Of a stretch of 64,000 bases of DNA, positions 1-64,000 are shown piece by piece. The notes beneath the pieces are model-generated. The model searched no databases. It had not been told where the DNA came from and worked only from the letters and a program-made list of their open reading frames with translations. The first letter of the stretch is position 1. The number at the start of each line of letters is the position of its first letter. The stretch comes from Rhodospirillales bacterium URHD0017 (lineage in GTDB: Bacteria > Pseudomonadota > Alphaproteobacteria > Reyranellales > Reyranellaceae). The translations under genes and the position numbers were made by a program. Where the stretch lies: contig FODP01000001.1 in assembly GCA_900110395.1 (NCBI GenBank), positions 558,001 to 622,000 on the forward strand, written 5' to 3'.

Positions 1-943
1 TGAGGTAGTCCTCCTGCCGCATCGCGAGCAGCGCGGCCTGGCGGATCTTCGGATTGTCGAACGGCTTGGTCAGGTGGTTGAAGCGGATGATGAACTGCTG
101 GCCGAGCGGGTTCCAATTGACGGTCTGCACGTTCTTGTCGGCCTTCAGCAACGGCAGGAGGTCGTGCGGCACGTTCTCGATCATGTCGATCTCGCCCGCG
201 ATCAGCGCGTTCACCTGCTGCGTCGGGTCGGGCATGTCGACGAACTCGACGCGGTCGACCTTCACGACCTTGCCGCCGGCCAGGCCCGAGGCGGGTTCTG
301 GCCGCGCCTTGTACTTCGGGTTCTTGAGATAGACGTGCCGCTCGCCCGGCTTGGACTGGTCCTTCTGGTAGATGAACGGGCCGGAGCCGACCTGGCTGTC
401 GATCTGCTTGAACGGATCGGTGGCGGCGACCGCCTTGGGCATCATGAACGGCACGTTGGACGACTGCTTGCCGAGCGAATCGAGCACCAGGCCGTACGGC
501 TCCTTGAGTTTTATGGTGAAGGTCCTGGCGTCGACCGGCTTCACCTCGGTGACGAACTCCATCAGCTTCTGGCCCATCGAATCGCGCGCCGCCCAGCGCT
601 TGATCGAGACGACGCAGTCCTCCGCCGTGACCGGCTGGCGGTCATGCCATTCCAGTCCGTCGCGCAGGGTGAAGGTCCACAGCGTCTTGTCCGGCGACAC
701 CTCGTATTTGTCGACCATCTGCGGCTTCACTTCGTTCTTCTCGTCGGTCGAGAACAACGTGTCGTAGACCATGTAGCCGTGGTCGCGGGTGACGTAGGCC
801 GTCGTCCAGATCGGGTCAAGGATCGTCAGGTTGCCGTTCTGCACGAACTTCAGCGTCTTGCCCTGACCCAAGGCGGGCACGGCGGCCACCAGGGCGAGCG
901 TAGCGACACCAGCCGCAAGAGTGCGGCGACAGATCTTGAGCAT
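1..943 (-). CDS. Peptide-type ABC transporter substrate-binding protein (N-terminal part, cut by window start)
   Basis: Extracytoplasmic solute-binding protein, family 5 (dipeptide/oligopeptide/nickel type). The frame runs off the left edge, so only the first 314 residues are visible. The start ATG is at 943-941, followed by a typical signal peptide (MLKICRRTLAAGVATLALVAA, cleavage near ALG-QGK). The mature part shows family features such as LTILDPIWTTAYVTRDHGY, WTFTLRDGLEWHDGQPVTA and, further on, IRFNHLTKPFDNPKIRQA. It would bind peptides or a similar ligand in the periplasm. It has its own promoter region, divergent from the dehydrogenase gene at 1084, so it belongs to an operon extending left of the window and not to the importer at 4.7-11.1 kb. 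The ligand cannot be told. Confidence 0.9.
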   Translation of the reverse strand, partial: MLKICRRTLAAGVATLALVAAVPALGQGKTLKFVQNGNLTILDPIWTTAYVTRDHGYMVYDTLFSTDEKNEVKPQMVDKYEVSPDKTLWTFTLRDGLEWHDRQPVTAEDCVVSIKRWAARDSMGQKLMEFVTEVKPVDARTFTIKLKEPYGLVLDSLGKQSSNVPFMMPKAVAATDPFKQIDSQVGSGPFIYQKDQSKPGERHVYLKNPKYKARPEPASGLAGGKVVKVDRVEFVDMPDPTQQVNALIAGEIDMIENVPHDLLPLLKADKNVQTVNWNPLGQQFIIRFNHLTKPFDNPKIRQAALLAMRQEDYL

Positions 944-1083
944 GTATGCCTCCCAGGCACGTTTATTGACGACTTTTTTGACGTCGTTTCCAACGACCTT
1001 GCCACTCAAAGCATTGTCACGCCAGCCATAAGTAGATTACGAACCCGGTGTCCCGATCTGCTTTTCACTGACAGGCGGCCCAA

Positions 1084-2160
1084 ATGAAGACGTACACCAT
1101 CGCTGCGATCCCGGGAGACGGCATCGGGACCGAGGTCGTGTCGGCCGGTGTCGAGGTGCTGCAAGCCCTGGCGAAGCGCGAGGGAAACTTCGCTTTCAAG
1201 GTCGATCACTTCGACTGGGGCGGCGAGTATTACAAGAAGCATGGCCGCATGATGCCGGCCAACGGCCGCGACCTGATCAGGAAGCACGACGCCATCCTGT
1301 TCGGTTCGGCGGGCCATCCCGACATTCCCGACCACATCACGCTGTGGGGCCTGCGGCTCGCCATTTGCCAGCCGTTCGACCAGTACGCCAACGTCCGGCC
1401 GACGCGCGTTCTGCCCGGCATCACCTCGCCCTTGCGTCATGTGAACGACAAGGAGCTCGACTGGGTGATCGTGCGCGAGAACTCGGAAGGCGAGTACGCC
1501 GGCGTCGGCGGCCGCGTCCATCAAGGCTCGCCGCTCGAGGCGGCGACTGACGTCGCGATGTTCACCCGCCCCGGCGTCGAGCGCATCATGCGCTTCGCCT
1601 TCAGGCTGGCGCAGTCCCGCCCGCGCAAGCTCTTGACCGTCGTCACCAAGTCCAACGCTCAGCGCCACGCCATGGTGATGTGGGACGAGATCGCCGTCGA
1701 GATCGCGCGAGAATTCCCCGACGTCACCTGGGACAAGATGCTGGTCGATGCCATGACCATGCGCATGGTGATCAAGCCGCAGTCGATCGACACGGTGGTG
1801 GCGACCAACCTGCACGCCGACATCCTGTCCGATCTGGCCGCCGCGCTGGCGGGCTCGCTCGGCATCGCGCCCACGGCAAACCTCAATCCCGAGCGCACTT
1901 TCCCCTCGATGTTCGAGCCGATCCACGGCTCGGCGTTCGACATCATGGGCAAGGGCATCGCCAATCCCGTCGGCACCTTCTGGTCGGCCGTCATGCTGCT
2001 CGACCATCTCGGCGAGCCGGCGGCCGGGGCCCGCCTGATGCGGGCGATCGAGCGCGTCACCGCCGACAAGCGCTATCACACGCCCGATCTCGGCGGCACG
2101 GCGCGGACGGCCGACGTCACTGCCGCCGTCATCGGGGCGGTCGAGGGCGCCAACGAATGA
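1084..2160 (+). CDS. Tartrate dehydrogenase / D-malate dehydrogenase family protein
   Basis: NAD-dependent beta-decarboxylating dehydrogenase of the isocitrate/isopropylmalate family, 358 residues. The N-terminal AAIPGDGIGTEVV, the ENSEGEYAG substrate loop, the VTKSNAQRH segment, VDAMTMRMV, the TNLHADILSDLAAALAGSLG stretch and FEPIHGSAFDI are all typical. ENSEGEY, where isopropylmalate dehydrogenase has a different loop, points to the tartrate/D-malate (TtuC/DmlA) branch. Its stop overlaps the start of the VOC gene by ATGA (2157-2160), so the two are probably translated together. The exact substrate (tartrate, D-malate or 3-isopropylmalate) is inferred from family resemblance only. Confidence 0.88.
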   Translation: MKTYTIAAIPGDGIGTEVVSAGVEVLQALAKREGNFAFKVDHFDWGGEYYKKHGRMMPANGRDLIRKHDAILFGSAGHPDIPDHITLWGLRLAICQPFDQYANVRPTRVLPGITSPLRHVNDKELDWVIVRENSEGEYAGVGGRVHQGSPLEAATDVAMFTRPGVERIMRFAFRLAQSRPRKLLTVVTKSNAQRHAMVMWDEIAVEIAREFPDVTWDKMLVDAMTMRMVIKPQSIDTVVATNLHADILSDLAAALAGSLGIAPTANLNPERTFPSMFEPIHGSAFDIMGKGIANPVGTFWSAVMLLDHLGEPAAGARLMRAIERVTADKRYHTPDLGGTARTADVTAAVIGAVEGANE

Positions 2161-2543
2161 ACGCGCTCAGTCATATCCGGCAGCTCGACTACACGGTCAT
2201 CTACGCGCGCGACTTCGCGGCGATGCGCCACTTCTACGAGACGGTGATGGAGTTTCCCGTCATCAACGTGCTGAGCGAGAAGTGGATCGAGTTCGGCATC
2301 GGCTCGACCCGGCTGGCGCTCACGGTTCACGGCAGGTTCAAGGACCAACCGCCGCCGACCGGCGCCCTTTCCCTGCAACTCGCCTTTCGCGTGCCGCCCG
2401 CCGAGGTCGCGAAGTGCGCGGACCTCCTGGCGAGCAGGGGCGTCGAGATGATGTTGCCGGTGACCGACCAGCCGTTCGGCCACCGCACGGTGTTCTTCCG
2501 CGATCCTGACGGCAACGTCCTGGAAATCTACGCCGAGATCTAG
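2157..2543 (+). CDS. VOC (glyoxalase/dioxygenase-fold) family protein
   Basis: Small 128-residue single-domain vicinal-oxygen-chelate protein. It opens with a beta strand (LDYTVIYARDFAAMRHFYET) and ends with the characteristic FFRDPDGNVLEIYAEI, whose glutamate is a usual metal ligand. VOC members act as isomerases, lyases, dioxygenases or binding proteins; the substrate cannot be read from the sequence. It overlaps the upstream dehydrogenase by ATGA and is followed after 11 bases by the nitronate monooxygenase gene. The three genes look like one catabolic operon. Confidence 0.85.
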   Translation: MNALSHIRQLDYTVIYARDFAAMRHFYETVMEFPVINVLSEKWIEFGIGSTRLALTVHGRFKDQPPPTGALSLQLAFRVPPAEVAKCADLLASRGVEMMLPVTDQPFGHRTVFFRDPDGNVLEIYAEI

Positions 2544-2554
2544 AGGGAACGATC

Positions 2555-3520
2555 ATGCCCACCATCGAGACCGCGCTAACCCGCAAACTCGGCATCACCC
2601 ATCCGATCCTGCTGGCGCCGATGGGCTCGGCGGCCGGCGGCAAGCTCGCCGCGGCCGTCACCAACGCGGGCGGCCTCGGCCTGATCGGCTCGGGCTACGC
2701 CGACGCCGCCACCGTCTCGCGCGAGCTTTTGGCCGCCGGCAACGCGCGGGTGGGCGTGGGCTTCATCACCTGGGCGCTCGATGCCAAGCCGGAGGCCCTG
2801 CGCGCCGCACTCGACGCCAAGCCGGCGGCGGTCATGCTCTCGTTCGGTAATCCCGAACCTTATGCGGCGCAGATTCGCGACGCGGGTAGCAAAATCATCT
2901 GCCAGGTGCAGACGCTGACAGAGGCCGAGCAGGCCGTGCGTCTCGGCGCCGACGTGATCATCGCCCAGGGCCGCGACGCCGGCGGCCATTCGGGCACGAC
3001 GCGCGGCACGATGGGATTTGTGCCGGCGGTCGTCGACATTGCCGACAAGATTCCCGTGGTCGCCGCCGGCGGCATCGCCGATGGCCGCGGTCTGGCGGCA
3101 GTGCTGAGCCTGGGCGGCTCGGGCGTGTCGATGGGCACCCGCTTCACGGCGACCCGCGAATCGCTGTGGGACGACGCCATGAAGTCCCGCGTGATCGGCT
3201 CCGGCGGCGATCAGACGGCGCAGACACGGGTATTCGACATCGTCCGCGGCGCGCCGTGGCCGGCGCAATATCCAGGCCGGGCGTTGAGGAACGATTTCTA
3301 CCAGCGCTGGCACGGCAACGAGGAGCAGCTTCAGGCGCAACGCGCCGACGCGGAGAAGGGCTATCTCGCCACCAGGCCCGACGACTTCTCGGCGCGTGTC
3401 ATATGGGCCGGCGAGGGCGTCGATCTGGTGAGGGACGTGCCGGGCGCCGCGGAGCTGATCGAACGGATCGTCGCTGAGGCGGCATCGGTGCTGATGCGCG
3501 GTGCGGAGCTGGTTCGATAA
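2555..3520 (+). CDS. Nitronate monooxygenase (2-nitropropane dioxygenase family)
   Basis: FMN-dependent TIM-barrel enzyme of the nitronate monooxygenase family, 321 residues. Key features are the N-terminal THPILLAPMG, the FMN/active-site segment AQGRDAGGHSG with the family histidine, the phosphate-binding VVAAGGIADGRGLAAVLSLG and GVSMGTRFTATRES. It would oxidise alkyl nitronates such as propionate-3-nitronate, although many family members have unproven substrates. It is the third gene of the operon that starts at 1084, with a GAGGGAACG ribosome-binding site just before the ATG. Confidence 0.88.
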   Translation: MPTIETALTRKLGITHPILLAPMGSAAGGKLAAAVTNAGGLGLIGSGYADAATVSRELLAAGNARVGVGFITWALDAKPEALRAALDAKPAAVMLSFGNPEPYAAQIRDAGSKIICQVQTLTEAEQAVRLGADVIIAQGRDAGGHSGTTRGTMGFVPAVVDIADKIPVVAAGGIADGRGLAAVLSLGGSGVSMGTRFTATRESLWDDAMKSRVIGSGGDQTAQTRVFDIVRGAPWPAQYPGRALRNDFYQRWHGNEEQLQAQRADAEKGYLATRPDDFSARVIWAGEGVDLVRDVPGAAELIERIVAEAASVLMRGAELVR

Positions 3521-3555
3521 GTGCTGACGAGATTGCCGATGTTGACCGCCTCCGT

Positions 3556-4620
3556 CTAAAGCGACTCGCGAAGCTCGATCGACTTGATGCGATACTCGCA
3601 ATTGCCGATCGCTGTCGCGCACCGGGTCAGCAACCTTACGTCGGTCGCGTAGGCCTCGGTCGTGAGATAGATCCGCTGATTGCCGGTTCGCGCCTCGACA
3701 ATGGCTTCGCGCGATATGAATCGATTTTCAGTCGGGTGCAAAAGCACGAAGCCAACAGAACCTCGCTCGACCACGCATTCAAGCTCTACGGTGACGGCGG
3801 CACCGGCCGGCGACCGACCGAGCGGCATTTGCCAGGCATAGCTCCAAATCGGGCCTGCCGCATAGAGCGGTACGGCGGGCTCCTCGGCGCGCCGGCGCGT
3901 GATCGCACGGTCATCGCCACGGCCGAGCATGCGGCAATCCATCCAGACGTAGGTATCGGATTCGAACCGACGCTCCATGATCGGCTCGATCCGCCAAGGA
4001 TGCAGCCGCTCCTTCAGCTTCTCGATGTCGTACCACTCCACCCAGGGCGTGCGTTCGCCATCGGTCAGGCGCCCCCATTCCCGAAACGGCGGCGAGCCTT
4101 CGCGCACCCAACGTTCGCGCGGATAGCAAAGCTCGATCCATCGACCGCCCGGCTTCAGTCGCTCGAGGGCGGCAGCGCTCTCTTCGCGCGCCTCGGCGAA
4201 GGGCATGTGGTGGATCGATCCGATGGCCCACACCGCGTCCACCGGCGGCCCGCGCTCAAGAGCCGCCAGGCCGTCGATGTGAAGCGTTTGGATGTTGAGA
4301 CCGCGGACTTCTGCGATGCGGCGCACGATCTCGAGGTTCGATGGTGCGATATCGCAGCAGGTGATTGCCGCTCCCCGCGAAGCCAACTGCACGGCGTCGA
4401 AGCCGAGCCCGGACCCGATCTCCAGCACGCGCTTGTCGCGCAGGATTTCTCCATAAAGCTCCCAGTACCAGCCGCGGAAGCTTCGGGCGGCCTCGAATTG
4501 CCGCTCCCACCACGCCGAGAGATCGGCCGTAGATGCCTGGAGAAGTTCGTCCGAGAACCGGCGCGGTTGCTGATCGGTACCGCCCGGCACCTCACGCCAC
4601 TTCTCAGCCATCTCACCCAC
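3556..4620 (-). CDS. Class I SAM-dependent methyltransferase
   Basis: 354-residue protein with a clear Rossmann methyltransferase core in the first two-thirds. Motif I is VLEIGSGLGFDAVQLASRG, followed by ITCCDIAPSNLEIVRR and the post-motif VDAVWAIGSIHHMPFAE. The segment LERLKPGGRWIELCYPRERW fits motif III. The last ~110 residues form a separate beta-rich region without a motif I recognise. The gene is convergent with the nitronate monooxygenase gene and lies downstream of the ABC importer genes, 57 bases beyond their end. The acceptor (small molecule, sugar or lipid) is unknown. Confidence 0.85.
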   Translation of the reverse strand: MGEMAEKWREVPGGTDQQPRRFSDELLQASTADLSAWWERQFEAARSFRGWYWELYGEILRDKRVLEIGSGLGFDAVQLASRGAAITCCDIAPSNLEIVRRIAEVRGLNIQTLHIDGLAALERGPPVDAVWAIGSIHHMPFAEAREESAAALERLKPGGRWIELCYPRERWVREGSPPFREWGRLTDGERTPWVEWYDIEKLKERLHPWRIEPIMERRFESDTYVWMDCRMLGRGDDRAITRRRAEEPAVPLYAAGPIWSYAWQMPLGRSPAGAAVTVELECVVERGSVGFVLLHPTENRFISREAIVEARTGNQRIYLTTEAYATDVRLLTRCATAIGNCEYRIKSIELRESL

Positions 4621-4676
4621 GAGCCGGTCAAACGAGATGATCGCCTCCGATCAAGGACCTCTGTCGCATGCTCTGC

Positions 4677-5692
<1,016 letters not shown>

Positions 5693-5696
<4 letters not shown>

Positions 5697-6724
5697 GCCT
5701 GCTCGGCCTCTTCATGATGCAGGAAGCAGCTCGCGAGCTGGCTGGTGCCGACCGGCATCAGGCGCGGCACGGCGGTCGGGCAGCGCGCCATGACGTCGGG
5801 ACAGCGCGGATGGAACGGGCAACCGGGCGGCCGGTTGAAGGGATGGGGCAGGGCGCCGCTGATCACCGGCAGCGCCACGCGCGTCTGGCCGTAGAGGCTC
5901 GGGATCGAGCGCAGCAGGGCCCGCGTGTAGGGATGCTTGGGCGCATGGAAGATGTCGTCGACCGGCCCTTCCTCCATGACGCGGCCGAGATACATGACCA
6001 CGACGTAGCTCGCCATCTGGGCGATCACGCCGAGATCGTGGGTGATGAAGATGATGGCCGTGTTGTAGCGCGCCTGCAGGTCGCGCAGCAGCGCCAGCAC
6101 CTGCGCCTGGGTGGTGACGTCGATCGCCGTCGTCGGCTCGTCGGCGATCAGGAGCCTGGGCTTGCAGGAAAGCGCCATGGCGATCATGGCGCGCTGGCGC
6201 AGGCCGCCCGAGAGCTGCCACGAATAGGTGTCGATGCGCTGCTCGGGCATCGAGATGCCGACGTCGCGGAACAAACCGACCGTGATGTCGCGCGCCTCGC
6301 TGCGGCTCATCTTCTTGCCGGCCTGCCAGCGATGGCTGTGCAGCAGGATCGCCTCGACGATCTGGTCGCCCACCGTGTGGACGGGACTGAAGGCCGCCAT
6401 CGGCTCCTGCGGGATCAGAGCGATCTCGCCGCCGCGGATGTCGCGCATCTCCGCCCCACGCGGCGGCAGCCGCGCGAGATCGACGACGCCATTGTCGCGG
6501 CGGAAGTGGATCTCGCCCTTGGTGATGCGGCCCGGCCGCTCGATCAGCTGCAGGATCGCCCGCATGGTGACGCTCTTGCCGCAGCCCGATTCGCCGACCA
6601 CGCCCAGCACCTGGCCCGGCATGACGTCGAAGCTGGTGCCGTCGACCGCGCGCACCAGGCCCTCGTCGAGGGCGAAGGAAACGCGGAGGTCGCGCACGGA
6701 GAGGAGAGGCTGGTTGGCGTTCAC
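5693..6724 (-). CDS. Peptide-type ABC transporter ATP-binding protein, OppD/DppD-like
   Basis: Partner ATPase of the importer, 343 residues when read from the GTG at 6724-6722. That start lies 8 bases after the stop of the upstream permease gene and gives [20 protein letters not shown], the correct length for the family; longer readings would run through the permease gene. Walker A is [16 protein letters not shown], the signature is [16 protein letters not shown] and Walker B is [31 protein letters not shown] is the C-terminal cysteine motif of oligopeptide ATPases. Note the signature LSGGLRQR where LSGGQ is usual; this variant is common in the D-type subunit. Confidence 0.94.
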
Positions 6725-6732
6725 GGGCGTAC

Positions 6733-7851
6733 TCAATGACTGTACGGATCGGCGGCATCGCGCAGGCCGTCGCCGACGAGGTTGAAGGCGAGCACGGCCA
6801 CGATCACGACCAGGCCCGGGATCAGCAGCCAGGGCGCCAGCGCCAGGGTCTGGATGTTCTGCGCCTCCTGCAGCAGCACGCCCCAGCTGATCGCCGGGGG
6901 CCGGATGCCGAGGCCGAGGAAGGAGAGCGAGGTCTCGTTGATGATCATCACCGGGATGGCGAGCGAGCTTGTCGCGATGATGTGGCTCAGGAACGTCGGC
7001 ACCATGTGGCGCAGGATGATGCGCATGCGCGAGCAGCCGGCGAGGCGGGCGGCCAGGACGAAATCCTCCTCGCGCAGGGCGAGGAAGCGGCCGCGCACCT
7101 CGCGGCCCAGGGTCGTCCAGCCGACCAGCGACAGGATCACGGTGATGGCGAAGAAGATCTGGGTCGGCGTCCAGTCGCGCGGCAGGGCGGCGCTGAGAGC
7201 CAGCCAGATCGGGATGGTGGGGACGGACTGCAAGAGCTCGATCAGGCGCTGGATCACCGAATCGGTCTTGCCGCCGACATAGCCCGAGATGCCGCCCAGG
7301 ACGACGCCCAGGATGACGCTGAGCGCCACGGCGACCAGGCCAACGGTCATGGATGTCTGCGTGCCATGCATGATGCGCGACCACTGATCGCGGCCCAGCC
7401 GATCGGAGCCCAGCAGGAAGATGCGCTGGTTGGGATCGACCGGCACGATCAGGTGGCGGGTGGTCTCGAACAGGCCGAAGACCTTCCATTTGTAGCCGGT
7501 GCCGAAGAAGGTGACCGGCACCTTCTTCTTGGCATCGGTCGTCCATTCCATGCGCAAGGTTGTGGGATTGCGCTTGCCGACGATGGCGGGCACCCAGGGC
7601 GCCCAGCCGCCGTCGTCGAACAAGTGCACCGTCTGCACCGGGATGAAGGCCTGCCGCGCATCGGTGCGCTCAGGGTCCTGCGTCGAGAAGAAATCCGGGA
7701 CCAGGACGATGGTGTACATGAAGATCAGCAGCACCGCGCTCGCCATGGCGAGGTGATGGCGCCGGAAGCGCCACCACACGAGCTTCCAGTTGGAGGCGAC
7801 GGCGATCCGGTCCTCGGCCTCCTTGCCGACGGTGATGTCTGCCGTTGTCAT
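6733..7851 (-). CDS. Peptide-type ABC transporter permease, OppC/DppC-like, with long periplasmic insertion
   Basis: Inner-membrane permease, 372 residues. An N-terminal OppC_N-type segment and first membrane helix (LAMASAVLLIFMYTIVLVPD) are followed by about 100 residues of soluble sequence before FLLGSDRLGRDQWSRIMHG, the motif that normally follows much sooner. The binding-protein-dependent transport domain then has four or five helices and the EAA-like loop EEDFVLAARLAGCSRMRI. The extra segment (roughly residues 55-130, with ERTDARQAF and TTDAKKKVPVTFFG) makes it some 70 residues longer than classic DppC and probably faces the periplasm. It sits between the DppB-like and DppD-like genes. 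Confidence 0.93.
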   Translation of the reverse strand: MTTADITVGKEAEDRIAVASNWKLVWWRFRRHHLAMASAVLLIFMYTIVLVPDFFSTQDPERTDARQAFIPVQTVHLFDDGGWAPWVPAIVGKRNPTTLRMEWTTDAKKKVPVTFFGTGYKWKVFGLFETTRHLIVPVDPNQRIFLLGSDRLGRDQWSRIMHGTQTSMTVGLVAVALSVILGVVLGGISGYVGGKTDSVIQRLIELLQSVPTIPIWLALSAALPRDWTPTQIFFAITVILSLVGWTTLGREVRGRFLALREEDFVLAARLAGCSRMRIILRHMVPTFLSHIIATSSLAIPVMIINETSLSFLGLGIRPPAISWGVLLQEAQNIQTLALAPWLLIPGLVVIVAVLAFNLVGDGLRDAADPYSH

Positions 7852-7890
7852 TGGACCGCGGGCCTCCAGGCCCGCTCATTTTCATGCCTT

Positions 7891-7993
7891 TCATGTTCCT
7901 CTCCCCCGCCAGGGGGAGAGGTTAGGAGAGGGGGAATCGACGGATGTAACCCCCTCTCCCAGCCTCTCCCCCTAGCGGAGGAGAGGAGCATGA
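7891..7993. repeat. Long imperfect inverted repeat between two permease genes
   Basis: Two arms of about 45 bases, starting TCATGTTCCTCTCCCCC at 7891 and ending GAGGAGAGGAGCATGA at 7993, are complementary with several mismatches. They are purine/pyrimidine-biased (runs of CTCTCC and GGGGGAGAGG). The element fills the gap between the DppB-like and DppC-like genes and would form a strong hairpin in the shared transcript. It looks like a dispersed intergenic palindrome and could stabilise or attenuate the mRNA. Confidence 0.7.
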
Positions 7994-8041
7994 GGGTGGA
8001 GATGGAGATCGAAGTGATGGACGAGGCGAACACCGCCATCG

Positions 8042-9028
8042 CTAACCTCCCACCCGGATGCGCGGGTCGACCAGCGCGAGGAGGATGTCGGAGAGCAGCG
8101 TGCCGACGATGGTGAGGAAGGAGTAGATCAGCAGGATGCCGCCGGCGAGGTACATGTCCTGGTTGACCAGCGCGCGCAGCAGCAGCGGGCCGATGTTGGG
8201 CAGGTTCATCACCGTGGCCACGATCAGGCTGCCCGAGAACAGCATCGGCAGGTACCAGCCGATGGTGCTGATCAGCGGGTTGAAGGCCAGCCGCACGGGA
8301 TAGCGCAGCACCAGCCGCCATTCCCGCATGCCCTTGGCGCGCGCCGTCACGACGTAGGGCTTGTTGAGCTCGTCCAGGAGGTTGGCGCGCATGATGCGGC
8401 TCAAGCGGGCGGTGCCGGCGATGCCCAGCACCAGAGCCGGCAGCCACAGATGGGCGAGCAAGTCCCACAACTTGCCCCAGCTCCACGGCGCGTCGGCGTA
8501 CTCGGGCGAGTAGAGGCCGGTGACGCTGAGGTCGAAATAGGCGAAGGCGACCCACATCAGGATCAGCGCCAGCATGAAGTTGGGCGTGGCGACGCCGACA
8601 TAGTTGACGACGGTGAGGATGTGATCGCCGATCGAGCGCGGATGGGTCGCCGAATAGATGCCGGCCGGAATGGCGATCGCCCAGGTCAGCACGAAGGAGA
8701 ACAGGGCGAGCGCCAGGGTGAGGCCGATCTGCTCGCCGATGAGATCGGCGTTGGGCCGCTGATACTCCAGCGACAGGCCGAAGTTGCCGTGCACCAGGTG
8801 CTTCACCCACAGCCAGTACTGCACGATCATCGGCTGATCGAGCCCGTACTGCGCGCGCCATGCCTCGATCTGCTCCTGCGAGATCGACGAGCCCGACGAG
8901 GCCAGCGTGGCGACGTACGCCGTCAGGAAGTCGCCCGGCGGCGCCTGGATGATGACGAAGATGACGAAGGAGTAGATCACCATCAGCAGCGGCAGGAGCG
9001 CCAGCCGCTGCAGGATGTAACGGGTCAT
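8042..9028 (-). CDS. Peptide-type ABC transporter permease, OppB/DppB-like
   Basis: Inner-membrane permease of 328 residues, the usual length for this subunit. The N-terminus MTRYILQRLALLPLLMVIYS is the typical first helix. A periplasmic loop holds EAWRAQYGLDQPMIVQYW and NFGLSLEYQRP. The domain continues with helices and the EAA loop NKPYVVTARAKGMREWRL, then ends DILLALVDPRIRVGG. It is the second gene of the importer operon, downstream of the substrate-binding protein. Confidence 0.95.
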   Translation of the reverse strand: MTRYILQRLALLPLLMVIYSFVIFVIIQAPPGDFLTAYVATLASSGSSISQEQIEAWRAQYGLDQPMIVQYWLWVKHLVHGNFGLSLEYQRPNADLIGEQIGLTLALALFSFVLTWAIAIPAGIYSATHPRSIGDHILTVVNYVGVATPNFMLALILMWVAFAYFDLSVTGLYSPEYADAPWSWGKLWDLLAHLWLPALVLGIAGTARLSRIMRANLLDELNKPYVVTARAKGMREWRLVLRYPVRLAFNPLISTIGWYLPMLFSGSLIVATVMNLPNIGPLLLRALVNQDMYLAGGILLIYSFLTIVGTLLSDILLALVDPRIRVGG

Positions 9029-9051
9029 GGGTACGCCACGCTCAAATAGCC

Positions 9052-9169
9052 GTCATCGCGACCGGAGCCGAGCGTAGCGAGGCGTAGCGGAGGGACCTCT
9101 TTTGTCGATGCATCGTCAAAAAAGGTCCCTCGACTGCGCCGCCCTTCGGGCGGCTTCGCTCGGGATGAC
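9052..9169. repeat. Palindromic intergenic repeat (GTCATC ... AGGGACCT / AGGTCCCT ... GATGAC)
   Basis: An inverted repeat whose arms begin GTCATCGCGACCGGAGC at 9052 and end TTCGCTCGGGATGAC at 9169, with AGGGACCTCTTTT and AAAAAAGGTCCCT facing each other near the centre. The same family appears at 11217-11283. It separates the substrate-binding protein gene from the DppB-like permease gene in one operon, so it would form an RNA hairpin after the first cistron. Such hairpins often protect an abundant upstream SBP transcript. Confidence 0.75.
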
Positions 9170-9177
9170 GGGTGTGC

Positions 9178-11106
9178 TCACTTGGTGAAATAGAACTGCT
9201 CAGTCCGTGCATTGCCCGGGCTGCGCAGCGGCCAGTCGTTGCCGAGCGTGGCCGGCACGTTGCGGAACTTGGTGTTGGTTACCACCACGCCCTGCACCAT
9301 CGGCGTGAGCCCGATCGTGCCGATCTCGTAGAGGTTCTCCGCCCAGATGCGATAGAGCTCCTGGCTGAGCTTGACCTGCTCCTCGGGCCCGACGGTGCGC
9401 GCCTTGTCGACGATCTCGACGATGCGCTTCATCTCCGGTGGCGGCTCAGCCCCTTCCTTGCCACCGGTGGCGTACCAGCGGCGCCACAATGGCCCCATGG
9501 TCAGGATCGGCGCGTTGCGCGGATCGGCCTTGGCGTTGCCGGTGTAGGGAAAGGCGCTGGTATCCTCGTTCCAGATCTCGGCCATCAGCTCGTTGTTCTC
9601 GTTCATCTTGAAGTGCAGGGCGCGCTCGCGGATCTGCACGATGGTCTTCACGCCAACTGCCTCCCAGTCCTTCGAGACGAGCAGCGCCACGTCGGGCCAG
9701 GCGCCGAACGCCGGCACGACGCTGATCTCGATGGTCGCCGGCTTGCCCGAGGGCAGCAGGCGCATGCCGTTGGCGTCCTTCTTGTTGAGGCCAATGCCGT
9801 CGAGCATCTTGTTGGCCTGGTCGCGGTTGAACTCGGTGTACTTCTGCGCCCATTCGGGACCAGGGAAGTAGGGATGCCACGGTGCCGGCACACCCTGGCG
9901 GGCCTCGCCCAAACCGAGGAACACGCTCTCCTTGATCTGGTCGCGGTTGATGGCCAGCGACAGCGCCTGTCGGAAGTCCTTCTGCGCCATCACCTTGCCC
10001 ATCTCGGGATCGGCCGTGTAGGTCGAGTTGATGGCGACCACGGCGTCGGCGCCGCCGAAGGTCGGCCAGGCGATGACGCGATACTTCCCGGTCTTCTCCT
10101 GCTCCTTGAGCACCGGGTAGTTGGTCATGTTGATGTGGCGCTCCTGCATGTCGAAGTTGCCGGCGATGGCGGCAAGGTTGAGCGCCTGGGCGTCGGCGAA
10201 GTAGGTGAAGCGCACCTCGTCGAGATAGGGCAGCTGATTGCCGGCCGAATCGACGCCAATGTAGTAGGGGTTGCGCTTCAGCGTGAAAACCGGATCGCTG
10301 GCGCGGCTGGTCGGCGCCCACGCTGCCATGGTCGGCCGCTCGGGATTCTCCGGCGGCGCGTTCTTGTTGGCGAACAGCTCGGTCCAGGTCTTGAAGCCCG
10401 CCGCCTGGACGGCCTTGTCGACGTCGGCCTTGGGCGTGTGGCTGGGATGGAACTTCTTGAGATAGTGCGCCGGCAGGAACATCGCGAAGGTGCGGTCCGC
10501 GCCGTCCTGGTTGGCGACGGCGGTCAGGAACAGCGTCGCCGGCGCCGCATAGGTGAATTTCACCGTGTTGTCGTCGACCTTCTCGACCTTGGCGGCCGTG
10601 CCGTCGGGATTCCTGATCCAGCCGGGCAGTGTCGGTGTCAGCTCCTTGTTGAGGAGCACGTCGTTGTACCAGAACAGGATGTCGTCGGCGCCGAACGGCT
10701 GGCCGTCGGACCACTTCGAGCCCTTGCGCAGCTTGATGGTCCATGTCTTGAAGTCGGCCGACGGCTCGGCGCTCTCGGCGATCTTGGGCTCGATCTTGGC
10801 GCCGTCCGGCGAGAAGCGGAACAGCGCGTCGTAGACCACGCGCACGTAGTTGTTGGCATCGGCCGGCCCCAGGAAGGCGCGGCGCCAGGTGCCGCCATAC
10901 TCGCCGACCTTGTCGACGGTCGGCACGACCAGCGGCTTCTCGGGCAGCCTTGTGTCGACCGCCGGCAGCTTGCCGGCCTTCACCTGCTCGGCGAGTGCGG
11001 GCGCTTCCTTGTACTTGCCCTGGGCCAGGGCGGCTTCGCTGATCGCAAACAGGCTGGCGCCGGCCGCCAAGGCGGCGAGCGTGCGCCGATGGAATGTGCG
11101 GATCAT
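9178..11106 (-). CDS. Peptide-type ABC transporter substrate-binding protein (family 5)
   Basis: Periplasmic binding protein of 642 residues for the importer encoded downstream. The start at 11106 is chosen because GAGGAA lies 7 bases upstream and the product begins with a clean signal peptide (MIRTFHRRTLAALAAGASLF, cleavage near ALA-QGK). Family 5 signatures include YDALFRFSPDGAKIEPKIAE, WTIKLRKGSKWSDGQPF and DFRQALSLAINRDQIKE. It is about 100 residues longer than DppA, resembling the long family 5 proteins of soil alphaproteobacteria. The ligand is not predictable; family members also bind opines, nickel chelates or glycosides. Confidence 0.94.
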   Translation of the reverse strand: MIRTFHRRTLAALAAGASLFAISEAALAQGKYKEAPALAEQVKAGKLPAVDTRLPEKPLVVPTVDKVGEYGGTWRRAFLGPADANNYVRVVYDALFRFSPDGAKIEPKIAESAEPSADFKTWTIKLRKGSKWSDGQPFGADDILFWYNDVLLNKELTPTLPGWIRNPDGTAAKVEKVDDNTVKFTYAAPATLFLTAVANQDGADRTFAMFLPAHYLKKFHPSHTPKADVDKAVQAAGFKTWTELFANKNAPPENPERPTMAAWAPTSRASDPVFTLKRNPYYIGVDSAGNQLPYLDEVRFTYFADAQALNLAAIAGNFDMQERHINMTNYPVLKEQEKTGKYRVIAWPTFGGADAVVAINSTYTADPEMGKVMAQKDFRQALSLAINRDQIKESVFLGLGEARQGVPAPWHPYFPGPEWAQKYTEFNRDQANKMLDGIGLNKKDANGMRLLPSGKPATIEISVVPAFGAWPDVALLVSKDWEAVGVKTIVQIRERALHFKMNENNELMAEIWNEDTSAFPYTGNAKADPRNAPILTMGPLWRRWYATGGKEGAEPPPEMKRIVEIVDKARTVGPEEQVKLSQELYRIWAENLYEIGTIGLTPMVQGVVVTNTKFRNVPATLGNDWPLRSPGNARTEQFYFTK

Positions 11107-11216
11107 GGGCGTTCCTCGAATTTGTGGTTTGTCTTGATTTCCCCGTGCCGGGAGCCTCATTCGCCGGCCCCGACGAGTCAAGACATTGACGCCTTCGACC
11201 TTCGACTGCCACGACT

Positions 11217-11283
11217 GTCATCCCGAGCGAAGCGAAGGACCTTTCCCGTGGCCTTAAAGGTCCCTCGCTTCGCTCGGGATGAC
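11217..11283. repeat. Near-perfect palindrome between divergent genes
   Basis: Left arm GTCATCCCGAGCGAAGCGAA (from 11217) and right arm TTCGCTTCGCTCGGGATGAC family sequence (to 11283) are complementary over 28 bases with one mismatch, leaving a loop of about 11 bases. It is the same family as the element at 9052-9169. It lies in the divergent promoter region between the SBP gene and the monooxygenase gene. It also supplies a spurious upstream ATG (11279) for the latter, which argues for the start at 11300. Confidence 0.8.
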
Positions 11284-11299
11284 AGCGGGACGGTATCGC

Positions 11300-12499
11300 A
11301 TGAAAGTCTTCGTCTTCGACCTGCTCGCCTATGGCGAGAACCTCGACCACCTCAAGAACGGCGGCACCGAGCTGCCCTATCCGCTGAGCAAGCAGCATTT
11401 CAGGCCCGAGGTCGCCGTGCGCACCTACGCCGAGCATCTCGAGGCGTGGGAGGAACTCGACCGGCTGAGATACGACGGGGTCGGCTTCAACGAGCATCAC
11501 TGCTCGCCCTACGGCCTGATGAACTCGCCCAACCTGATGGCCTCGGCAGCGGCGCAGCGCACCAAACGGCTGAAGCTCCTGATCTACGGCAACCTCCTGC
11601 CGCTGCACGAGCCGCTGCGCCTGGCCGAAGAGCTGGCGATGCTCGACTGCCTGTCCAACGGCCGCATCATCTCGGGCTTCGCTCGCGGCATCCCGCGCGA
11701 GTACCAGGTGCACAACGTGCCGCTCGACGAATCGCGCGCCCGCTTCGAGGAGGCCTACGATATCGTCACCCGCGCCTGGACCGAGGACGTGTTCTCCTAT
11801 TCGGGCAAGTTCTGGTCGTACAAGGACGTGGCGATCTGGCCGCGGCCGGTGCAGCGACCGCATCCGCCGGTCTGGATCCCGATCGTCGGCAGCAAGGAAT
11901 CGATCGAGTTCGCCGGCCGCCACGATATCCCGATCACGCCCGGCCTGGCGGGCGGCGGCCTGCGCAACGACATCATCCGCTTCTATGCCAAGTGCCTGGC
12001 CGATGCCGGCCATCGCATCACGCCCGACCACATGTCGCTGGCGCTCAACGCCTATGTCGCCGATTCCAAGGCGCAGGCGGTGAAGGAGGTGGCGCCCTAT
12101 CACCTCTATTTCAATCGCACCCTGTTCAGCCACGGCAGCTTCACCGAGACCGCGGCCCAGCGGAAGGTGGGCTACGTCAGTCAGGCGTCGACCGACTATG
12201 TGCGGCCCGAGAACCAGCGGGCGGCGGCGCTGCTGCGCGAAGACTTCCGCAGCATGACCATGGCCGACGTTGAGCGCATGGCGGAGAACATGCCGTGGGG
12301 CGCCGCATCCGAAGTGGCCGAACGCATCATTGCCCAGGCCGAGGCCGCCGGCGCCAACACCGTTCAGATCGGCTTCAACCGCGGCGCCATGCCCCACGAC
12401 ATGTTCATGAATCAGATCCGCCGTTTCGCCGCCGAGGTCCTGCCCAGGCTGCAGGCGCACGAGGTGAGAACGGTCCCGCTTGCGGCGGAGGCCGCCTAG
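11300..12499 (+). CDS. LLM-class flavin-dependent oxidoreductase
   Basis: Bacterial luciferase-like monooxygenase, 399 residues from the ATG at 11300 (MKVFVFDLLAYGENLDHL). An in-frame ATG seven codons earlier lies inside the palindromic repeat and is unlikely. The TIM-barrel pattern is clear: YDGVGFNEHHCSPYGLMNSP, LLIYGNLLPLHEPLRLAEEL, ISGFARGIPREYQVHN and FAGRHDIPITPGLAGGG. These enzymes use reduced FMN from a separate reductase; none is next to it. The substrate is unknown. Its divergence from the peptide importer suggests, but does not prove, a link to an imported compound. Confidence 0.87.
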   Translation: MKVFVFDLLAYGENLDHLKNGGTELPYPLSKQHFRPEVAVRTYAEHLEAWEELDRLRYDGVGFNEHHCSPYGLMNSPNLMASAAAQRTKRLKLLIYGNLLPLHEPLRLAEELAMLDCLSNGRIISGFARGIPREYQVHNVPLDESRARFEEAYDIVTRAWTEDVFSYSGKFWSYKDVAIWPRPVQRPHPPVWIPIVGSKESIEFAGRHDIPITPGLAGGGLRNDIIRFYAKCLADAGHRITPDHMSLALNAYVADSKAQAVKEVAPYHLYFNRTLFSHGSFTETAAQRKVGYVSQASTDYVRPENQRAAALLREDFRSMTMADVERMAENMPWGAASEVAERIIAQAEAAGANTVQIGFNRGAMPHDMFMNQIRRFAAEVLPRLQAHEVRTVPLAAEAA

Positions 12500-12577
12500 G
12501 TGAGCGAGCTGAGGCACGGCCACGTCGAGCTCGGCGAGGTGCGCCTTGTCTCCCCGCCCGAAACCGGGCATCGGTAG
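12500..12577 (+). pseudogene. Possible remnant of the start of an alpha/beta hydrolase gene
   Basis: Directly after the monooxygenase stop, a GTG opens a 25-codon frame reading VSELRHGHVELGEVRL before it loses resemblance and stops at 12577. 'GHVELGEVRLHYV' is how many alpha/beta hydrolases (epoxide hydrolase type) begin. This may be the 5' stub of a gene whose remainder was deleted before the histidine kinase gene. The match is short and could be chance. Confidence 0.22.
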
Positions 12578-12584
12578 CCGGCGC

Positions 12585-13928
12585 ATGCCGATCTCCAGTC
12601 GTTTCGTAATCCAGTCCACGATCGTCCTGCTTGCCGTCGGCCTGTTCACGCTGCTGGCGATCGTCGGCATGACGATCTGGCTGAACGAGCGCTCACAGAC
12701 CCACTTCCAGGAGGTCATCGAGGCGCGCGACATCAGGAGCTCGGCGGTCGCGCTGCGCTCGGCTCTGCAGGCGGCCGAATCGAGCCAGCGCGGGTTCCTG
12801 CTCTCGGGCAACGAGATCTATCTTGCGCCCTACGACAGCGCCAAGGCGATGGCCCAGCGACAGCTCGACGCCCTGCGGCGGATGCTCGCGACCAACGGCG
12901 AGGCCCGGCCGATGCTGGAGCGGCTGGCCGCCGTGGTCGGCGACAAACTGGGCGAGCTGGACCAGACGATCGCCCTTGCCGCCGACCGGCGCGACGCCGA
13001 AGCACAGGCCATCCTGCGCACCAACCGTGGCAAGGCGCTGATGGACCAGGCCAACGTCTTCCTGTCGGGCATCGAGCGCGCCGCCGACGAGCGGCTGACC
13101 GAGGGCGTCGCCGAGCAGCGCGCCAACGCTGCCCTGCTGCGCGTGGCGTCGATCATGGGAGCCGTCGTAATCGTGCTGGTGGTGGGCGGCGTCACTCTCA
13201 CCGTGGCGCGTTATGCCCGCGAGATCGCCCAGGCACGCGACGAGGTACGTGCGCTCAACGCCGGCCTCGAGGAGCGCGTGGCGCGGCGCACTGCCGATCT
13301 CCTCCAGGAGCGAGACCGCGCCGAAGTGCTGCTGGCCGAGGTCAACCACCGCGTCGCCAACAGCCTGACCCTGGTGGCGTCGCTGGTGCGCCTGCAGGCC
13401 AATGCGCTCAGCGACCAGGCGGCCAAGGATGCGCTGGAGGAGACGCAGGGACGCATCCTTGCCATCTCGCTGGTCCACAAGCGACTCTACAGCTCGGGCG
13501 ACGTGCGCTTCGTCGAGCTCGACGGCTATGTGGCAAGCCTGCTCGAGCACCTCGAGACCTCGATGCGGGCTGAGGGCCATGGCGGCGCCTCGCTCCGCCA
13601 CGAGCTCGAGCCGCTGAAGCTCACCACCGACGCCAGCGTCAATCTCGGCGTTGTGGTGACGGAGTGGGTCACCAATGCGTTCAAGTATGCCTATCCCGAC
13701 CGCACGGGCGACGTGCGCGTGCGGCTGCGGCGCCTGGACGACGGGCGCGCCGAGCTGGTGGTCGAGGATGACGGCATCGGCCGCGAGGACGGTGCCCCGG
13801 TCCGGGGCACGGGACTGGGTACGCGGATCGTCAAGGGCATCGCCGCCGCCATGCGGGCCGATGTCGAGTACCTGCGACGCCAGCCCGGAACGGTTGCCCG
13901 CCTGACTTTTCCTCTGCCTGCCGATTGA
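12585..13928 (+). CDS. Sensor histidine kinase, CHASE3 sensor plus HisKA_2/HATPase
   Basis: Membrane-bound kinase of 447 residues from ATG 12585. TM1 is at about residues 8-33. A periplasmic CHASE3-type four-helix domain follows (SSQRGFLLSGNEIYLAPYDS is typical) up to TM2 at about 185-208. A coiled-coil linker (ALNAGLEERVARRTADLLQE) leads to the H-box LLAEVNHRVANSLTLVASLV, with the phosphorylated histidine near residue 255. The ATPase part has the N-box VVTEWVTNAFKYAYP, G1 VVEDDGIG and G2 GTGLGTRIV. The H-box type is HisKA_2, common in alphaproteobacterial general-stress and light kinases. No response regulator is adjacent; the neighbour is a periplasmic binding protein. Confidence 0.9.
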   Translation: MPISSRFVIQSTIVLLAVGLFTLLAIVGMTIWLNERSQTHFQEVIEARDIRSSAVALRSALQAAESSQRGFLLSGNEIYLAPYDSAKAMAQRQLDALRRMLATNGEARPMLERLAAVVGDKLGELDQTIALAADRRDAEAQAILRTNRGKALMDQANVFLSGIERAADERLTEGVAEQRANAALLRVASIMGAVVIVLVVGGVTLTVARYAREIAQARDEVRALNAGLEERVARRTADLLQERDRAEVLLAEVNHRVANSLTLVASLVRLQANALSDQAAKDALEETQGRILAISLVHKRLYSSGDVRFVELDGYVASLLEHLETSMRAEGHGGASLRHELEPLKLTTDASVNLGVVVTEWVTNAFKYAYPDRTGDVRVRLRRLDDGRAELVVEDDGIGREDGAPVRGTGLGTRIVKGIAAAMRADVEYLRRQPGTVARLTFPLPAD

Positions 13929-14015
13929 GCGGTCGACTTCGCGCCGCTGACCGGGTGTAATAAAGCGATCATCGGACAGCCCGCCGATGTCGGCACCTTG
14001 GGGAGACTACGCGAC

Positions 14016-15170
14016 ATGAGGCTGGCGACGATCGGACACGCGCTCGTGCTGCCGTTCGCTTGCCTGCTGATGGCTGGCGGGCCGTCGTCGGCGCAGCAGG
14101 GTCCGCCCGGACTTACCGTCCCGAGAGTGTTGCCGCCGTTCGCTGCCAACGCAGCGGCATGTGCGCCGCCGTCCGGACTGGCGAAGGTTCTGGGCTTCGC
14201 TCAGGACAACGAGCGTGAGTTCATGAACGGCGTCGCCCGCGGCCTCGCCGCCGCGGCCCGTGACCGGCGGCTCGAGTTCCGCCTCGCCCAGGCACGCAAC
14301 GATGTCGCCCGCCAGATCGAGCAGGTCCAGCAGTTCCGGGCCAACCGCGTCGGCGCGGTGGTATCGGCGCCGGTCGACGGCATCGCGCTGGCGCCGCACC
14401 TCCAGCCGATCATCTGGTCGGGAAGCTATGTCGGTAGCGTCGTGCCGCCGCCGGCGACCGAGATTCTCAATGCACCGCAATACCTCACCGGCAAGGCGCT
14501 GGGCGACGCTGCGGCGGCCTATATCAGCGACCGACTGGCCGGCCGAGCCCGCGTCGTGCTGCTGACTCACGACAGCCTGCAGTTCCTGGCACCGCGCTTC
14601 GTTGCCATGCGCGATTCACTGAAGGCCGTGCCGGGAGCGACGATCGTGGCCGATCTCTCGCCGGCGACCGTCAACAAGGAGGGCGGCGAGGCCGCCATGC
14701 GCACCATTCTGCTGGCTCATCCCAATATCGACGTCGTGTTGGGCGCCGACACGGTGGTACTGGGCGCGCTGGCCGCTCTGCGCGCCGCCGGCAAGGCGCG
14801 GCCCGACCAGTTCCTGGGCGGCATCGACGGTGAGCCCGAGGCGGTGGCCGAGATCCGGCGCGGCGGGCCCTACAAGGCCAGCATCAGCCTGAACTCTCCG
14901 GTTTTCGCCTATGCTCTGGGCCAACATGCCGCCGACTGGCTGGACGGCCGCAGCATCCCGCAGGCCATGGATATCCTGCCCAGCGCGCTCTCGGCGTCCA
15001 ACCTCGCGCAATATGAAGCCGACCTCGCCGATCCCGCGGCGGTGTGGCGCGATGCCAGCCGCCGTAACATTTACCTCAGGATGTACGGCAACATCTGCCA
15101 CGACACGCGCGACCAATACCTGAACTTTCCCTGGTCGTCTGAAAGGCGCCCGACCGCCCCGGTACGCTAG
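14016..15170 (+). CDS. Periplasmic sugar-type binding protein (Peripla_BP_4-like)
   Basis: 384 residues from ATG 14016, preceded by GGGGAGACTAC. The signal peptide runs to about residue 27 (LMAGGPSSA-QQG). The fold resembles ribose/autoinducer-2-type binding proteins: VLGFAQDNEREFMNGVARGL, FRANRVGAVVSAPVDG, and the hinge region with IDVVLGADTVVLGALAAL and LGGIDGEPEAVAEIRRGG. No permease or ATPase is nearby. It sits directly downstream of the histidine kinase in the same orientation (87-base gap), so it could be a ligand-sensing partner of that kinase, as TorT and LuxP are for theirs. That role is inference. Confidence 0.8.
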   Translation: MRLATIGHALVLPFACLLMAGGPSSAQQGPPGLTVPRVLPPFAANAAACAPPSGLAKVLGFAQDNEREFMNGVARGLAAAARDRRLEFRLAQARNDVARQIEQVQQFRANRVGAVVSAPVDGIALAPHLQPIIWSGSYVGSVVPPPATEILNAPQYLTGKALGDAAAAYISDRLAGRARVVLLTHDSLQFLAPRFVAMRDSLKAVPGATIVADLSPATVNKEGGEAAMRTILLAHPNIDVVLGADTVVLGALAALRAAGKARPDQFLGGIDGEPEAVAEIRRGGPYKASISLNSPVFAYALGQHAADWLDGRSIPQAMDILPSALSASNLAQYEADLADPAAVWRDASRRNIYLRMYGNICHDTRDQYLNFPWSSERRPTAPVR

Positions 15171-15225
15171 GAGGTGCCCGCCATCGCAAGCGAGCGTGGA
15201 CCGCGTCGATGACTGCCTCGCCGTA

Positions 15226-17052
15226 TCAGTCGATCGTGCGCACCTTCACGTAGCTGCCCGGTGCATCCTCGATCGCGGGTAGGCCGCCCTGTCCCGGCAC
15301 CCGCGCCGGCACCTTCTGGCCCGACTTGGCCGACAGCCACTTGTCCCAGTCGTGCCACCACGAGCCGGGGAATTCCTGGGCGCCGGCGCGCCATTCGTCG
15401 AGGGTCGGCGGGTTCGTCGCCGTCTCGTTCAGCCAGTGCTGGTACTTCTTGTTGCGCGGCGGGTTGACGACGCCCGCGATGTGGCCCGAGCCCGCCAGCA
15501 TGAAGCGCACCGGGCCGCTGAAGATCTGCGTCGCCTTGTAGACCGACCTGGCGGGCGCGATGTGGTCTTCCTTGCCGGCCTGCAGGTAGACCGGGATCGA
15601 GATTTTTCTGATGTCGATCGGCACGTTGTCGACGGTGAGGCCGCCCGGCTGCACCAGCAGGTTCTTCTGATACATGTTGCGCAGGTAGTAGCTGTGCATG
15701 GCCGCCGGCATGCGCGTGGCGTCGGCGTTCCAGAACAGCAGGTCGAAGGGGAAGGGGTCCTTGCCCATCAGGTAGTTGTTGACCACGAACGACCAGATGA
15801 GGTCGTTGGCGCGCAGCATGTTGAAGGTCGTGGCCATCTCCGAGCCCTCGAGATAGCCCTTCTTGCTCATCATCTCCTCGACGCTTGCGAGCTGGTCCTC
15901 GTCGATGAAGACGCCGAGCTCGCCCGGCTCGGTGAAGTCGACCTGGGCGGTGAAGAAGGTGCAGGCCGCGATCCGGTCATCGCCGCGCGCCGCCATGTAG
16001 GCGAGCGTCGTCGCCATCAGCGTGCCGCCGATGCAGTAGCCGATCGCCGAGACCTTCTTCTCTCTCGTCGCCTGCTCGATGGCGTCGAGCGCCGCAAGCG
16101 GCCCGAGCTTCATGTAGTCGTCGAACACCAGGCTGGTCAGGTGCTCGTCGGGATTGACCCACGAGATCACGAACACCGTATAGCCCTGCTCGGTCGCCCA
16201 CTTGATGAACGAGTTCTCCGGCTTGAGGTCGAGGATGTAGAACTTGTTGATCCACGGCGGCACGATCAGCAGCGGCGTCGCATAGACCTGCTCGGTCGCC
16301 GGCGCGTACTGCAGGAGCTGCATCACCTTGTTCTGGTAGACGACCTTGCCGGGCGAGGTCGCGACGTTGCCGCCGACCTTGAAGGCCTTCATATCGGTCT
16401 GGCGGATGGCGAGCGTGCCCTTGCCGCGCTCGAGGTCGGTCAGCAGGTTCTGCAGGCCCTTCAGCAGGTTCTCGCCCTTCGATTCGACCGTCGCCTTCAC
16501 GACCTGCGGGTTGGTCATGGCGAAGTTGGAGGGCGACATCGCGTCGATGAACTGGCGCGTATAGAAGTCGACCTTCTTCGCGGTCTTGTCGTCGACGCCC
16601 TCGACTTCCTTCACGGTGTGCTGCAGCCAGCGCGCCGTCAGCAGGTAGGACTGCTTGAGATAGTCGAAGACGACCTCGTCCTTCCACGCCGGGTCGTTGA
16701 AGCGCTTGTCGCCCTTGGCGGGCTCGACAACGGGCTCGACCTTCTGGCCCATCATGCGCTGGGCGGTGACCTGCCACAGGTTCATGTACTGCTGCCACAG
16801 CTCCATCTGCGCCTGCAGCAGCCGGTTGGGATCGGCCAGCATCTTGGCGGTGAAGTCCATGAAGGTCTGGGTGAGACGCAGCGGATCGGCGGGCTGGGGG
16901 CCGTCAGCCTTGTACTTCACCGCAAAGTCCTGCAGCAGCTTCTGGCTGCGCTCGGCGATGTCCTTGAAGGCCTCCTTCATGCGCTCGGACTCTTCGGCGG
17001 ACAGGCCAGGCACGGCGCCCGTCGCGGCATTGGGGGCGGACTGCTCCGACAT
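15226..17052 (-). CDS. phaC: Class I poly(3-hydroxyalkanoate) synthase
   Basis: Polymerises (R)-3-hydroxyacyl-CoA into intracellular polyester granules. At 608 residues it matches class I synthases. The N-terminal PhaC domain is followed by the alpha/beta-hydrolase core. The lipase-like box SAIGYCIGGTLMATT places the catalytic cysteine at residue 340. The aspartate lies in YLQAGKEDHIAPA and the histidine in LAGSGHIAGVVNPP. WINKFYILDLKPENSFIKW is a strongly conserved stretch. No phaA, phaB, phaP or phaR is in the window, so phaC stands alone here, convergent with the binding-protein gene. Confidence 0.97.
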   Translation of the reverse strand: MSEQSAPNAATGAVPGLSAEESERMKEAFKDIAERSQKLLQDFAVKYKADGPQPADPLRLTQTFMDFTAKMLADPNRLLQAQMELWQQYMNLWQVTAQRMMGQKVEPVVEPAKGDKRFNDPAWKDEVVFDYLKQSYLLTARWLQHTVKEVEGVDDKTAKKVDFYTRQFIDAMSPSNFAMTNPQVVKATVESKGENLLKGLQNLLTDLERGKGTLAIRQTDMKAFKVGGNVATSPGKVVYQNKVMQLLQYAPATEQVYATPLLIVPPWINKFYILDLKPENSFIKWATEQGYTVFVISWVNPDEHLTSLVFDDYMKLGPLAALDAIEQATREKKVSAIGYCIGGTLMATTLAYMAARGDDRIAACTFFTAQVDFTEPGELGVFIDEDQLASVEEMMSKKGYLEGSEMATTFNMLRANDLIWSFVVNNYLMGKDPFPFDLLFWNADATRMPAAMHSYYLRNMYQKNLLVQPGGLTVDNVPIDIRKISIPVYLQAGKEDHIAPARSVYKATQIFSGPVRFMLAGSGHIAGVVNPPRNKKYQHWLNETATNPPTLDEWRAGAQEFPGSWWHDWDKWLSAKSGQKVPARVPGQGGLPAIEDAPGSYVKVRTID

Positions 17053-17249
17053 GGCGTTTCCCCTTCTAGATCATTGGCTTTGCAGCGTTTCTTGCGATAC
17101 TTTCAGCGTCCCGGTACCATACCTAGTGTCGATCGTCCCAGGCTGCCAGCACCTTTATTAGGTAGGCTGCGACAACAGACGGGTCAATTTTACTCTCGGC
17201 GTCGGGTAGACAGCATCGACGGCTGGGTTTCGAGCAAGGATAGGCGGCA
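17053..17249. promoter_or_regulatory. Divergent intergenic region between phaC and the OmpA-like gene
   Basis: A 197-base gap between divergently transcribed genes, less GC-rich than its surroundings (for example CACCTTTATTAGGTAGG and GGGTCAATTTTACTC). It must hold the promoters of both genes. I cannot assign confident -35/-10 pairs. Confidence 0.5.
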
Positions 17250-19355
17250 ATGCGTAGAGAGCAGGACAGGACGGGCAGGAGCTGGCTGAGCTTGCTTGGC
17301 GTGTCCAGCTTTGCGCTGCTCACTGGCTGCGGCTGGTTCGGCGGCGGCGGCCCGCCGGCCGGCAGCGCCAAGCTGCGTCCCGGCGCCGACCGTCAGGTTC
17401 AGGCGAGCGGCGCGTTGCCGTCGGCCAATCCGAACCAGCAGTACGAGCAGGGCCTGTCCGCTGCCGACGAAACGCGCGGACAGCTGCCGCAGATCGGCTC
17501 CATCGTCAAAGGAACCGGCGGACAGAAGGCGCAACGCGAAAAGGCGGACAAGGAATCGGCCGAGCGCGACGCCAAGGCGCGCGAGGCGCGTATCGAGCGC
17601 GACGCCGCCGAGAAGGAAGCGCGGGCCAAAGAGAAGGAGGCCGCCAAGCCCGAGCGCACCGGTCCTGCCACTGGCATGCCCGGCAAGCCGGCTGCCGCCG
17701 AGCCCGGCAACCCGGATGGCGCGACGAAGGTGACTCCGGCGCCGCCAGCTGGACCTCAGTCCGACTCGGCATCGCCGCAGACTGCCAAGCCGTTCGCTGC
17801 GACGCCCGCCGTCGCCACAGCCGATTCCGTGCCCCAGGTTACGCGCGCCGCGATGACAAGCGCGCCACCCGCGGCGCCGCCTCCGCCGCCAGCACCTGAA
17901 CCGCCGCCGGTCGCCGCAGCACCAGCGCCACAACTGGCACCGGCGCCACCGCCGCCTCCGCCCGTCGCTGCTGCGCCGACGCGTTCTGCTGATCCGAGCA
18001 AGGCGTTCGTGCCGCCGCCAGGCTGGACGCCGCCTGGGCAGTCCGAGCCCGTCGTCACGACCGCGGCTGCGACACCACCGCAGCCGGCGCCGGTGGCTAC
18101 ACCTGCACCTCCGCCTCCGCCTGCACCAATCGCTGCTCCAGCGCCGCCGCCGCCTCCACCGGCTCCGGCCGTCGTCGCCGCTCCGGCGCGACCTGCCGAT
18201 CCGAACAAGGCCTTCGTGCCGCCGCCGGGCTGGACGCCGCCGGGGCAGGCTGAACCCATTGTCGCGACAGCTGCTGTTGCGCCACCGCCTGCACCTGTCG
18301 CTGCTGCGCCACCGCCTGCACCTGTCGCTGCTGCAGCACCGCCAGCACCTGCGCCGATCGCCGCTCCCGCACCGTCGCCTGCGCCAGCTCCGGCCACGCC
18401 GGCGCGGCGGGCCGATCCCAACAGAGCCTTTGTGCCGCCGCCGGGCTGGACGCCACCAGGGCAGGCCGAAGCGCCCGTCACGACGGCGGCCGCGGCACCG
18501 CCGCCGCCCGCGCCCACGCCTGCACCGGTCGCGGCGACGGCGCCACCTGCGCCGCCAGCACCACCGCCCGCTCCGCCGGTGACGACGATGGTGTCGCCGC
18601 CACCGCCGCCTGCCGCGCCGACTCGGGCCGCCGATCCCAACAAGGCCTTCGTGCCGCCGCCCGATTGGACGCCGCCCGGCACGGCAATGGCTGCCGCTGC
18701 ACTTGCGCCAACGCCGCCTCCGCCTGCTCCGCCGCCGGCACCGGCCGTGGCGGCAGTGGCCCCAGCGCTGCCGCCCGCAGCGACGCCGGCGCGTACGGCC
18801 GATCCCAACAAGGCCTTCGTGCCACCGCCGGGCTGGACTCCGCCTGGAGCGGCGGTCCCGCCGCCGGCGCCCGCGCCCTCTGCTCCGCCGGCAGGCACGT
18901 CGGCCGATCTCGCTGCCGCCCAGATGGCGGCGATGGCCGCGCCGCAGGCACCTGTCGTGCAGCAACCCGTCGCGCCGCCGCCGGCGACATATTCACGGGG
19001 CAACCAGCAGGTCGCCGTGATCCAGTTCGGCACGGGCTCTGCCGGCCTCACCGGCAACGACTTCGCCATCCTGCAGAGAGTGGCGGAGATGCAGAGGAAC
19101 AACCGCGCTACGGTACGCATCGTCGCCCACGCGCAGCAGGACGGCTCCGGCTCGTCGGCCGATCAGGTCGCGCGCGCCAACTATGAGATCTCGCGCCAGC
19201 GCGCGCTCGCCGTCGCCAACCAGCTGGTGCGGCTGGGCGTGCCGGCCAACCGCATCGTCGCCGAAGCGGCGTCGGATGCCGAGCCTGCCTTCGAAACCAC
19301 CTCCGCCCGCGGCATCGCCGCCAACCGTCGCGCCGAAATCTTCGTCGATTTCTAG
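17250..19355 (+). CDS. Proline/alanine-rich OmpA-family lipoprotein with five spaced repeats
   Basis: 701 residues. The N-terminus is a lipoprotein signal (SLLGVSSFALLTGCGWFGG, lipobox cysteine near residue 27). A charged segment rich in Lys/Glu/Arg (about 95-135) could be helical. Residues ~190-575 are extremely rich in Pro and Ala and hold five copies of DPNKAFVPPPGWTPPG at about residues 248, 317, 389, 462 and 518, spaced 56-73 residues apart. The C-terminal ~115 residues are an OmpA-like peptidoglycan-binding domain (VAVIQFGTGSAGLTGNDF, ending RGIAANRRAEIFVDF). It probably anchors in the outer membrane, spans the periplasm and grips peptidoglycan. Confidence 0.85.
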   Translation: MRREQDRTGRSWLSLLGVSSFALLTGCGWFGGGGPPAGSAKLRPGADRQVQASGALPSANPNQQYEQGLSAADETRGQLPQIGSIVKGTGGQKAQREKADKESAERDAKAREARIERDAAEKEARAKEKEAAKPERTGPATGMPGKPAAAEPGNPDGATKVTPAPPAGPQSDSASPQTAKPFAATPAVATADSVPQVTRAAMTSAPPAAPPPPPAPEPPPVAAAPAPQLAPAPPPPPPVAAAPTRSADPSKAFVPPPGWTPPGQSEPVVTTAAATPPQPAPVATPAPPPPPAPIAAPAPPPPPPAPAVVAAPARPADPNKAFVPPPGWTPPGQAEPIVATAAVAPPPAPVAAAPPPAPVAAAAPPAPAPIAAPAPSPAPAPATPARRADPNRAFVPPPGWTPPGQAEAPVTTAAAAPPPPAPTPAPVAATAPPAPPAPPPAPPVTTMVSPPPPPAAPTRAADPNKAFVPPPDWTPPGTAMAAAALAPTPPPPAPPPAPAVAAVAPALPPAATPARTADPNKAFVPPPGWTPPGAAVPPPAPAPSAPPAGTSADLAAAQMAAMAAPQAPVVQQPVAPPPATYSRGNQQVAVIQFGTGSAGLTGNDFAILQRVAEMQRNNRATVRIVAHAQQDGSGSSADQVARANYEISRQRALAVANQLVRLGVPANRIVAEAASDAEPAFETTSARGIAANRRAEIFVDF

Positions 19356-19373
19356 CGACCAAGGAAAAGCCAA

Positions 19374-20630
19374 ATGGACGATTCGGAATTCCATCGGCTG
19401 AAGCGCCTGCCGCCCTACGTGTTCGCGGAAGTGAACGCCATGAAGGCGCGCGCCCGCGGCGCCGGCCAGGACGTGATCGACCTCGGCATGGGCAATCCCG
19501 ACCTGCCAACCGCACCGCACATCGTCGCCAAGCTCGCCGAGGCCGCCGGCAACCCGCGCGCCCACGGCTACTCCGCCTCGCGCGGCATCCCCGGCCTGCG
19601 CAAGGCGCAGGCGGCGTACTACGCGCGCCGCTTCGGCGTGGAGCTCGATCCCGAGAGCGAGATCATCGTCACGCTTGGTTCGAAGGAGGGCCTCGCCAAT
19701 CTCGCGCAGGCGATCACTTCGCCGGGCGACATCGTGCTGGTGCCCAACCCCAGCTATCCGATCCATCCCTACGGCTTCATCATCGCCGGCGGCTCGGTGC
19801 GTCACATCCCGGTACCGGGCAGCACGTCGCTGGAAGAGTTCCTGCCGGCCCTCGAGCGCGCGGTGCGCCACACGGTGCCGAAGCCAATCGCGTTGGTGCT
19901 GAACTATCCATCGAACCCGACGGCGCAGGTCGTCGACCTCGACTTCTATGCCGCGATCGTCGACTTCTGCAAACGCCAGGGCATCTGGATCCTGAGCGAT
20001 CTCGCCTATGCCGAAATCTATTTCGACGGTGTGCCGCCGCCGTCGGTGCTGCAGGTGCCGGGCGCGCGCGACATCGCTGTCGAGTTCACCTCGATGAGCA
20101 AGACCTACTCGATGGCGGGCTGGCGCATCGGCTTCGCCGCCGGCAACAAGACGCTGATCCATTCGCTGACGCGCATAAAATCGTACCTCGACTACGGTGC
20201 CTTCACGCCGATCCAGGTGGCGGCGACGGCGGCACTGAACGGCCCGCAGGACTGCATCGTCGAGGCGCGCAATACCTACAAGGAGCGCCGCGACGTGTTG
20301 ATCGAAGGACTGAGCGCCGCCGGCTGGAACCTGCCAGCACCGTCGGCCAGCATGTTCGCCTGGGCGCCGATCCCCAAGGAATTCGCCGAGCTGGGCTCTC
20401 TCGCTTTCTCCAAGCTGCTGCTGACTCAGGCCAATGTCGCGGTGTCACCCGGCATCGGCTTCGGCGAGCATGGCGACGCCCATGTCCGCATCGCCCTGGT
20501 CGAGAACAAGCACCGGATCCGCCAGGCCATCCGCAACATCCGCCAGGTAATGGCCGACCCGGGTCGCGCCATCGATCTCTATCTGCGCGGCGTCGGTGAC
20601 AACATCACGCCATTGAAGGCTCGCGCCTGA
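19374..20630 (+). CDS. Class I/II PLP aminotransferase (AlaC/LL-DAP aminotransferase-like)
   Basis: 418 residues. The pattern is that of fold-type I aminotransferases: VIDLGMGNPDLPTAPHIV, YSASRGIPGLRKAQAAYYARR, LGSKEGLANLAQAI, LNYPSNPTAQVVDLDFY and WILSDLAYAEIYFDG. The PLP lysine is in TSMSKTYSMAGWRIGFAAGN. Relatives are annotated as glutamate-pyruvate aminotransferase AlaC or LL-diaminopimelate aminotransferase. Its place 26 bases upstream of hom is conserved in alphaproteobacteria and supports a role in aspartate-family or alanine metabolism. Confidence 0.92.
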   Translation: MDDSEFHRLKRLPPYVFAEVNAMKARARGAGQDVIDLGMGNPDLPTAPHIVAKLAEAAGNPRAHGYSASRGIPGLRKAQAAYYARRFGVELDPESEIIVTLGSKEGLANLAQAITSPGDIVLVPNPSYPIHPYGFIIAGGSVRHIPVPGSTSLEEFLPALERAVRHTVPKPIALVLNYPSNPTAQVVDLDFYAAIVDFCKRQGIWILSDLAYAEIYFDGVPPPSVLQVPGARDIAVEFTSMSKTYSMAGWRIGFAAGNKTLIHSLTRIKSYLDYGAFTPIQVAATAALNGPQDCIVEARNTYKERRDVLIEGLSAAGWNLPAPSASMFAWAPIPKEFAELGSLAFSKLLLTQANVAVSPGIGFGEHGDAHVRIALVENKHRIRQAIRNIRQVMADPGRAIDLYLRGVGDNITPLKARA

Positions 20631-20656
20631 GCGAAACCTGGCGTATCAGGCGGCCC

Positions 20657-21949
20657 ATGAAAGCTCCTCTCAGAATCGGCATCGCCGGCCTCGGCACCGT
20701 TGGCGCGGGCGTCGTCAAACTCCTGGCCGAGCACGGCCGGCTGCTGTCGCTGCGTGGCGGGCGGCCGCTCAAGGTGGTCGCCGTCAGCGCGCGGCGCAAA
20801 GCCCGCAAGCGTGACATCGATATCTCGCGCGTTCGTTGGGAGAGCGATCCCATGGCGCTCGCCACCGCGCCCGACATCGACGTCGTCGTCGAGCTCATCG
20901 GGGGCTCGGGCGGTGTGGCGCGCCGTCTCGTCCAGACAGCGCTGCGTTCGGGCAAGCACGTCGTCACCGCCAACAAGGCGCTGCTCGCCATGCACGGCAC
21001 CGAGCTTGCGACGCTCGCCGAGAAGAGGGGCCGTATCCTGTCGTTCGAGGCCGCGGTTGCAGGCGGTATCCCGATCATCAAAGCCCTGCGTGAAGGCCTG
21101 GTCGGCAACCGCGTGCGGCGCCTGTACGGCATCCTCAACGGCACTTGCAACTACATCCTGACGACGATGCGCGAGACCGGCCGCGACTTCGGCGCCGTGC
21201 TCGCCGAGGCGCAGGCGGCGGGCTATGCCGAGGCCGATCCCAGCTTCGACGTCGACGGCATCGACGCTGCGCACAAGCTCAGCGTCCTGACCGGTGCTGC
21301 GTTCGGCGCCAAGGTCAACTTCGCCGGCGTGCACATCGAAGGCATCCGCCACGTCAGTGCCATGGACATCCAGTTCGCCGAGGAGCTGGGCTTCCGCATC
21401 AAGCTTTTAGGCCTGGCGCGCGAGACGCGTTACGGCATCGAGCAGCGCGTGCATCCCTGCATGGTGCCGCTGGCCGCGCCGATCGCGCACATCGAGGGCG
21501 TGTTCAACGCCGTCGTGGTCGAGGGCGACTACGTCGGCACGACCATGTTCCAGGGCCGCGGCGCGGGGCAGGGGCCGACCGCCTCGGCGGTCGTCGCCGA
21601 CCTTGTCGACGTGGCGCGCGGCCGCCAAATGCCGGCTTTCGTCGTCCCGGCGGAGCGGCTCGCCGACAAGAAGGTCTCGCCGATGGATAGGCATCAGGGC
21701 GCCTATTACATTCGCCTGATGGTCCAGGACCGGCCGGGCGTGATTTCGGCGGTTTCGGGCGCGCTCGCCAAGGAGCGCATCTCGCTCGAATCGATGCTGC
21801 AGCGCGGCCGCTCGCAATCCGGCGAAGTGCCGGTCGTGTTGACGACTCACGAGACGGAAGAGGCGGCGATGCGGCGTGCCCTGGCACGCATCGCCAAGCT
21901 GGGCGCGGTGGCCGAGGAGCCCTGCGTCATCAGGATCGAATCATTCTAG
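20657..21949 (+). CDS. hom: Homoserine dehydrogenase
   Basis: NAD(P)-dependent reduction of aspartate semialdehyde to homoserine, the branch point to threonine and methionine. At 430 residues it is the normal length for monofunctional enzymes. The nucleotide-binding GIAGLGTVGAGVVKLL opens the protein. HVVTANKALLAMHG, FEAAVAGGIPIIKALREGL and LYGILNGTCNYILTTM are family signatures. The C-terminal ~75 residues form an ACT domain (IRLMVQDRPGVISAVSGAL) for allosteric control, usually by threonine. It is followed after 37 bases by glpX. Confidence 0.97.
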   Translation: MKAPLRIGIAGLGTVGAGVVKLLAEHGRLLSLRGGRPLKVVAVSARRKARKRDIDISRVRWESDPMALATAPDIDVVVELIGGSGGVARRLVQTALRSGKHVVTANKALLAMHGTELATLAEKRGRILSFEAAVAGGIPIIKALREGLVGNRVRRLYGILNGTCNYILTTMRETGRDFGAVLAEAQAAGYAEADPSFDVDGIDAAHKLSVLTGAAFGAKVNFAGVHIEGIRHVSAMDIQFAEELGFRIKLLGLARETRYGIEQRVHPCMVPLAAPIAHIEGVFNAVVVEGDYVGTTMFQGRGAGQGPTASAVVADLVDVARGRQMPAFVVPAERLADKKVSPMDRHQGAYYIRLMVQDRPGVISAVSGALAKERISLESMLQRGRSQSGEVPVVLTTHETEEAAMRRALARIAKLGAVAEEPCVIRIESF

Positions 21950-21986
21950 ATAGTTGGACGGCACTGAGATGCCGATGGAGGAAACG

Positions 21987-22979
21987 ATGGCCGACGACGT
22001 TAAACTGGACCGCAATCTTGCGTTGGAAGTGGTGCGCGTCACCGAAGCCGCGGCCCTCGCGGCTTCCAAGCTGATGGGCCGCGGCGACGAGAAGAAGGCC
22101 GACCAGGCCGCGGTCGACGCCATGCGCACCTCGCTGAACTCGCTCGCCATCGACGGTACCGTCGTCATCGGCGAAGGCGAGCGCGACGAGGCGCCCATGC
22201 TCTACATCGGCGAGAAGGTCGGGCTCGCCCAAGCCGGCGCGCCCAAGATCGACATCGCGCTCGATCCGCTCGAGGGCACGACCATCACCGCCAAGGGCCT
22301 GCCCAATGCGCTGGCGGTCATCGCCATGGCCGAGCATGGCGGCTTCCTCAATGCGCCCGACGTCTACATGGACAAGATCGCCGTCGGCGGTGGCCTGCCC
22401 GAGGGCATTGTCGATCTCGACAAGACGCCGTCCCAGAACCTCAGCGACCTCGCCAAGGCCAAGAAGATCGACGTCGCCGACCTCGTCGTCTGCATCCTCG
22501 ACCGGCCGCGCCATGCCGAGCTGATCGCCAAGGTGCGCGACGCGGGCGCGCGCATCATGCTGATCGGCGACGGCGACGTGTCGGGCGTAATCGCCACCTC
22601 GACCGGCGATTCGGGCATCGACATCTACATGGGCTCGGGCGGTGCACCGGAAGGCGTGCTGGCGGCAGCGGCGCTGCGCGCCATCGGCGGCCAGATTCAG
22701 GGGCGGCTGCTGTTCCGCAACGACGACGAGAAGGCGCGGGCCCGCAAGTGGGGCATCACCGACCTCAACCGCAAATACTCGATGCTCGACATGGCCAAGG
22801 GCGACGTCATGTTCGCCGCCACCGGCGTCACCTCGGGCTCGATGCTGAAGGGCGTGCGCCGCTTCGGGAACGGGGCGGAGACGCATTCCATCGTCATGCG
22901 GTCGAAGACCGGCACGGTGCGCTGGGTCTCGGCCCATCACAATTTCACGATCAAGACTGGCCTGCCGAGCTGGGCTTGA
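21987..22979 (+). CDS. glpX: Class II fructose-1,6-bisphosphatase
   Basis: Gluconeogenic hydrolysis of fructose-1,6-bisphosphate. The ATG at 21987 is chosen because GGAGGAA lies 6 bases upstream, although in-frame ATGs occur earlier at 21954 and 21969. This gives 330 residues, close to E. coli GlpX. Family motifs are VDAMRTSLNSLAIDGTVVIG, GEGERDEAPMLYIGEKVG and the metal-binding IDIALDPLEGTT. GSGGAPEGVLAAAALRAIGG is another conserved stretch. Co-orientation with hom is a common alphaproteobacterial arrangement; recJ, which usually follows, is 3.7 kb further on. Confidence 0.96.
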   Translation: MADDVKLDRNLALEVVRVTEAAALAASKLMGRGDEKKADQAAVDAMRTSLNSLAIDGTVVIGEGERDEAPMLYIGEKVGLAQAGAPKIDIALDPLEGTTITAKGLPNALAVIAMAEHGGFLNAPDVYMDKIAVGGGLPEGIVDLDKTPSQNLSDLAKAKKIDVADLVVCILDRPRHAELIAKVRDAGARIMLIGDGDVSGVIATSTGDSGIDIYMGSGGAPEGVLAAAALRAIGGQIQGRLLFRNDDEKARARKWGITDLNRKYSMLDMAKGDVMFAATGVTSGSMLKGVRRFGNGAETHSIVMRSKTGTVRWVSAHHNFTIKTGLPSWA

Positions 22980-22992
22980 TCATCATGTCGGG

Positions 22993-23514
22993 ATGCGGGC
23001 TCGGTTCATAGCCTGTGTCCTGACATTCCTGACCGCGGCGCCTTTTGCCGCGGCCGAGGACGGCTGCGCCCGCTTCGACTGGCGCGTCGACCGCGAGCTC
23101 GAGCTCTTCAACGAAGGCTTCTTCGCCGACGTCGAAAGCCAGTCGGCGCTGCCCAAGGACGGCGCCTTCTCCATGCTGTTGCAGCCGATCGCGCAGGTGA
23201 TCTACACCGTGCCGCCCGAGCGCGGCCGCGACGACGGTTATGGCGGCATCGTCACGCTCGAATGGATCGCCGCCGGCCGCTACCAGATCACGCTGTCGGG
23301 CGATGCCTGGATCGACGCCGTACAGAACGACAAGCGGCTGCCGATGCTGGTCTCGACGAGCCGCGACGACTGCCCCGGCATCCGCATGAGCGTGCAGTTC
23401 GACATCCAGAGCGTGCCGCTCACGCTTCAGTTCGGCGGCGCCATGGTGCGGCGACTCAACATCTCGATCCTGCGTGTGCGCGAGAAGTATGGCATCGACA
23501 GCTGGCGGCCGTAG
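22993..23514 (+). CDS. Small secreted protein of unknown function
   Basis: 173 residues with a signal peptide (MRARFIACVLTFLTAAPFAAA-EDG). The mature protein starts EDGCARFDWRVDRELELF and has a second cysteine in DDCPGIRMSVQFD, so one disulfide is possible. The pattern (IVTLEWIAAGRYQITLSGDAWIDAVQ) suggests a beta-rich periplasmic domain. It begins 13 bases after glpX and is probably cotranscribed. I do not recognise the family. Confidence 0.78.
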   Translation: MRARFIACVLTFLTAAPFAAAEDGCARFDWRVDRELELFNEGFFADVESQSALPKDGAFSMLLQPIAQVIYTVPPERGRDDGYGGIVTLEWIAAGRYQITLSGDAWIDAVQNDKRLPMLVSTSRDDCPGIRMSVQFDIQSVPLTLQFGGAMVRRLNISILRVREKYGIDSWRP

Positions 23515-23871
23515 CCGGTCAGTTGTAGCGAGCAGTACTTGATAAACACAAGAACTTCAGTTATATTCACGTTCTCGCCTCAAGGCCGTGTCGCTCTATG
23601 CATCGTTCATCCGACTTCCATCAGGTCCGGCAGGTCCCGGCGCCGGCGCTTTTCCGCGCTTCCGAAGTGCCGGCAGCTCAACGAATAGTGTGTCGCCTTC
23701 CGGGACAGCGCTACGACGTCCGTCGGAAATGCCGGGAATGCCGGAAATTGCCCGCGATGATGGCCTTGCAAGCATCTGGTCGTCAGACCCGGAGATGACG
23801 TCGGAGGGGGTAGCGGAAACTGCGGAAACTGCGGAAACTCCCCTCGGCGGATCGCGTCGTCGAGCTGGTCG
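23515..23871. other. Intergenic stretch with a 3 x 9-base tandem repeat
   Basis: 357 bases between the convergent secreted-protein gene and the AlkB-like gene. The first ~60 bases are relatively AT-rich (TTGATAAACACAAGAAC, AGTTATATTCACG). A perfect tandem of GCGGAAACT occurs three times at 23813-23839. A plus-strand frame of about 105 codons crosses the area, but its composition and overlap with the AlkB-like gene argue against a gene. No terminator hairpin is obvious. Confidence 0.5.
23813..23839. repeat. Tandem repeat, three units of GCGGAAACT
   Basis: Three perfect direct copies of the 9-base unit GCGGAAACT at 23813, 23822 and 23831, followed by CCCCTCGGCGG. It lies just beyond the 3' end of the AlkB-like gene. 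The function is unknown; slippage would make its length variable. Confidence 0.85.
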
Positions 23872-24462
23872 TCAGCCGCGGAGATTACGGAACGTCACCG
23901 AGTAGCGCAGCGTACAGAGCGGCGGGATGCTGTGCTCCCATTCGCTGCGTGCGGCGCCGCGCAGCACGTAGGCCGACCTCGGCATCACCTCGAGCGAGCG
24001 TCGATCCCAGCCATCGCGCAGTCGCCGGCGGAAGCGCAGCAGGCAGGGCGCCAGGAAGGAGATCGCGACCACGTCCTGGAACTCCGGCTTGTCACGGTGC
24101 CAGCCGATCGGTGCACCCGCCGCATATTCGGTGACCAGGACCTGCTGCAGGCCTTCCGCGGCGAGCCCGGTGACCTCCGCCGCGCGCTCGCGTAACGGCA
24201 GAAGGAACTCGGGCAGCTCTGCCGACGGGCGGATCTGCCGTCCCGCATAGTCGTAGCGCCAACCGAATGACACGACCCGTCGCCGCCCCTGGAAGCCATG
24301 GAATTCGAAAGGCGCGAAGGGCAGCAGGGCGAAGTGCCTGGTGAAGTGCTGCTCTTCGTCGCTTGAGATCACCCCGTCGCGATAGACGAAGCCCTCAGGC
24401 ATCGCCTGCTCGTCGGCAAACAGCTCGGCTTGTCGTCGTGCGTTGGCCACGACGGTCAACAA
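23872..24462 (-). CDS. AlkB-like 2-oxoglutarate/Fe(II)-dependent dioxygenase
   Basis: 196 residues with the jelly-roll dioxygenase pattern. The iron-binding HxD is in APIGWHRDKPEFQDVV, the distal histidine in ARSEWEHSIPPL, and the 2-oxoglutarate arginines in LCTLRYSVTFRNLR. The N-terminal half has the nucleotide-lid-like GRRRVVSFGWRYDYAGRQI. AlkB relatives remove alkyl groups from DNA or RNA bases, or hydroxylate other substrates. It lacks a C-terminal extension, so it is closer to the short bacterial and ALKBH-like types than to E. coli AlkB. It is convergent with the glpX operon and directly downstream of the deacetylase gene. Confidence 0.87.
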   Translation of the reverse strand: MLTVVANARRQAELFADEQAMPEGFVYRDGVISSDEEQHFTRHFALLPFAPFEFHGFQGRRRVVSFGWRYDYAGRQIRPSAELPEFLLPLRERAAEVTGLAAEGLQQVLVTEYAAGAPIGWHRDKPEFQDVVAISFLAPCLLRFRRRLRDGWDRRSLEVMPRSAYVLRGAARSEWEHSIPPLCTLRYSVTFRNLRG

Positions 24463-24472
24463 GCGGATGCGC

Positions 24473-25426
24473 TCAGGGTTGCTTCTCGGCGGCAGCCATC
24501 ACGGAGTCGGTGTCGGTCAGCCAGACCAAAGGCTGCTCCTTCAACGCCTCGAGCACGCGGCGGAAGGCGGCGGCGCCGGCCGGCGTACCCATGACGAAGG
24601 GATGCACGCCGATGGCGACCACGGTGGCGGGCCGGGCGGGATCGCGGTCGGCCTCGCGCGTCAGCTCGCTCACGTAGTCGATCCACAGGGGCTCGAGGTC
24701 GACCGCTTCCTTCTGGCGCGACAGGTACTGGCCCATGTCGACGATCTGCGTCGGGTAGGGGATCATGACCAGCGGCCCGCCCGAGGTCATGAGCCGGCTC
24801 AGCACGTCGGAGTCCATGCCGTCGAGCGAGTACTTGATGCCCTCGGCAGCGGTCGCCGCGAAGGTATCGACGTTGGGGAACACGCTGGGGCTCGACCAGC
24901 CGCGCGCGCGCACGCCGGTGCTCTTCTCGATCCTGTCGAGCACGCGCTTGATGTAGGCCTTCTGCGCGTCCATGCCCTTGTCGAGCGGCAGCATCTCGGT
25001 CGAATTGTTGACGCCGTGGGCGACGATCGACGCCTTGGGCACCGAGGCCCGGAACTGCTTCCAGGTCTCGGGATGCTCCTCGGGGAACTGGGCGTTGAGC
25101 GCGATGCTGAGCGGCACGCCCTGCTCGTTGAACAGGCGGCCGACGCGCGGCACGCCCGATTCGATGGCGTATTGGCGGAACGCCTCGTCGACCACGTCGG
25201 GATTGCGCGCCGTCATGTCGGGGCGGAAGTTCGGCCCCTGGCCTTTGCCCCAGTACTCGACATAGAGCACGAAGCAGACGGCGACCTTCTTGCCGTCTGG
25301 CCAGGCCTTGATCGGCATCGCCTCACGCGGGGCGCCGGTGATCCAATCCCTGGTGGTCTGGCTGTGTGAAGGGGACGCCCAGGCGATCAGGCCGAGCAGG
25401 GAGAGCAGCAGAGTGGTGGCGCGCAT
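24473..25426 (-). CDS. Secreted polysaccharide deacetylase (NodB-homology) family protein
   Basis: 317 residues. A signal peptide (LLLSLLGLIAWASPSHS-QTT) is followed by a NodB-type barrel: VAVCFVLYVEYWG, SVPKASIVAHGVNNSTEMLP (the SxxxHG region), GWSSPSVFPNVDTF and VVAIGVHPFVMGTPAG. Compared with classic chitin deacetylases the first Asp-Asp motif is not obvious, and it resembles the PuuE/allantoinase-like branch. The substrate is therefore open: N-acetylated glycan or a small amide. The gene starts just after a zinc-ribbon gene on the same strand and is followed by the AlkB-like gene. Confidence 0.82.
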   Translation of the reverse strand: MRATTLLLSLLGLIAWASPSHSQTTRDWITGAPREAMPIKAWPDGKKVAVCFVLYVEYWGKGQGPNFRPDMTARNPDVVDEAFRQYAIESGVPRVGRLFNEQGVPLSIALNAQFPEEHPETWKQFRASVPKASIVAHGVNNSTEMLPLDKGMDAQKAYIKRVLDRIEKSTGVRARGWSSPSVFPNVDTFAATAAEGIKYSLDGMDSDVLSRLMTSGGPLVMIPYPTQIVDMGQYLSRQKEAVDLEPLWIDYVSELTREADRDPARPATVVAIGVHPFVMGTPAGAAAFRRVLEALKEQPLVWLTDTDSVMAAAEKQP

Positions 25427-25445
25427 GGCACCACCTCATAGCATG

Positions 25446-25694
25446 TTATCGCAGCTTGCGCGCAAGCTCTGCCTGGCGGCCGGTCCAGCGGCGCTGCTTG
25501 CCGATGCTGGGCAGGCCCACCGACCCGCATTGTTCGCAGCGGAAGCGGGCGCCGGCGATGCGCCGGTTGCGCAGCCGGGGCTCATTGCCGTCGATCGTCC
25601 GGCTGTGCCCGCAGTTGGCGCAGGTGACCTCGATGGCGAGCTCGTCGCGGGCGAGCTCGCCGAAGGTCGTGCGGGAGGTGGCCAAGGCCGCCAT
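25446..25694 (-). CDS. Small zinc-ribbon protein
   Basis: 82 residues. Two CxxC pairs (EVTCANCGHSRTID and FRCEQCGSVGLPS), 27 residues apart from first to third cysteine, form a treble-clef/zinc-ribbon knuckle. The C-terminus is basic (GKQRRWTGRQAELARKLR). Such proteins may bind nucleic acid or act as metal-bound adaptors; no specific role can be assigned. It lies 19 bases upstream of the deacetylase gene on the same strand. Confidence 0.72.
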   Translation of the reverse strand: MAALATSRTTFGELARDELAIEVTCANCGHSRTIDGNEPRLRNRRIAGARFRCEQCGSVGLPSIGKQRRWTGRQAELARKLR

Positions 25695-25733
25695 TTGCAG
25701 TCCAGGTAGGATCGGGTTGTCGCTGATGCGCCA

Positions 25734-26009
25734 CTAGCGGCTGTCAGGCTTCGTTCGATTGGTCAGCAGGCGGCTGACATCCTCGGCAGCGGTATCGCTG
25801 TTCCATTTGGTCGGCCGTTCCAGGCCGGCATAGCGCTGCAGGCCAAGCTCGGTGAGGCGAAAGGCGCCGTCGGCTTCCTCAATGAGGGAAAGCTGCTCCA
25901 GCCGCTGGACATGCTGTGACGGCAGCTGGTCGCGCACGCCAAAGCCCAGCGCCACGCGGCGAAGCGTGATCTCTTCGTGGGGGCTGAGCGGTGCGAGGAT
26001 ACCACGCAT
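25734..26009 (-). CDS. Small hypothetical protein, winged-helix-like
   Basis: 91 residues from the ATG at 26009 (MRGILAPLSPHEEITLRRVAL), which has AGGACAGGT just before it. The frame is open further upstream but that part is Arg/Ser/Cys-rich and unlike a protein. The sequence LPSQHVQRLEQLSLIEEADG followed by FRLTELGLQRYAGL reads like the recognition helix and wing of a small winged-helix domain. It may be a DNA-binding protein; otherwise unknown. Confidence 0.6.
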   Translation of the reverse strand: MRGILAPLSPHEEITLRRVALGFGVRDQLPSQHVQRLEQLSLIEEADGAFRLTELGLQRYAGLERPTKWNSDTAAEDVSRLLTNRTKPDSR

Positions 26010-26094
26010 ACCTGTCCTGCCGCGGTCTGGGGCCGGGCACACCCGGGATCGCCCGCTCCGCACGGCATGAACGCTGCAGGCCGGCCACACGTTC

Positions 26095-26463
26095 CTAAGC
26101 CAAAAGCTCGATCCAGTTTCGTGCCTGCCGCGGGTTCTCGAACACCTTGATCGGCCGCTTGGCGGACGCCAGCGCACCCAGCAGGCGGGCGAAAACCACG
26201 GTCTGCTCGGGCGTGGCGATGAGCGCCAAGGCGCCCATCATGCCCTGATCATGGTACGAGCGGATCCTGGCGCAAAGCGACAGCAGCTCGTCGGGGCTCA
26301 TGCTCGTAGTTGCGGCGCGGCCATCGAACAGCTTGCGATAGGTCATCGCCTTCGCGCCCGCCATCGCGTCCAGGAGGTCGATGGCATCGTTCAAGGACAC
26401 GTTACCTTCGGCCAATCCGGTGAACAGTCGCGCCTTGGAGTCGATCGTCCAGTACAGGGGCAT
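26095..26463 (-). CDS. Small STAS/SpoIIAA-like protein of unknown function
   Basis: 122 residues without signal peptide or membrane segment. The pattern YWTIDSKARLFTGLAEGNVS, then DAIDLLDAMAGAKAMTYRKLFDGRA and PIKVFENPRQARNWIELL alternates strands and helices, as in the SpoIIAA/STAS-like proteins that are widespread in alphaproteobacteria. These are thought to be regulatory or lipid-binding adaptors. It is monocistronic in appearance. Confidence 0.65.
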   Translation of the reverse strand: MPLYWTIDSKARLFTGLAEGNVSLNDAIDLLDAMAGAKAMTYRKLFDGRAATTSMSPDELLSLCARIRSYHDQGMMGALALIATPEQTVVFARLLGALASAKRPIKVFENPRQARNWIELLA

Positions 26464-26647
26464 CAGGCCGGCGGTCTCTAAATGGTCGTCGGATGGGCGC
26501 GCATTGTCTTCGGCATATTATCGGCGAGGCTCGGGACGTCTACATCGGTTGGAACGACAGTCGCTGCAATAAGTGAGGGAGAACGTCTCTCACGCCCCGT
26601 GCGAGGTTGCCGCCCGATGTCCACAGCGAAGTAGGCTAAGGTGACCC

Positions 26648-28468
26648 ATGTCTCCGGAGTTTCGCCCCGCGCGCGCAGCCTTCCTCGGCATCGAGCGCTC
26701 GTTGACTGGCCGGCGGTGGGCGGCTCGGCTGGCTGACGAGCGGACGGCGCTGGCCATGGCGCAGCGCCATGGGCTGCCCGACGCGATCTGCCGATTGCTG
26801 GCCGCGCGCGAGGTCGATCTCGAAGGCGTGCCGGACTTCCTCGAGCCGACCCTGCGCAAGTTCCTGCCTGATCCCTCGCATCTCAAGGACATGGACGCCG
26901 CCAGCGCGCGCGTCGTGCGCGCGATCCGCGAGGGCGAGAGGATCGTGATTTTCGGCGATTACGACGTCGACGGCGCGACCTCGTCGGCCCTGCTGGCGCG
27001 CTTCTTCCGGGCCGTCGGCGGCAACGTCGCCGTCTACATTCCCGATCGGCGCAAGGAAGGCTACGGCCCCAACACGCCGGCGCTGCTCAGCATCAAGGAA
27101 CAGGGCGCCGCGGTTGTCATCACCGTCGATTGCGGCATCACCGCCTTCGAGCCGCTGGCCGAGGCAAGCCGCGCCGGCCTCGACCTGATCGTCATCGACC
27201 ATCACATGGCCGAGATCGCGCTGCCGCAGGCGGTGGCCGTGGTCGATCCCAATCGCCTGGATGACAGCAGCCCGCACAAGCAGATGGCGGCGGTGGGCGT
27301 GGCTTTCCTGCTGGCCGTCGGCGTCAATCGGGCGCTGCGCGAGGCGGGCTGGTACGGCAGCGCACGCAGCGAGCCCGACCTGCGCCAGTGGCTCGACCTC
27401 GTTGCGCTGGGCACCGTGTGCGATGTCGTACCGCTGACCGGCGTCAACCGGGCGCTGGTGCGCCAGGGGCTGCGCGTGATGGCCGATCGCAGCAACATCG
27501 GCTTGGCGGCGCTGGCCGACGTGGCGCGCCTGCGCGAGCCGCCGGGCGCCTACCATCTCGGCTTCATGCTGGGCCCGCGCGTCAACGCCGGCGGCCGTGT
27601 CGGCCAGGCCGATCTCGGCGCGCGGCTGCTCAGCAGCGACGATCCGCAGGAGGTCGGCGCGCTGGCGCTCCGGCTCGACGAGTTCAACGCCGAGCGTCGC
27701 GCCATCGAGCGCGAGGTGCTGGACCAGGCGATCGCGCGCATCGAGGGCCTCTACGGCCCCGACCGCAAGGGACTGCCGTCGGCGCTCGTGGTCGAGAGCG
27801 AAGGCTGGCATGTCGGCGTGATCGGCATCGTGGCGAGCCGTCTCGTCGAACGCTACGGCCGGCCGGCCTTCGTCATCGGCATGGATGGTGGGCTGGGCAA
27901 GGGCTCGGGCCGCTCGGTGAAAGGCGTCGATCTCGGCGCAGCGGTGATCGCGGCGCGGCAGGCGGGGCTGCTCGTGAACGGCGGCGGGCACGCGATGGCC
28001 GCAGGGCTGACCGTGACCAGGGATGCGCTGGGCGATCTCGGGAAGTTCCTGGATGAAAGACTCGCGCCGCAGCTCGGCACGGCGCCGGCCATGCGTGAGC
28101 TCGGCATCGACGCCGCACTGGCCCCCGGTGCCGCAACGCAGGAGCTGGTCGCCATGATCGAGCGGGCAGGGCCGTTCGGCGCCGGCAACGCCCTGCCGCG
28201 TTTCGCGGTCACCTCGGTGCGCGTCAACCACGCCCAGCCGGTGGGCGAGGGCCACGTGCGCTGCTCGCTGGTCGGCGCCGAGCGCGGCCGCATCGAGGCC
28301 ATCGCCTTCCGCGCCGGCCAGACGGCGCTCGGCCCCGCGCTGCTCGACCCGGCACGACCGGTGCTGCATGTCGCAGGCGCGCTGCGCATCGACCGCTATG
28401 GCGGCCGCGACAGTGTGCGCCTGCAGATCGACGATGCCGCCCCGGCGGCGGGCTCAGTGCTGGCTTGA
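26648..28468 (+). CDS. recJ: Single-stranded-DNA-specific exonuclease RecJ
   Basis: 5'-3' exonuclease for recombination and repair. 606 residues, normal for RecJ. DHH-family motifs are present in order: IVIFGDYDVDGATSSALLAR (motif I), VIDHHMAEIALPQAVAVVDP (DHH motif III), then LGFMLGPRVNAGGRVGQADL. The DHHA1 domain carries GSGRSVKGVDLG and LVNGGGHAMAAG. The C-terminal OB fold ends the protein. It is usually the next gene after glpX in related genomes; here several small genes lie between. Confidence 0.97.
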   Translation: MSPEFRPARAAFLGIERSLTGRRWAARLADERTALAMAQRHGLPDAICRLLAAREVDLEGVPDFLEPTLRKFLPDPSHLKDMDAASARVVRAIREGERIVIFGDYDVDGATSSALLARFFRAVGGNVAVYIPDRRKEGYGPNTPALLSIKEQGAAVVITVDCGITAFEPLAEASRAGLDLIVIDHHMAEIALPQAVAVVDPNRLDDSSPHKQMAAVGVAFLLAVGVNRALREAGWYGSARSEPDLRQWLDLVALGTVCDVVPLTGVNRALVRQGLRVMADRSNIGLAALADVARLREPPGAYHLGFMLGPRVNAGGRVGQADLGARLLSSDDPQEVGALALRLDEFNAERRAIEREVLDQAIARIEGLYGPDRKGLPSALVVESEGWHVGVIGIVASRLVERYGRPAFVIGMDGGLGKGSGRSVKGVDLGAAVIAARQAGLLVNGGGHAMAAGLTVTRDALGDLGKFLDERLAPQLGTAPAMRELGIDAALAPGAATQELVAMIERAGPFGAGNALPRFAVTSVRVNHAQPVGEGHVRCSLVGAERGRIEAIAFRAGQTALGPALLDPARPVLHVAGALRIDRYGGRDSVRLQIDDAAPAAGSVLA

Positions 28469-28513
28469 TTTGCCGGCTCCGAGCCGCTACATGCTGCCGC
28501 TCTTTGGCCTTTT

Positions 28514-28589
<76 letters not shown>

Positions 28590-28591
28590 TC

Positions 28592-28660
28592 CTGCTTCGC
28601 GCTGCGCGCTACGCAGGACAAGTCCTGCGAACCCTCCGAAGCCTTGGCGTACGAGGGTCT
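28592..28660. repeat. Intergenic palindromic repeat after tRNA-Glu
   Basis: Directly after the tRNA, CCTGCTTCGCGCTGCGCG and its partner ending TACGCAGG form an imperfect hairpin. It overlaps a perfect palindrome CGCAGGAC-AA-GTCCTGCG at 28612-28629. The rest (CCTCCGAAGCCTTGGCGTAC) is the dispersed element that reads SYAKASEG on the other strand. It lies between the tRNA and the convergent exchanger gene and could end transcription of both. Confidence 0.65.
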
Positions 28661-29754
28661 CAGGCCGGCACACCGAAGACTGTGATGGCCATGACCAGGT
28701 AGACGGCGAGGAGCTGCACTCCGGTGAACCAGGTCGACTTGCCGTCGACCAGCAGGATCGAGGCGACGAAGGTCGCCATCAGCACCAGGAACACCTCGAC
28801 CGGCGCGAAGGCGAAGCTGAGCGGCGCCGGCGCCATGACGAGGCTCAGCAGCACCAGCAACGGCGCCACGAACAGCGCGATCTGCGTCGTGCTGCCGACG
28901 GCCACACTGAGGGCGATCTCCATGCGGTTGCGCATGGCCATCAGCACGGCCGTGCTGTGCTCCGCGGCGTTGCCGACGACCGCCACGACGACGACGCCGA
29001 CGAACAGGTTGGTGAGGCCGAGCGCCTGCGAGGCATGCTCGACGGTGGCCACCAGGATCTCGCTCATCCAGATGATCAGCAAGGTCACGGCAACCATGAC
29101 GCCGACGGCGAGCGACATCGACCAGGATGCGCCGTGCGCTTCTTCCGCGTCGCCGGCGGATCCGCCGCTGAACAGGTGGGCGTGCGTGCGCAGCGAGAAC
29201 ACCAGGCTCAGCAGATAGACTCCCAACAGGACGACCGACACGACAATGCTGAAGTTCACCGACTGGGCGACGAACTTGCCGCCGCCGACGGTGGCGACGA
29301 TCGACGGGACCAGGATGGCCATCGCCGCCAATGCCATCATGCCGACCTGGGCGCGGGCGCCGATCGTGGCGAAGGTCTGCACCGGATAGCGCAGCCCGCC
29401 GGCCAGGAAGGCGGCTCCCATCACCAGCAGCAGGTTGCCGATGATCGAGCCGGTGATCGACGCCTTGACGATGTCGAGCATGCCGGCGCGCAGCGCCACC
29501 AGGGCGATGATCAGCTCGGCGGCGTTGCCCAGCGTGGCGTTGAGGAAGCCGCCGATCGCATCGCCGACCCGGGCGGCGAGCTTCTCCGTGGCAAGGCCGA
29601 GCAGGCCGGCCAGCGGAATGATGGCGACGCAGGCGAGCACGAAGCCGAGCAGCGCGGCGTTGGGCAGGACGTGGTGCACCACCGCGGTCACTGGAACGGC
29701 GATCAGCAGCCACACCAGCGGCGCCTCGGCCAGCACGCTTCGCAAAGTCTTCAT
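28660..29754 (-). CDS. Calcium/proton exchanger (CaCA superfamily, Cax type)
   Basis: Inner-membrane antiporter of 364 residues. The ATG at 29754 has GGGGAG 8 bases upstream; the frame is open further but that part lies outside the membrane protein. Eleven or so hydrophobic helices are visible. The two conserved alpha-repeats are [20 protein letters not shown] and [20 protein letters not shown], each with the essential GNAAE glutamate. A short acidic/His loop ([17 protein letters not shown]) divides the halves. A paralogue lies at 57096-58160. Confidence 0.92.
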
Positions 29755-29822
29755 CACAAGCTCCCCGCAGGTGCGGCCATGATACGCCAACCGGGGTGGT
29801 TGTCTGCCTGCTGGTTCGTCAG

Positions 29823-29886
29823 GTGCGGAAATGCGTGAGCTGCAGGAACTGTCGCATCCCGACCGACGCGGCCAGCCGAATGAAGG
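29823..29886 (-). pseudogene. Decayed 3' fragment of a GNAT acetyltransferase gene (direct repeat copy A)
   Basis: 64 bases about 90% identical (six mismatches) to 32600-32663, the 3' end of the acetyltransferase gene downstream. Read on the minus strand it encodes FIRLAASVGMRQFLQLTHFR, Thr and a stop, with no gene body ahead of it. The two copies are in the same orientation and flank the cytochrome/haloperoxidase pair. This is a footprint of insertion or tandem duplication followed by decay. Confidence 0.75.
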
Positions 29887-29924
29887 CTCGGTGAGGGCCG
29901 CATACGACTCATGAGGCGAAACGC

Positions 29925-30935
29925 CTATCGCGGTCTTGCGTGCTCTGCTTCCCAGGCGCGGGCCGCGTCGATCAGATCCTCGAAGACGCCGCCATAGTCC
30001 AGAAGCGCGGCGCGCGTGTCGGGATCGATGTCGTGGTAGAGCAGCGAGTCGTCGACGGGCATTTCGTTGTCGCGCACCGATCGCATTATCCGCTTGATTT
30101 CCGCTGCGGCATGGGCCGGTGTCTGCAGCAGCACGAGGCGGCTCATTCGACTGGGATTGTTCGGCACGTGGCACCCGTTGCAGTGTCCCGTGCGCATGGC
30201 GTTCGCAAGCTCCCGGTAAGCGGGCTCCAGCTCCCTGACATAAGGGTTCTCCTCCGAGAACAGCCCGCGAAACAATGTGGGCGCCGGCTGGCTGGCGCCC
30301 GTGGCATCGGTCCACATCCATTGTCCGTCGAAGGCCGGCCGCGCCACCGGGACACTCTTCGGGCTGGGGTCCCGCTGGCCATCGTTGGTGAACTGGCCGA
30401 CCACGATATTGCCGGACTGCGGCGCGATCCAAAGGATCACGCTGTTGGCACTCTGATAGTCGTTCCACTTCTTGGCATCGTGCCAGAAGGGATAGGGATA
30501 CTGGCCGGGGTCGAGGGCGTTGCGGAACAGGGCGCCGAGGCGCACGCGGTAGATCCGTTCGCCCTCGTCATAGTCGAGGCTCCACGTGCCGTCGAACATG
30601 AACAACGGAGCATAGAGGCCCGTCCAGGCTTCGGGCGCGAACTGGGTGAGCGTCGTATTCTTCAGGCTCTCGCCCGGGTTCGGGTGCGGCCGTCCCCACA
30701 GCAGGATGTTGCCAAGGCTTCGGCGCAGCAGTGAGCCGGCGAACAGCGCGCGGCGGCAATCCTCGAGCGCTGTCTGGTCGGCGGGGTCGGCCAGCGGGCA
30801 GACCGTCGAAAGCTCCTGGGCGAGCTGCAGCACGGTGGCCTCGATGCCCGCCCGTGCCTCATCGTGGCCTTGCGCGCTCGCCCCGAGGGCGAGCGCCAGG
30901 CAACAGCCGGCGACGGCGGCGAACCGCGTCGGCAT
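29925..30935 (-). CDS. Secreted cytochrome c-like protein with one CxxCH motif
   Basis: 336 residues with a signal peptide (AVAGCCLALALGASA-QGH). A single heme-binding motif HCNGCHVPNNPSRMSR sits at residues 252-256, late in the chain. The first 230 residues are an unrecognised domain with many aromatic residues (PYPFWHDAKKWNDYQ). Towards the end, MRSVRDNEMPVDDSLLYHDI supplies a possible distal methionine, as in DUF-type secreted cytochromes found beside oxidases. It starts 3 bases after the stop of the haloperoxidase-like gene, so the two are one operon and probably function together in the periplasm. Confidence 0.8.
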   Translation of the reverse strand: MPTRFAAVAGCCLALALGASAQGHDEARAGIEATVLQLAQELSTVCPLADPADQTALEDCRRALFAGSLLRRSLGNILLWGRPHPNPGESLKNTTLTQFAPEAWTGLYAPLFMFDGTWSLDYDEGERIYRVRLGALFRNALDPGQYPYPFWHDAKKWNDYQSANSVILWIAPQSGNIVVGQFTNDGQRDPSPKSVPVARPAFDGQWMWTDATGASQPAPTLFRGLFSEENPYVRELEPAYRELANAMRTGHCNGCHVPNNPSRMSRLVLLQTPAHAAAEIKRIMRSVRDNEMPVDDSLLYHDIDPDTRAALLDYGGVFEDLIDAARAWEAEHARPR

Positions 30936-30938
30936 GGG

Positions 30939-32183
30939 TCAGTTCATCGGCTTGATCGAATTCTCGACCAGGAAGACGGCGATCTTCCGGCCCATCTGGT
31001 AGCCGACCTCGAGCGAGTTTCGGAAGTGAATGCCGCCCCAGATCCGCACGCTCTGCACTTCGTCCGCCATCTCCTTCACGTTGCCGAAGCGACGCTGCAC
31101 CTTCGGATCGATCAGGTCGCTGGCGACCACCGGCGTCGATGGATTGGCACCGAACACCGCTTCGAAGACGCCCATCGAGACGCCGGCGATGATCGCGGCC
31201 TGCGAGGGATACTCGGGATGCATGGGTGTGGCATTGAGCGGCGTCCAGGCGGCATCTCGCTCAGTGGCGTCGTTGCCGTCCTGGTCGCCATTGCGGATCG
31301 CCGTCACGGGCCGCCAGAAATTGTAGGTGAACTTGGCATCCCAATCGGTGATGAAGGTATTGGCCGTGCCCATGTTGAGCAGCGCGAACAGCCGAGCGTT
31401 CTCTGCAAGGGACAGGTTCTTCGCAGCCGACAGTTGACGCGCCACCTCCTGCCACGCCGGCCCGAAATTGAGCTGGGTCCAGAACTTGACCGCCGCGACC
31501 TGCTCGGCGGTGCGCTTGGTGCTCTTGGCGCCGCCCATCTCCTTGGTCTCGTTGTAGTCGCGCGCGTAGGCCTCGCTCTTGAGGTCGGGCGGCGGCGTGG
31601 GCCGCACTTGGTCGGCGCTCTTCATGACCCACGGGGTGGCCCGGGCATACTCCGCTGAGAGGGGAGGCGTCGTCGGGATCCAGACGCCGGGGCTCGTCAG
31701 CGGCCGATAGGTATCGGGAACGCTGGTTCCGTCGGACGCCCGATCGGCGAAGATGGCCGCTCCGCACTTCTCGCCGATCGCGATGCCATCCTTCTTGGCA
31801 GCACCGTCGGGAATATCCCTGGTTGAGGCCTCGAACGCCTGCTCGATCAGGACCTTCTGCGCGGGAACCTGCTGGAGGAGGACGGTCCGGGCGGCCGCCG
31901 CGGCAGCGGCTTCGGCCGAAGCTGATGGCGCCGGAGCACCACCGGCTGCGTAGATGGCGTACTTGTTCTGGACCGAGTTCACCGCGTCGGACATCGCAAC
32001 ATGCACCATGGCCATGTTGCGGCTCCACGGATTGCCGCCGACGTTTGCCGCCTTCATCGCCGCAATGGCGGTCTGGTTCCAGTCCGTGATGACATCGGCT
32101 TTTGCAGGAGATGACAGCGCCACAACGAGGCACACACTGGCCGCTGTCACTCCCTTGACGATCGCACGTGGCATGATTCTCAT
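30939..32183 (-). CDS. Secreted vanadium-haloperoxidase/PAP2-superfamily protein lacking the PSGH histidine
   Basis: 414 residues with a signal peptide (VCLVVALSSPAKA-DVI). The anion-binding architecture of VHPO/PAP2 enzymes is visible: K284-x6-R291-P292 in AKFTYNFWRPVTAIRNGD; PMHPEYPSQAA at 320-330, where relatives have a PSGH or PCAH-type histidine; and R380-x5-H386 in VRIWGGIHFRNS. The vanadate/phosphate-linking His386 is kept, but the general acid-base histidine is replaced (PSQA) and the aspartate of HxxxD is Ser390. It may be a phosphatase or peroxidase with altered chemistry, or a non-catalytic binder. It is paired with a cytochrome c-like gene 3 bases downstream. Confidence 0.82.
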   Translation of the reverse strand: MRIMPRAIVKGVTAASVCLVVALSSPAKADVITDWNQTAIAAMKAANVGGNPWSRNMAMVHVAMSDAVNSVQNKYAIYAAGGAPAPSASAEAAAAAAARTVLLQQVPAQKVLIEQAFEASTRDIPDGAAKKDGIAIGEKCGAAIFADRASDGTSVPDTYRPLTSPGVWIPTTPPLSAEYARATPWVMKSADQVRPTPPPDLKSEAYARDYNETKEMGGAKSTKRTAEQVAAVKFWTQLNFGPAWQEVARQLSAAKNLSLAENARLFALLNMGTANTFITDWDAKFTYNFWRPVTAIRNGDQDGNDATERDAAWTPLNATPMHPEYPSQAAIIAGVSMGVFEAVFGANPSTPVVASDLIDPKVQRRFGNVKEMADEVQSVRIWGGIHFRNSLEVGYQMGRKIAVFLVENSIKPMN

Positions 32184-32592
32184 GGTCGCCTCCTGGTTGT
32201 CTTGATATTGTCGGCTATGTCCGCGCTGTCATTGGGCCTCTTCCCGCTTGAGAATCGGGAGCGTCGCGCGGTGGAGTGCGCCGGACGCCCATTCCAGCTC
32301 ACGCTGCACAGAAGCAGCCGCACACATTAGGCGCTGCGAGGAGCGCTCTCTGTGCGGTTTGTCACACTACGCGTGTATAGGTGCGGATCTCGGCCAAGAG
32401 CCTCTGCTTGGCTCTCGAATGCCGCGCTCGGCGGCACAACTTAGTTGCGCATCGCTTCTTGGTCGACGTTTCGATCCCCCTTTCAGGGGGCAGCTTATGG
32501 CCGCCGACCACTCGTCCAAAAGTTGGAACGCTGTGACCAATTTGCGGCACGAAGCGGCCGGACCACGTGCTCGCGATTCATGCACCGGAAGA
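32184..32592. other. Intergenic region upstream of the haloperoxidase-like gene
   Basis: 409 bases between the start of the haloperoxidase-like gene and the 3' end of the broken acetyltransferase gene, both on the minus strand. It should hold the promoter of the haloperoxidase operon (GTCTTGATATTGTCGGCTATG at about 32199 is the most AT-rich part). Short frames here have no recognisable product. I see no repeat or RNA gene. Confidence 0.5.
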
Positions 32593-33376
32593 CTACCACG
32601 TGCGGAAATGCGTGAGCTGCAGGAACTGCCGCAGACCGACCGACGCGGCCAGCCGGATGGACGGCAGATTGTCCTCATTGACCTGATATCGTGCGATCAG
32701 CTTCCGGCGTTGCAGTTCCGCCAGCGTCGTTCGCACCACGCGGGCGGCGAAGCCTCGGCCACGATGTGGCGCCGGCGTCACGACACCGCCGACCTCCCAG
32801 ATCTGTCGATGGTTCTCGAAGGCGATGCAAACCGAGAGAGGCCCTGCGTCATGCTCCAGAACGCAGACGAAGGCACGGTCCGGCGCCAGCAAGGGAAGCA
32901 GCCAGTCTCTTGGATGTCCCTGGCTTTCCAACAGGCGAAGCACCTCGTCGGATGTCGACCTTGCGATCGAGACCTGTTCGTAGGCAACAAAGGTCGCATG
33001 CTCATTGCCGGTGAAGGAGAGGAAGCTCGTGGCCCGGCTGATCTGAAAGCGTTCGGCTACGACGTCCCGATCGCCGTCGCTGGCGAGCTTGAACACGCCA
33101 TGCCCGCGAGCCGGCACGGAATCGAGCAGCCGGCGCGTGAGGCGAGGATGGTCGCTCGAGATGAGCGCGGCGAAAGTGGCCTGCGGATAAGTCTGTCGGT
33201 CGTAAAGGCTTCCCGCCGTGTCCAGGAGAACCAGCGTCGCCGTATCGGGTCCATCGCAAACCTGCGCGAACGTCCTCGCGAAACGCTTCGATGTGCTTCA
33301 GAAGGACGATATTGCGCAATGGCTGACGTTCGAGCCGATCTACGATGTCGAACAGATTATCGGCCGAACTCGCCAT
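32593..33376 (-). pseudogene. GNAT N-acetyltransferase broken by a single frameshift near 33271
   Basis: The 5' part starts at ATG 33376 and reads MASSADNLFDIVDRLERQP then KHIEAFREDV. Coding then continues in the next frame from 33270 as FAQVCDGPDTATLVLLDTAG, and on to the end at 32593. The C-terminal part holds the acetyl-CoA-binding region EVGGVVTPAPHRGRGFAARV and NEDNLPSIRLAASVGLRQFL, an FR47-type GNAT. Skipping one base around 33271 restores a continuous protein of about 260 residues. Either this is a young pseudogene or a base error. Its 3' end is duplicated at 29823-29886. Confidence 0.78.
32600..32663 (-). repeat. Direct repeat copy B (3' end of the GNAT gene)
   Basis: Source-like copy of the 64-base repeat also found at 29823-29886 in the same orientation, with six mismatches. 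It encodes the last residues of the acetyltransferase. The copies are 2.78 kb apart and bracket the cytochrome/haloperoxidase operon. Confidence 0.75.
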
Positions 33377-33384
33377 TGGTTTTG

Positions 33385-33963
33385 TTACTTGGGTTCGATC
33401 TTGGTGAACTGTACCGAGAAGTACGGCGTCCGGAATTTCGCCTTCTCGGCCTCGTTGGCCTGAAAGGTGGTCTTGGACGATTCGAAGAGCGGTCCGCCGT
33501 CTTCGCCCGGGAAGAAACGGCCGGAGACGATCACCTGCATGCCCGGTCTCATGCCCTTCAGGATATCGTGCAGCTCTGTATTGGGAAGGATCGCCGTCTC
33601 CCGGCCAATCTTGCCCGGTCCGCCATTCCAGTAGGTCGGGCGGACAGCCCGCAGATCGGCCATCGTGGGATCGATGAAGCGCACGAAGTAGCCGCCGCGC
33701 GGTGTCGGTTCGATGCCCTTGAGCTCGAGCCGCCAGCCCTCGAACGACAGGTCCTCACCAAGGGCCTGCACGAACGCCGCGGCCCGCGCCCGCTGCAACT
33801 CGCCGAAGCGCGCCGGGTCGGTCTCCGTCTGGCACATTTCGTAGTATTTCCTGAGCTCAGCGCGAAACGCCGCCTGCGATGGCGGCACGTCGGGTTCGCG
33901 CGCCGAGACAGGCCCGGCCAGGGCCGCAAGCAGCGCCACAAGAAGAACGACTGGTTTCGCCAC
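33385..33963 (-). CDS. Secreted protein of unknown function
   Basis: 192 residues from the GTG at 33963, which is preceded by CGGGAG and begins a proper signal peptide (VAKPVVLLVALLAALAGPVSA-REP). The open frame extends to 34146 but overlaps the CBS gene and is unlike a protein there. The mature part reads AAFRAELRKYYEMCQTETDP, then EGWRLELKGIEPTPRGGYFV and MRPGMQVIVSGRFFPGEDGG, suggesting a helical start and a beta-rich end. I recognise no family. It begins close to the divergently transcribed CBS-BON gene. Confidence 0.68.
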   Translation of the reverse strand: MAKPVVLLVALLAALAGPVSAREPDVPPSQAAFRAELRKYYEMCQTETDPARFGELQRARAAAFVQALGEDLSFEGWRLELKGIEPTPRGGYFVRFIDPTMADLRAVRPTYWNGGPGKIGRETAILPNTELHDILKGMRPGMQVIVSGRFFPGEDGGPLFESSKTTFQANEAEKAKFRTPYFSVQFTKIEPK

Positions 33964-34136
33964 ACCCACTCCCGTTTCCCCGAGGGAGCGCCCTGGAGCT
34001 AGCGGGTTTTGGATTTGCCGTCCACATCGTTGGCAGGTGCATCTCTGGCGCAGCAGAGTGCCTCTTGGTCGCGATCCCTTTCGCTGGGGGCGGAGGGTAA
34101 CACCTGTGCTAGTGTCCGTGCGACGGGGAGCACGCC

Positions 34137-34765
34137 ATGAGAGCATGGGATGTGATGTCCATCGACGTGGTCACGGTGTGGGAGGGCGCGCCGCTCATTG
34201 ACGCGGTCAAGCTTATGATCAACTCGGGCGCAAGCGCCCTGCCAGTCGTCAATGACAAGGACGACGTTGTCGGCATGCTGAGTGAGTATGATGTCATCCA
34301 GCACGTCCTCGAGGGAGAGGGCGCCTTCCCGAGGTCTATGCGCGGGCGTTGGCCGGACCGGTGTCGAGTCTGATGAGCAAGCCCGCGATCTCGGCCAGCG
34401 AGGATACTCGGTTGAAGGACATCGCCGACCTGATGGTGAAGCACCGGATTCACAACGTACCTGTCGTTCGCGGCGCGAGGGTAGAGGGGATGGTGAACCG
34501 CGTTGCGCTGGTGAAGGCGCTGCTGTCGCGCCCGGCCGCCGACGGAGCGACGGCGCCGCCGGCCGCCGCGACCGAGGTCGATGACGAACAACTGCGACGC
34601 GATGTCGTCGTCGCCCGACGTGGCTCCATCCATCTCTGGGGTAATGCCTTCAACGAGGAAGATCATCGCAACTACCGCGCCGCGGCGACGAGAGTGCCCG
34701 GGGTCAGGGACGTGCACAGCCACATGCAGGTGCGGCCGCCGCGCGCCGCCGGCTTGCTGCGCTAG
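34137..34765 (+). pseudogene. CBS-pair plus BON domain protein broken by a single frameshift near 34330
   Basis: The first frame (ATG 34137) encodes one CBS motif: MRAWDVMSIDVVTVWEGAPL, then SGASALPVVNDKDDVVGMLS and EYDVIQHVLEGEGAF. It is knocked out of frame in the TTCCCGAGG stretch near 34330. The next frame continues EVYARALAGPVSSLMSKPAI, a second CBS unit (IADLMVKHRIHNVPVV) and a BON domain (VVVARRGSIHLWGNAFNEED), ending at 34765. One added base restores a ~209-residue cytoplasmic protein of a family that usually binds adenosine nucleotides. This is a sequencing slip in a C run or a recent pseudogene. Confidence 0.8.
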
Positions 34766-34801
34766 AGGAAGCCGCCGATCGCATCGCCGCCGGAGAGCGA
34801 T

Positions 34802-35779
34802 ATGAAGCGCAAGGCACTCACAGCCACGCCGTTGATAGTCGGCCTCTGCGCTGCGCTGCAGCCCACGCCTCTCCTCGCCGACGAAGGCGGCGCCAGCGTG
34901 TGGCTTCCCGGCCAGTTCGCGAGCTTCGCGGCCGTGCCGGACGATCCGGGCTTCTCGCTCGAGACCATCTTCTATTTCCGCAAGGCCAGTGCAACCGCAA
35001 GCACGAGCTTTTCGCGCGGCGGCGGACTGCTGCTGGGCTACGATACGACCGAGCAGTACGTCTACCTGACGCCGGGTTACACCTTCGCCGAGCCGGTGCT
35101 GAACGGGCAGCTTTGGCTGGGCGTGACGCTCTCGGCCGGCCGGGCCGACACCTCGGTCTCGGGTGTGCTCACCGGGCCGAGAGGCAACGCCTTCGCCGCC
35201 GGCGCCAGCGACACCGCGACGGGCATCAGCGACCTCTATCCCATGGCGACGCTCAAGTGGCAGGCCGGCAGCAACAACGTCATGACCTACCTCATGGCGA
35301 GCGCCCCGGTCGGCGCCTACGATCCCAACCGCTGGGCCGGAGTTGGCATCGGTCATTGGGCACTCGACTGGGGCGTGGGCTACACCTACATGCCGGCCTC
35401 GGGCTTCGAGTTCTCGGTCGTTGCCGGCATGACCTACAACTTCGTCAATCCGACCACGCTCTATCAGAGCGGCATGGACGCCCACATCGACGTCGGCACG
35501 TCATGGTCGTTCAACGATTCGCTCTATGTCGGCGCCGCAGGATACTTCTTCCGGCAAGTGAGTCCCGATACCGGCGGTTCGGCGCTGCTCGGCGATTTCC
35601 GCTCGCAGGTCGCGGGGGCGGGACCGCAGATCGGCTGGTCCCTGCAGCTCGGCGGCATCGCGACCGATTTCAACGTCCGGGGCTACAAGGAGTTCGCCGC
35701 CCAGAGCCGGCCGGAGGGCTGGAACGTGTGGCTGACCGTGTCGCTGTCGCGGGTCAAGCGCGCGGTTGGCAAGCCATGA
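34802..35779 (+). CDS. Outer-membrane MetA-pathway/phenol-degradation-type transporter
   Basis: 325 residues with a signal peptide (TPLIVGLCAALQPTPLLA-DEG) and repeated amphipathic beta-strand patterns ending in aromatic residues, as in an outer-membrane barrel. Examples are GQLWLGVTLSAGRADTSVSG, NNVMTYLMASAPVGAYDPNR and LDWGVGYTYMPASGFEFSVV. These match the MetA-pathway-of-phenol-degradation family (COG4313), proposed to take up aromatic or other hydrophobic compounds. GGAGAGCGAT precedes the ATG. It overlaps the next gene by ATGA (35776-35779). Confidence 0.82.
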   Translation: MKRKALTATPLIVGLCAALQPTPLLADEGGASVWLPGQFASFAAVPDDPGFSLETIFYFRKASATASTSFSRGGGLLLGYDTTEQYVYLTPGYTFAEPVLNGQLWLGVTLSAGRADTSVSGVLTGPRGNAFAAGASDTATGISDLYPMATLKWQAGSNNVMTYLMASAPVGAYDPNRWAGVGIGHWALDWGVGYTYMPASGFEFSVVAGMTYNFVNPTTLYQSGMDAHIDVGTSWSFNDSLYVGAAGYFFRQVSPDTGGSALLGDFRSQVAGAGPQIGWSLQLGGIATDFNVRGYKEFAAQSRPEGWNVWLTVSLSRVKRAVGKP

Positions 35780-36438
35780 TCGTGCGGCTGTTCCGGCGCT
35801 ACCTCGATCCCTCTGAGACGCTCCTGGAGGTGTTGTTCGGCCTGATCATGGCGCTCACCATAACCGTCGGCGCGCGGCTCCTGTCGGAGCGCGCCGATAT
35901 CGTCGGTCTCGAGCTCGCGGTGGCGCTGCTGGGCTGCAACCTGGCCTGGGGCGTGATCGATGGCGCGTTCTATCTGCTGGAGACCCGTTTCAACCGGAAC
36001 CGTCGTGTCCTGTTCACAAGGCGGCTGCAGGCGGCGGCGAACCAGGAGGAGGCGCTCGCAGCAATCCGCGACGAGTTCGACCTGACCGACGAGCCGCCGA
36101 TGCGTGCCGAGGACAAGGCGCGGCTGTACGGCTCGCTGCTCGAGATGTTCAGGCACGCCGCCGCGACGCGCGGGCGCCTGCGGTCGGACGACTGGATCGC
36201 CGCGATCCTGGTCGCTGTGCTGGTCACCGCCACGGCGATCCCGGGCCTGCTCCCGCTGCTGATCTTCAAGGACGGCTTCGTGGCCCTGCGCGTGGCGAAT
36301 GTTCTGCAGATCGGTCTGCTGTTCCTCGCTGGCTATTGGTGGTCGCACTATTCGGGCAGCAATCCATGGCGCACTGGCCTGGCGATTGCCGCACTTGGAA
36401 CGGCATTGGTCCTGCTGGCGGTACCATTGGGTGGCTAG
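35776..36438 (+). CDS. VIT-like integral membrane protein
   Basis: 220 residues. Two N-terminal helices (TLLEVLFGLIMALTITVGAR and LELAVALLGCNLAWGVIDGA) are followed by a cytoplasmic charged segment (about residues 75-140, NQEEALAAIRDEFDLTDEPP). Three C-terminal helices end the protein. The start resembles the VIT1/CCC1 iron/manganese transporter family, including the acidic cytoplasmic insert. ATGA coupling to the outer-membrane gene suggests joint function in uptake or envelope homeostasis; the metal-transport role is inference. Confidence 0.72.
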   Translation: MIVRLFRRYLDPSETLLEVLFGLIMALTITVGARLLSERADIVGLELAVALLGCNLAWGVIDGAFYLLETRFNRNRRVLFTRRLQAAANQEEALAAIRDEFDLTDEPPMRAEDKARLYGSLLEMFRHAAATRGRLRSDDWIAAILVAVLVTATAIPGLLPLLIFKDGFVALRVANVLQIGLLFLAGYWWSHYSGSNPWRTGLAIAALGTALVLLAVPLGG

Positions 36439-36535
36439 GCAGCATCATTGAAATGCAACGTGCAACGGCGCCGTGCTAGTGCTTCACTACGATCTTGGGG
36501 GAACGACAAGCAACCGATTGAAACGAGGGCTTGCC

Positions 36536-38680
36536 ATGCCTGCCGCTAATCCGAATTTCGTCCAGGAATACTGGTTCGATGTCTGGCAGCGCTCAATCCT
36601 GACGCTGGATGTGCTGCGCGAGCGCGGCAACACCTATATGGAGCGGCGCGACAGCGCGACGCCGCATGTCCTCAGCTTCAAGTTCGACCTGGTGAGCGAC
36701 GGACGCGAGCTACCCAAGCCAGTCAACTACGTGCTGGTGCAGATCGTGCCGCCCGCTGGCGTCGTGACCGATGACACCAAACCGCCCTTCGTCGTGGTCG
36801 ACCCGCGCGCCGGCCATGGCCCGGGCATCGGCGGCATGAAGCAGGACAGCGAGATCGGCGTGGCGCTTGCGGCGGGCCATCCTTGCTACTTCATCGGCTT
36901 CCTGCCGCAGCCCATGCCTGAGCAGACGATCGAGGACGTATGCTCGGCCGAGGCGACCTTCATCGAGCAGGTCGCGGCGCGCCATCCCAGGGCGGAGGGC
37001 AAGCCGGTCATTGTCGCCAACTGCCAGGCCGGCTGGCAGATCATGATGACGGCGGCGGTCCGGCCCGAGATCTTCGGCCCGATCCTGCTGGCAGGGTCGC
37101 CGCTGTCCTACTGGCAGGGTGTGCATGGCCGCAATCCGATGCGCTATCTCGGCGGCACCCTGGGCGGCACCTGGCTGACCGCGCTGTCGGGTGATTTGGG
37201 CAAGGGGATCTTCGACGGCGCCAACCTGGTCTCCAATTTCGAATCGTTGAACCCGGCCAACACCTATTGGGAGAAGGCCTATCATCTCTATTCGAACGTC
37301 GACACCGAAGCACATCGGTTTCTCGACTTCGAAACCTGGTGGGGCAACCCGGTGCTGCTCAATGCAAAGGAGATGCAGTGGATCGCCGACAATCTCTTCG
37401 TCGGCAACAAGCTGACCTCGGGCGAGATCCAGACGTCCGCCGGGGTGCGCGTCGACCTGCGCAACATCAAGACGCCGATCATCGTGCTATGCTCGTGGGG
37501 CGACAACATCACCCCGCCGCAGCAGGCGCTGGGCTGGGTGACGGACCTGTATGCGACCGACGACGAGATCGTCGCCAACGGGCAGACCATCGTCTACACG
37601 CTGCACCAGACGATCGGTCATCTCGGCATCTTCGTGTCGGGCAAGGTCGCCACCAAGGAGCATGCCGAGTTCGCCGCCTGCATGGAGATGATCGACCTGA
37701 TGCCGCCGGGTCTCTATGAGGCGGTGATCACCGAGGTCGCGGAGGATGCAGCCAATCCCGAGCTGATCCATGGCAAGTACCTGTTCCGCCTCGAGGCGCG
37801 CACGCTCGACCATATCCGCGCGCTGGGCGCCAACAGCGATGAGGACAACAAGCGCTTCGCCGCCGTGGCTCGGCTGTCGGAGATCAATCACGGCCTCTAC
37901 AAGACGCTCGCCCAGCCGATGGTGCAGGCCATGACCACCGAGCAGTCGGCGGAAGCGATGCGGCAGATGCATCCGAGCCGGCTCCGCTTCGCCGCGTTCT
38001 CCGACAAGAACCCGCTGATGCAGCCGGTCAAGGGACTGGCCGAGTCGGTGCGGGCCGACCGTAAGCCCGTGTCGGCGGACAATCCGCTGCTGTCGCTGGA
38101 GAAGGTCACCTCGACCTGGATCACCACCTGCTGGGAGAATTATCGGGTGGCGCGTGACGCGATGACCGAGGCGATGTTCATGGGCCTCTATGGCGCGCCG
38201 CTGGTGCAGGCGATGGTCGGCATGGCCAATGGGAGCCTTGCCCAGCGCCACATCGAGCGCGACCTGCAGCATGAGGCTAGCGAGGCCCGCATGCGCGCCG
38301 ACCTCGAGAAGAGCTTCGAGGTCGGCGGCCTGCCGGAAGCGGCCATCCGCAGCCTGATCTACATCCGGCTGCCGTATCAGGCGGTTGACGAGCGCGGCTA
38401 CGCCATGCTCATGGCGGTGCGGGCGATGCAGCCGATGAACCGTCGAATGACCAAGGTCGAGCTCAAGGCCGCCCTGCGCGAGCAGTACATGCTGCTGCGG
38501 CTGGACGAGGAGCGGGCGGTTGGGGCCATCCCGCGGCTGCTGCCGGACAGCGAGCAGGCCCGACAGACCGGCCTCGATGCCATCCGGCGGGTGGTTGCGG
38601 CGCCGGGTGCGCTGTCGCCCGAGAGCGCGCGCCGCCTCAGTCGCATCGAGAAGCTGTTTGGAGAGGCGCCCCATGCCTGA
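36536..38680 (+). CDS. DUF3141 protein, PHA-synthase-like alpha/beta hydrolase
   Basis: 714 residues from ATG 36536 (MPAANPNFVQEYWFDVWQRS). An N-terminal helical region precedes an alpha/beta-hydrolase core: PFVVVDPRAGHGPGIGG, the nucleophile elbow KPVIVANCQAGWQIMM (cysteine in place of serine, as in PhaC), TPIIVLCSWGDNITPPQQ with an aspartate, and HQTIGHLGIFVSG with a histidine. The C-terminal 250 residues are helical and unassigned. It overlaps the phosphate acyltransferase gene by 8 bases. DUF3141 genes are often found with pta, ackA and fabI in proteobacteria. The substrate is unproven; an acyl-CoA or hydroxyacyl thioester is plausible. Confidence 0.85.
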   Translation: MPAANPNFVQEYWFDVWQRSILTLDVLRERGNTYMERRDSATPHVLSFKFDLVSDGRELPKPVNYVLVQIVPPAGVVTDDTKPPFVVVDPRAGHGPGIGGMKQDSEIGVALAAGHPCYFIGFLPQPMPEQTIEDVCSAEATFIEQVAARHPRAEGKPVIVANCQAGWQIMMTAAVRPEIFGPILLAGSPLSYWQGVHGRNPMRYLGGTLGGTWLTALSGDLGKGIFDGANLVSNFESLNPANTYWEKAYHLYSNVDTEAHRFLDFETWWGNPVLLNAKEMQWIADNLFVGNKLTSGEIQTSAGVRVDLRNIKTPIIVLCSWGDNITPPQQALGWVTDLYATDDEIVANGQTIVYTLHQTIGHLGIFVSGKVATKEHAEFAACMEMIDLMPPGLYEAVITEVAEDAANPELIHGKYLFRLEARTLDHIRALGANSDEDNKRFAAVARLSEINHGLYKTLAQPMVQAMTTEQSAEAMRQMHPSRLRFAAFSDKNPLMQPVKGLAESVRADRKPVSADNPLLSLEKVTSTWITTCWENYRVARDAMTEAMFMGLYGAPLVQAMVGMANGSLAQRHIERDLQHEASEARMRADLEKSFEVGGLPEAAIRSLIYIRLPYQAVDERGYAMLMAVRAMQPMNRRMTKVELKAALREQYMLLRLDEERAVGAIPRLLPDSEQARQTGLDAIRRVVAAPGALSPESARRLSRIEKLFGEAPHA

Positions 38681-39638
38681 TACCGCCGGCCAGGCCCCAA
38701 CCGCACCGCACGCCAAGTATCACCACCTCATCGAGATGGCGCGCAAACATCCGCCGATGCCTACCGCGGTGGCGCACCCCTGCGATCGGGTGTCGCTCGA
38801 AAGCGCAATCGAAGCTGCGCGGCTCGGCCTCATGGTGCCGCTTCTCGTCGGGCCGCCGTCGCGCATTCTCGATGTCGCGAGCCGCGAGGCGCTCGACATC
38901 TCGGCTTTCGAGATCATCGAGGCCGATCATAGTCATGACTCGGCGGTCAAGGCTGTCGAGTGTGTGCGGGCAGGGCGGGCCGAGGCCTTGATGAAGGGCA
39001 GCCTCCACACCGATGAGCTGATGGGCGCGGCGGTGGCGCGGGATGCAGGCATCCGTACCGCACGGCGCGTCAGCCATTGCTTCGTCATGGATGTGCCGAT
39101 GCATCCGGATGCGCTGATCATCACCGACGCGGCGGTGAACATCGCGCCGACGCTGGCCGACAAGGCCGACATCGTCCAGAACGCCATCGACCTTGCCCAT
39201 GCCCTCGGCGCGCCAGAGGTGAGAGTCGCCATCCTGAGCGCCATGGAGACCGTCAATCCGAAGGTGCCGTCGACGATCGAGGCGGCGGCCCTGTGCAAGA
39301 TGGCCGACCGCGGCCAGATCACTGGCGCCATCCTTGACGGCCCGCTGGCTCTCGACAATGCCATCAGTCCGGAGGCGGCTGCCTTAAAGCATATCGTCTC
39401 GCCGGTGGCCGGGCGGGCCAACGTGCTGGTGGTGCCAGATCTCGAGGCCGGCAACATGCTGGCCAAGAGTCTGTCGTTCCTGGCCGGCGCCGATGCCGCT
39501 GGCATCGTCTTGGGGACGCGCGTTCCCATCATTCTCACCAGCCGCGCCGATTCGCTGACGACCCGGCTCGCGTCGTGCGCGGTTGCCGTTCTGGTGGCGG
39601 CGGCGCGACGAGCCAGCGCCGCCAACGTCATTCGCTGA
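38673..39638 (+). CDS. Phosphate acetyl/butyryltransferase
   Basis: Converts acetyl-CoA (or another acyl-CoA) and phosphate to acyl-phosphate. 321 residues, the length of a catalytic PTA_PTB domain alone. Signatures include LMVPLLVGPPSRILDVA, AVECVRAGRAEALMKGSLHT, ALIITDAAVNIAPTLADKAD, PEVRVAILSAMETVNPKVPS and AGIVLGTRVPIILTSRAD. It lacks the N-terminal MaoC-like enoyl-CoA hydratase domain that several proteobacterial relatives carry. It lies between DUF3141 (8-base overlap) and fabI (10-base gap); acetate kinase follows in the same run. Confidence 0.9.
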   Translation: MPDTAGQAPTAPHAKYHHLIEMARKHPPMPTAVAHPCDRVSLESAIEAARLGLMVPLLVGPPSRILDVASREALDISAFEIIEADHSHDSAVKAVECVRAGRAEALMKGSLHTDELMGAAVARDAGIRTARRVSHCFVMDVPMHPDALIITDAAVNIAPTLADKADIVQNAIDLAHALGAPEVRVAILSAMETVNPKVPSTIEAAALCKMADRGQITGAILDGPLALDNAISPEAAALKHIVSPVAGRANVLVVPDLEAGNMLAKSLSFLAGADAAGIVLGTRVPIILTSRADSLTTRLASCAVAVLVAAARRASAANVIR

Positions 39639-39648
39639 GCAGGGGGAC

Positions 39649-40428
39649 ATGACCGATACGATCCGACCCATTCTCACCGGCCAGAAGGCTCTTGTCGTCG
39701 GCATCGCCAACGATCATTCGATCGCCTATGGCTGCGCCAAGGCCTTCCGCACCGCCGGCGCCGATATCGCCGTCACCTGGCTCAACGAGAAGGCGCGCCC
39801 CTATGTCGAGCCGCTGGCTCGCGAGCTCGAGGCGCCGATCACCGCCGAGCTGAACGTCACCACGCCCGGCCAGCTCGAGGCGGTGTTCGACACCATCACG
39901 CAGCAATGGGGCCGGCTCGACATCCTGGTCCATTCGATCGCCTTCGCGCCGATGGAGGACCTGCGCGGCGGTCTGCTGGACTGTTCGGCCGAAGGCTTTG
40001 CCAAGGCGATGGACGTCTCCTGCCATTCCTTCATCCGCATGGCCAAGCTCGCCGCGCCGCTGATGAAGGGCGGGGGCACCATGTTCGCCATGAGCTACTA
40101 CGGGGCGGCCCGCGTGGTGCCGAACTACAATGTCATGGGACCGGTCAAGGCGGCCCTGGAAGCCTCCTGCCGCTATCTCGCCTACGAGCTCGGTGGCCAG
40201 GGCATCCGTGTCCACGCGATCTCGCCGGGGCCGCTCAAGACCCGGGCGGCGTCCGGCCTGAAGGATTTCGAGCTGCTGCTCAACGAGGCTGCCGAGAAGG
40301 CGCCGCTGGGCGAGCTCGTCGACATCATGGATGTCGGTTATGCCTGCGCCTACCTCGCCACGCCGTTTGCGCGCCGCATCACCGGCGGCACGGTGTATGT
40401 CGACGGCGGCGCCAACATCAGGGCCTGA
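39649..40428 (+). CDS. fabI: Enoyl-[acyl-carrier-protein] reductase, FabI type
   Basis: NADH-dependent last step of the fatty-acid elongation cycle. 259 residues from ATG 39649, directly after AGGGGG. It has the SDR start LTGQKALVVGIANDHSIAYG, then ILVHSIAFAPMEDLRGGLLD and the active-site stretch MSYYGAARVVPNYNVMGPVK with the Tyr-x6-Lys pair. It ends ITGGTVYVDGGANIRA. Its position between pta and ackA in a fermentation-type cluster suggests a second, condition-specific FabI that could dispose of NADH or adjust lipids under low oxygen; that is inference. Confidence 0.93.
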   Translation: MTDTIRPILTGQKALVVGIANDHSIAYGCAKAFRTAGADIAVTWLNEKARPYVEPLARELEAPITAELNVTTPGQLEAVFDTITQQWGRLDILVHSIAFAPMEDLRGGLLDCSAEGFAKAMDVSCHSFIRMAKLAAPLMKGGGTMFAMSYYGAARVVPNYNVMGPVKAALEASCRYLAYELGGQGIRVHAISPGPLKTRAASGLKDFELLLNEAAEKAPLGELVDIMDVGYACAYLATPFARRITGGTVYVDGGANIRA

Positions 40429-40429
40429 C

Positions 40430-41611
40430 ATGGCGGAGCCGGGCTGCATTGCCGTCCTCAATGCGGGATCTTCGAGCATCAAGTTCGCGCTCTACGAATC
40501 CGGGCGTGACGAAGCGCTGCTGTTTCGCGGGCAGATCGAGGGGATCGGGGTCGCGCCACATCTCAAGGCCCTGGACGGTGCTGGCACGGTCGTGGCGGAG
40601 GAGAATTGGGACAAAGGCAGCCTGGATCACCACGCGGCGACAGCCGCGATCATCGCGCTTGGCCGCAAGCTCCTCGCTGGCCGGCCGGTGCTGGGCTTCG
40701 GCCATCGGGTCGTCCATGGCGGCACGGCCTACGCAGCGCCGACCCGCATCGATGCCGGCGTACTGGCAAACCTCGCCGAATTGGTGCCGCTGGCGCCGCT
40801 GCACCAGCCGCACAATCTCGCGCCGATCGTGGCCATCGCGCAGGTGGTGCCCCACATTCCGCAGGTCGCCTGTTTCGACACCGCCTTTCACCGCAGTCAG
40901 CCGGCCCTGGCGCAGGAATTCGGCCTGCCGCGGAAACTTACCGCCGAGGGTGTCCGCCGCTACGGCTTCCATGGGCTGTCCTACGACTACATCCTGACGC
41001 GCCTGCGGGATACGATGCCGGCATTGGCGCGAGACCGCCTGATCGTGGCCCATCTCGGCAACGGTGCCAGCCTGTGCGCGGTGCGTGATGGGCGAAGCGT
41101 TGCCAGCACGATGGGCTTCACGGCGGTCGACGGCTTGATGATGGGAACCCGAACCGGCGCGCTCGATCCCGGCGTGCTGCTCTACCTGATGCAGCGGTAC
41201 GGCATGGACGCTGGCGCCCTCGAGGATCTGCTGTACAGGCGCTCGGGGCTACTGGGAGTGTCGGGTCTGTCGTCAGACATGCGGGCGCTGCGCCAGTCGC
41301 GGGCGCCGGAGGCAGCCGAGGCCATCGCCTTGTTCGTCTACCGGATCGTACGCGAGATCGGGTCCCTGGCCGCAGCCCTTGGTGGTGTCGACGGGATCGT
41401 CTTCTCCGCCGGGATCGGCGAGCATGATGCAAGAACTCGGGCGGAAGTGGGGGCCGGCTGCCAATGGTTAGGCCTCGAACTCGACGACGCGCGCAATCGG
41501 TCTGGAGAGACCCGGATCAGCACCGACCGCTCGACGCTATCCGCCTGGATTATTCCGACTGACGAAGAGCGGATGATAGCGCGCTACACCCGCCAAGTGA
41601 TCGCCGACTGA
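40430..41611 (+). CDS. ackA: Acetate kinase
   Basis: Acetyl-phosphate + ADP to acetate + ATP. 393 residues, starting 1 base after the fabI stop. Family motifs are in order: CIAVLNAGSSSIKFALYES, GFGHRVVHGG, QVACFDTAFHRSQPALAQEF, VRRYGFHGLSYDYI, IVAHLGNGASLCAV and DGLMMGTRTGALDPGVLLYL. The C-terminal VDGIVFSAGIGEHDARTRAE fits too. With the upstream acyltransferase it forms the substrate-level phosphorylation branch that the downstream pyruvate formate-lyase could feed. Confidence 0.96.
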   Translation: MAEPGCIAVLNAGSSSIKFALYESGRDEALLFRGQIEGIGVAPHLKALDGAGTVVAEENWDKGSLDHHAATAAIIALGRKLLAGRPVLGFGHRVVHGGTAYAAPTRIDAGVLANLAELVPLAPLHQPHNLAPIVAIAQVVPHIPQVACFDTAFHRSQPALAQEFGLPRKLTAEGVRRYGFHGLSYDYILTRLRDTMPALARDRLIVAHLGNGASLCAVRDGRSVASTMGFTAVDGLMMGTRTGALDPGVLLYLMQRYGMDAGALEDLLYRRSGLLGVSGLSSDMRALRQSRAPEAAEAIALFVYRIVREIGSLAAALGGVDGIVFSAGIGEHDARTRAEVGAGCQWLGLELDDARNRSGETRISTDRSTLSAWIIPTDEERMIARYTRQVIAD

Positions 41612-41879
41612 CGTCTGGCGAACCCGTTATCATTTTCTTGCAGCCACGGTCTGGCTCGATGCCAGTCAGGAGGACCAAGGGCCCCACGTTTCGCCGATCC
41701 GCTGTGCAATTGCATGTGGGCGACAAACGTCTTGGATGCGGAACCGCATTTGCCAGAGGATGCTAGTGGCTGGAACTTGCTTCACACATCGGTGATGCTG
41801 GGGTTTGGCAAGCAGAGGGAATCACATGTTCCAGGTCAGCGAGCAGAGCTTCTCTCGACGGATGAGATTCCGCACGATG
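41612..41879. other. Non-coding stretch after ackA
   Basis: 268 bases between ackA and the TAXI-receptor remnant. Composition is less GC-biased than coding DNA nearby (CCCGTTATCATTTTCTTGCAG right after ackA). No gene, hairpin with a T-run, or repeat is evident. It may contain further, unrecognisable parts of the decayed TAXI gene. Confidence 0.45.
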
Positions 41880-41990
41880 GGTACCCGGGTGTCGGGGGGA
41901 ACTCCGACGGTCTGCGTCAACGCCCAATGGGCGGCGTCGGCGCAGCAGCCAGCGGACCTGATCTATGCCATTACAGCGGCGCTCTGGAAT
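41880..41990 (+). pseudogene. C-terminal remnant of a TAXI-type TRAP receptor gene
   Basis: Reads TPTVCVNAQWAASAQQPADL then IYAITAALWNPSTGAS and a stop. About half of the residues match [20 protein letters not shown] and [11 protein letters not shown] of the intact TAXI receptor encoded at 61117-62124, without gaps. Only about 35 codons remain, with no start and no upstream match. It is a decayed gene fragment lying just before the small gene at 42041. Confidence 0.7.
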
Positions 41991-42040
41991 CCAAGTACCG
42001 GGGCGAGCTGAGATTCGAAGCTCATCGGAGGAGGCTTAGA

Positions 42041-42478
42041 ATGGTCAAGCTGCTTAGCGTGAAGGACCTGCAGGCCAAGATTGCACTCGCGGAAGGCGAG
42101 AAGGCAGCGGCGGCGATGCGTCAGCACAACGCCGCTGAGGAAGAGAAGAAGGCGTTGCTGGCGCGGCTTACCAAGCCGTCGGGCCTAAGCGACGATGAGG
42201 TTGCGGAGAAGGCCTCGATCATTATCAACCGCGCGGTGGAGAACGGCTTGATGTCGGTTCAAGTCTTCCGCTTCCCCCCCAGCCTCTGCACCGACAATGG
42301 CCGGGCCATCAACCAAGCCGAGCCGGGTTGGGAGAACACGCTGACCGGCATCCCCAAGGAAATCTACGGGTTCTGGAGGCGACGTCTCCAGCCCGAAGGC
42401 TATCAGATCCGCTACGAGGTCATCGACTATCCGGGCGGCATGCCGGGTGACATCGGCATCACGCTGAGTTGGCATTGA
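42041..42478 (+). CDS. Small cytoplasmic protein of unknown function
   Basis: 145 residues with a strong ribosome-binding site (GGAGGAGG, 6 bases before the ATG). The N-terminal ~60 residues are Lys/Glu/Ala-rich and probably a helical hairpin or coiled coil (LQAKIALAEGEKAAAAMRQH, AEEEKKALLARL). The C-terminal half is compact and mixed (NRAVENGLMSVQVFRFPPSL, EIYGFWRRRLQPEGYQIRYE, ending GDIGITLSWH). I do not recognise it. Confidence 0.68.
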   Translation: MVKLLSVKDLQAKIALAEGEKAAAAMRQHNAAEEEKKALLARLTKPSGLSDDEVAEKASIIINRAVENGLMSVQVFRFPPSLCTDNGRAINQAEPGWENTLTGIPKEIYGFWRRRLQPEGYQIRYEVIDYPGGMPGDIGITLSWH

Positions 42479-42701
42479 GGTGGGTGGCGAGCATTCTGGT
42501 GACGGGCGAACTGCCGCGCCCGCACTGCGTCGACAATCGGCTTTGGCATTGACAAGCCAATCTTGAAATAGGGTCACATTGTCCGGTCTATCCACTTGTG
42601 ATCCAATGGTTCGACTCGCTTTGGCGGCCGTGGGCAGGTGATGATCGCGCTATTGAGGTCACCAACGCAGGCAAGGCCCCATGGGCGGTGGTCATCGCCT
42701 G

Positions 42702-43220
42702 CTAGGCGCTCCGGGACTTCGGCCTGCTGACCTTGCCGATCTCACAGAGCCTCTCGTCGTCGAGTACGACAATCTCGTCAACGTTGCTGCGGACGACATT
42801 GCGTTTTCGCAATTGGCTGAGCGAACGGCTCAGGGTCTCCACGGTGATTCCGAGATAGTCGGCAATCTCCCGGCGCCTAATCTGCAGCGCCAGCGACGAC
42901 TCGGGCATAGAGCGTTCACTGTCCGCGGCGTCGAACTCGGCCAGGAAGTGGGCGACACGTTCGCGGCCGTCATCGAGGCCGAGCGACACCGCGGCAATCC
43001 CCCGCCTGATCTTGAAGAACGACCCTATCGGATCGCCGGCGCGGAACATGATCTCGCGCTGCTTCCAGCGGCGGATGCCTCCCAGTCCAAGCATGAGCAG
43101 CAGGCGGGTGGGATCGAGCGGCCTGCAGATGTTGGCGGCTCTGCCAGCGCAGCTATCGCATGGCAGACCTTGCGAAGCCTGTCTGCGCGGTTTCCAAAGC
43201 GACGCTACAGCAACGCTCAC
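42702..43220 (-). CDS. FNR/FixK-family transcription regulator with internal in-frame deletion
   Basis: 172 residues where FnrN/FixK-type regulators have about 240. The N-terminus has cysteines at 21, 24 and 32 ([16 protein letters not shown]), as in the Fe-S-binding FNR type. The cNMP-like barrel begins normally ([20 protein letters not shown]) up to LDDGR at 86, then jumps to [14 protein letters not shown], which normally follows some 70-80 residues later. The helix-turn-helix is intact: [20 protein letters not shown] and [10 protein letters not shown]. The effector barrel is thus cut in half and part of the dimer helix is missing. The start is GTG at 43220. It is divergent from pflB, its likely target. 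Confidence 0.82.
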
Positions 43221-43387
43221 AGGATCATGCTAGCATGAGCAGGACTCGCCACCAACGGGGCCGAGTGGCAACTGGTCCATCGCTTCGCGATCAATCTGTG
43301 GCACAGTGCTTGGCACAGAGCGTTCGCCGCCAGTCCAAAAGACCGCGGGCGCCCGCCAACTCCAAGAAAAATACAAAGGAGGAGGGC
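43221..43387. promoter_or_regulatory. Divergent regulator/pflB control region with a sigma-54-like site
   Basis: 167 bases between the FNR-like gene and pflB. TGGCAC-N5-TTGG at 43299-43313 differs by one base from the sigma-54 consensus TGGCAC-N5-TTGC, pointing towards pflB. Just upstream GCGATCAATCT contains an FNR half-site (ATCAA) but no proper left half. The end, AAATACAAAGGAGGAGGGC, is the pflB ribosome-binding site. Both promoter calls are tentative. Confidence 0.35.
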
Positions 43388-45652
43388 ATGCAGGACTCGA
43401 CTAAAGCACCGATCGGCAACCGTCAGGCGCACGCTTGGCGCACCTTCAATGCGGGACGCTGGGAAACCGCCATCGACGTTCGCGACTTCATCGTCCGCAA
43501 TGCGACATCGTACGAGGGCGATGAAAGCTTCCTCGTCGGACCGTCGGTTCGGACGCGAGCCGTATGGGACAAGCTGCAACCTTATTTCCAGCAGGAGCGA
43601 AAGAAGGGCGTGCTGGATGTCGATGCCGCCACGCCGTCGACGATGCTGGCGCACGCCGCCGGCTGGATCGACCGTGACAACGAGGTGATCGTCGGCCTGC
43701 AGACGGACAAGCCGTTCCGCCGCGCGATCTTTCCCAATGGCGGCCTTCGCATGGTCGAGTCCGGCCTCAAGGCCGCGGGGTTCGCTGCCGACCCGGCGGT
43801 CCATCAAGCCTTCACGCATTATCGCAAGACGCACAACGACGGCGTGTTCGACGCCTACACGCCGGAGATCATGAAATGCCGGCGGTCGGGCATCATCACC
43901 GGATTGCCCGATGCGTACGGCCGAGGTCGCATCATCGGCGACTACCGGCGCGTCGCGCTCTATGGCGTCGACAAGCTTCTCTCGGCCAAGCGGGAGGAGC
44001 GGGCGCAGGTCGACGGCATGTGGCCGACCGACGAGGTCATTCGCGTGCGCGAGGAACTGGCCGAGCAGATTCGCGCCCTGGGCGACTTCGTGAAGATGGG
44101 GGAGCGCTACAGCTGCGACCTCGCGCGGCCCGCGGAGTCGGCGCGCGAAGCCGTGCAGTGGACCTATCTCGCCTATCTCGGCGCCATCAAGGAAGCCAAT
44201 GGCGCGGCCATGTCGATCGGCCGGATCTCGACCTTCCTCGACATCTTTATCGAGCGCGACCTGCGCGAGGGTGCGCTGCAGGAGGAGGGCGCGCAGGAGC
44301 TGATCGACCAGCTCGTGCAGAAGCTGCGTATCGTGCGCTTCCTGCGCACGCCGGAATATGACGCGCTGTTCAGCGGCGATCCCTACTGGGCGACGGAGTG
44401 CATCGGCGGCATGGATCTCGATGGCAGGCCGCTGGTCACGCGGACGAGCTACCGCATGCTGCACACCCTGACCAATCTCGGCCCGGCGCCCGAGCCCAAC
44501 ATAACGGTGCTGTGGTCGCGTCATCTGCCGGAGCCGTTCAAGCGCTACTGCATCAAGACCAGCCGCGAGACTTCTTCGCTGCAGTACGAGAACGACGATC
44601 TCATGCGGCCCCATTGGGGCGACGACTACGGTATCGCCTGCTGCGTATCGGCCATGCGGCTCGGCAAGCAGATGCAGTTTTTTGGCGCCCGCGTGAACCT
44701 CGCCAAGGCGCTGCTCTACGCCATCAACGGCGGCCGCGACGAGATGAGCGGCGATCAGATCGCCCCGCCGACCGCCCCGGTGACGGCCGATGTCCTGGAC
44801 TACGATGAGGTGTTCGCGAAGTTCGACGCAACCATGGAATGGCTCGCGCGGACCTACGTGCATGCCATGAACTGCATCCACTACATGCACGACAAGTACT
44901 TCTACGAGCGCCTCGAGATGGCATTGCACGACCGAGATATCCTGCGGACCATGGCCTTCGGCATCGCCGGCCTCTCGGTCGCGACCGACAGCCTGTCGGC
45001 CATCCGGCATGCCAAGGTGCATGTCATCCGTGACGACACGGGGCTGGCGGTCGACTATCGCATCGAGGGCACGTTCCCGACCTACGGCAACGCCGATCCC
45101 GACGTGGACGATATCGCGGCGGACCTGGTATCGCGGTTCATGGCCAAGCTGCGCAAGCACCAGACCTACCGAAACGCTACCCACACCCAGTCCGTTCTCA
45201 CGATCACGTCGAACGTCGTCTACGGCGCCCACACCGGCAACACGCCCGACGGGCGCCGTAAGGGTGAACCCTTTGCGCCCGGCGCCAACCCCATGCACGG
45301 CCGCGACAACCATGGCTGGCTGGCCTCCTGTCTGTCGGTCGCGAGGTTGCCCTATGCCGACGCCCAGGACGGCATCAGCTACACCGTCACCATCTCGCCC
45401 AATCTTGCTCAGCGCGACGGGGAGGGCGGAATTGGCAATGCCGTGAAGGCATTCGACACCTACTTCGGGCAGGGCGGCTTCCACATGAACCTGAACGTGC
45501 TGTCGCCCGAGACCCTCAAGGACGCCATGGAGCACCCGGAGAAGTATCCGCAGCTCACGATCAGGGTGTCGGGTTACGCCGTGAACTTCGTCCGCCTCAC
45601 GCGCGAGCAGCAGCTCGACGTCATCCGCCGTACCTTCCACCGCAACTACTAG
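43388..45652 (+). CDS. pflB: Pyruvate formate-lyase (formate C-acetyltransferase)
   Basis: Glycyl-radical enzyme: pyruvate + CoA to acetyl-CoA + formate, without NADH. 754 residues from ATG 43388 (AAGGAGG just upstream). The catalytic cysteines are adjacent at 418-419 in [15 protein letters not shown], as in E. coli PflB. The radical glycine is Gly729 in [18 protein letters not shown], close to the C-terminus. The Cys-Cys pair separates true PFL from glycerol/choline-type lyases. It is followed 13 bases on by its activase. Being oxygen-sensitive, it implies micro-oxic or anoxic growth. Confidence 0.96.
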
Positions 45653-45665
45653 CGGGGCCGTCGCC

Positions 45666-46493
45666 GTGTCCGGACAAGGAATGGGAGAGGTCGGCAGCCG
45701 CTACGACCTGCGCGGCGATCGTTCGCCAGATGCGCCCGACACCGGGAGCTTCGCGGGCACCGAAAGCCAGGTTGGTTGGATCCACTCCTACGAGACCGGG
45801 TCGACCGTCGACGGCCCGGGTGTCCGCGTCGTGTTGTTCATGGCCGGATGCCTGCTGCGCTGCCTCTATTGCCACAACCCAGATACTTGGCATCTCAAGG
45901 ACGGCACGCGGATCGAGCTGGGGCGCGCCGTGCGACGGCTCGCGAACTTCGCGCCGGCCCTGCGATCGATGGGCGGCGGCCTCACCATCTCGGGCGGCGA
46001 GCCGCTGGTGCAGACCGCCTTCACCCACGGCTTGTTCGCCGCCGCCAAGCGCATGGGCCTGCATACGGCGCTCGACACGTCGGGTTTCCTCGGCGCCCGT
46101 GCGTCGGACGATTATCTGACAAATGTCGATCTCGTGCTGCTCGACATCAAGAGCGGCGATCCCGAGACCTATCGCCGGGCGACCGGCGCGGAGCTCGAGC
46201 CGACCCTGCACTTCGCCAGGCGTCTGGCGGCTCTGGGCAAGCCCGTCTGGGTGCGGTTTGTCCTGGTGCCCGGGCTGACGGACGATCCCGCAAACATCGA
46301 AGCCGTCGCGAAGTTCGTCGGCCCCATGCCCAACGTCGAATGGGTCGAGGTGCTGCCCTTCCACCAGATGGGAGAGTTCAAGTGGAAGGCGCTCGGTCTC
46401 GACTATCGGCTGGCAACGACGCCCACGCCAACCGATGCTCAGGTCGAGAGCGCCTTGGCCATTTTCCGTCGAGCCGGCTGTCGCGCGCGATGA
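45666..46493 (+). CDS. pflA: Pyruvate formate-lyase activating enzyme
   Basis: Radical SAM enzyme that installs the glycyl radical on PflB. 275 residues from GTG 45666. The [4Fe-4S] motif CxxxCxxC is at residues 62, 66 and 69 (FMAGCLLRCLYCHNPDTW), where E. coli PflA has it at 30-37, so there is an extra ~32-residue N-terminus (GSRYDLRGDRSPDAPDTGSF). No other good start exists nearer the conserved VGWIHSYETGSTVDGPGVRV. GGGLTISGGEPLVQ is the SAM-binding GGE motif. It is cotranscribed with pflB. Confidence 0.94.
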   Translation: MSGQGMGEVGSRYDLRGDRSPDAPDTGSFAGTESQVGWIHSYETGSTVDGPGVRVVLFMAGCLLRCLYCHNPDTWHLKDGTRIELGRAVRRLANFAPALRSMGGGLTISGGEPLVQTAFTHGLFAAAKRMGLHTALDTSGFLGARASDDYLTNVDLVLLDIKSGDPETYRRATGAELEPTLHFARRLAALGKPVWVRFVLVPGLTDDPANIEAVAKFVGPMPNVEWVEVLPFHQMGEFKWKALGLDYRLATTPTPTDAQVESALAIFRRAGCRAR

Positions 46494-46518
46494 GTATGTC
46501 GAGGGGAGGCATGAGGGC

Positions 46519-48114
46519 ATGCTGACTGACGTCGCGAATCTGGTCGGCGCCCAGCCCATCCTGGCGTTGTTCCTGGCGATCGGCCTCGGCTACGCAGTGG
46601 GCCAGATCAATATCTTTGGCTTTTCGCTCGGTATCGGCGCCGTGCTGTTCGTCGGCCTGGCGATCGGAGCGTTAGTGCCCAAGGCCCAGATCGCAGGTCC
46701 GATCGGCCTGATCGGCCTTGTGATGTTCCTCTACGGCATCGGCATCCTGTACGGGCGTCAGTTTTTCGAAGGGCTGTCGGGGGCGGGCCGCCGCTACAAT
46801 CTTCTCGCCGTCGTGGCGGTGATTGCGGCGCTGGCCGTCGCCCTGGGGCTCGGCAAGCTGTTCGGCCTGGAGATCGGCCATACGCTCGGCCTGTTCGCGG
46901 GATCGATGACCAGCACCGCGACACTGCAGGCCGCTCTCGACGTCATCGGCAGCAAGGCGCCGTCGATTGGCTATTCGGTGGCCTATCCGTTCGGCGTCAT
47001 CGGACCGATCCTCTGCTTCTACTTCCTGACGCGGGCGTTGAAGCCAACGTTTCCGCCCAAGCCCGCTCGTTTTCACATGGCCGAGGTCACGATCGACCGG
47101 TTGCCGGCCGAGGGCAGCACGCTGGGCGACGTCATGGGCTTGCTGCCGGCCGGCGTGCAGGTGGCGAGCGTGCGGCAGGAGCATCACAATCGTCTGCCCG
47201 ATGAAGCGATCGTGCTGCATCCCGGCGACGGCCTGCTGATCGCCGCCGAACGCCAATCCGCCGTGGCCGAGGTGGTCGCTGCGCTGGGTCGGCTGGAGCC
47301 GGGACGCCTTGGCAAGGATCGCAGCGACCTCTCCTACCAGCGCTACTTCGTGTCCAAGGACAGCCTGACGGGCGTGCCGTTGGGGCGCTTGAACATGCCG
47401 GCCGGTATTCCCATCCAGGTCCTGCATGTCCGGCGCTACGACGTCGATATCGTGCCGGCGCCCGATCTGATGCTCGAGACCGGCGACCGCATCGGCGTGC
47501 TCGTGCCGCCTGAGCATATCGTCGCCACCCGCGCCTTCTTCGGCGACACGGTGAAGTCGGCGGCGGAATTCAGCTATGTCTCCGTCGGCTTCGGCATGGT
47601 GCTGGGCGTGCTGCTTGGCTTGATCCCGATTCCCATCCCTGGTGTCGGCACGGTCACGCTCGGCATCGGCGGCGGTCCCCTGATCGTGGCCTTGATCGTC
47701 GGACGATTGCGGCGCACCGGACCGATCAGCTGGGTCATGCCGTTGCCGGCCAACATCGTGCTGCGCAACTTCGGCCTGACCTTGTTCCTGGCAACGGTCG
47801 GCATCAACTCGGGGCAGGCCTTCGTCACGACCGTGGCGCAGACCGGCCCGCTGATGCTCCTGATCGGTGCGGCCGTTCTGCTCACCGCCGTGGCGATCGT
47901 GCTCGTAATCGGCCACTGGGTGATGCGTATCCCCTTCGACGATCTTTTGGGGATCGCGTCCGGCGCCACCGGCAACCCGGCCATCCTCGTCTACGCCGCC
48001 CGCATGGCGTCGACCGACCGGCCCGACATCGCCTATGCCATGATCTTTCCGTCGGCAACGATCGTTAAGGTCATCGCCGTGCAGGTCGTCGGGCTCGCTG
48101 CATCGGGCACCTGA
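46519..48114 (+). CDS. AspT/YidE-type aspartate:alanine antiporter family transporter
   Basis: 531 residues. Two membrane halves (about residues 1-180 and 360-531) flank a cytoplasmic region with two TrkA_C/RCK_C-like domains (AEVTIDRLPAEGSTLGDVMG and VSKDSLTGVPLGRLNMPAGI). The second half holds SVGFGMVLGVLLGLIPIPIP and GATGNPAILVYAARM, typical of AspT exchangers. AspT swaps aspartate for alanine, YidE-like relatives possibly dicarboxylates. It lies 25 bases after pflA, so it probably exchanges a fermentation substrate or product. Confidence 0.88.
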   Translation: MLTDVANLVGAQPILALFLAIGLGYAVGQINIFGFSLGIGAVLFVGLAIGALVPKAQIAGPIGLIGLVMFLYGIGILYGRQFFEGLSGAGRRYNLLAVVAVIAALAVALGLGKLFGLEIGHTLGLFAGSMTSTATLQAALDVIGSKAPSIGYSVAYPFGVIGPILCFYFLTRALKPTFPPKPARFHMAEVTIDRLPAEGSTLGDVMGLLPAGVQVASVRQEHHNRLPDEAIVLHPGDGLLIAAERQSAVAEVVAALGRLEPGRLGKDRSDLSYQRYFVSKDSLTGVPLGRLNMPAGIPIQVLHVRRYDVDIVPAPDLMLETGDRIGVLVPPEHIVATRAFFGDTVKSAAEFSYVSVGFGMVLGVLLGLIPIPIPGVGTVTLGIGGGPLIVALIVGRLRRTGPISWVMPLPANIVLRNFGLTLFLATVGINSGQAFVTTVAQTGPLMLLIGAAVLLTAVAIVLVIGHWVMRIPFDDLLGIASGATGNPAILVYAARMASTDRPDIAYAMIFPSATIVKVIAVQVVGLAASGT

Positions 48115-48133
48115 TCGCGGCCCGGCGCGTCGC

Positions 48134-48448
48134 TCATTGTCGTGGCGGCACCGGCACCAGTTCGAAGCCCCGCTGGCGCATGCATGCCTTCGTCAGGTCG
48201 CCGGCGAGATAGGACCGCTCGTTGTCGATCGCCATCGTCCACTGCAGCATGCTGACCTCGCTGGTGAAGCCGTAGAGGGGCGGGCCGTTGCCGTAGGGAA
48301 GCGCGTCGATCGCCTGTTGGCGTGCCGCGGCCCCGCACTCGGCCTCGTCTCTCGCCGCATCGGCGGTACCGGCCCTTTGCCATTGCATGGGCGTTGTTAT
48401 GCACGCCGCGAGGGCGAGCAGCAGAGCAGCCGACAGATGGCGCAACAT
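48134..48448 (-). CDS. Small lipoprotein of unknown function
   Basis: 104 residues from ATG 48448. The lipobox is in RHLSAALLLALAACITTPMQ, with the lipidated cysteine near residue 16. The mature part carries a DEAECGAAARQQAIDALPYG stretch and ends ACMRQRGFELVPVPPRQ, a pattern frequent in small alphaproteobacterial lipoproteins with two more cysteines that may form a disulfide. It is convergent with the AspT-type gene and divergent from focA. Confidence 0.72.
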   Translation of the reverse strand: MLRHLSAALLLALAACITTPMQWQRAGTADAARDEAECGAAARQQAIDALPYGNGPPLYGFTSEVSMLQWTMAIDNERSYLAGDLTKACMRQRGFELVPVPPRQ

Positions 48449-48558
48449 GGTGACTATCTTGTCCGAGACCGCCGCTGCTGGCACCAGGCTCGCGGCTTGA
48501 CGAGGCAGAAAAATAGCCAGGAAAATGCTCACGAAGGCGCAGCAGGGAGTTCCAGGAC

Positions 48559-49422
48559 ATGAACGAGCCAAATCCGACGCAAGCACCGCCCTTCTTCAAC
48601 TTCAACGCCTACAGCCCGGCCGAGATGCAGGATGCCATCGAGAAGGTCGGGGTATCGAAAGCCATCATGCCGCTGCTCCCGTCTTTCATGCTGGCGGTTG
48701 TCGCCGGCGGCAGCATCGGCCTCGGGGCGCTCTACTACACCGTCGTCGCCAGCGACCCGTCGCTAGGCTTCGCCGCCACGCGCGTTGTCGGCGGCCTGGT
48801 GTTTTCGCTCGGCCTTGCCCTCGTTCTGGTCGGCGGGGCGGAGCTGTTCACGGGCAACAACCTGATCGTCATGGCGTGGGCAAGCCGCAGGATCTCGACG
48901 GGCAAGATGCTGCGCAACTGGCTGGTCGTCTACGCCGGTAACTTCTTCGGCGCCGCCGGCCTGGTTGTCCTGGTGCTGCTGGCGCGACATCTCGACACGA
49001 ACGGCGGCCATATCCGGCTCTCGATCCTTAGTACTGCCGTGGCGAAGATCAGCCCCGACGCGGCAACACTGTTCTTCAAGGGCGTTCTCTGCAATCTGCT
49101 CGTCTGCCTCGCCGTGTGGCTGGCCTATGCCGGCCGTTCGGTGACCGACAAGATCGTCGGGCTGATCCTGCCGATCTCCGCCTTCGTGGCGGCCGGCTTC
49201 GAGCACTGCATTGCCAACATGTATTTCCTGCCGCTGGCCTGGTTGACGGTGGAGCTTGGCGGCGTGCCGCAGGGATTTGATGCTGCGGCGATCACGCTCG
49301 GCGGAATCGCGAAGAACCTCGCTGCTGTGACACTCGGCAATATCCTCGGCGGCGCCGGCCTTGTGGGCTTCGTGTACTGGGTGATCTACCGCAAGGGCTT
49401 CGGTATCGTCAGTAAAGCTTGA
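48559..49422 (+). CDS. focA: Formate/nitrite transporter (FocA family)
   Basis: Pentameric inner-membrane channel, 287 residues, six helices. Family features are YSPAEMQDAIEKVGVSKA at the N-terminus, GGAELFTGNNLIVMAWASRR (the omega-loop region), YAGNFFGAAGLVVLVLLARH, GVLCNLLVCLAVWLAYAGRS and FVAAGFEHCIANMYFLPLAW, whose histidine corresponds to the gating His of FocA. Proximity to pflB/pflA makes formate the most likely substrate rather than nitrite. It has its own promoter region, separated from the pfl operon by the minus-strand lipoprotein gene. Confidence 0.92.
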   Translation: MNEPNPTQAPPFFNFNAYSPAEMQDAIEKVGVSKAIMPLLPSFMLAVVAGGSIGLGALYYTVVASDPSLGFAATRVVGGLVFSLGLALVLVGGAELFTGNNLIVMAWASRRISTGKMLRNWLVVYAGNFFGAAGLVVLVLLARHLDTNGGHIRLSILSTAVAKISPDAATLFFKGVLCNLLVCLAVWLAYAGRSVTDKIVGLILPISAFVAAGFEHCIANMYFLPLAWLTVELGGVPQGFDAAAITLGGIAKNLAAVTLGNILGGAGLVGFVYWVIYRKGFGIVSKA

Positions 49423-50803
49423 CGTTGTAGTTCAGGATCAGCCGCACCTCGTCGATATTGGTGCGGCTACCGCTCTGGTAGACCGACGAGGTGCCGTATC
49501 TGGCACGCAGCCACAGGCCCTGCAGCGGCTTCCAGTTCGGCCGCCATTCAAGATTGAAGTCCCACTCTGTCTCGACCAGCGGCGCGCCGGCGGCGGGGGC
49601 CCCCGTCGACCCGTTGAAGTAGAACACTGACGCAGCCACACCAGGCAAGCCGATCGGCGTCAAGACATAGGACAGTCCGACCATCACCGCCTGCTCGCCG
49701 GCCCGATTGAAGGATTGGATCTGTGCGTCGGTGTAGAACGGGTTGGCGCTCCACGGCGTCTGGATGGCGAAGGTCGGATTAACGACGGAATAGCCGACGG
49801 TGAGGATGCCGGTCTGGTAACCCAAGTCGACCTTGGCACCGAACTGGTTCGTGGCGAAGTAGTTGCCGCTATTCAAGAGGTTATGACCGGCGCTCCGCTG
49901 GTCGACGAATTGCGCCGCGCCGAGCACATTGAGGCCGAAGTTGAAGCTGTGCCCGTACGATCCCTCGGTATAGACGATGTTGAGCGTATCTTCGGTATAG
50001 TAATCAATCGCGCCGATCGAGGCTGGCCCCCACGTCAACCTGCCCCCCAGCAGACCCGTACCGTAGTCGGCGTTGACGCCCGCCTTGCGCGACATCGACT
50101 GGAAGTCGATAGCATCCCGCGGCTTGATGGCACCGATCCAGCCGGCGCCGTAGTTGAATTGCGGACCGCCGTTCTCGCCGCTGCCGAACTGGCCGGTCAA
50201 CGTGTAGCCAAAGAAGGTGTTCGGCGTCATGCGGTTGTCATGCGGGCCGAGGAACGGCGTGTCGTAAAGGTAGCGGCCGGCGGTGGCGTGGTGCGTCTCG
50301 AACAGGCGGGCGCGGGCATAGAGCTGACCGAACACGGCGTATCCCTGCTGGTTGGGCAGCAGCAGGCCCGTATCGCCGCGATCCGGCGGCGCGTAGATCG
50401 GGAAGGAGGTGTAGAGCACAGCGCCCAGCGAGACGACGTCGAACAAACGCCCGGTTTCGGCGGCGACCGAACCGCCGGCCGCCCAGGCCTCCCTGATCCC
50501 GACGCTGTTCGGCGCGTTCGTCACCTCGTCGCGGTAGTAGCTGCGGAAGTTGATGTCGAACTTGGAATCGCGGAGGAAGGCGGGCGTATCTTTCCACCGC
50601 TCGCGCAGTTCCGGAAACATCGTGAGCGGCGGCGGTGTCGGCTGGCTGAACGTGCGCTGGATGGCCGTAAGATCTTGCGACGGCGTGGCCGGGATCGGGT
50701 CTTCCTGCTTGGCACTTTGCGCGCCGGCCTCGCCGCCGGCGGCGAGCAAGGTGGCAACCAGCAGACCCGCCGCGACACGGCGATGCCCTTCCATCAAACG
50801 CAT
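49409..50803 (-). CDS. OprD-family outer-membrane porin
   Basis: 464 residues with a signal peptide (AAGLLVATLLAAGGEAGA-QSA). The barrel begins DSKFDINFRSYYRDEV and ends with the aromatic C-terminus RLILNYNVKLY that the BAM machinery recognises. Between lie alternating strands such as GPQFNYGAGWIGAIKPRDAI and WDFNLEWRPNWKPLQGLWLR. OprD porins pass small carboxylates and basic amino acids. It overlaps the 3' end of focA by 14 bases in convergent arrangement and lies 41 bases beyond the serine dehydratase 3' end. Confidence 0.85.
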   Translation of the reverse strand: MRLMEGHRRVAAGLLVATLLAAGGEAGAQSAKQEDPIPATPSQDLTAIQRTFSQPTPPPLTMFPELRERWKDTPAFLRDSKFDINFRSYYRDEVTNAPNSVGIREAWAAGGSVAAETGRLFDVVSLGAVLYTSFPIYAPPDRGDTGLLLPNQQGYAVFGQLYARARLFETHHATAGRYLYDTPFLGPHDNRMTPNTFFGYTLTGQFGSGENGGPQFNYGAGWIGAIKPRDAIDFQSMSRKAGVNADYGTGLLGGRLTWGPASIGAIDYYTEDTLNIVYTEGSYGHSFNFGLNVLGAAQFVDQRSAGHNLLNSGNYFATNQFGAKVDLGYQTGILTVGYSVVNPTFAIQTPWSANPFYTDAQIQSFNRAGEQAVMVGLSYVLTPIGLPGVAASVFYFNGSTGAPAAGAPLVETEWDFNLEWRPNWKPLQGLWLRARYGTSSVYQSGSRTNIDEVRLILNYNVKLY

Positions 50804-50844
50804 GACTGTCTCCCCGAGCAGTCGGTACTAGACTCCGGCTCCGA

Positions 50845-52452
50845 TCAGCAGAGCACGAGATTGGCGGCGAGGCCGCCCTCGCTGGTCTCCTTGTATTTGG
50901 CCGACATGTCGCGCCCGGTTTCGGCGAGGGTCTTGATCGTCGTGTCGAGGTCGACGCGGTGGCGCGAGGCGATCTCGTTGGTGGCGATCATGACGGCGAT
51001 CCACGCCTTCACCGCGCCGAACGCGCAACGCTCGATGCAGGGAACCTGGACATAGCCTGCGACGGGATCGCAGGTCATGCCGAGGTGATGCTCGAGTGCC
51101 GATTCGGCGGCGTTCTCGATGACCTGCGGGGGACTGTCGAGGATCTGCGCGATCAAGGCTGCCGACATCGCCGACGCCACGCCGATCTCCGACTGGCAAC
51201 CGCCCTCGGCGCCGGACAGCGTGGCGTTGTGCTTGCAGAGATAGCCTATCGCAGCGCCAGCCAGCAGACCTTCGCGGATCTTGGCCATTGGCACCTTGCG
51301 TTTGCTTTCTACCAGGGCGTAGACGACGGCGGGCATGACGCCGGCCGAGCCGCCGGTCGGTGCGGTGATGACGAGATGACCGCGCGCGTTCTCCTCCGAA
51401 GCAGCGAGCGCGAAGGCCGAGACCAGGGCGATGGCGCGATCGGCCTCGTACTTGTCGTCCTGGGCGCGGGCGAAGACGGTCGCGGCCTTGGTGTGAAGCT
51501 TGATCGGGCCGGGCAGGACATCGTCCTTGATCGACAGTCCGGTACGGACGGTGGCGAGCATGGCGTTGGCGATCTTGTCGAGGAAGGCGTTGATCTCCGC
51601 CTCGCTCTTGCCGGACACCGCCAGCTCGTTGGTCATCACCACCTGGGCGATCGACAGGTTGTTCTTCTCCGCGTGCGCGCGAAGTTCCTTCATCGTGGCA
51701 TAGGGATACTTGGGCTGGCCTTTCTTGGGAGGCTCGTAGCCCTTCCATTCGATGAAGCCGCCGCCCACCGAATAGTACTCCAGCTCATAGGCGATCTTGT
51801 CTCCGGCCATCAGTCGGCAGGTCATCGTGTTGGGATGAGGGAAGTCGCCCTTGGGCGAATCGTAGACGATGTCGGCCAGCGACAGGTTGAAGGCCTTGTC
51901 GCCGAGCTTCACCGGATAGGTCGCCGTCGGCTTGGCGACCATGTCGTCGAGGAAGCGCGGATCGACCGTCGCCGGTTCCTTGCCGACGAGGCCGGCCAGC
52001 GAAGCGCGTTCGGTGCCGTGGCCCTTGCCGGTGGCGCTCAGGCTGCCGAAAAGATGGACCTTGAGTCCGGTGGCCTGGGCGATCTGGTCGGCCGGCAATT
52101 TCGTACAGCGCTGGTAGAAGTCGTAGGTGATGCGCATCGGTCCGATCGTGTGCGAGCTCGAGGGGCCAGGGCCGACCTTGTAGAACTCCTCGAGCACGGT
52201 CATGATCGGGCCCTTTTCCGCCTTCACGATGTTGAGATCAGGCGACAGGGTGGCGCCGAGCTTGGGCGCCCCCGCCTCCTTGGCCGCCTGCTGGGCCCGC
52301 GCCTCTGGCGTCCAGCTGGTGCCGGTCATGACGGCCGCTGCGCCGATGACGGCGGTGCGCATCAGGAACGCACGGCGATCGATGTCCGTTGGCAAAGCCG
52401 AGAATTCTGGTGATGCCGGAACTGGCTCACCCAACTTCGTTGATGTGCCCAT
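50845..52452 (-). CDS. sdaA: L-serine ammonia-lyase with N-terminal Tat-type signal
   Basis: Iron-sulfur L-serine dehydratase: serine to pyruvate and ammonia. 535 residues from ATG 52452, with AGGAGG 9 bases upstream. The first ~55 residues carry a twin-arginine motif and hydrophobic stretch (DIDRRAFLMRTAVIGAAAVM) with a cleavage-like ARA-QQA at about 53. The enzyme proper starts near residue 85: VGPGPSSSHTIGPMRI, then ENARGHLVITAPTGGSAGVM. The cluster cysteines are in CKHNATLSGAEGGCQSEIG and MTCDPVAGYVQVPCIERCAF. The final residue is a cysteine (GGLAANLVLC), as in the E. coli enzyme, where it caps the active site. A periplasmic or membrane-attached location is inferred. Confidence 0.9.
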   Translation of the reverse strand: MGTSTKLGEPVPASPEFSALPTDIDRRAFLMRTAVIGAAAVMTGTSWTPEARAQQAAKEAGAPKLGATLSPDLNIVKAEKGPIMTVLEEFYKVGPGPSSSHTIGPMRITYDFYQRCTKLPADQIAQATGLKVHLFGSLSATGKGHGTERASLAGLVGKEPATVDPRFLDDMVAKPTATYPVKLGDKAFNLSLADIVYDSPKGDFPHPNTMTCRLMAGDKIAYELEYYSVGGGFIEWKGYEPPKKGQPKYPYATMKELRAHAEKNNLSIAQVVMTNELAVSGKSEAEINAFLDKIANAMLATVRTGLSIKDDVLPGPIKLHTKAATVFARAQDDKYEADRAIALVSAFALAASEENARGHLVITAPTGGSAGVMPAVVYALVESKRKVPMAKIREGLLAGAAIGYLCKHNATLSGAEGGCQSEIGVASAMSAALIAQILDSPPQVIENAAESALEHHLGMTCDPVAGYVQVPCIERCAFGAVKAWIAVMIATNEIASRHRVDLDTTIKTLAETGRDMSAKYKETSEGGLAANLVLC

Positions 52453-52676
52453 CCGTGTAGCCTCCTGTTGGGGTCTTCGTTCTTTTTCCGCAGAGAGATC
52501 AGGTAGGCAGTCCGCATCGAAGTTGTCAACTCGGAGCAATGGTCGACAAGACAAACGTCATCAATCATGGCGCATTGGCGCGAACGCGAATCGTTGAAAA
52601 CGCCAGATATGCGTCGCGACCTCTAGGCTTGAGGAAGCAGGAGGACTAAGCTGAAGGGTCATCGGGGAGGTCGGCC

Positions 52677-53939
52677 ATGAAGCGGCGTTCTCTACTAGCA
52701 ATGTCTGCTTTGCTTCTGGCGCTGGCAGGCGTGCGTCCGGCACGCGCACAACAGGACAAGCCGGCGTTCTCGCCGCAGCAACTCGATCAGATCCTCGCGC
52801 CGATCGCACTCTATTCCGATGCGTTGCTGTCGCAGATGCTGATGGCGGCCAGCTATCCGATCGAGATCGTCGAGGCGGCGCGCTGGTCGAAGGCCAATCC
52901 CAATCTCAAGGGCGATGCCGCCGTCCAGGCGGTGCAGAACCAGACCTGGGATGTCAGCGTGAAGTCGCTGGTCGCCTTCCCGTCGGCCCTGATGCAGCTC
53001 AACGATCACCTCGACTGGACGCAGAAGCTCGGCGACGCGATGGTCTCGCAGCAGCAGGATGTCGCCGACTCGATCCAGCGTCTGCGCGCCAAGGCGGCGG
53101 ATGCCGGCAACCTGAAGAGCGGCCAGCAGCAGACCGTGACCACGCAGGGCTCGGGCGCCGACCGCACCATCGTCATCGAGCCGACCAATCCCGACGTCGT
53201 CTACGTGCCGTCGTACAATCCGAACTGGGCCTATGGCGCCTGGTCCGAGCCCGCCTATCCGCCGGCCTACTATCCGCCGCCGGCCGGCTACGGATACGGC
53301 GCCGCGCTGGCGAGCGGCCTGCTCTGGGGCGCCGCCATCGCCGGCGCCGGCGCGGCGCTCTACGGCGGCTGGAACTGGGCGCGCGGCGCGGGCTACGTCA
53401 ACATCAACTCCAACCGCGCGGTGAATGTCGACCGCAACTTCGACCGCAGCCGTTACAGCAACAACAATCGCTGGCAGCACGATGCCGGCCATCGCCGCGG
53501 CGTTGCCTACCGTGACGCGGCGACGCGCCAGCAGTTCGGCCAGAGCCGGGCCGGCGCCGAGCAGCGGCAGCAGTTCCGCGGACAGGTCGCCAATCGACCC
53601 CAGGGTGGCGCGGGTCAGGGACAGCGGCCGAACGTCGGTCAAGGCGGCCAGCGGCCGAATGTCGGGCAGGGCGGCCAGCGGCCAAACGTCGGGCAGGGCG
53701 GACAACGCCCGGGTGGCGGCCAAGGCGGGCAACGCGTCCAGAATCGCGGCGCCAACGCGGGCGGCGCGCGCGGTTCGGCACTGAGCGGCGTCAACCGTGG
53801 CCAACAGGTCAACCGCGAGGCGGCGCGCGGCCGCGCGCAGCAAAATCGGGCGGCGGGTCATCCGCGCGGCGGCGGCGGAGCGCGCGCGGGCGGCGGGCGG
53901 CCAAGCGGCGGCGGTGGCCGTCCAGGAGGCAGGCGATGA
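52677..53939 (+). CDS. Secreted DUF3300 protein with Gly/Gln/Arg-rich repeat tail
   Basis: 420 residues. The signal peptide (MSALLLALAGVRPARA-QQD) is followed by the DUF3300 domain (about 30-190): LDQILAPIALYSDALLSQML, SYPIEIVEAARWSKANPNLK and DVVYVPSYNPNWAYGAW. A Tyr/Pro-rich linker leads to one hydrophobic glycine-rich stretch (ALASGLLWGAAIAGAGAALY). The C-terminal 150 residues are low complexity, with about four copies of GQRPNVGQG encoded at 53617-53730 and a Gly/Arg tail (GGGARAGGGRPSGGGGRPGG). The function is unknown. ATGA overlap with the DUF2950 gene shows coupling. Confidence 0.85.
   Translation: MKRRSLLAMSALLLALAGVRPARAQQDKPAFSPQQLDQILAPIALYSDALLSQMLMAASYPIEIVEAARWSKANPNLKGDAAVQAVQNQTWDVSVKSLVAFPSALMQLNDHLDWTQKLGDAMVSQQQDVADSIQRLRAKAADAGNLKSGQQQTVTTQGSGADRTIVIEPTNPDVVYVPSYNPNWAYGAWSEPAYPPAYYPPPAGYGYGAALASGLLWGAAIAGAGAALYGGWNWARGAGYVNINSNRAVNVDRNFDRSRYSNNNRWQHDAGHRRGVAYRDAATRQQFGQSRAGAEQRQQFRGQVANRPQGGAGQGQRPNVGQGGQRPNVGQGGQRPNVGQGGQRPGGGQGGQRVQNRGANAGGARGSALSGVNRGQQVNREAARGRAQQNRAAGHPRGGGGARAGGGRPSGGGGRPGGRR
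53617..53730 (+). repeat. 27-base tandem repeat inside the DUF3300 gene
   Basis: About four in-frame copies of a 27-base unit (GGCCAGCGGCCGAATGTCGG and on) encoding GQRPNVGQG. The two central copies are nearly identical, so copy number may vary between strains and lengthen or shorten the disordered basic tail of the protein. Confidence 0.8.
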
Positions 53940-54934
53940 TCAAGCCGATGAAGTCAGGTGGCCTCGCTCTGCTGCTGGCGACGGGGCTGTTCGTCGCGGC
54001 CCAGGCGCAAGGCCCTGCGCCGGCGCCAGCTCCGACACCAGCTCCGACCCCGGCCGCGAACCAGCCCAAGGCTCAGCCCCAGGTCGACAAGCAGAAGCGC
54101 TTCGCGACCGCCGAGGAAGCCGCCAATGCGCTCACCGAGGCGATCCGCAAGGACGACGATGCCGCCGTCCAGGCGATCATCGGCACCGGCTGGCGCGACC
54201 TCATCCCCGGCAACACGGAGCATGAGGACGACGTGCGCAAGCGGTTCCTCGAGGCATGGGACCAGGCGCACAAGGTCGTCCCGGAAGGTGACGACAAGGC
54301 CTTCATCGAAGCCGGCACCACGGGCTGGATCAGCCCGATGCCGCTCGCGAAGGACGCCAGGGGCTGGTACTACGACGTCGAAGCCGGCAAGAAGGAGATC
54401 ATCGCCCGCGAGATCGGCCGCGACGAATACACGGTGATCCAGACCCTGTTGGCGATCGTCGACGCACAGCGCGACTACGTTTCGATGGATCCGATGAAGA
54501 CCGACGTGCCGACCTACGCGCGCCGCCTGCTGAGCGCGCCGGGCAAGAAGGATGGCCTTTACTGGGAAGCGAGGCCAGGCGAGCCGCAGAGCCCGGTCGG
54601 CGAGCTGGTGGCCAAGGCCCAGGCGGGCGATGTGCCGGGCGAGGGCTATTTCGGCTATCGCTTCCGCATGCTCTACGGGCAGGGCCCCGATGCGCCCGGC
54701 GGCGCCTACAGCTACCTGATCGACAACCGGATGATCGGCGGCTTCGGCGTGATCGCCTGGCCGGTGACCTACGGTGAGACCGGCGTCTCGACCTTCATGG
54801 TCAGCCAGAGCGGCGACGTCTACGAGAAGGACCTCGGGCCCGACACTTCGGCCGAGGCGGCGAAGATCTTGCTGTTCAATCCTGACAAGAGTTGGGAGAA
54901 GACGGACATGACGCCGCCACCGCCGGAGAAGTGA
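53936..54934 (+). CDS. Secreted DUF2950 protein
   Basis: 332 residues. A signal peptide (GGLALLLATGLFVAAQA-QGP) is followed by a Pro/Ala linker (PAPAPAPTPAPTPAANQP). The DUF2950 domain spans about 55-320: RFATAEEAANALTEAIRKDD, DAQRDYVSMDPMKTDVPTYA, GEGYFGYRFRMLYGQGPDAP and AWPVTYGETGVSTFMVSQSG. DUF3300 and DUF2950 genes are neighbours in many proteobacteria, so the two probably act together in the periplasm; their role is not known. Coupled by ATGA to the upstream gene and followed 2 bases later by the 126-residue gene. Confidence 0.88.
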   Translation: MIKPMKSGGLALLLATGLFVAAQAQGPAPAPAPTPAPTPAANQPKAQPQVDKQKRFATAEEAANALTEAIRKDDDAAVQAIIGTGWRDLIPGNTEHEDDVRKRFLEAWDQAHKVVPEGDDKAFIEAGTTGWISPMPLAKDARGWYYDVEAGKKEIIAREIGRDEYTVIQTLLAIVDAQRDYVSMDPMKTDVPTYARRLLSAPGKKDGLYWEARPGEPQSPVGELVAKAQAGDVPGEGYFGYRFRMLYGQGPDAPGGAYSYLIDNRMIGGFGVIAWPVTYGETGVSTFMVSQSGDVYEKDLGPDTSAEAAKILLFNPDKSWEKTDMTPPPPEK

Positions 54935-54936
54935 CA

Positions 54937-55317
54937 ATGCCATCACGGAGAGGTTTCACCGCGGGCCTGTTGGCTCTCGTGCCTCTGCAGGCGATCGCGC
55001 AGGGAGCGGGCTTCGTCGGGCGCTGGCAGGGCGATGTGCCCGGCATCAGCGCCGCGCGGCTGATCATCACCGCCGTGCGCCCCGACGGCCTGGTCGAAGG
55101 CCGGATGGAGTTCGACCTGCAGTCGTTCGTCTCGACCTTCGGCGACAAGCCCGACTCGGTGAAGAACACCAATCGTGGCATCGTGTCCGGCTCGGCGCTC
55201 GTCATCGATTCCGCGCTCGGCGGCAAGTACGAGTTGAACCTGGAAGGCGGCCGCCTGAGCGGCGTCTATACGCGCGGCACGACGCTCAAGGTGCCGATCA
55301 CCTTCACCAGATCCTGA
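54937..55317 (+). CDS. Small secreted beta-rich protein
   Basis: 126 residues from ATG 54937, only 2 bases after the DUF2950 stop. A signal peptide with a twin-arginine-like start (MPSRRGFTAGLLALVPLQAI, cleavage near AIA-QGA) precedes a lipocalin-like pattern: FVGRWQGDVPGISAARLIIT, GLVEGRMEFDLQSF and LEGGRLSGVYTRGTTLKVPI. Such small domains act as ligand-binding or envelope proteins. It forms a trio with the DUF3300 and DUF2950 genes. Confidence 0.72.
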   Translation: MPSRRGFTAGLLALVPLQAIAQGAGFVGRWQGDVPGISAARLIITAVRPDGLVEGRMEFDLQSFVSTFGDKPDSVKNTNRGIVSGSALVIDSALGGKYELNLEGGRLSGVYTRGTTLKVPITFTRS

Positions 55318-55350
55318 CGACGCCATCCGGGACCACGAGGATTGAGTCCC

Positions 55351-57095
<1,745 letters not shown>

Positions 57096-57099
<4 letters not shown>

Positions 57100-58160
57100 C
57101 CTGGCTGCTTCTCTTCGTGCCGGTGGCGATCGGCCTGGAGCATTGGATGCCGCAGCAGCATCTCGCGATCTTCGCCGCCTCCGGCCTCGGCATCCTCCCG
57201 CTGGCGGCGTGGATGGGCCGCGCTACCGAGCGGCTCGCGGAGCACATGGGCGAGGGCGTGGGCGGCCTGCTCAATGCGACCTTCGGCAATGCCGCCGAAC
57301 TCATCATCGCGATCGCCGCCCTGCGCAGCGGCCTCTACGATGTCGTAAAGGCGTCGATCGCGGGGTCGATCGTCGGCAACATGCTGCTGGTGCTGGGGGC
57401 GGCGATGGTGGCGGGCGGCCTGCGCCATCGCCAGCAGGAGTTCAATCCGCAGGGCGCACGCGCCCAGGCGACCATGCTGATGCTGGCCGCGATCACCCTG
57501 ATCCTTCCGGCCGCTTACCGGGTGGCGCTGGGCGAGGCCGCGGAACCGGGCCTGGTGCCGCTCAGCGTCTCGATCTCGGTCGTGTTGCTGCTGGTCTACG
57601 GACTATTCCTGACTTTCAGCCTGGGTACGCACGCGGCTCTGTTCCGCGGATCGCACGGCGATGACGACGACCACGCTACGTCGTGGTCCGTCGGCCGCGC
57701 CGCCCTGGTGCTGGCGGCCAGCACGGCAGCGATCGCCTGGATGAGCGAGCTGCTGGTCGGTTCGATCCAGCCCGCAGCCAAGGACCTCGGACTGGGCAGC
57801 GCCTTCGTGGCGGTCTTCGTCGTGGCCATCCTCGGCAACGCCGCCGAGCACGCCACCGCCATCACCGTCGCGATGAAGAACCGGATGGATCTCGCCCTGT
57901 CGATCGCCATCGGCTCGAGCGTGCAGGTCGCGCTGTTCGTGGCACCGTTGCTCGTGCTGCTCAGCCTGGCGGTCGGTCCGCGGCCCATGGACCTCGCGTT
58001 CCCGGCTGGGCTGGTGTTGATCGTGCTGCTCTCGGTGCTGATCACGGGCCAGGTCGCGGCGGATGGGCGCGCTGACTGGCTGAAGGGCGTCCAGCTTCTG
58101 GCGGCCTATATCGTGCTCCGCCTCACCTTCTTCTTCATCCCCGGCGCGTTGAACCCATGA
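57096..58160 (+). CDS. Calcium/proton exchanger (CaCA superfamily, Cax type), second copy
   Basis: 354 residues, about eleven helices. The two alpha-repeats read [20 protein letters not shown] and [20 protein letters not shown], each with the conserved GNAAE. An acidic/His loop ([15 protein letters not shown]) divides the halves. It resembles the exchanger at 28660-29754 along its full length and is clearly a paralogue. ATGA overlaps on both sides (57096-57099 and 58157-58160) place it between the SulP and GNAT genes in a tight operon. Confidence 0.92.
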
Positions 58161-58693
58161 GCCAGGGTGGGGTTTCGATGAAAGCCGCTGCTTACAGCGC
58201 TACAGAACGTACGCGCAACGGTGCGCCATTGGATATCCGGGCCCTCCGGACGGCCGACCGGGCCGAAATGCTGGCGGCCGTCGGGCGGTTCAGCAAGGAG
58301 ACGCTGTATCGACGGTTCTTCGCTCCCAAGCGACACTTCAGTGAGCGTGAGATCGATTTCTTTCTCAATGTGGACTTCAAGGACCACGTGGCTTTGGTCG
58401 CCGTCCTGTCAGAGGCCGGCGGTGCGATGATCGTCGGCGGTGCAAGATACGTTGTCTGCGGTTCCGGGCGCGCTGAAGTAGCGTTCGCAGTCGACGACCT
58501 GCATCAGAAGTTGGGCATCGCCACTCACCTGATCGTTCATCTCATCAGAATTGCGCGCGCGGCCGAGCTCAAGGAACTCATCGCGGAAGTGCTGCCCGAG
58601 AATGCGCCGATGCTGAAAGTGTTCGAGCGCTGCGGGCTGGCGATGACGACGCGCCGCGACCGGGGCGTCCTGCACGTTACGCTCGCTCTCTGA
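58157..58693 (+). CDS. GNAT-family N-acetyltransferase
   Basis: 178 residues from ATG 58157 (an alternative ATG at 58178 would shorten it by seven). The fold is visible in LDIRALRTADRAEMLAAVGR, GGARYVVCGSGRAEVAFAVD, the acetyl-CoA loop DLHQKLGIATHLIVHLIRIA and the C-terminal VLPENAPMLKVFERCGLAM. The middle resembles the regulatory acetyltransferase domains fused to acyl-CoA synthetases or paired with transporters. It is coupled by ATGA to the exchanger gene. Part of its 3' region is copied at 59426-59449. Confidence 0.87.
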   Translation: MSQGGVSMKAAAYSATERTRNGAPLDIRALRTADRAEMLAAVGRFSKETLYRRFFAPKRHFSEREIDFFLNVDFKDHVALVAVLSEAGGAMIVGGARYVVCGSGRAEVAFAVDDLHQKLGIATHLIVHLIRIARAAELKELIAEVLPENAPMLKVFERCGLAMTTRRDRGVLHVTLAL

Positions 58694-58707
58694 TGCCTTT
58701 GGAGGAT

Positions 58708-59325
58708 CTAGCGCTGTTGCGCGACCTTTCGTTCGTCGATGCGGCGCTTGGCGTCGGCGATCTGTTCCGCCGAGAGTTTCGGGGCCACCTGGTCCTGTGC
58801 AAAGGCCGCGGTCGCCCGCAGTTGGCGCTGGTCCGCGCCGTTCGCCGTCGCGGCCAGACCGAGCCAGTAGTAGGCCTCGGCATAGTTGATGGGTGTCGCT
58901 TCGCCCATGAAGTGCATCAGCCCAAGACTGTACTGGGCTCCCGGAACACCTTGGTCTGCGGCCTTGAGGAAGAATGACAGGGCCTTCCGGCCATCGCGCT
59001 CCGCCCCTTTGCCGTCGCGGTACATGGAGGCCAGCATGTATTGGGCGTTGGCGTCGCCTTGGTCCGCCGCCTTCTCGCACCACGCCAGGGCGAACTCATA
59101 GCTCAGCGCAACGCCGAAGCCGCCATAATAAAGGGTGGCGATACGAGACTGCGCGCGGGCGTTGCCGGCTTCAGCCAGCGGCTGCCAAAGACGCATGGCC
59201 GCGGCGTAGTCCTTGCGCTGAAAGGCCGCCTCGCCGTCCTCATAGGGGCCGGCCAGCGATGAGAAGGTCGTTCCAAGCACGAGCAGGGATAGGCAAAGCG
59301 CAAGACCCGAATTTCTGAAGAGCAT
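58708..59325 (-). CDS. Secreted Sel1-repeat protein
   Basis: 205 residues with a signal peptide (LALCLSLLVLGTTFSSLA-GPY). At least three Sel1-like (TPR-type) helical repeats follow: AGNARAQSRIATLYYGGFGV, QGDANAQYMLASMYRDGKGA and QGVPGAQYSLGLMHFMGEAT, each with the small-residue pattern of the family. The C-terminal AKLSAEQIADAKRR-like end is helical. Such proteins scaffold protein complexes in the periplasm. It is convergent with the GNAT gene, 14 bases apart. Confidence 0.88.
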   Translation of the reverse strand: MLFRNSGLALCLSLLVLGTTFSSLAGPYEDGEAAFQRKDYAAAMRLWQPLAEAGNARAQSRIATLYYGGFGVALSYEFALAWCEKAADQGDANAQYMLASMYRDGKGAERDGRKALSFFLKAADQGVPGAQYSLGLMHFMGEATPINYAEAYYWLGLAATANGADQRQLRATAAFAQDQVAPKLSAEQIADAKRRIDERKVAQQR

Positions 59326-59669
59326 TCGAAAAGCGTCCTGATTGCGCTACCGGTGCGTGGCGATGCTACCTCTTTTGCCGGCGGATGAGAACGTCCGTTG
59401 GTTTGGGCGCCATGCTCGGCCGCTTTCAAGGAACTCATCGCGGAAGTGCCGTCGGGCACGCCGGGGGCATCGCTCGGCTGCGCCTTGGCGACCAGCGCCC
59501 GAGCGGGCCTTCCGCATACAGGATGACCGACAAGACCCTGTGCAACCGTAAGGGCGTGGCGGCTTTTGTTCGGTGTCGGTTCTCAGACCGGCACCCTCCG
59601 CCTGGGTCGCATGGCCCGTAGTAACAGCATGCGAGTGCCTGGGTGGAGGGACGCTGGCAACTGTCCCGA
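59326..59669. other. Intergenic region with a decayed copy of the GNAT 3' part
   Basis: 344 bases between the Sel1 gene and the patatin pseudogene. At 59426-59449, TCAAGGAACTCATCGCGGAA and the next four bases are identical to 58569-58592 in the acetyltransferase gene (24 bases). Similarity is weak but visible on both sides (CGGCCG upstream, CGGCTGCGCC and TTGGCGA downstream). It is in the same orientation. No intact gene is present. Confidence 0.6.
59426..59449 (+). repeat. 24-base exact copy of part of the GNAT gene
   Basis: Identical to 58569-58592, which encodes KELIAEV near the end of the acetyltransferase at 58157-58693. The flanks show further weak similarity, so this is probably the best preserved part of a decayed partial gene duplicate rather than chance. 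Confidence 0.7.
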
Positions 59670-60270
59670 TCATCGTGCCGGCGGCATTCCCGGCGGGACC
59701 TTGTGCCAAGCCTGTCCGTTCTTGGCCTGTCGGTAGCCGTAGTCGTAAAGCGCGCGCATGTAGGGCTGTTCGAATTTCTTCTTTCTTCTGCACGTCAAAA
59801 TCCGGACCGATGAAAGCGAGGTTGTAGTCGACGCCATCCCGCTGGGCGATGAAGTAAACCCGCAACACGTCGTTCTTGCCGCTCATGGCGAGCATCGTAT
59901 TGATGGCGCGACCTGCCAGGGAAATGGTCTGCCGCTCCGCCATGGCGTAATCAGGGTCGAGGCGGGCATTCCGGTTGATGTAAGCGTGCCGCTCGCGGCG
60001 GACACCCGATTGGCTGATATCCACGGTCGGCGGGTAGAGGAACAGCTGGGCAATGGCGCCGCCGTCGACGTGCGGTTCCTGGTATTCTTGCCGTCCAGCT
60101 CGACGTCGATGAGGACCGGTTGGAACAAGCCGGGGATTGCAGCCGATGCCCGCAGGATTCCGCACCAGATCGAGGGCGCCCGGCCGCCGACTGGTCGCAA
60201 TCGCCCCGACGTTCCAGATCACCGACCGTTGCGAATCCAGATCAGTCGTGCCGGTCATAAGCAGCCGGCC
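59670..60270 (-). pseudogene. Patatin-like phospholipase remnant, 5'-truncated and multiply frameshifted
   Basis: The middle and end of a patatin-family protein can be pieced together from three frames: GRLLMTGTTDLDSQRSVIWN (from 60270), then a shift near 60165 to ILRASAAIPGLFQPVLIDVE, back near 60090 to QEYQEPHVDGGAIAQLFLYP through KNDVLRVYFIAQRDGVDYNL, and a last shift near 59770 to YMRALYDYGYRQAKNGQAWH, ending at 59670. The DGG catalytic aspartate is kept, but the GxSxG nucleophile region is absent because a stop and unrelated DNA precede 60270. A clear dead gene. Confidence 0.8.
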
Positions 60271-60315
60271 TTTTTAATATTCGACTGCGATGGCATCCAG
60301 CAGTTGCTGGTCATC

Positions 60316-61044
60316 CTACTCTGCCGGCATGTCGCCAGACACTTCGACTGGCCGGGGCTCCTGGCCGCCGATCCAGCGATAGACGGCACCCCCCAGCAGG
60401 GCACCAATGAGCGGCGCGAGCCAAAACAGCCAAAGCTGACCCAGCGCCCAGCCGCCGGCAAATAGCGCCGGTCCGGTGCTGCGCGCAGGATTTACAGAGG
60501 TGTTGGTAACAGGGATGCTGATCAGATGGATCAGCGTCAGACCAAGCCCTATGGCGATGGGCGCGAAACCGCGCGGCGCGCTGCCGTGAGTCGAGCCCAT
60601 GATGACGAAGACGAAGGCGAAGGTCATCACGATCTCGCATGACAATGCAGCGGCCAAGCCATAGCCGCCCGGCGAGTGCTCGCCATAGCCGTTGCTTGCA
60701 AAGCCGGCGCGCACATCGAAACCGGCTTTGCCGCTTGCAATGACGTAAAGACAGGCAGCCCCTGCGACGGCGCCCAGGACTTGGGCGACGATATAGGGAG
60801 CGAGTTCGCTGGCCTTGAAACGACCGCCTGCCCACAGTCCGACCGATACCGCCGGATTGAGATGGCAGCCGGACACGTGGCCGATGGCATAGGCCATCGT
60901 CAGCACTGTGAGGCCGAATGCCAAGGAGACGCCGGTGAACCCTATGCCAAGTTGGGGAAATGCCGCCGCGAGCACTGCCGAACCGCATCCGCCGAGCACC
61001 AGCCAAGCGGTGCCGATAAACTCTGCCGTGAGCCTGCGTAACAT
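60316..61044 (-). CDS. aqpZ: Aquaporin Z-type water channel (MIP family)
   Basis: 242 residues from ATG 61044 (GAGGGCA just upstream), six helices and two half-helices. The NPA boxes are [17 protein letters not shown] and [20 protein letters not shown]. The selectivity region has the AqpZ-type Arg after the second NPA, Phe near the N-terminus and His in helix 5 ([13 protein letters not shown]), indicating a water-selective rather than glycerol channel. [20 protein letters not shown] is another family stretch. It is divergent from the TAXI receptor gene. Confidence 0.94.
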
Positions 61045-61116
61045 TGCCTTGCCCTCGCCACTTGGTCGGTCGCATCCTACTGCAGCAAGAGAGCACAAGT
61101 CGACGTGGGGGCGGGG

Positions 61117-62124
61117 ATGGCCATTGGACGGCGTGCAGCAACGCTTGGGGGATTGGGTGCAGCGTTCGTTTCCTGCACTGCGGCGGCCCAGGAAGAGATC
61201 GTCTTCTTTCGGGTTGGCACCGGAGGCCGGATCGGCACATATTTTCCCGTTGGTGGCTTGATTGCCAACGCCATCTCTAACCCGCCCGGCTCACGGCCTT
61301 GCGACGATGGTGGGTCATGCGGTGTGCCCGGCCTTATTGCAACCGCTGTCGCAACGGGGGGCTCCGAGGCAAACGTTCTTGCGCTGGCGTCAGGCCGCAT
61401 GCAGTCGGCCTTCATCCAGTCCGACATCGCCCACTGGGCTCAGACCGGTACGGGCCTGTATCAGGGCAATGCGAGAGTGGAAGAGCTCCGTGCCATCGCC
61501 AATCTGTATCCGGAAAGCATCCACGTGGTGACGCGAAAGGGTTCGGGCGTCACGACCATTGCGGATCTCAAAGGAAAGCGTGTGTCTCTCGATGAGAGAG
61601 GTTCGGGCACTCTCATCGCAGCACGTTTAATTCTGGCTGCATACGGCCTTTCGGAAAGTGACGTGCAGCCGGACTATCTGAAGTCTCGTCCGGCAGGAGA
61701 AAAGTTGCAGGCCGGCCAGCTCGATGCATTCTTCAGTGTCTCGGGCTGGCCAGAAGGAGCAATCGCCGAACTCGCCGCGGTAGCCGACGTTACGCTAGTT
61801 CCGATCGAGGGACCGGAAGCGCAGGCGCTTGTTAATCGATACAATTACTTCTCTCCGGACGTGGTTCCCTCCAACACGTACCGCGATATCGAACAAACAA
61901 GGACTCTGAGTGTCAACGCGGTGTGGGCCACGACAAGCAAGCAGCAGGACAAGCTGATCTACGATGTCACGGCGGCGCTGTGGCATCCCAGCACCCGAAA
62001 GCTGCTCGATGCGGGCCATGCCAAGGGCCGCATGATCAGACTCGACTCGGCCCTGCGGGGTCTCGGCATTCCGCTGCATCGAGGCGCAGAGAGGTTCTAC
62101 GCTGAGAAGGGGCTGATCAAATAG
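61117..62124 (+). CDS. TAXI-type TRAP transporter solute receptor
   Basis: 335 residues from ATG 61117 with a signal peptide ([24 protein letters not shown]). The mature protein opens [20 protein letters not shown], the TAXI hallmark, followed by [40 protein letters not shown] and [20 protein letters not shown]. The C-terminus has [20 protein letters not shown] and [24 protein letters not shown] receptors bind glutamate-like or other small acids for a fused DctQM permease; none is in the window, so this is an orphan. A decayed C-terminal copy lies at 41880-41990. Confidence 0.9.
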
Positions 62125-62225
62125 GGAGGGGTATGGGCGCGACGTATCCCCGGCGCCGGCGACCTGCCGGGCAGCATGCCGGGCAATGATTCATCGCCAG
62201 TCCCAGGCCCGGGCTTTGGAAACGG

Positions 62226-62567
62226 CTATTGGCGCTTCGGCAGCTTGCTCTGTTCGGACATCACGGCGCGATCGACGACAGTCAGCAGGTAGCTGTCGGG
62301 GTACAGGGTGCAGCCGCCGCGCACCAGCAGCCCAAGTTGCGTGCCTCGTTCGTCGCTCGGAATGGTGACACCACGGCGCCGTGCCGCGTGCTCGATGAGG
62401 AAAGTCGCGACCGCCGTGCGCGCTTCTGGCGCCATGGCCTGCGCCTCGCGACAGGTGACGTAGGCTGCATTGTCGAACGTCAACGCGGGCGCTTGCGCCT
62501 GAGCGACCGCACCGGCGAGCAGCACTGAGGCGAGACTTGCTGCAGAAAGCGCATTCATTGTTTTCAT
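62226..62567 (-). CDS. Small periplasmic protein, HdeA/HdeB-like
   Basis: 113 residues with a signal peptide (NALSAASLASVLLAGAVAQA-QAP). The ~88-residue mature part has exactly two cysteines (NAAYVTCREAQAMAPEARTA and GLLVRGGCTLYPDSYLL), spaced as in the acid-stress chaperones HdeA/HdeB, where they form one disulfide. EARTAVATFLIEHAARRRGV is a predicted helix. The family assignment rests on size, disulfide pattern and the TCREAQAM start, so it is tentative. Confidence 0.62.
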   Translation of the reverse strand: MKTMNALSAASLASVLLAGAVAQAQAPALTFDNAAYVTCREAQAMAPEARTAVATFLIEHAARRRGVTIPSDERGTQLGLLVRGGCTLYPDSYLLTVVDRAVMSEQSKLPKRQ

Positions 62568-62573
62568 GGTTTT

Positions 62574-62789
62574 TCACTTCTGCTTGTCGTCGAGGATCGA
62601 GCCGCCGATGTACCCGGCGGCACCGCCAATAAGGCCGGCGCCGACGACCTGTCCGAAGCTGCCGCCGGCGACCATACCGATTCCGCTGCCGAGAGCCGCG
62701 CCGGTCACCGCTCCCTTCTGCGGCATCGTCATGTTCTCACACCCGCCGACGAGGACGCCGGCAAGCAGCAACAGCGATAGTGTCCGCAT
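62574..62789 (-). CDS. Glycine-zipper lipoprotein
   Basis: 71 residues from ATG 62789. The lipobox is in MRTLSLLLLAGVLVGGCENM (cysteine at 17). The rest is a glycine zipper (GAVTGAALGSGIGMVAGGSF, GAGLIGGAAGYIGGSILDDK), two small-residue helices that pack in or on a membrane, as in SmpA-unrelated Rick_17kDa/OmpA-like small antigens. The open frame extends upstream to 62969 without protein-like features. It starts just upstream of, and in line with, the HdeA-like gene. Confidence 0.75.
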   Translation of the reverse strand: MRTLSLLLLAGVLVGGCENMTMPQKGAVTGAALGSGIGMVAGGSFGQVVGAGLIGGAAGYIGGSILDDKQK

Positions 62790-62999
62790 CTTCTGCTCCT
62801 CTTGTTGCCTACGAGCGGCAGCAACGTGGGTGTCCGCGAGCGATGGTATACTTGGTTGCGAGGACTGGCCAAGGGGCAAGGGGGCGCGCGGCGAACCCTC
62901 ATTCTGTGAGTTGCCATGTCGGGCGACAGTCGTTGCGGCCAGGGGGTCGCCAGGAATAGTCTCGCTCAATACAATGAGGCGGCAATGAACGACGCCGCG

Positions 63000-64000
63000 C
63001 TAGCGCGCCCGCGATCGACCGCCGACCAGCAGAATGAGCGGGATCGCCATCGCCGAGGCAAGCGTATAGAGGCCGAAGGCGTTGATGTAGCCCAGCATCG
63101 CCGCCTGCCGGCCGATTTCCTTGGAAAGCTTGGCGAGGCCCGTGACCGTCTCGGTGTCCCAGGCGCCCGTCACCCAGGGCAGCAGCAGCGAGCGGTTGAA
63201 GGGGTTCACCATTTCGACCAGGCGGCTGTAGTTGGCGCTACTGGCCCGCACCACCTCGGCGACGCAGATCGAGATGAAGAAGCTCGAACCGATGTTGCGC
63301 AGCAGGTGATAGACCGCGGTGCCTTCGGCCAGGTTGGCGGAGCTGGTGGTGGCGAAGGTGGCCAGGGTCAGCGGCACCCAGATGACGCCGATGGCGATGC
63401 CCTGGACCAGGCTGTTGGCCATCAAGGTGGCGGCGTCGACATTGAGATCGAGCGCCATCAGCCACAGGCCCGAGATGACCTGCAGGCTGAAGCCGCCGAT
63501 GAGGCCGATGCGCGGATCCATGCGGCCGATAAAGATTGCGAGGAAGAAGCCGATGGTGGCGCCGACGCCGCGCGCGGCGATGATCTCGCCGATCAGCATG
63601 TCGGGAAATCCGGCATGCTGCTGCAGCAGCGGCGGCAGCAGCACCATGGGCGTGAAGTTCAGCATGCCATAGATCATCACCAGGACCAGCCCGAGCGCGT
63701 AGTTGCGGTCGCGCAGCAGGCCGAGATTGAGGAACGGCCGCTTGGCCGTGAGGCTGTGGGTGACGAAGATCCAGAAGGCGAGGATGGCGACGAAGGTCTC
63801 GATCAGGATCTCGCCCGAGTCGAACCAGTCGAGCCGCTGGCCGCGCGACAGCACGAGCTGCACGCAGGCGATGGCGACGGAGAGCGAGAGGAAGCCCGTC
63901 CAGTCGAGCGCCACGCGGCCGGTGGGACGGTCGGCTGGCAGGGTGAGGCGCAGCCCGATGAAGGAGATCAGGCCGACCGGCACGATCATGTAGAACGCCC
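63000..64000 (-). CDS. MFS drug-exporter-type permease, DHA2/EmrB family (C-terminal part, cut by window end)
   Basis: The frame continues beyond the right edge; the visible 333 residues (AFYMIVPVGLISFIGLRLTL onwards) cover the second half of a 14-helix transporter. AFYMIVPVG is the conserved end of helix 6 in EmrB-type proteins. Later parts include LNLGLLRDRNYALGLVLVMI, PMVLLPPLLQQHAGFPDMLI, GVGATIGFFLAIFIGRMDPR and AEGTAVYHLLRNIGSSFFIS. It probably works with a periplasmic EmrA-like adaptor encoded to the right of the window. The exported compound is unknown. Confidence 0.92.
   Translation of the reverse strand, partial: AFYMIVPVGLISFIGLRLTLPADRPTGRVALDWTGFLSLSVAIACVQLVLSRGQRLDWFDSGEILIETFVAILAFWIFVTHSLTAKRPFLNLGLLRDRNYALGLVLVMIYGMLNFTPMVLLPPLLQQHAGFPDMLIGEIIAARGVGATIGFFLAIFIGRMDPRIGLIGGFSLQVISGLWLMALDLNVDAATLMANSLVQGIAIGVIWVPLTLATFATTSSANLAEGTAVYHLLRNIGSSFFISICVAEVVRASSANYSRLVEMVNPFNRSLLLPWVTGAWDTETVTGLAKLSKEIGRQAAMLGYINAFGLYTLASAMAIPLILLVGGRSRAR

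Follow-up and report, generated by a model that had tools for sequence, protein, structure and literature searches.

The window, that is, the whole stretch of 64,000 nucleotides from Rhodospirillales bacterium URHD0017 that was analysed, carries on its minus strand an open reading frame for a protein of 535 amino acids (50845–52452; ATG at 52452, stop codon ending at 50845). In a profile search, its product matched the L-serine dehydratase model TIGR00720 with 419.2 bits, above the cut-off of 345.1. Both Pfam domains, SDH_beta and SDH_alpha, were also matched, and residues 84–535 make up a complete single-chain enzyme. When the protein is aligned with the Legionella enzyme (LSD), C419, C461 and C472 fall on the three cysteines that bind its cluster, and the terminal C535 on its C-terminal capping cysteine. 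For the AlphaFold model, which is of moderate confidence (pLDDT 71), the top fold match was LSD (PDB 4RQO; E 5e-22, TM 0.81 by target), and structure alignment gave 38% identity to LSD versus 10% to the L-cysteine desulfidase CyuA (9fyi), whose profile model did not match the window dehydratase. By family, the reading frame thus encodes an entire L-serine dehydratase of type 2, with a [4Fe-4S] cluster, for which deamination of L-serine is predicted; TIGR00720 and the four aligned cysteines bear out the preliminary description, in which a complete enzyme with cluster cysteines and a C-terminal capping cysteine had been recognised. It is the only SdaA copy in the 8.2 Mb genome, and no relatives were found in the viral contigs searched.

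The start methionine of canonical SdaA aligns with M84, so that the window protein has an N-terminal extension of 83 residues, which agrees with the approximately 80 extra residues, RR pair and ARA-QQA sequence described before. R26-R27 lie within DIDRRAFLMR, followed by AVIGAAAVMTG and then by ARA-QQA, and the predicted Tat signal covers residues 24–53 (52294–52383, minus strand), with an AxA cleavage-like site ending at residue 53. The NCBIfam Tat-signal model TIGR01409 matched these residues over its full length (21.7 bits, cut-off 16.7), whereas the Pfam TAT_signal model found no match in the window dehydratase, so the proposed Tat-signal prediction held with one model and not with the other. 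Directly before the ATG at 52452 stands CAACAGGAGGCTACACGG, a strong ribosome-binding site with AGGAGG (52453–52470, minus strand). It had been asked whether the true start might lie after the signal; this ribosome-binding site favours a start upstream of the RR pair instead.

The matches collected in the class and phylum surveys form two groups, and none has an identity to the window protein between 45% and 57%. The first group, termed here the Tat clade, has 83 members with at least 57% identity, the window protein counted, and the second has 56 ordinary SdaA proteins with at most 45%; the identity between the two is about 40%. In the tree, a single branch with an SH-aLRT value of 100 unites all the signal-bearing proteins, and, as judged from sequence, the Tat-signal dehydratases are one broad monophyletic clade. 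Its members come from Alpha- and Gammaproteobacteria, Acidobacteriota and Bacteroidota, together with metagenome-assembled genomes (MAGs) labelled Verrucomicrobiota and Planctomycetota. Three of these groups, Alphaproteobacteria, Acidobacteriota and Bacteroidota, are represented by isolates as well, so MAG contamination does not explain this spread. On L011, L028 and other MAG contigs labelled Verrucomicrobiota, the proteins are 84–86% identical to the alphaproteobacterial one, which reflects either recent transfer or a binning error. Moreover, 6 of 14 genomes with the Tat form also hold an ordinary SdaA or its alpha subunit, and the rest have the Tat form only.

RRxF followed by a hydrophobic stretch was present in 78 of the 83 clade members, and in none of the 56 ordinary SdaA proteins genuinely, the single pattern match among the latter lying in a frame upstream and being due to chance; one of the five clade members failing the search is cut by a contig end. 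The search required only RR and a hydrophobic residue at +3, that is, neither F at +3 nor G at +18, and yet F was found at +3 in 78/78 and G at +18 in 77/78 signal-bearing members. The ratio pN/pS is 0.15 in the signal versus 0.12 in the enzyme core, while the linkers drift, so the signal is evidently under strong purifying selection. Ribosome-binding sites are also better at starts upstream of the RR pair (mean −8.1 kcal/mol) than at internal starts (−5.6 kcal/mol). The conservation (78/83 versus 0/56) rules out a chance RR in an upstream open frame and answers the earlier question of whether the motif is kept in orthologues; ribosome-binding sites and selection speak against M84 as the main start. 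TatC is encoded in the genome of the window and in 14/14 relatives examined. Tat export of the dehydratase is thus supported by the signal and its conservation. In 14 relatives a lipobox-like LxGC follows the hydrophobic stretch, so that the clade probably includes Tat lipoproteins. In a Bacteroidota-type branch (L073, L076, L080–L083, L085, L086 and L088), a cysteine-rich stretch, mostly CxxCx4CxxC, precedes the RR pair; it lies on the part expected to be cleaved and perhaps serves in metal binding or in proofreading before export.

Four clade members (L037, L058, L066 and L087) have no signal and are nested inside the clade, where they represent three separate changes on the tree. A frameshift hiding the signal was considered and rejected, as the other frames hold no RR signal, and the signal seems to have been genuinely lost, although each of the four sequences is from a MAG. 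These proteins are possible natural cytoplasmic revertants.

Downstream of the dehydratase gene by 41 nt and on the same strand lies a gene for an OprD-family outer-membrane porin (49409–50803, minus strand; PF03573), which confirms the neighbouring porin reported in the preliminary description; a porin gene also adjoins the dehydratase gene in L003–L006. The six genes described next are on the plus strand. A FocA-like formate/nitrite transporter (48559–49422) matched PF01226, and TIGR04060 at 237 bits, under the cut-off of 290. The candidate pyruvate exchanger is an antiporter of AspT/YidE type (46522–48114, approximate start; PF06826 twice, TrkA_C). PflA, the pyruvate formate-lyase (PFL) activase (45666–46493; TIGR02493, 295 bits, cut-off 232), stands beside PflB, the pyruvate formate-lyase itself (43283–45652; TIGR01255, 1096 bits, cut-off 994), which has the ACC and RVSGYAV motifs and an uncertain start, the first start of its reading frame being at 43160. 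Farther along are acetate kinase AckA (40415–41611, approximate start; TIGR00016, 349 bits, cut-off 293; PF00871) and phosphate acetyltransferase Pta (38670–39638, approximate start; NF008852, 508 bits, cut-off 413). PflB, PflA, Pta and AckA are accordingly all present in the window above curated cut-offs, and the gene set from Pta to the dehydratase spans 38.7 to 52.5 kb of it. PflB is also a single copy, so the sole SdaA and the sole PflB lie less than 8 kb apart in 8.2 Mb. A FabI-like enoyl-ACP reductase gene (39652–40428) is located between Pta and AckA, and a DUF3141 protein that is weakly PHA synthase-like (36473–38680) is encoded directly 5′ of Pta. No carrier of the major facilitator superfamily (MFS) was found in the window, nor a close copy elsewhere in the genome. 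Regulation by FNR/Anr was considered for the window genes and dropped, since no FNR-type box was found upstream in the window; perfect boxes of this type, TTGAT-N4-GTCAA, stand about 60–90 nt 5′ of the Tat dehydratase in L004, L005 and L006, and only in these three close relatives.

Neighbouring genes within about 5 kb were counted at 55 long Tat-clade loci and at 26 ordinary SdaA loci (20 plus 6, the six coming from genomes in which the Tat form is present as well). PflB was found near 37/55 of the long loci and PflA near 30/55, and an MFS carrier lay directly downstream in 19/55, the match beginning within about 80 nt in 18 of these 19. Pta and AckA were each present at 18/55, an AspT-like antiporter at 20/55 and a DcaP-type porin at 9/55; the ordinary SdaA loci had neither this antiporter nor this porin. 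At least one of PflB, PflA, Pta, AckA and MFS occurred at 41/55 long loci versus 0/26 ordinary SdaA loci (Fisher p about 1e-9), and with Microvirga left out PflB was still present at 20/37; 14 of the 55 had no linked gene. The Tat clade is tied to the pyruvate formate-lyase/acetate kinase gene set, a link that was missing from the preliminary description. The gene order AspA, Dcu, asparaginase, porin, Tat dehydratase, MFS, Pta, AckA, PflB is seen in L044, and asparaginase, Dcu and AspA genes occur in a few loci of the clade, with asparaginase/Dcu genes in L044 and L011. In Phenylobacterium (L074:6574–10042), two genes stand after that of the Tat dehydratase in place of PFL, one for a protein of unknown family and one for a relative of Baeyer–Villiger-type monooxygenases.

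From gene linkage, enzyme identity, the Tat signal and its conservation, all of them read from sequence, we infer export, substrate, pyruvate transport and physiological role as follows. The dehydratase is probably exported by Tat and carries out the first, outside step of serine fermentation, a reading held with moderate confidence. Folded Fe-S proteins are known Tat cargo, and the dehydratase would fold and receive its [4Fe-4S] cluster in the cytoplasm before leaving by Tat; most relatives would set it free in the periplasm after the AxA site, and some would keep it attached by a lipoprotein anchor. Serine would pass the porin encoded next to the dehydratase, and its deamination to pyruvate and ammonia would take place in the periplasm. 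The pyruvate would then be brought inside by the linked transporter, namely the MFS carrier in many lineages and the AspT-like antiporter in the window and in Microvirga, both carriers being assigned to family only broadly and pyruvate being their presumed cargo. In the cytoplasm, PflB activated by PflA would cleave pyruvate, giving formate, whose passage FocA would handle, and acetyl-CoA, from which Pta and AckA would make acetate with a gain of one ATP. The wider proposal, in which fermentation is divided between compartments, ammonia staying outside while pyruvate enters by exchange or symport to reach PFL, Pta and AckA, and in which this module has reached several phyla, mainly soil-dwelling bacteria that are regarded as aerobes, is advanced tentatively and at somewhat less than an even chance. 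Some genera in the clade are known as aerobes; the linked PFL genes suggest use at low oxygen, but the window has no FNR-type box to go with it. Solvent-exposed [4Fe-4S] clusters are oxygen-sensitive, and this sits awkwardly with a periplasmic location in soil aerobes and counts against export.

The residues that separate the two groups bear on the choice of substrate. In the alignment, 58 positions consistently differ between the Tat clade and ordinary SdaA. Cys476 (51025–51027, minus strand), four residues past C472, is invariant in the Tat clade and is Asn in 56/56 ordinary SdaA proteins, and C406 (51235–51237, minus strand) is present in 98% of the Tat clade versus 14% of ordinary SdaA; the two are near the cluster ligands C472 and C419, respectively, in sequence. 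R357, H359 and S369 are also clade-specific and lie near conserved motifs. Because so many positions differ, some of them beside cluster ligands in sequence, and because ordinary SdaA is so distant in identity, the enzyme may, while still exported by Tat and linked to PFL, act mainly on a substrate other than L-serine, for example L-threonine, D-serine or L-cysteine, with pyruvate or 2-oxobutyrate as product. However, 83 positions are common to both groups, including SSSHT, N208, N355, Q420, D462, E474-R475 and all the cluster cysteines (C419, C461, C472 and C535, kept in both alike), TIGR00720 is an equivalog model matched above its cut-off, and the structure is far closer to L-serine dehydratase than to CyuA, so that a different main substrate is considered rather unlikely.

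Serine may also be deaminated outside mainly for the sake of the ammonia, which would buffer the periplasm against acetate and formate, pyruvate being secondary. The enzymes encoded alongside, PFL, Pta and AckA, produce acid, and ammonia would be freed where the acids are excreted; but the adjoining MFS carrier, the porin and the PFL link point to carbon use, no recognised acid-resistance gene is prominent among the conserved neighbours, and such a role appears improbable. Very improbable, in turn, is an ordinary cytoplasmic enzyme whose N-terminus is unused for export, whether translated from near M84 or bearing a relic signal. It would account for the alignment of M84 with the ordinary start, for a start codon there in many relatives and for the four nested proteins without a signal, but not for the poorer ribosome-binding sites at internal starts, for a strongly selected signal kept across phyla, or for the separate ordinary SdaA or alpha subunit retained in 6/14 genomes.

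An exported serine dehydratase as the proposed entry to fermentation can be compared with several known systems. Cytoplasmic SdaA/SdaB, represented by LSD, has the same domains, fold, three cluster cysteines and capping cysteine; the Tat clade differs in its conserved signal, in being a separate clade with diagnostic positions of its own, and in its linkage to PFL, Pta, AckA and transporters. The system of asparaginase AnsB, the DcuA/DcuB antiporter and aspartase AspA works in the way proposed here, as an exported enzyme frees ammonia from an amino acid and the remaining carbon compound is taken up to feed anaerobic energy metabolism; with periplasmic asparaginase and the DcuA antiporter, ammonia is released outside before import (PMC10634366). 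However, AnsB is unrelated in sequence and has no Fe-S cluster, and its product is aspartate for fumarate respiration rather than pyruvate for PFL. The tdc and cyuPA systems of E. coli likewise use one-step deamination to a 2-oxoacid followed by a PFL-type enzyme and acetate kinase, and E. coli ferments cysteine or serine via pyruvate by this same cytoplasmic downstream route with a yield of about one ATP (PMC9040844), but in these systems uptake of the amino acid precedes its deamination, which takes place in the cytoplasm and is the work of the PLP enzyme TdcB or of CyuA. CyuA itself has a homologous [4Fe-4S] fold, and its chemistry also yields pyruvate and ammonia; it differs in its low structural identity given above and in acting, in E. 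coli, on imported cysteine in the cytoplasm (PMC9040844), and it has been reported that its Cys23 and Glu25 are absent from SdaA (PMC12647591).

Type 2 serine dehydratase has generally been regarded as cytoplasmic. No account of a serine dehydratase that is exported came up in a literature search covering open-licence papers only. The conserved export signal and the PFL link imply an undescribed amino-acid fermentation with a periplasmic first step, in lineages usually called aerobic, such as Microvirga, Caulobacter, Sphingomonas and Acidobacteriota. In addition, the Tat dehydratase would be easy to work with as a Tat substrate whose [4Fe-4S] cluster is labile. If the proposal is true, a carrier that exchanged pyruvate against acetate or formate would spare the cost of serine transport and would perhaps conserve energy, and metabolic models that place serine deamination inside the cell are predicted to be wrong for bacteria of the Tat clade.
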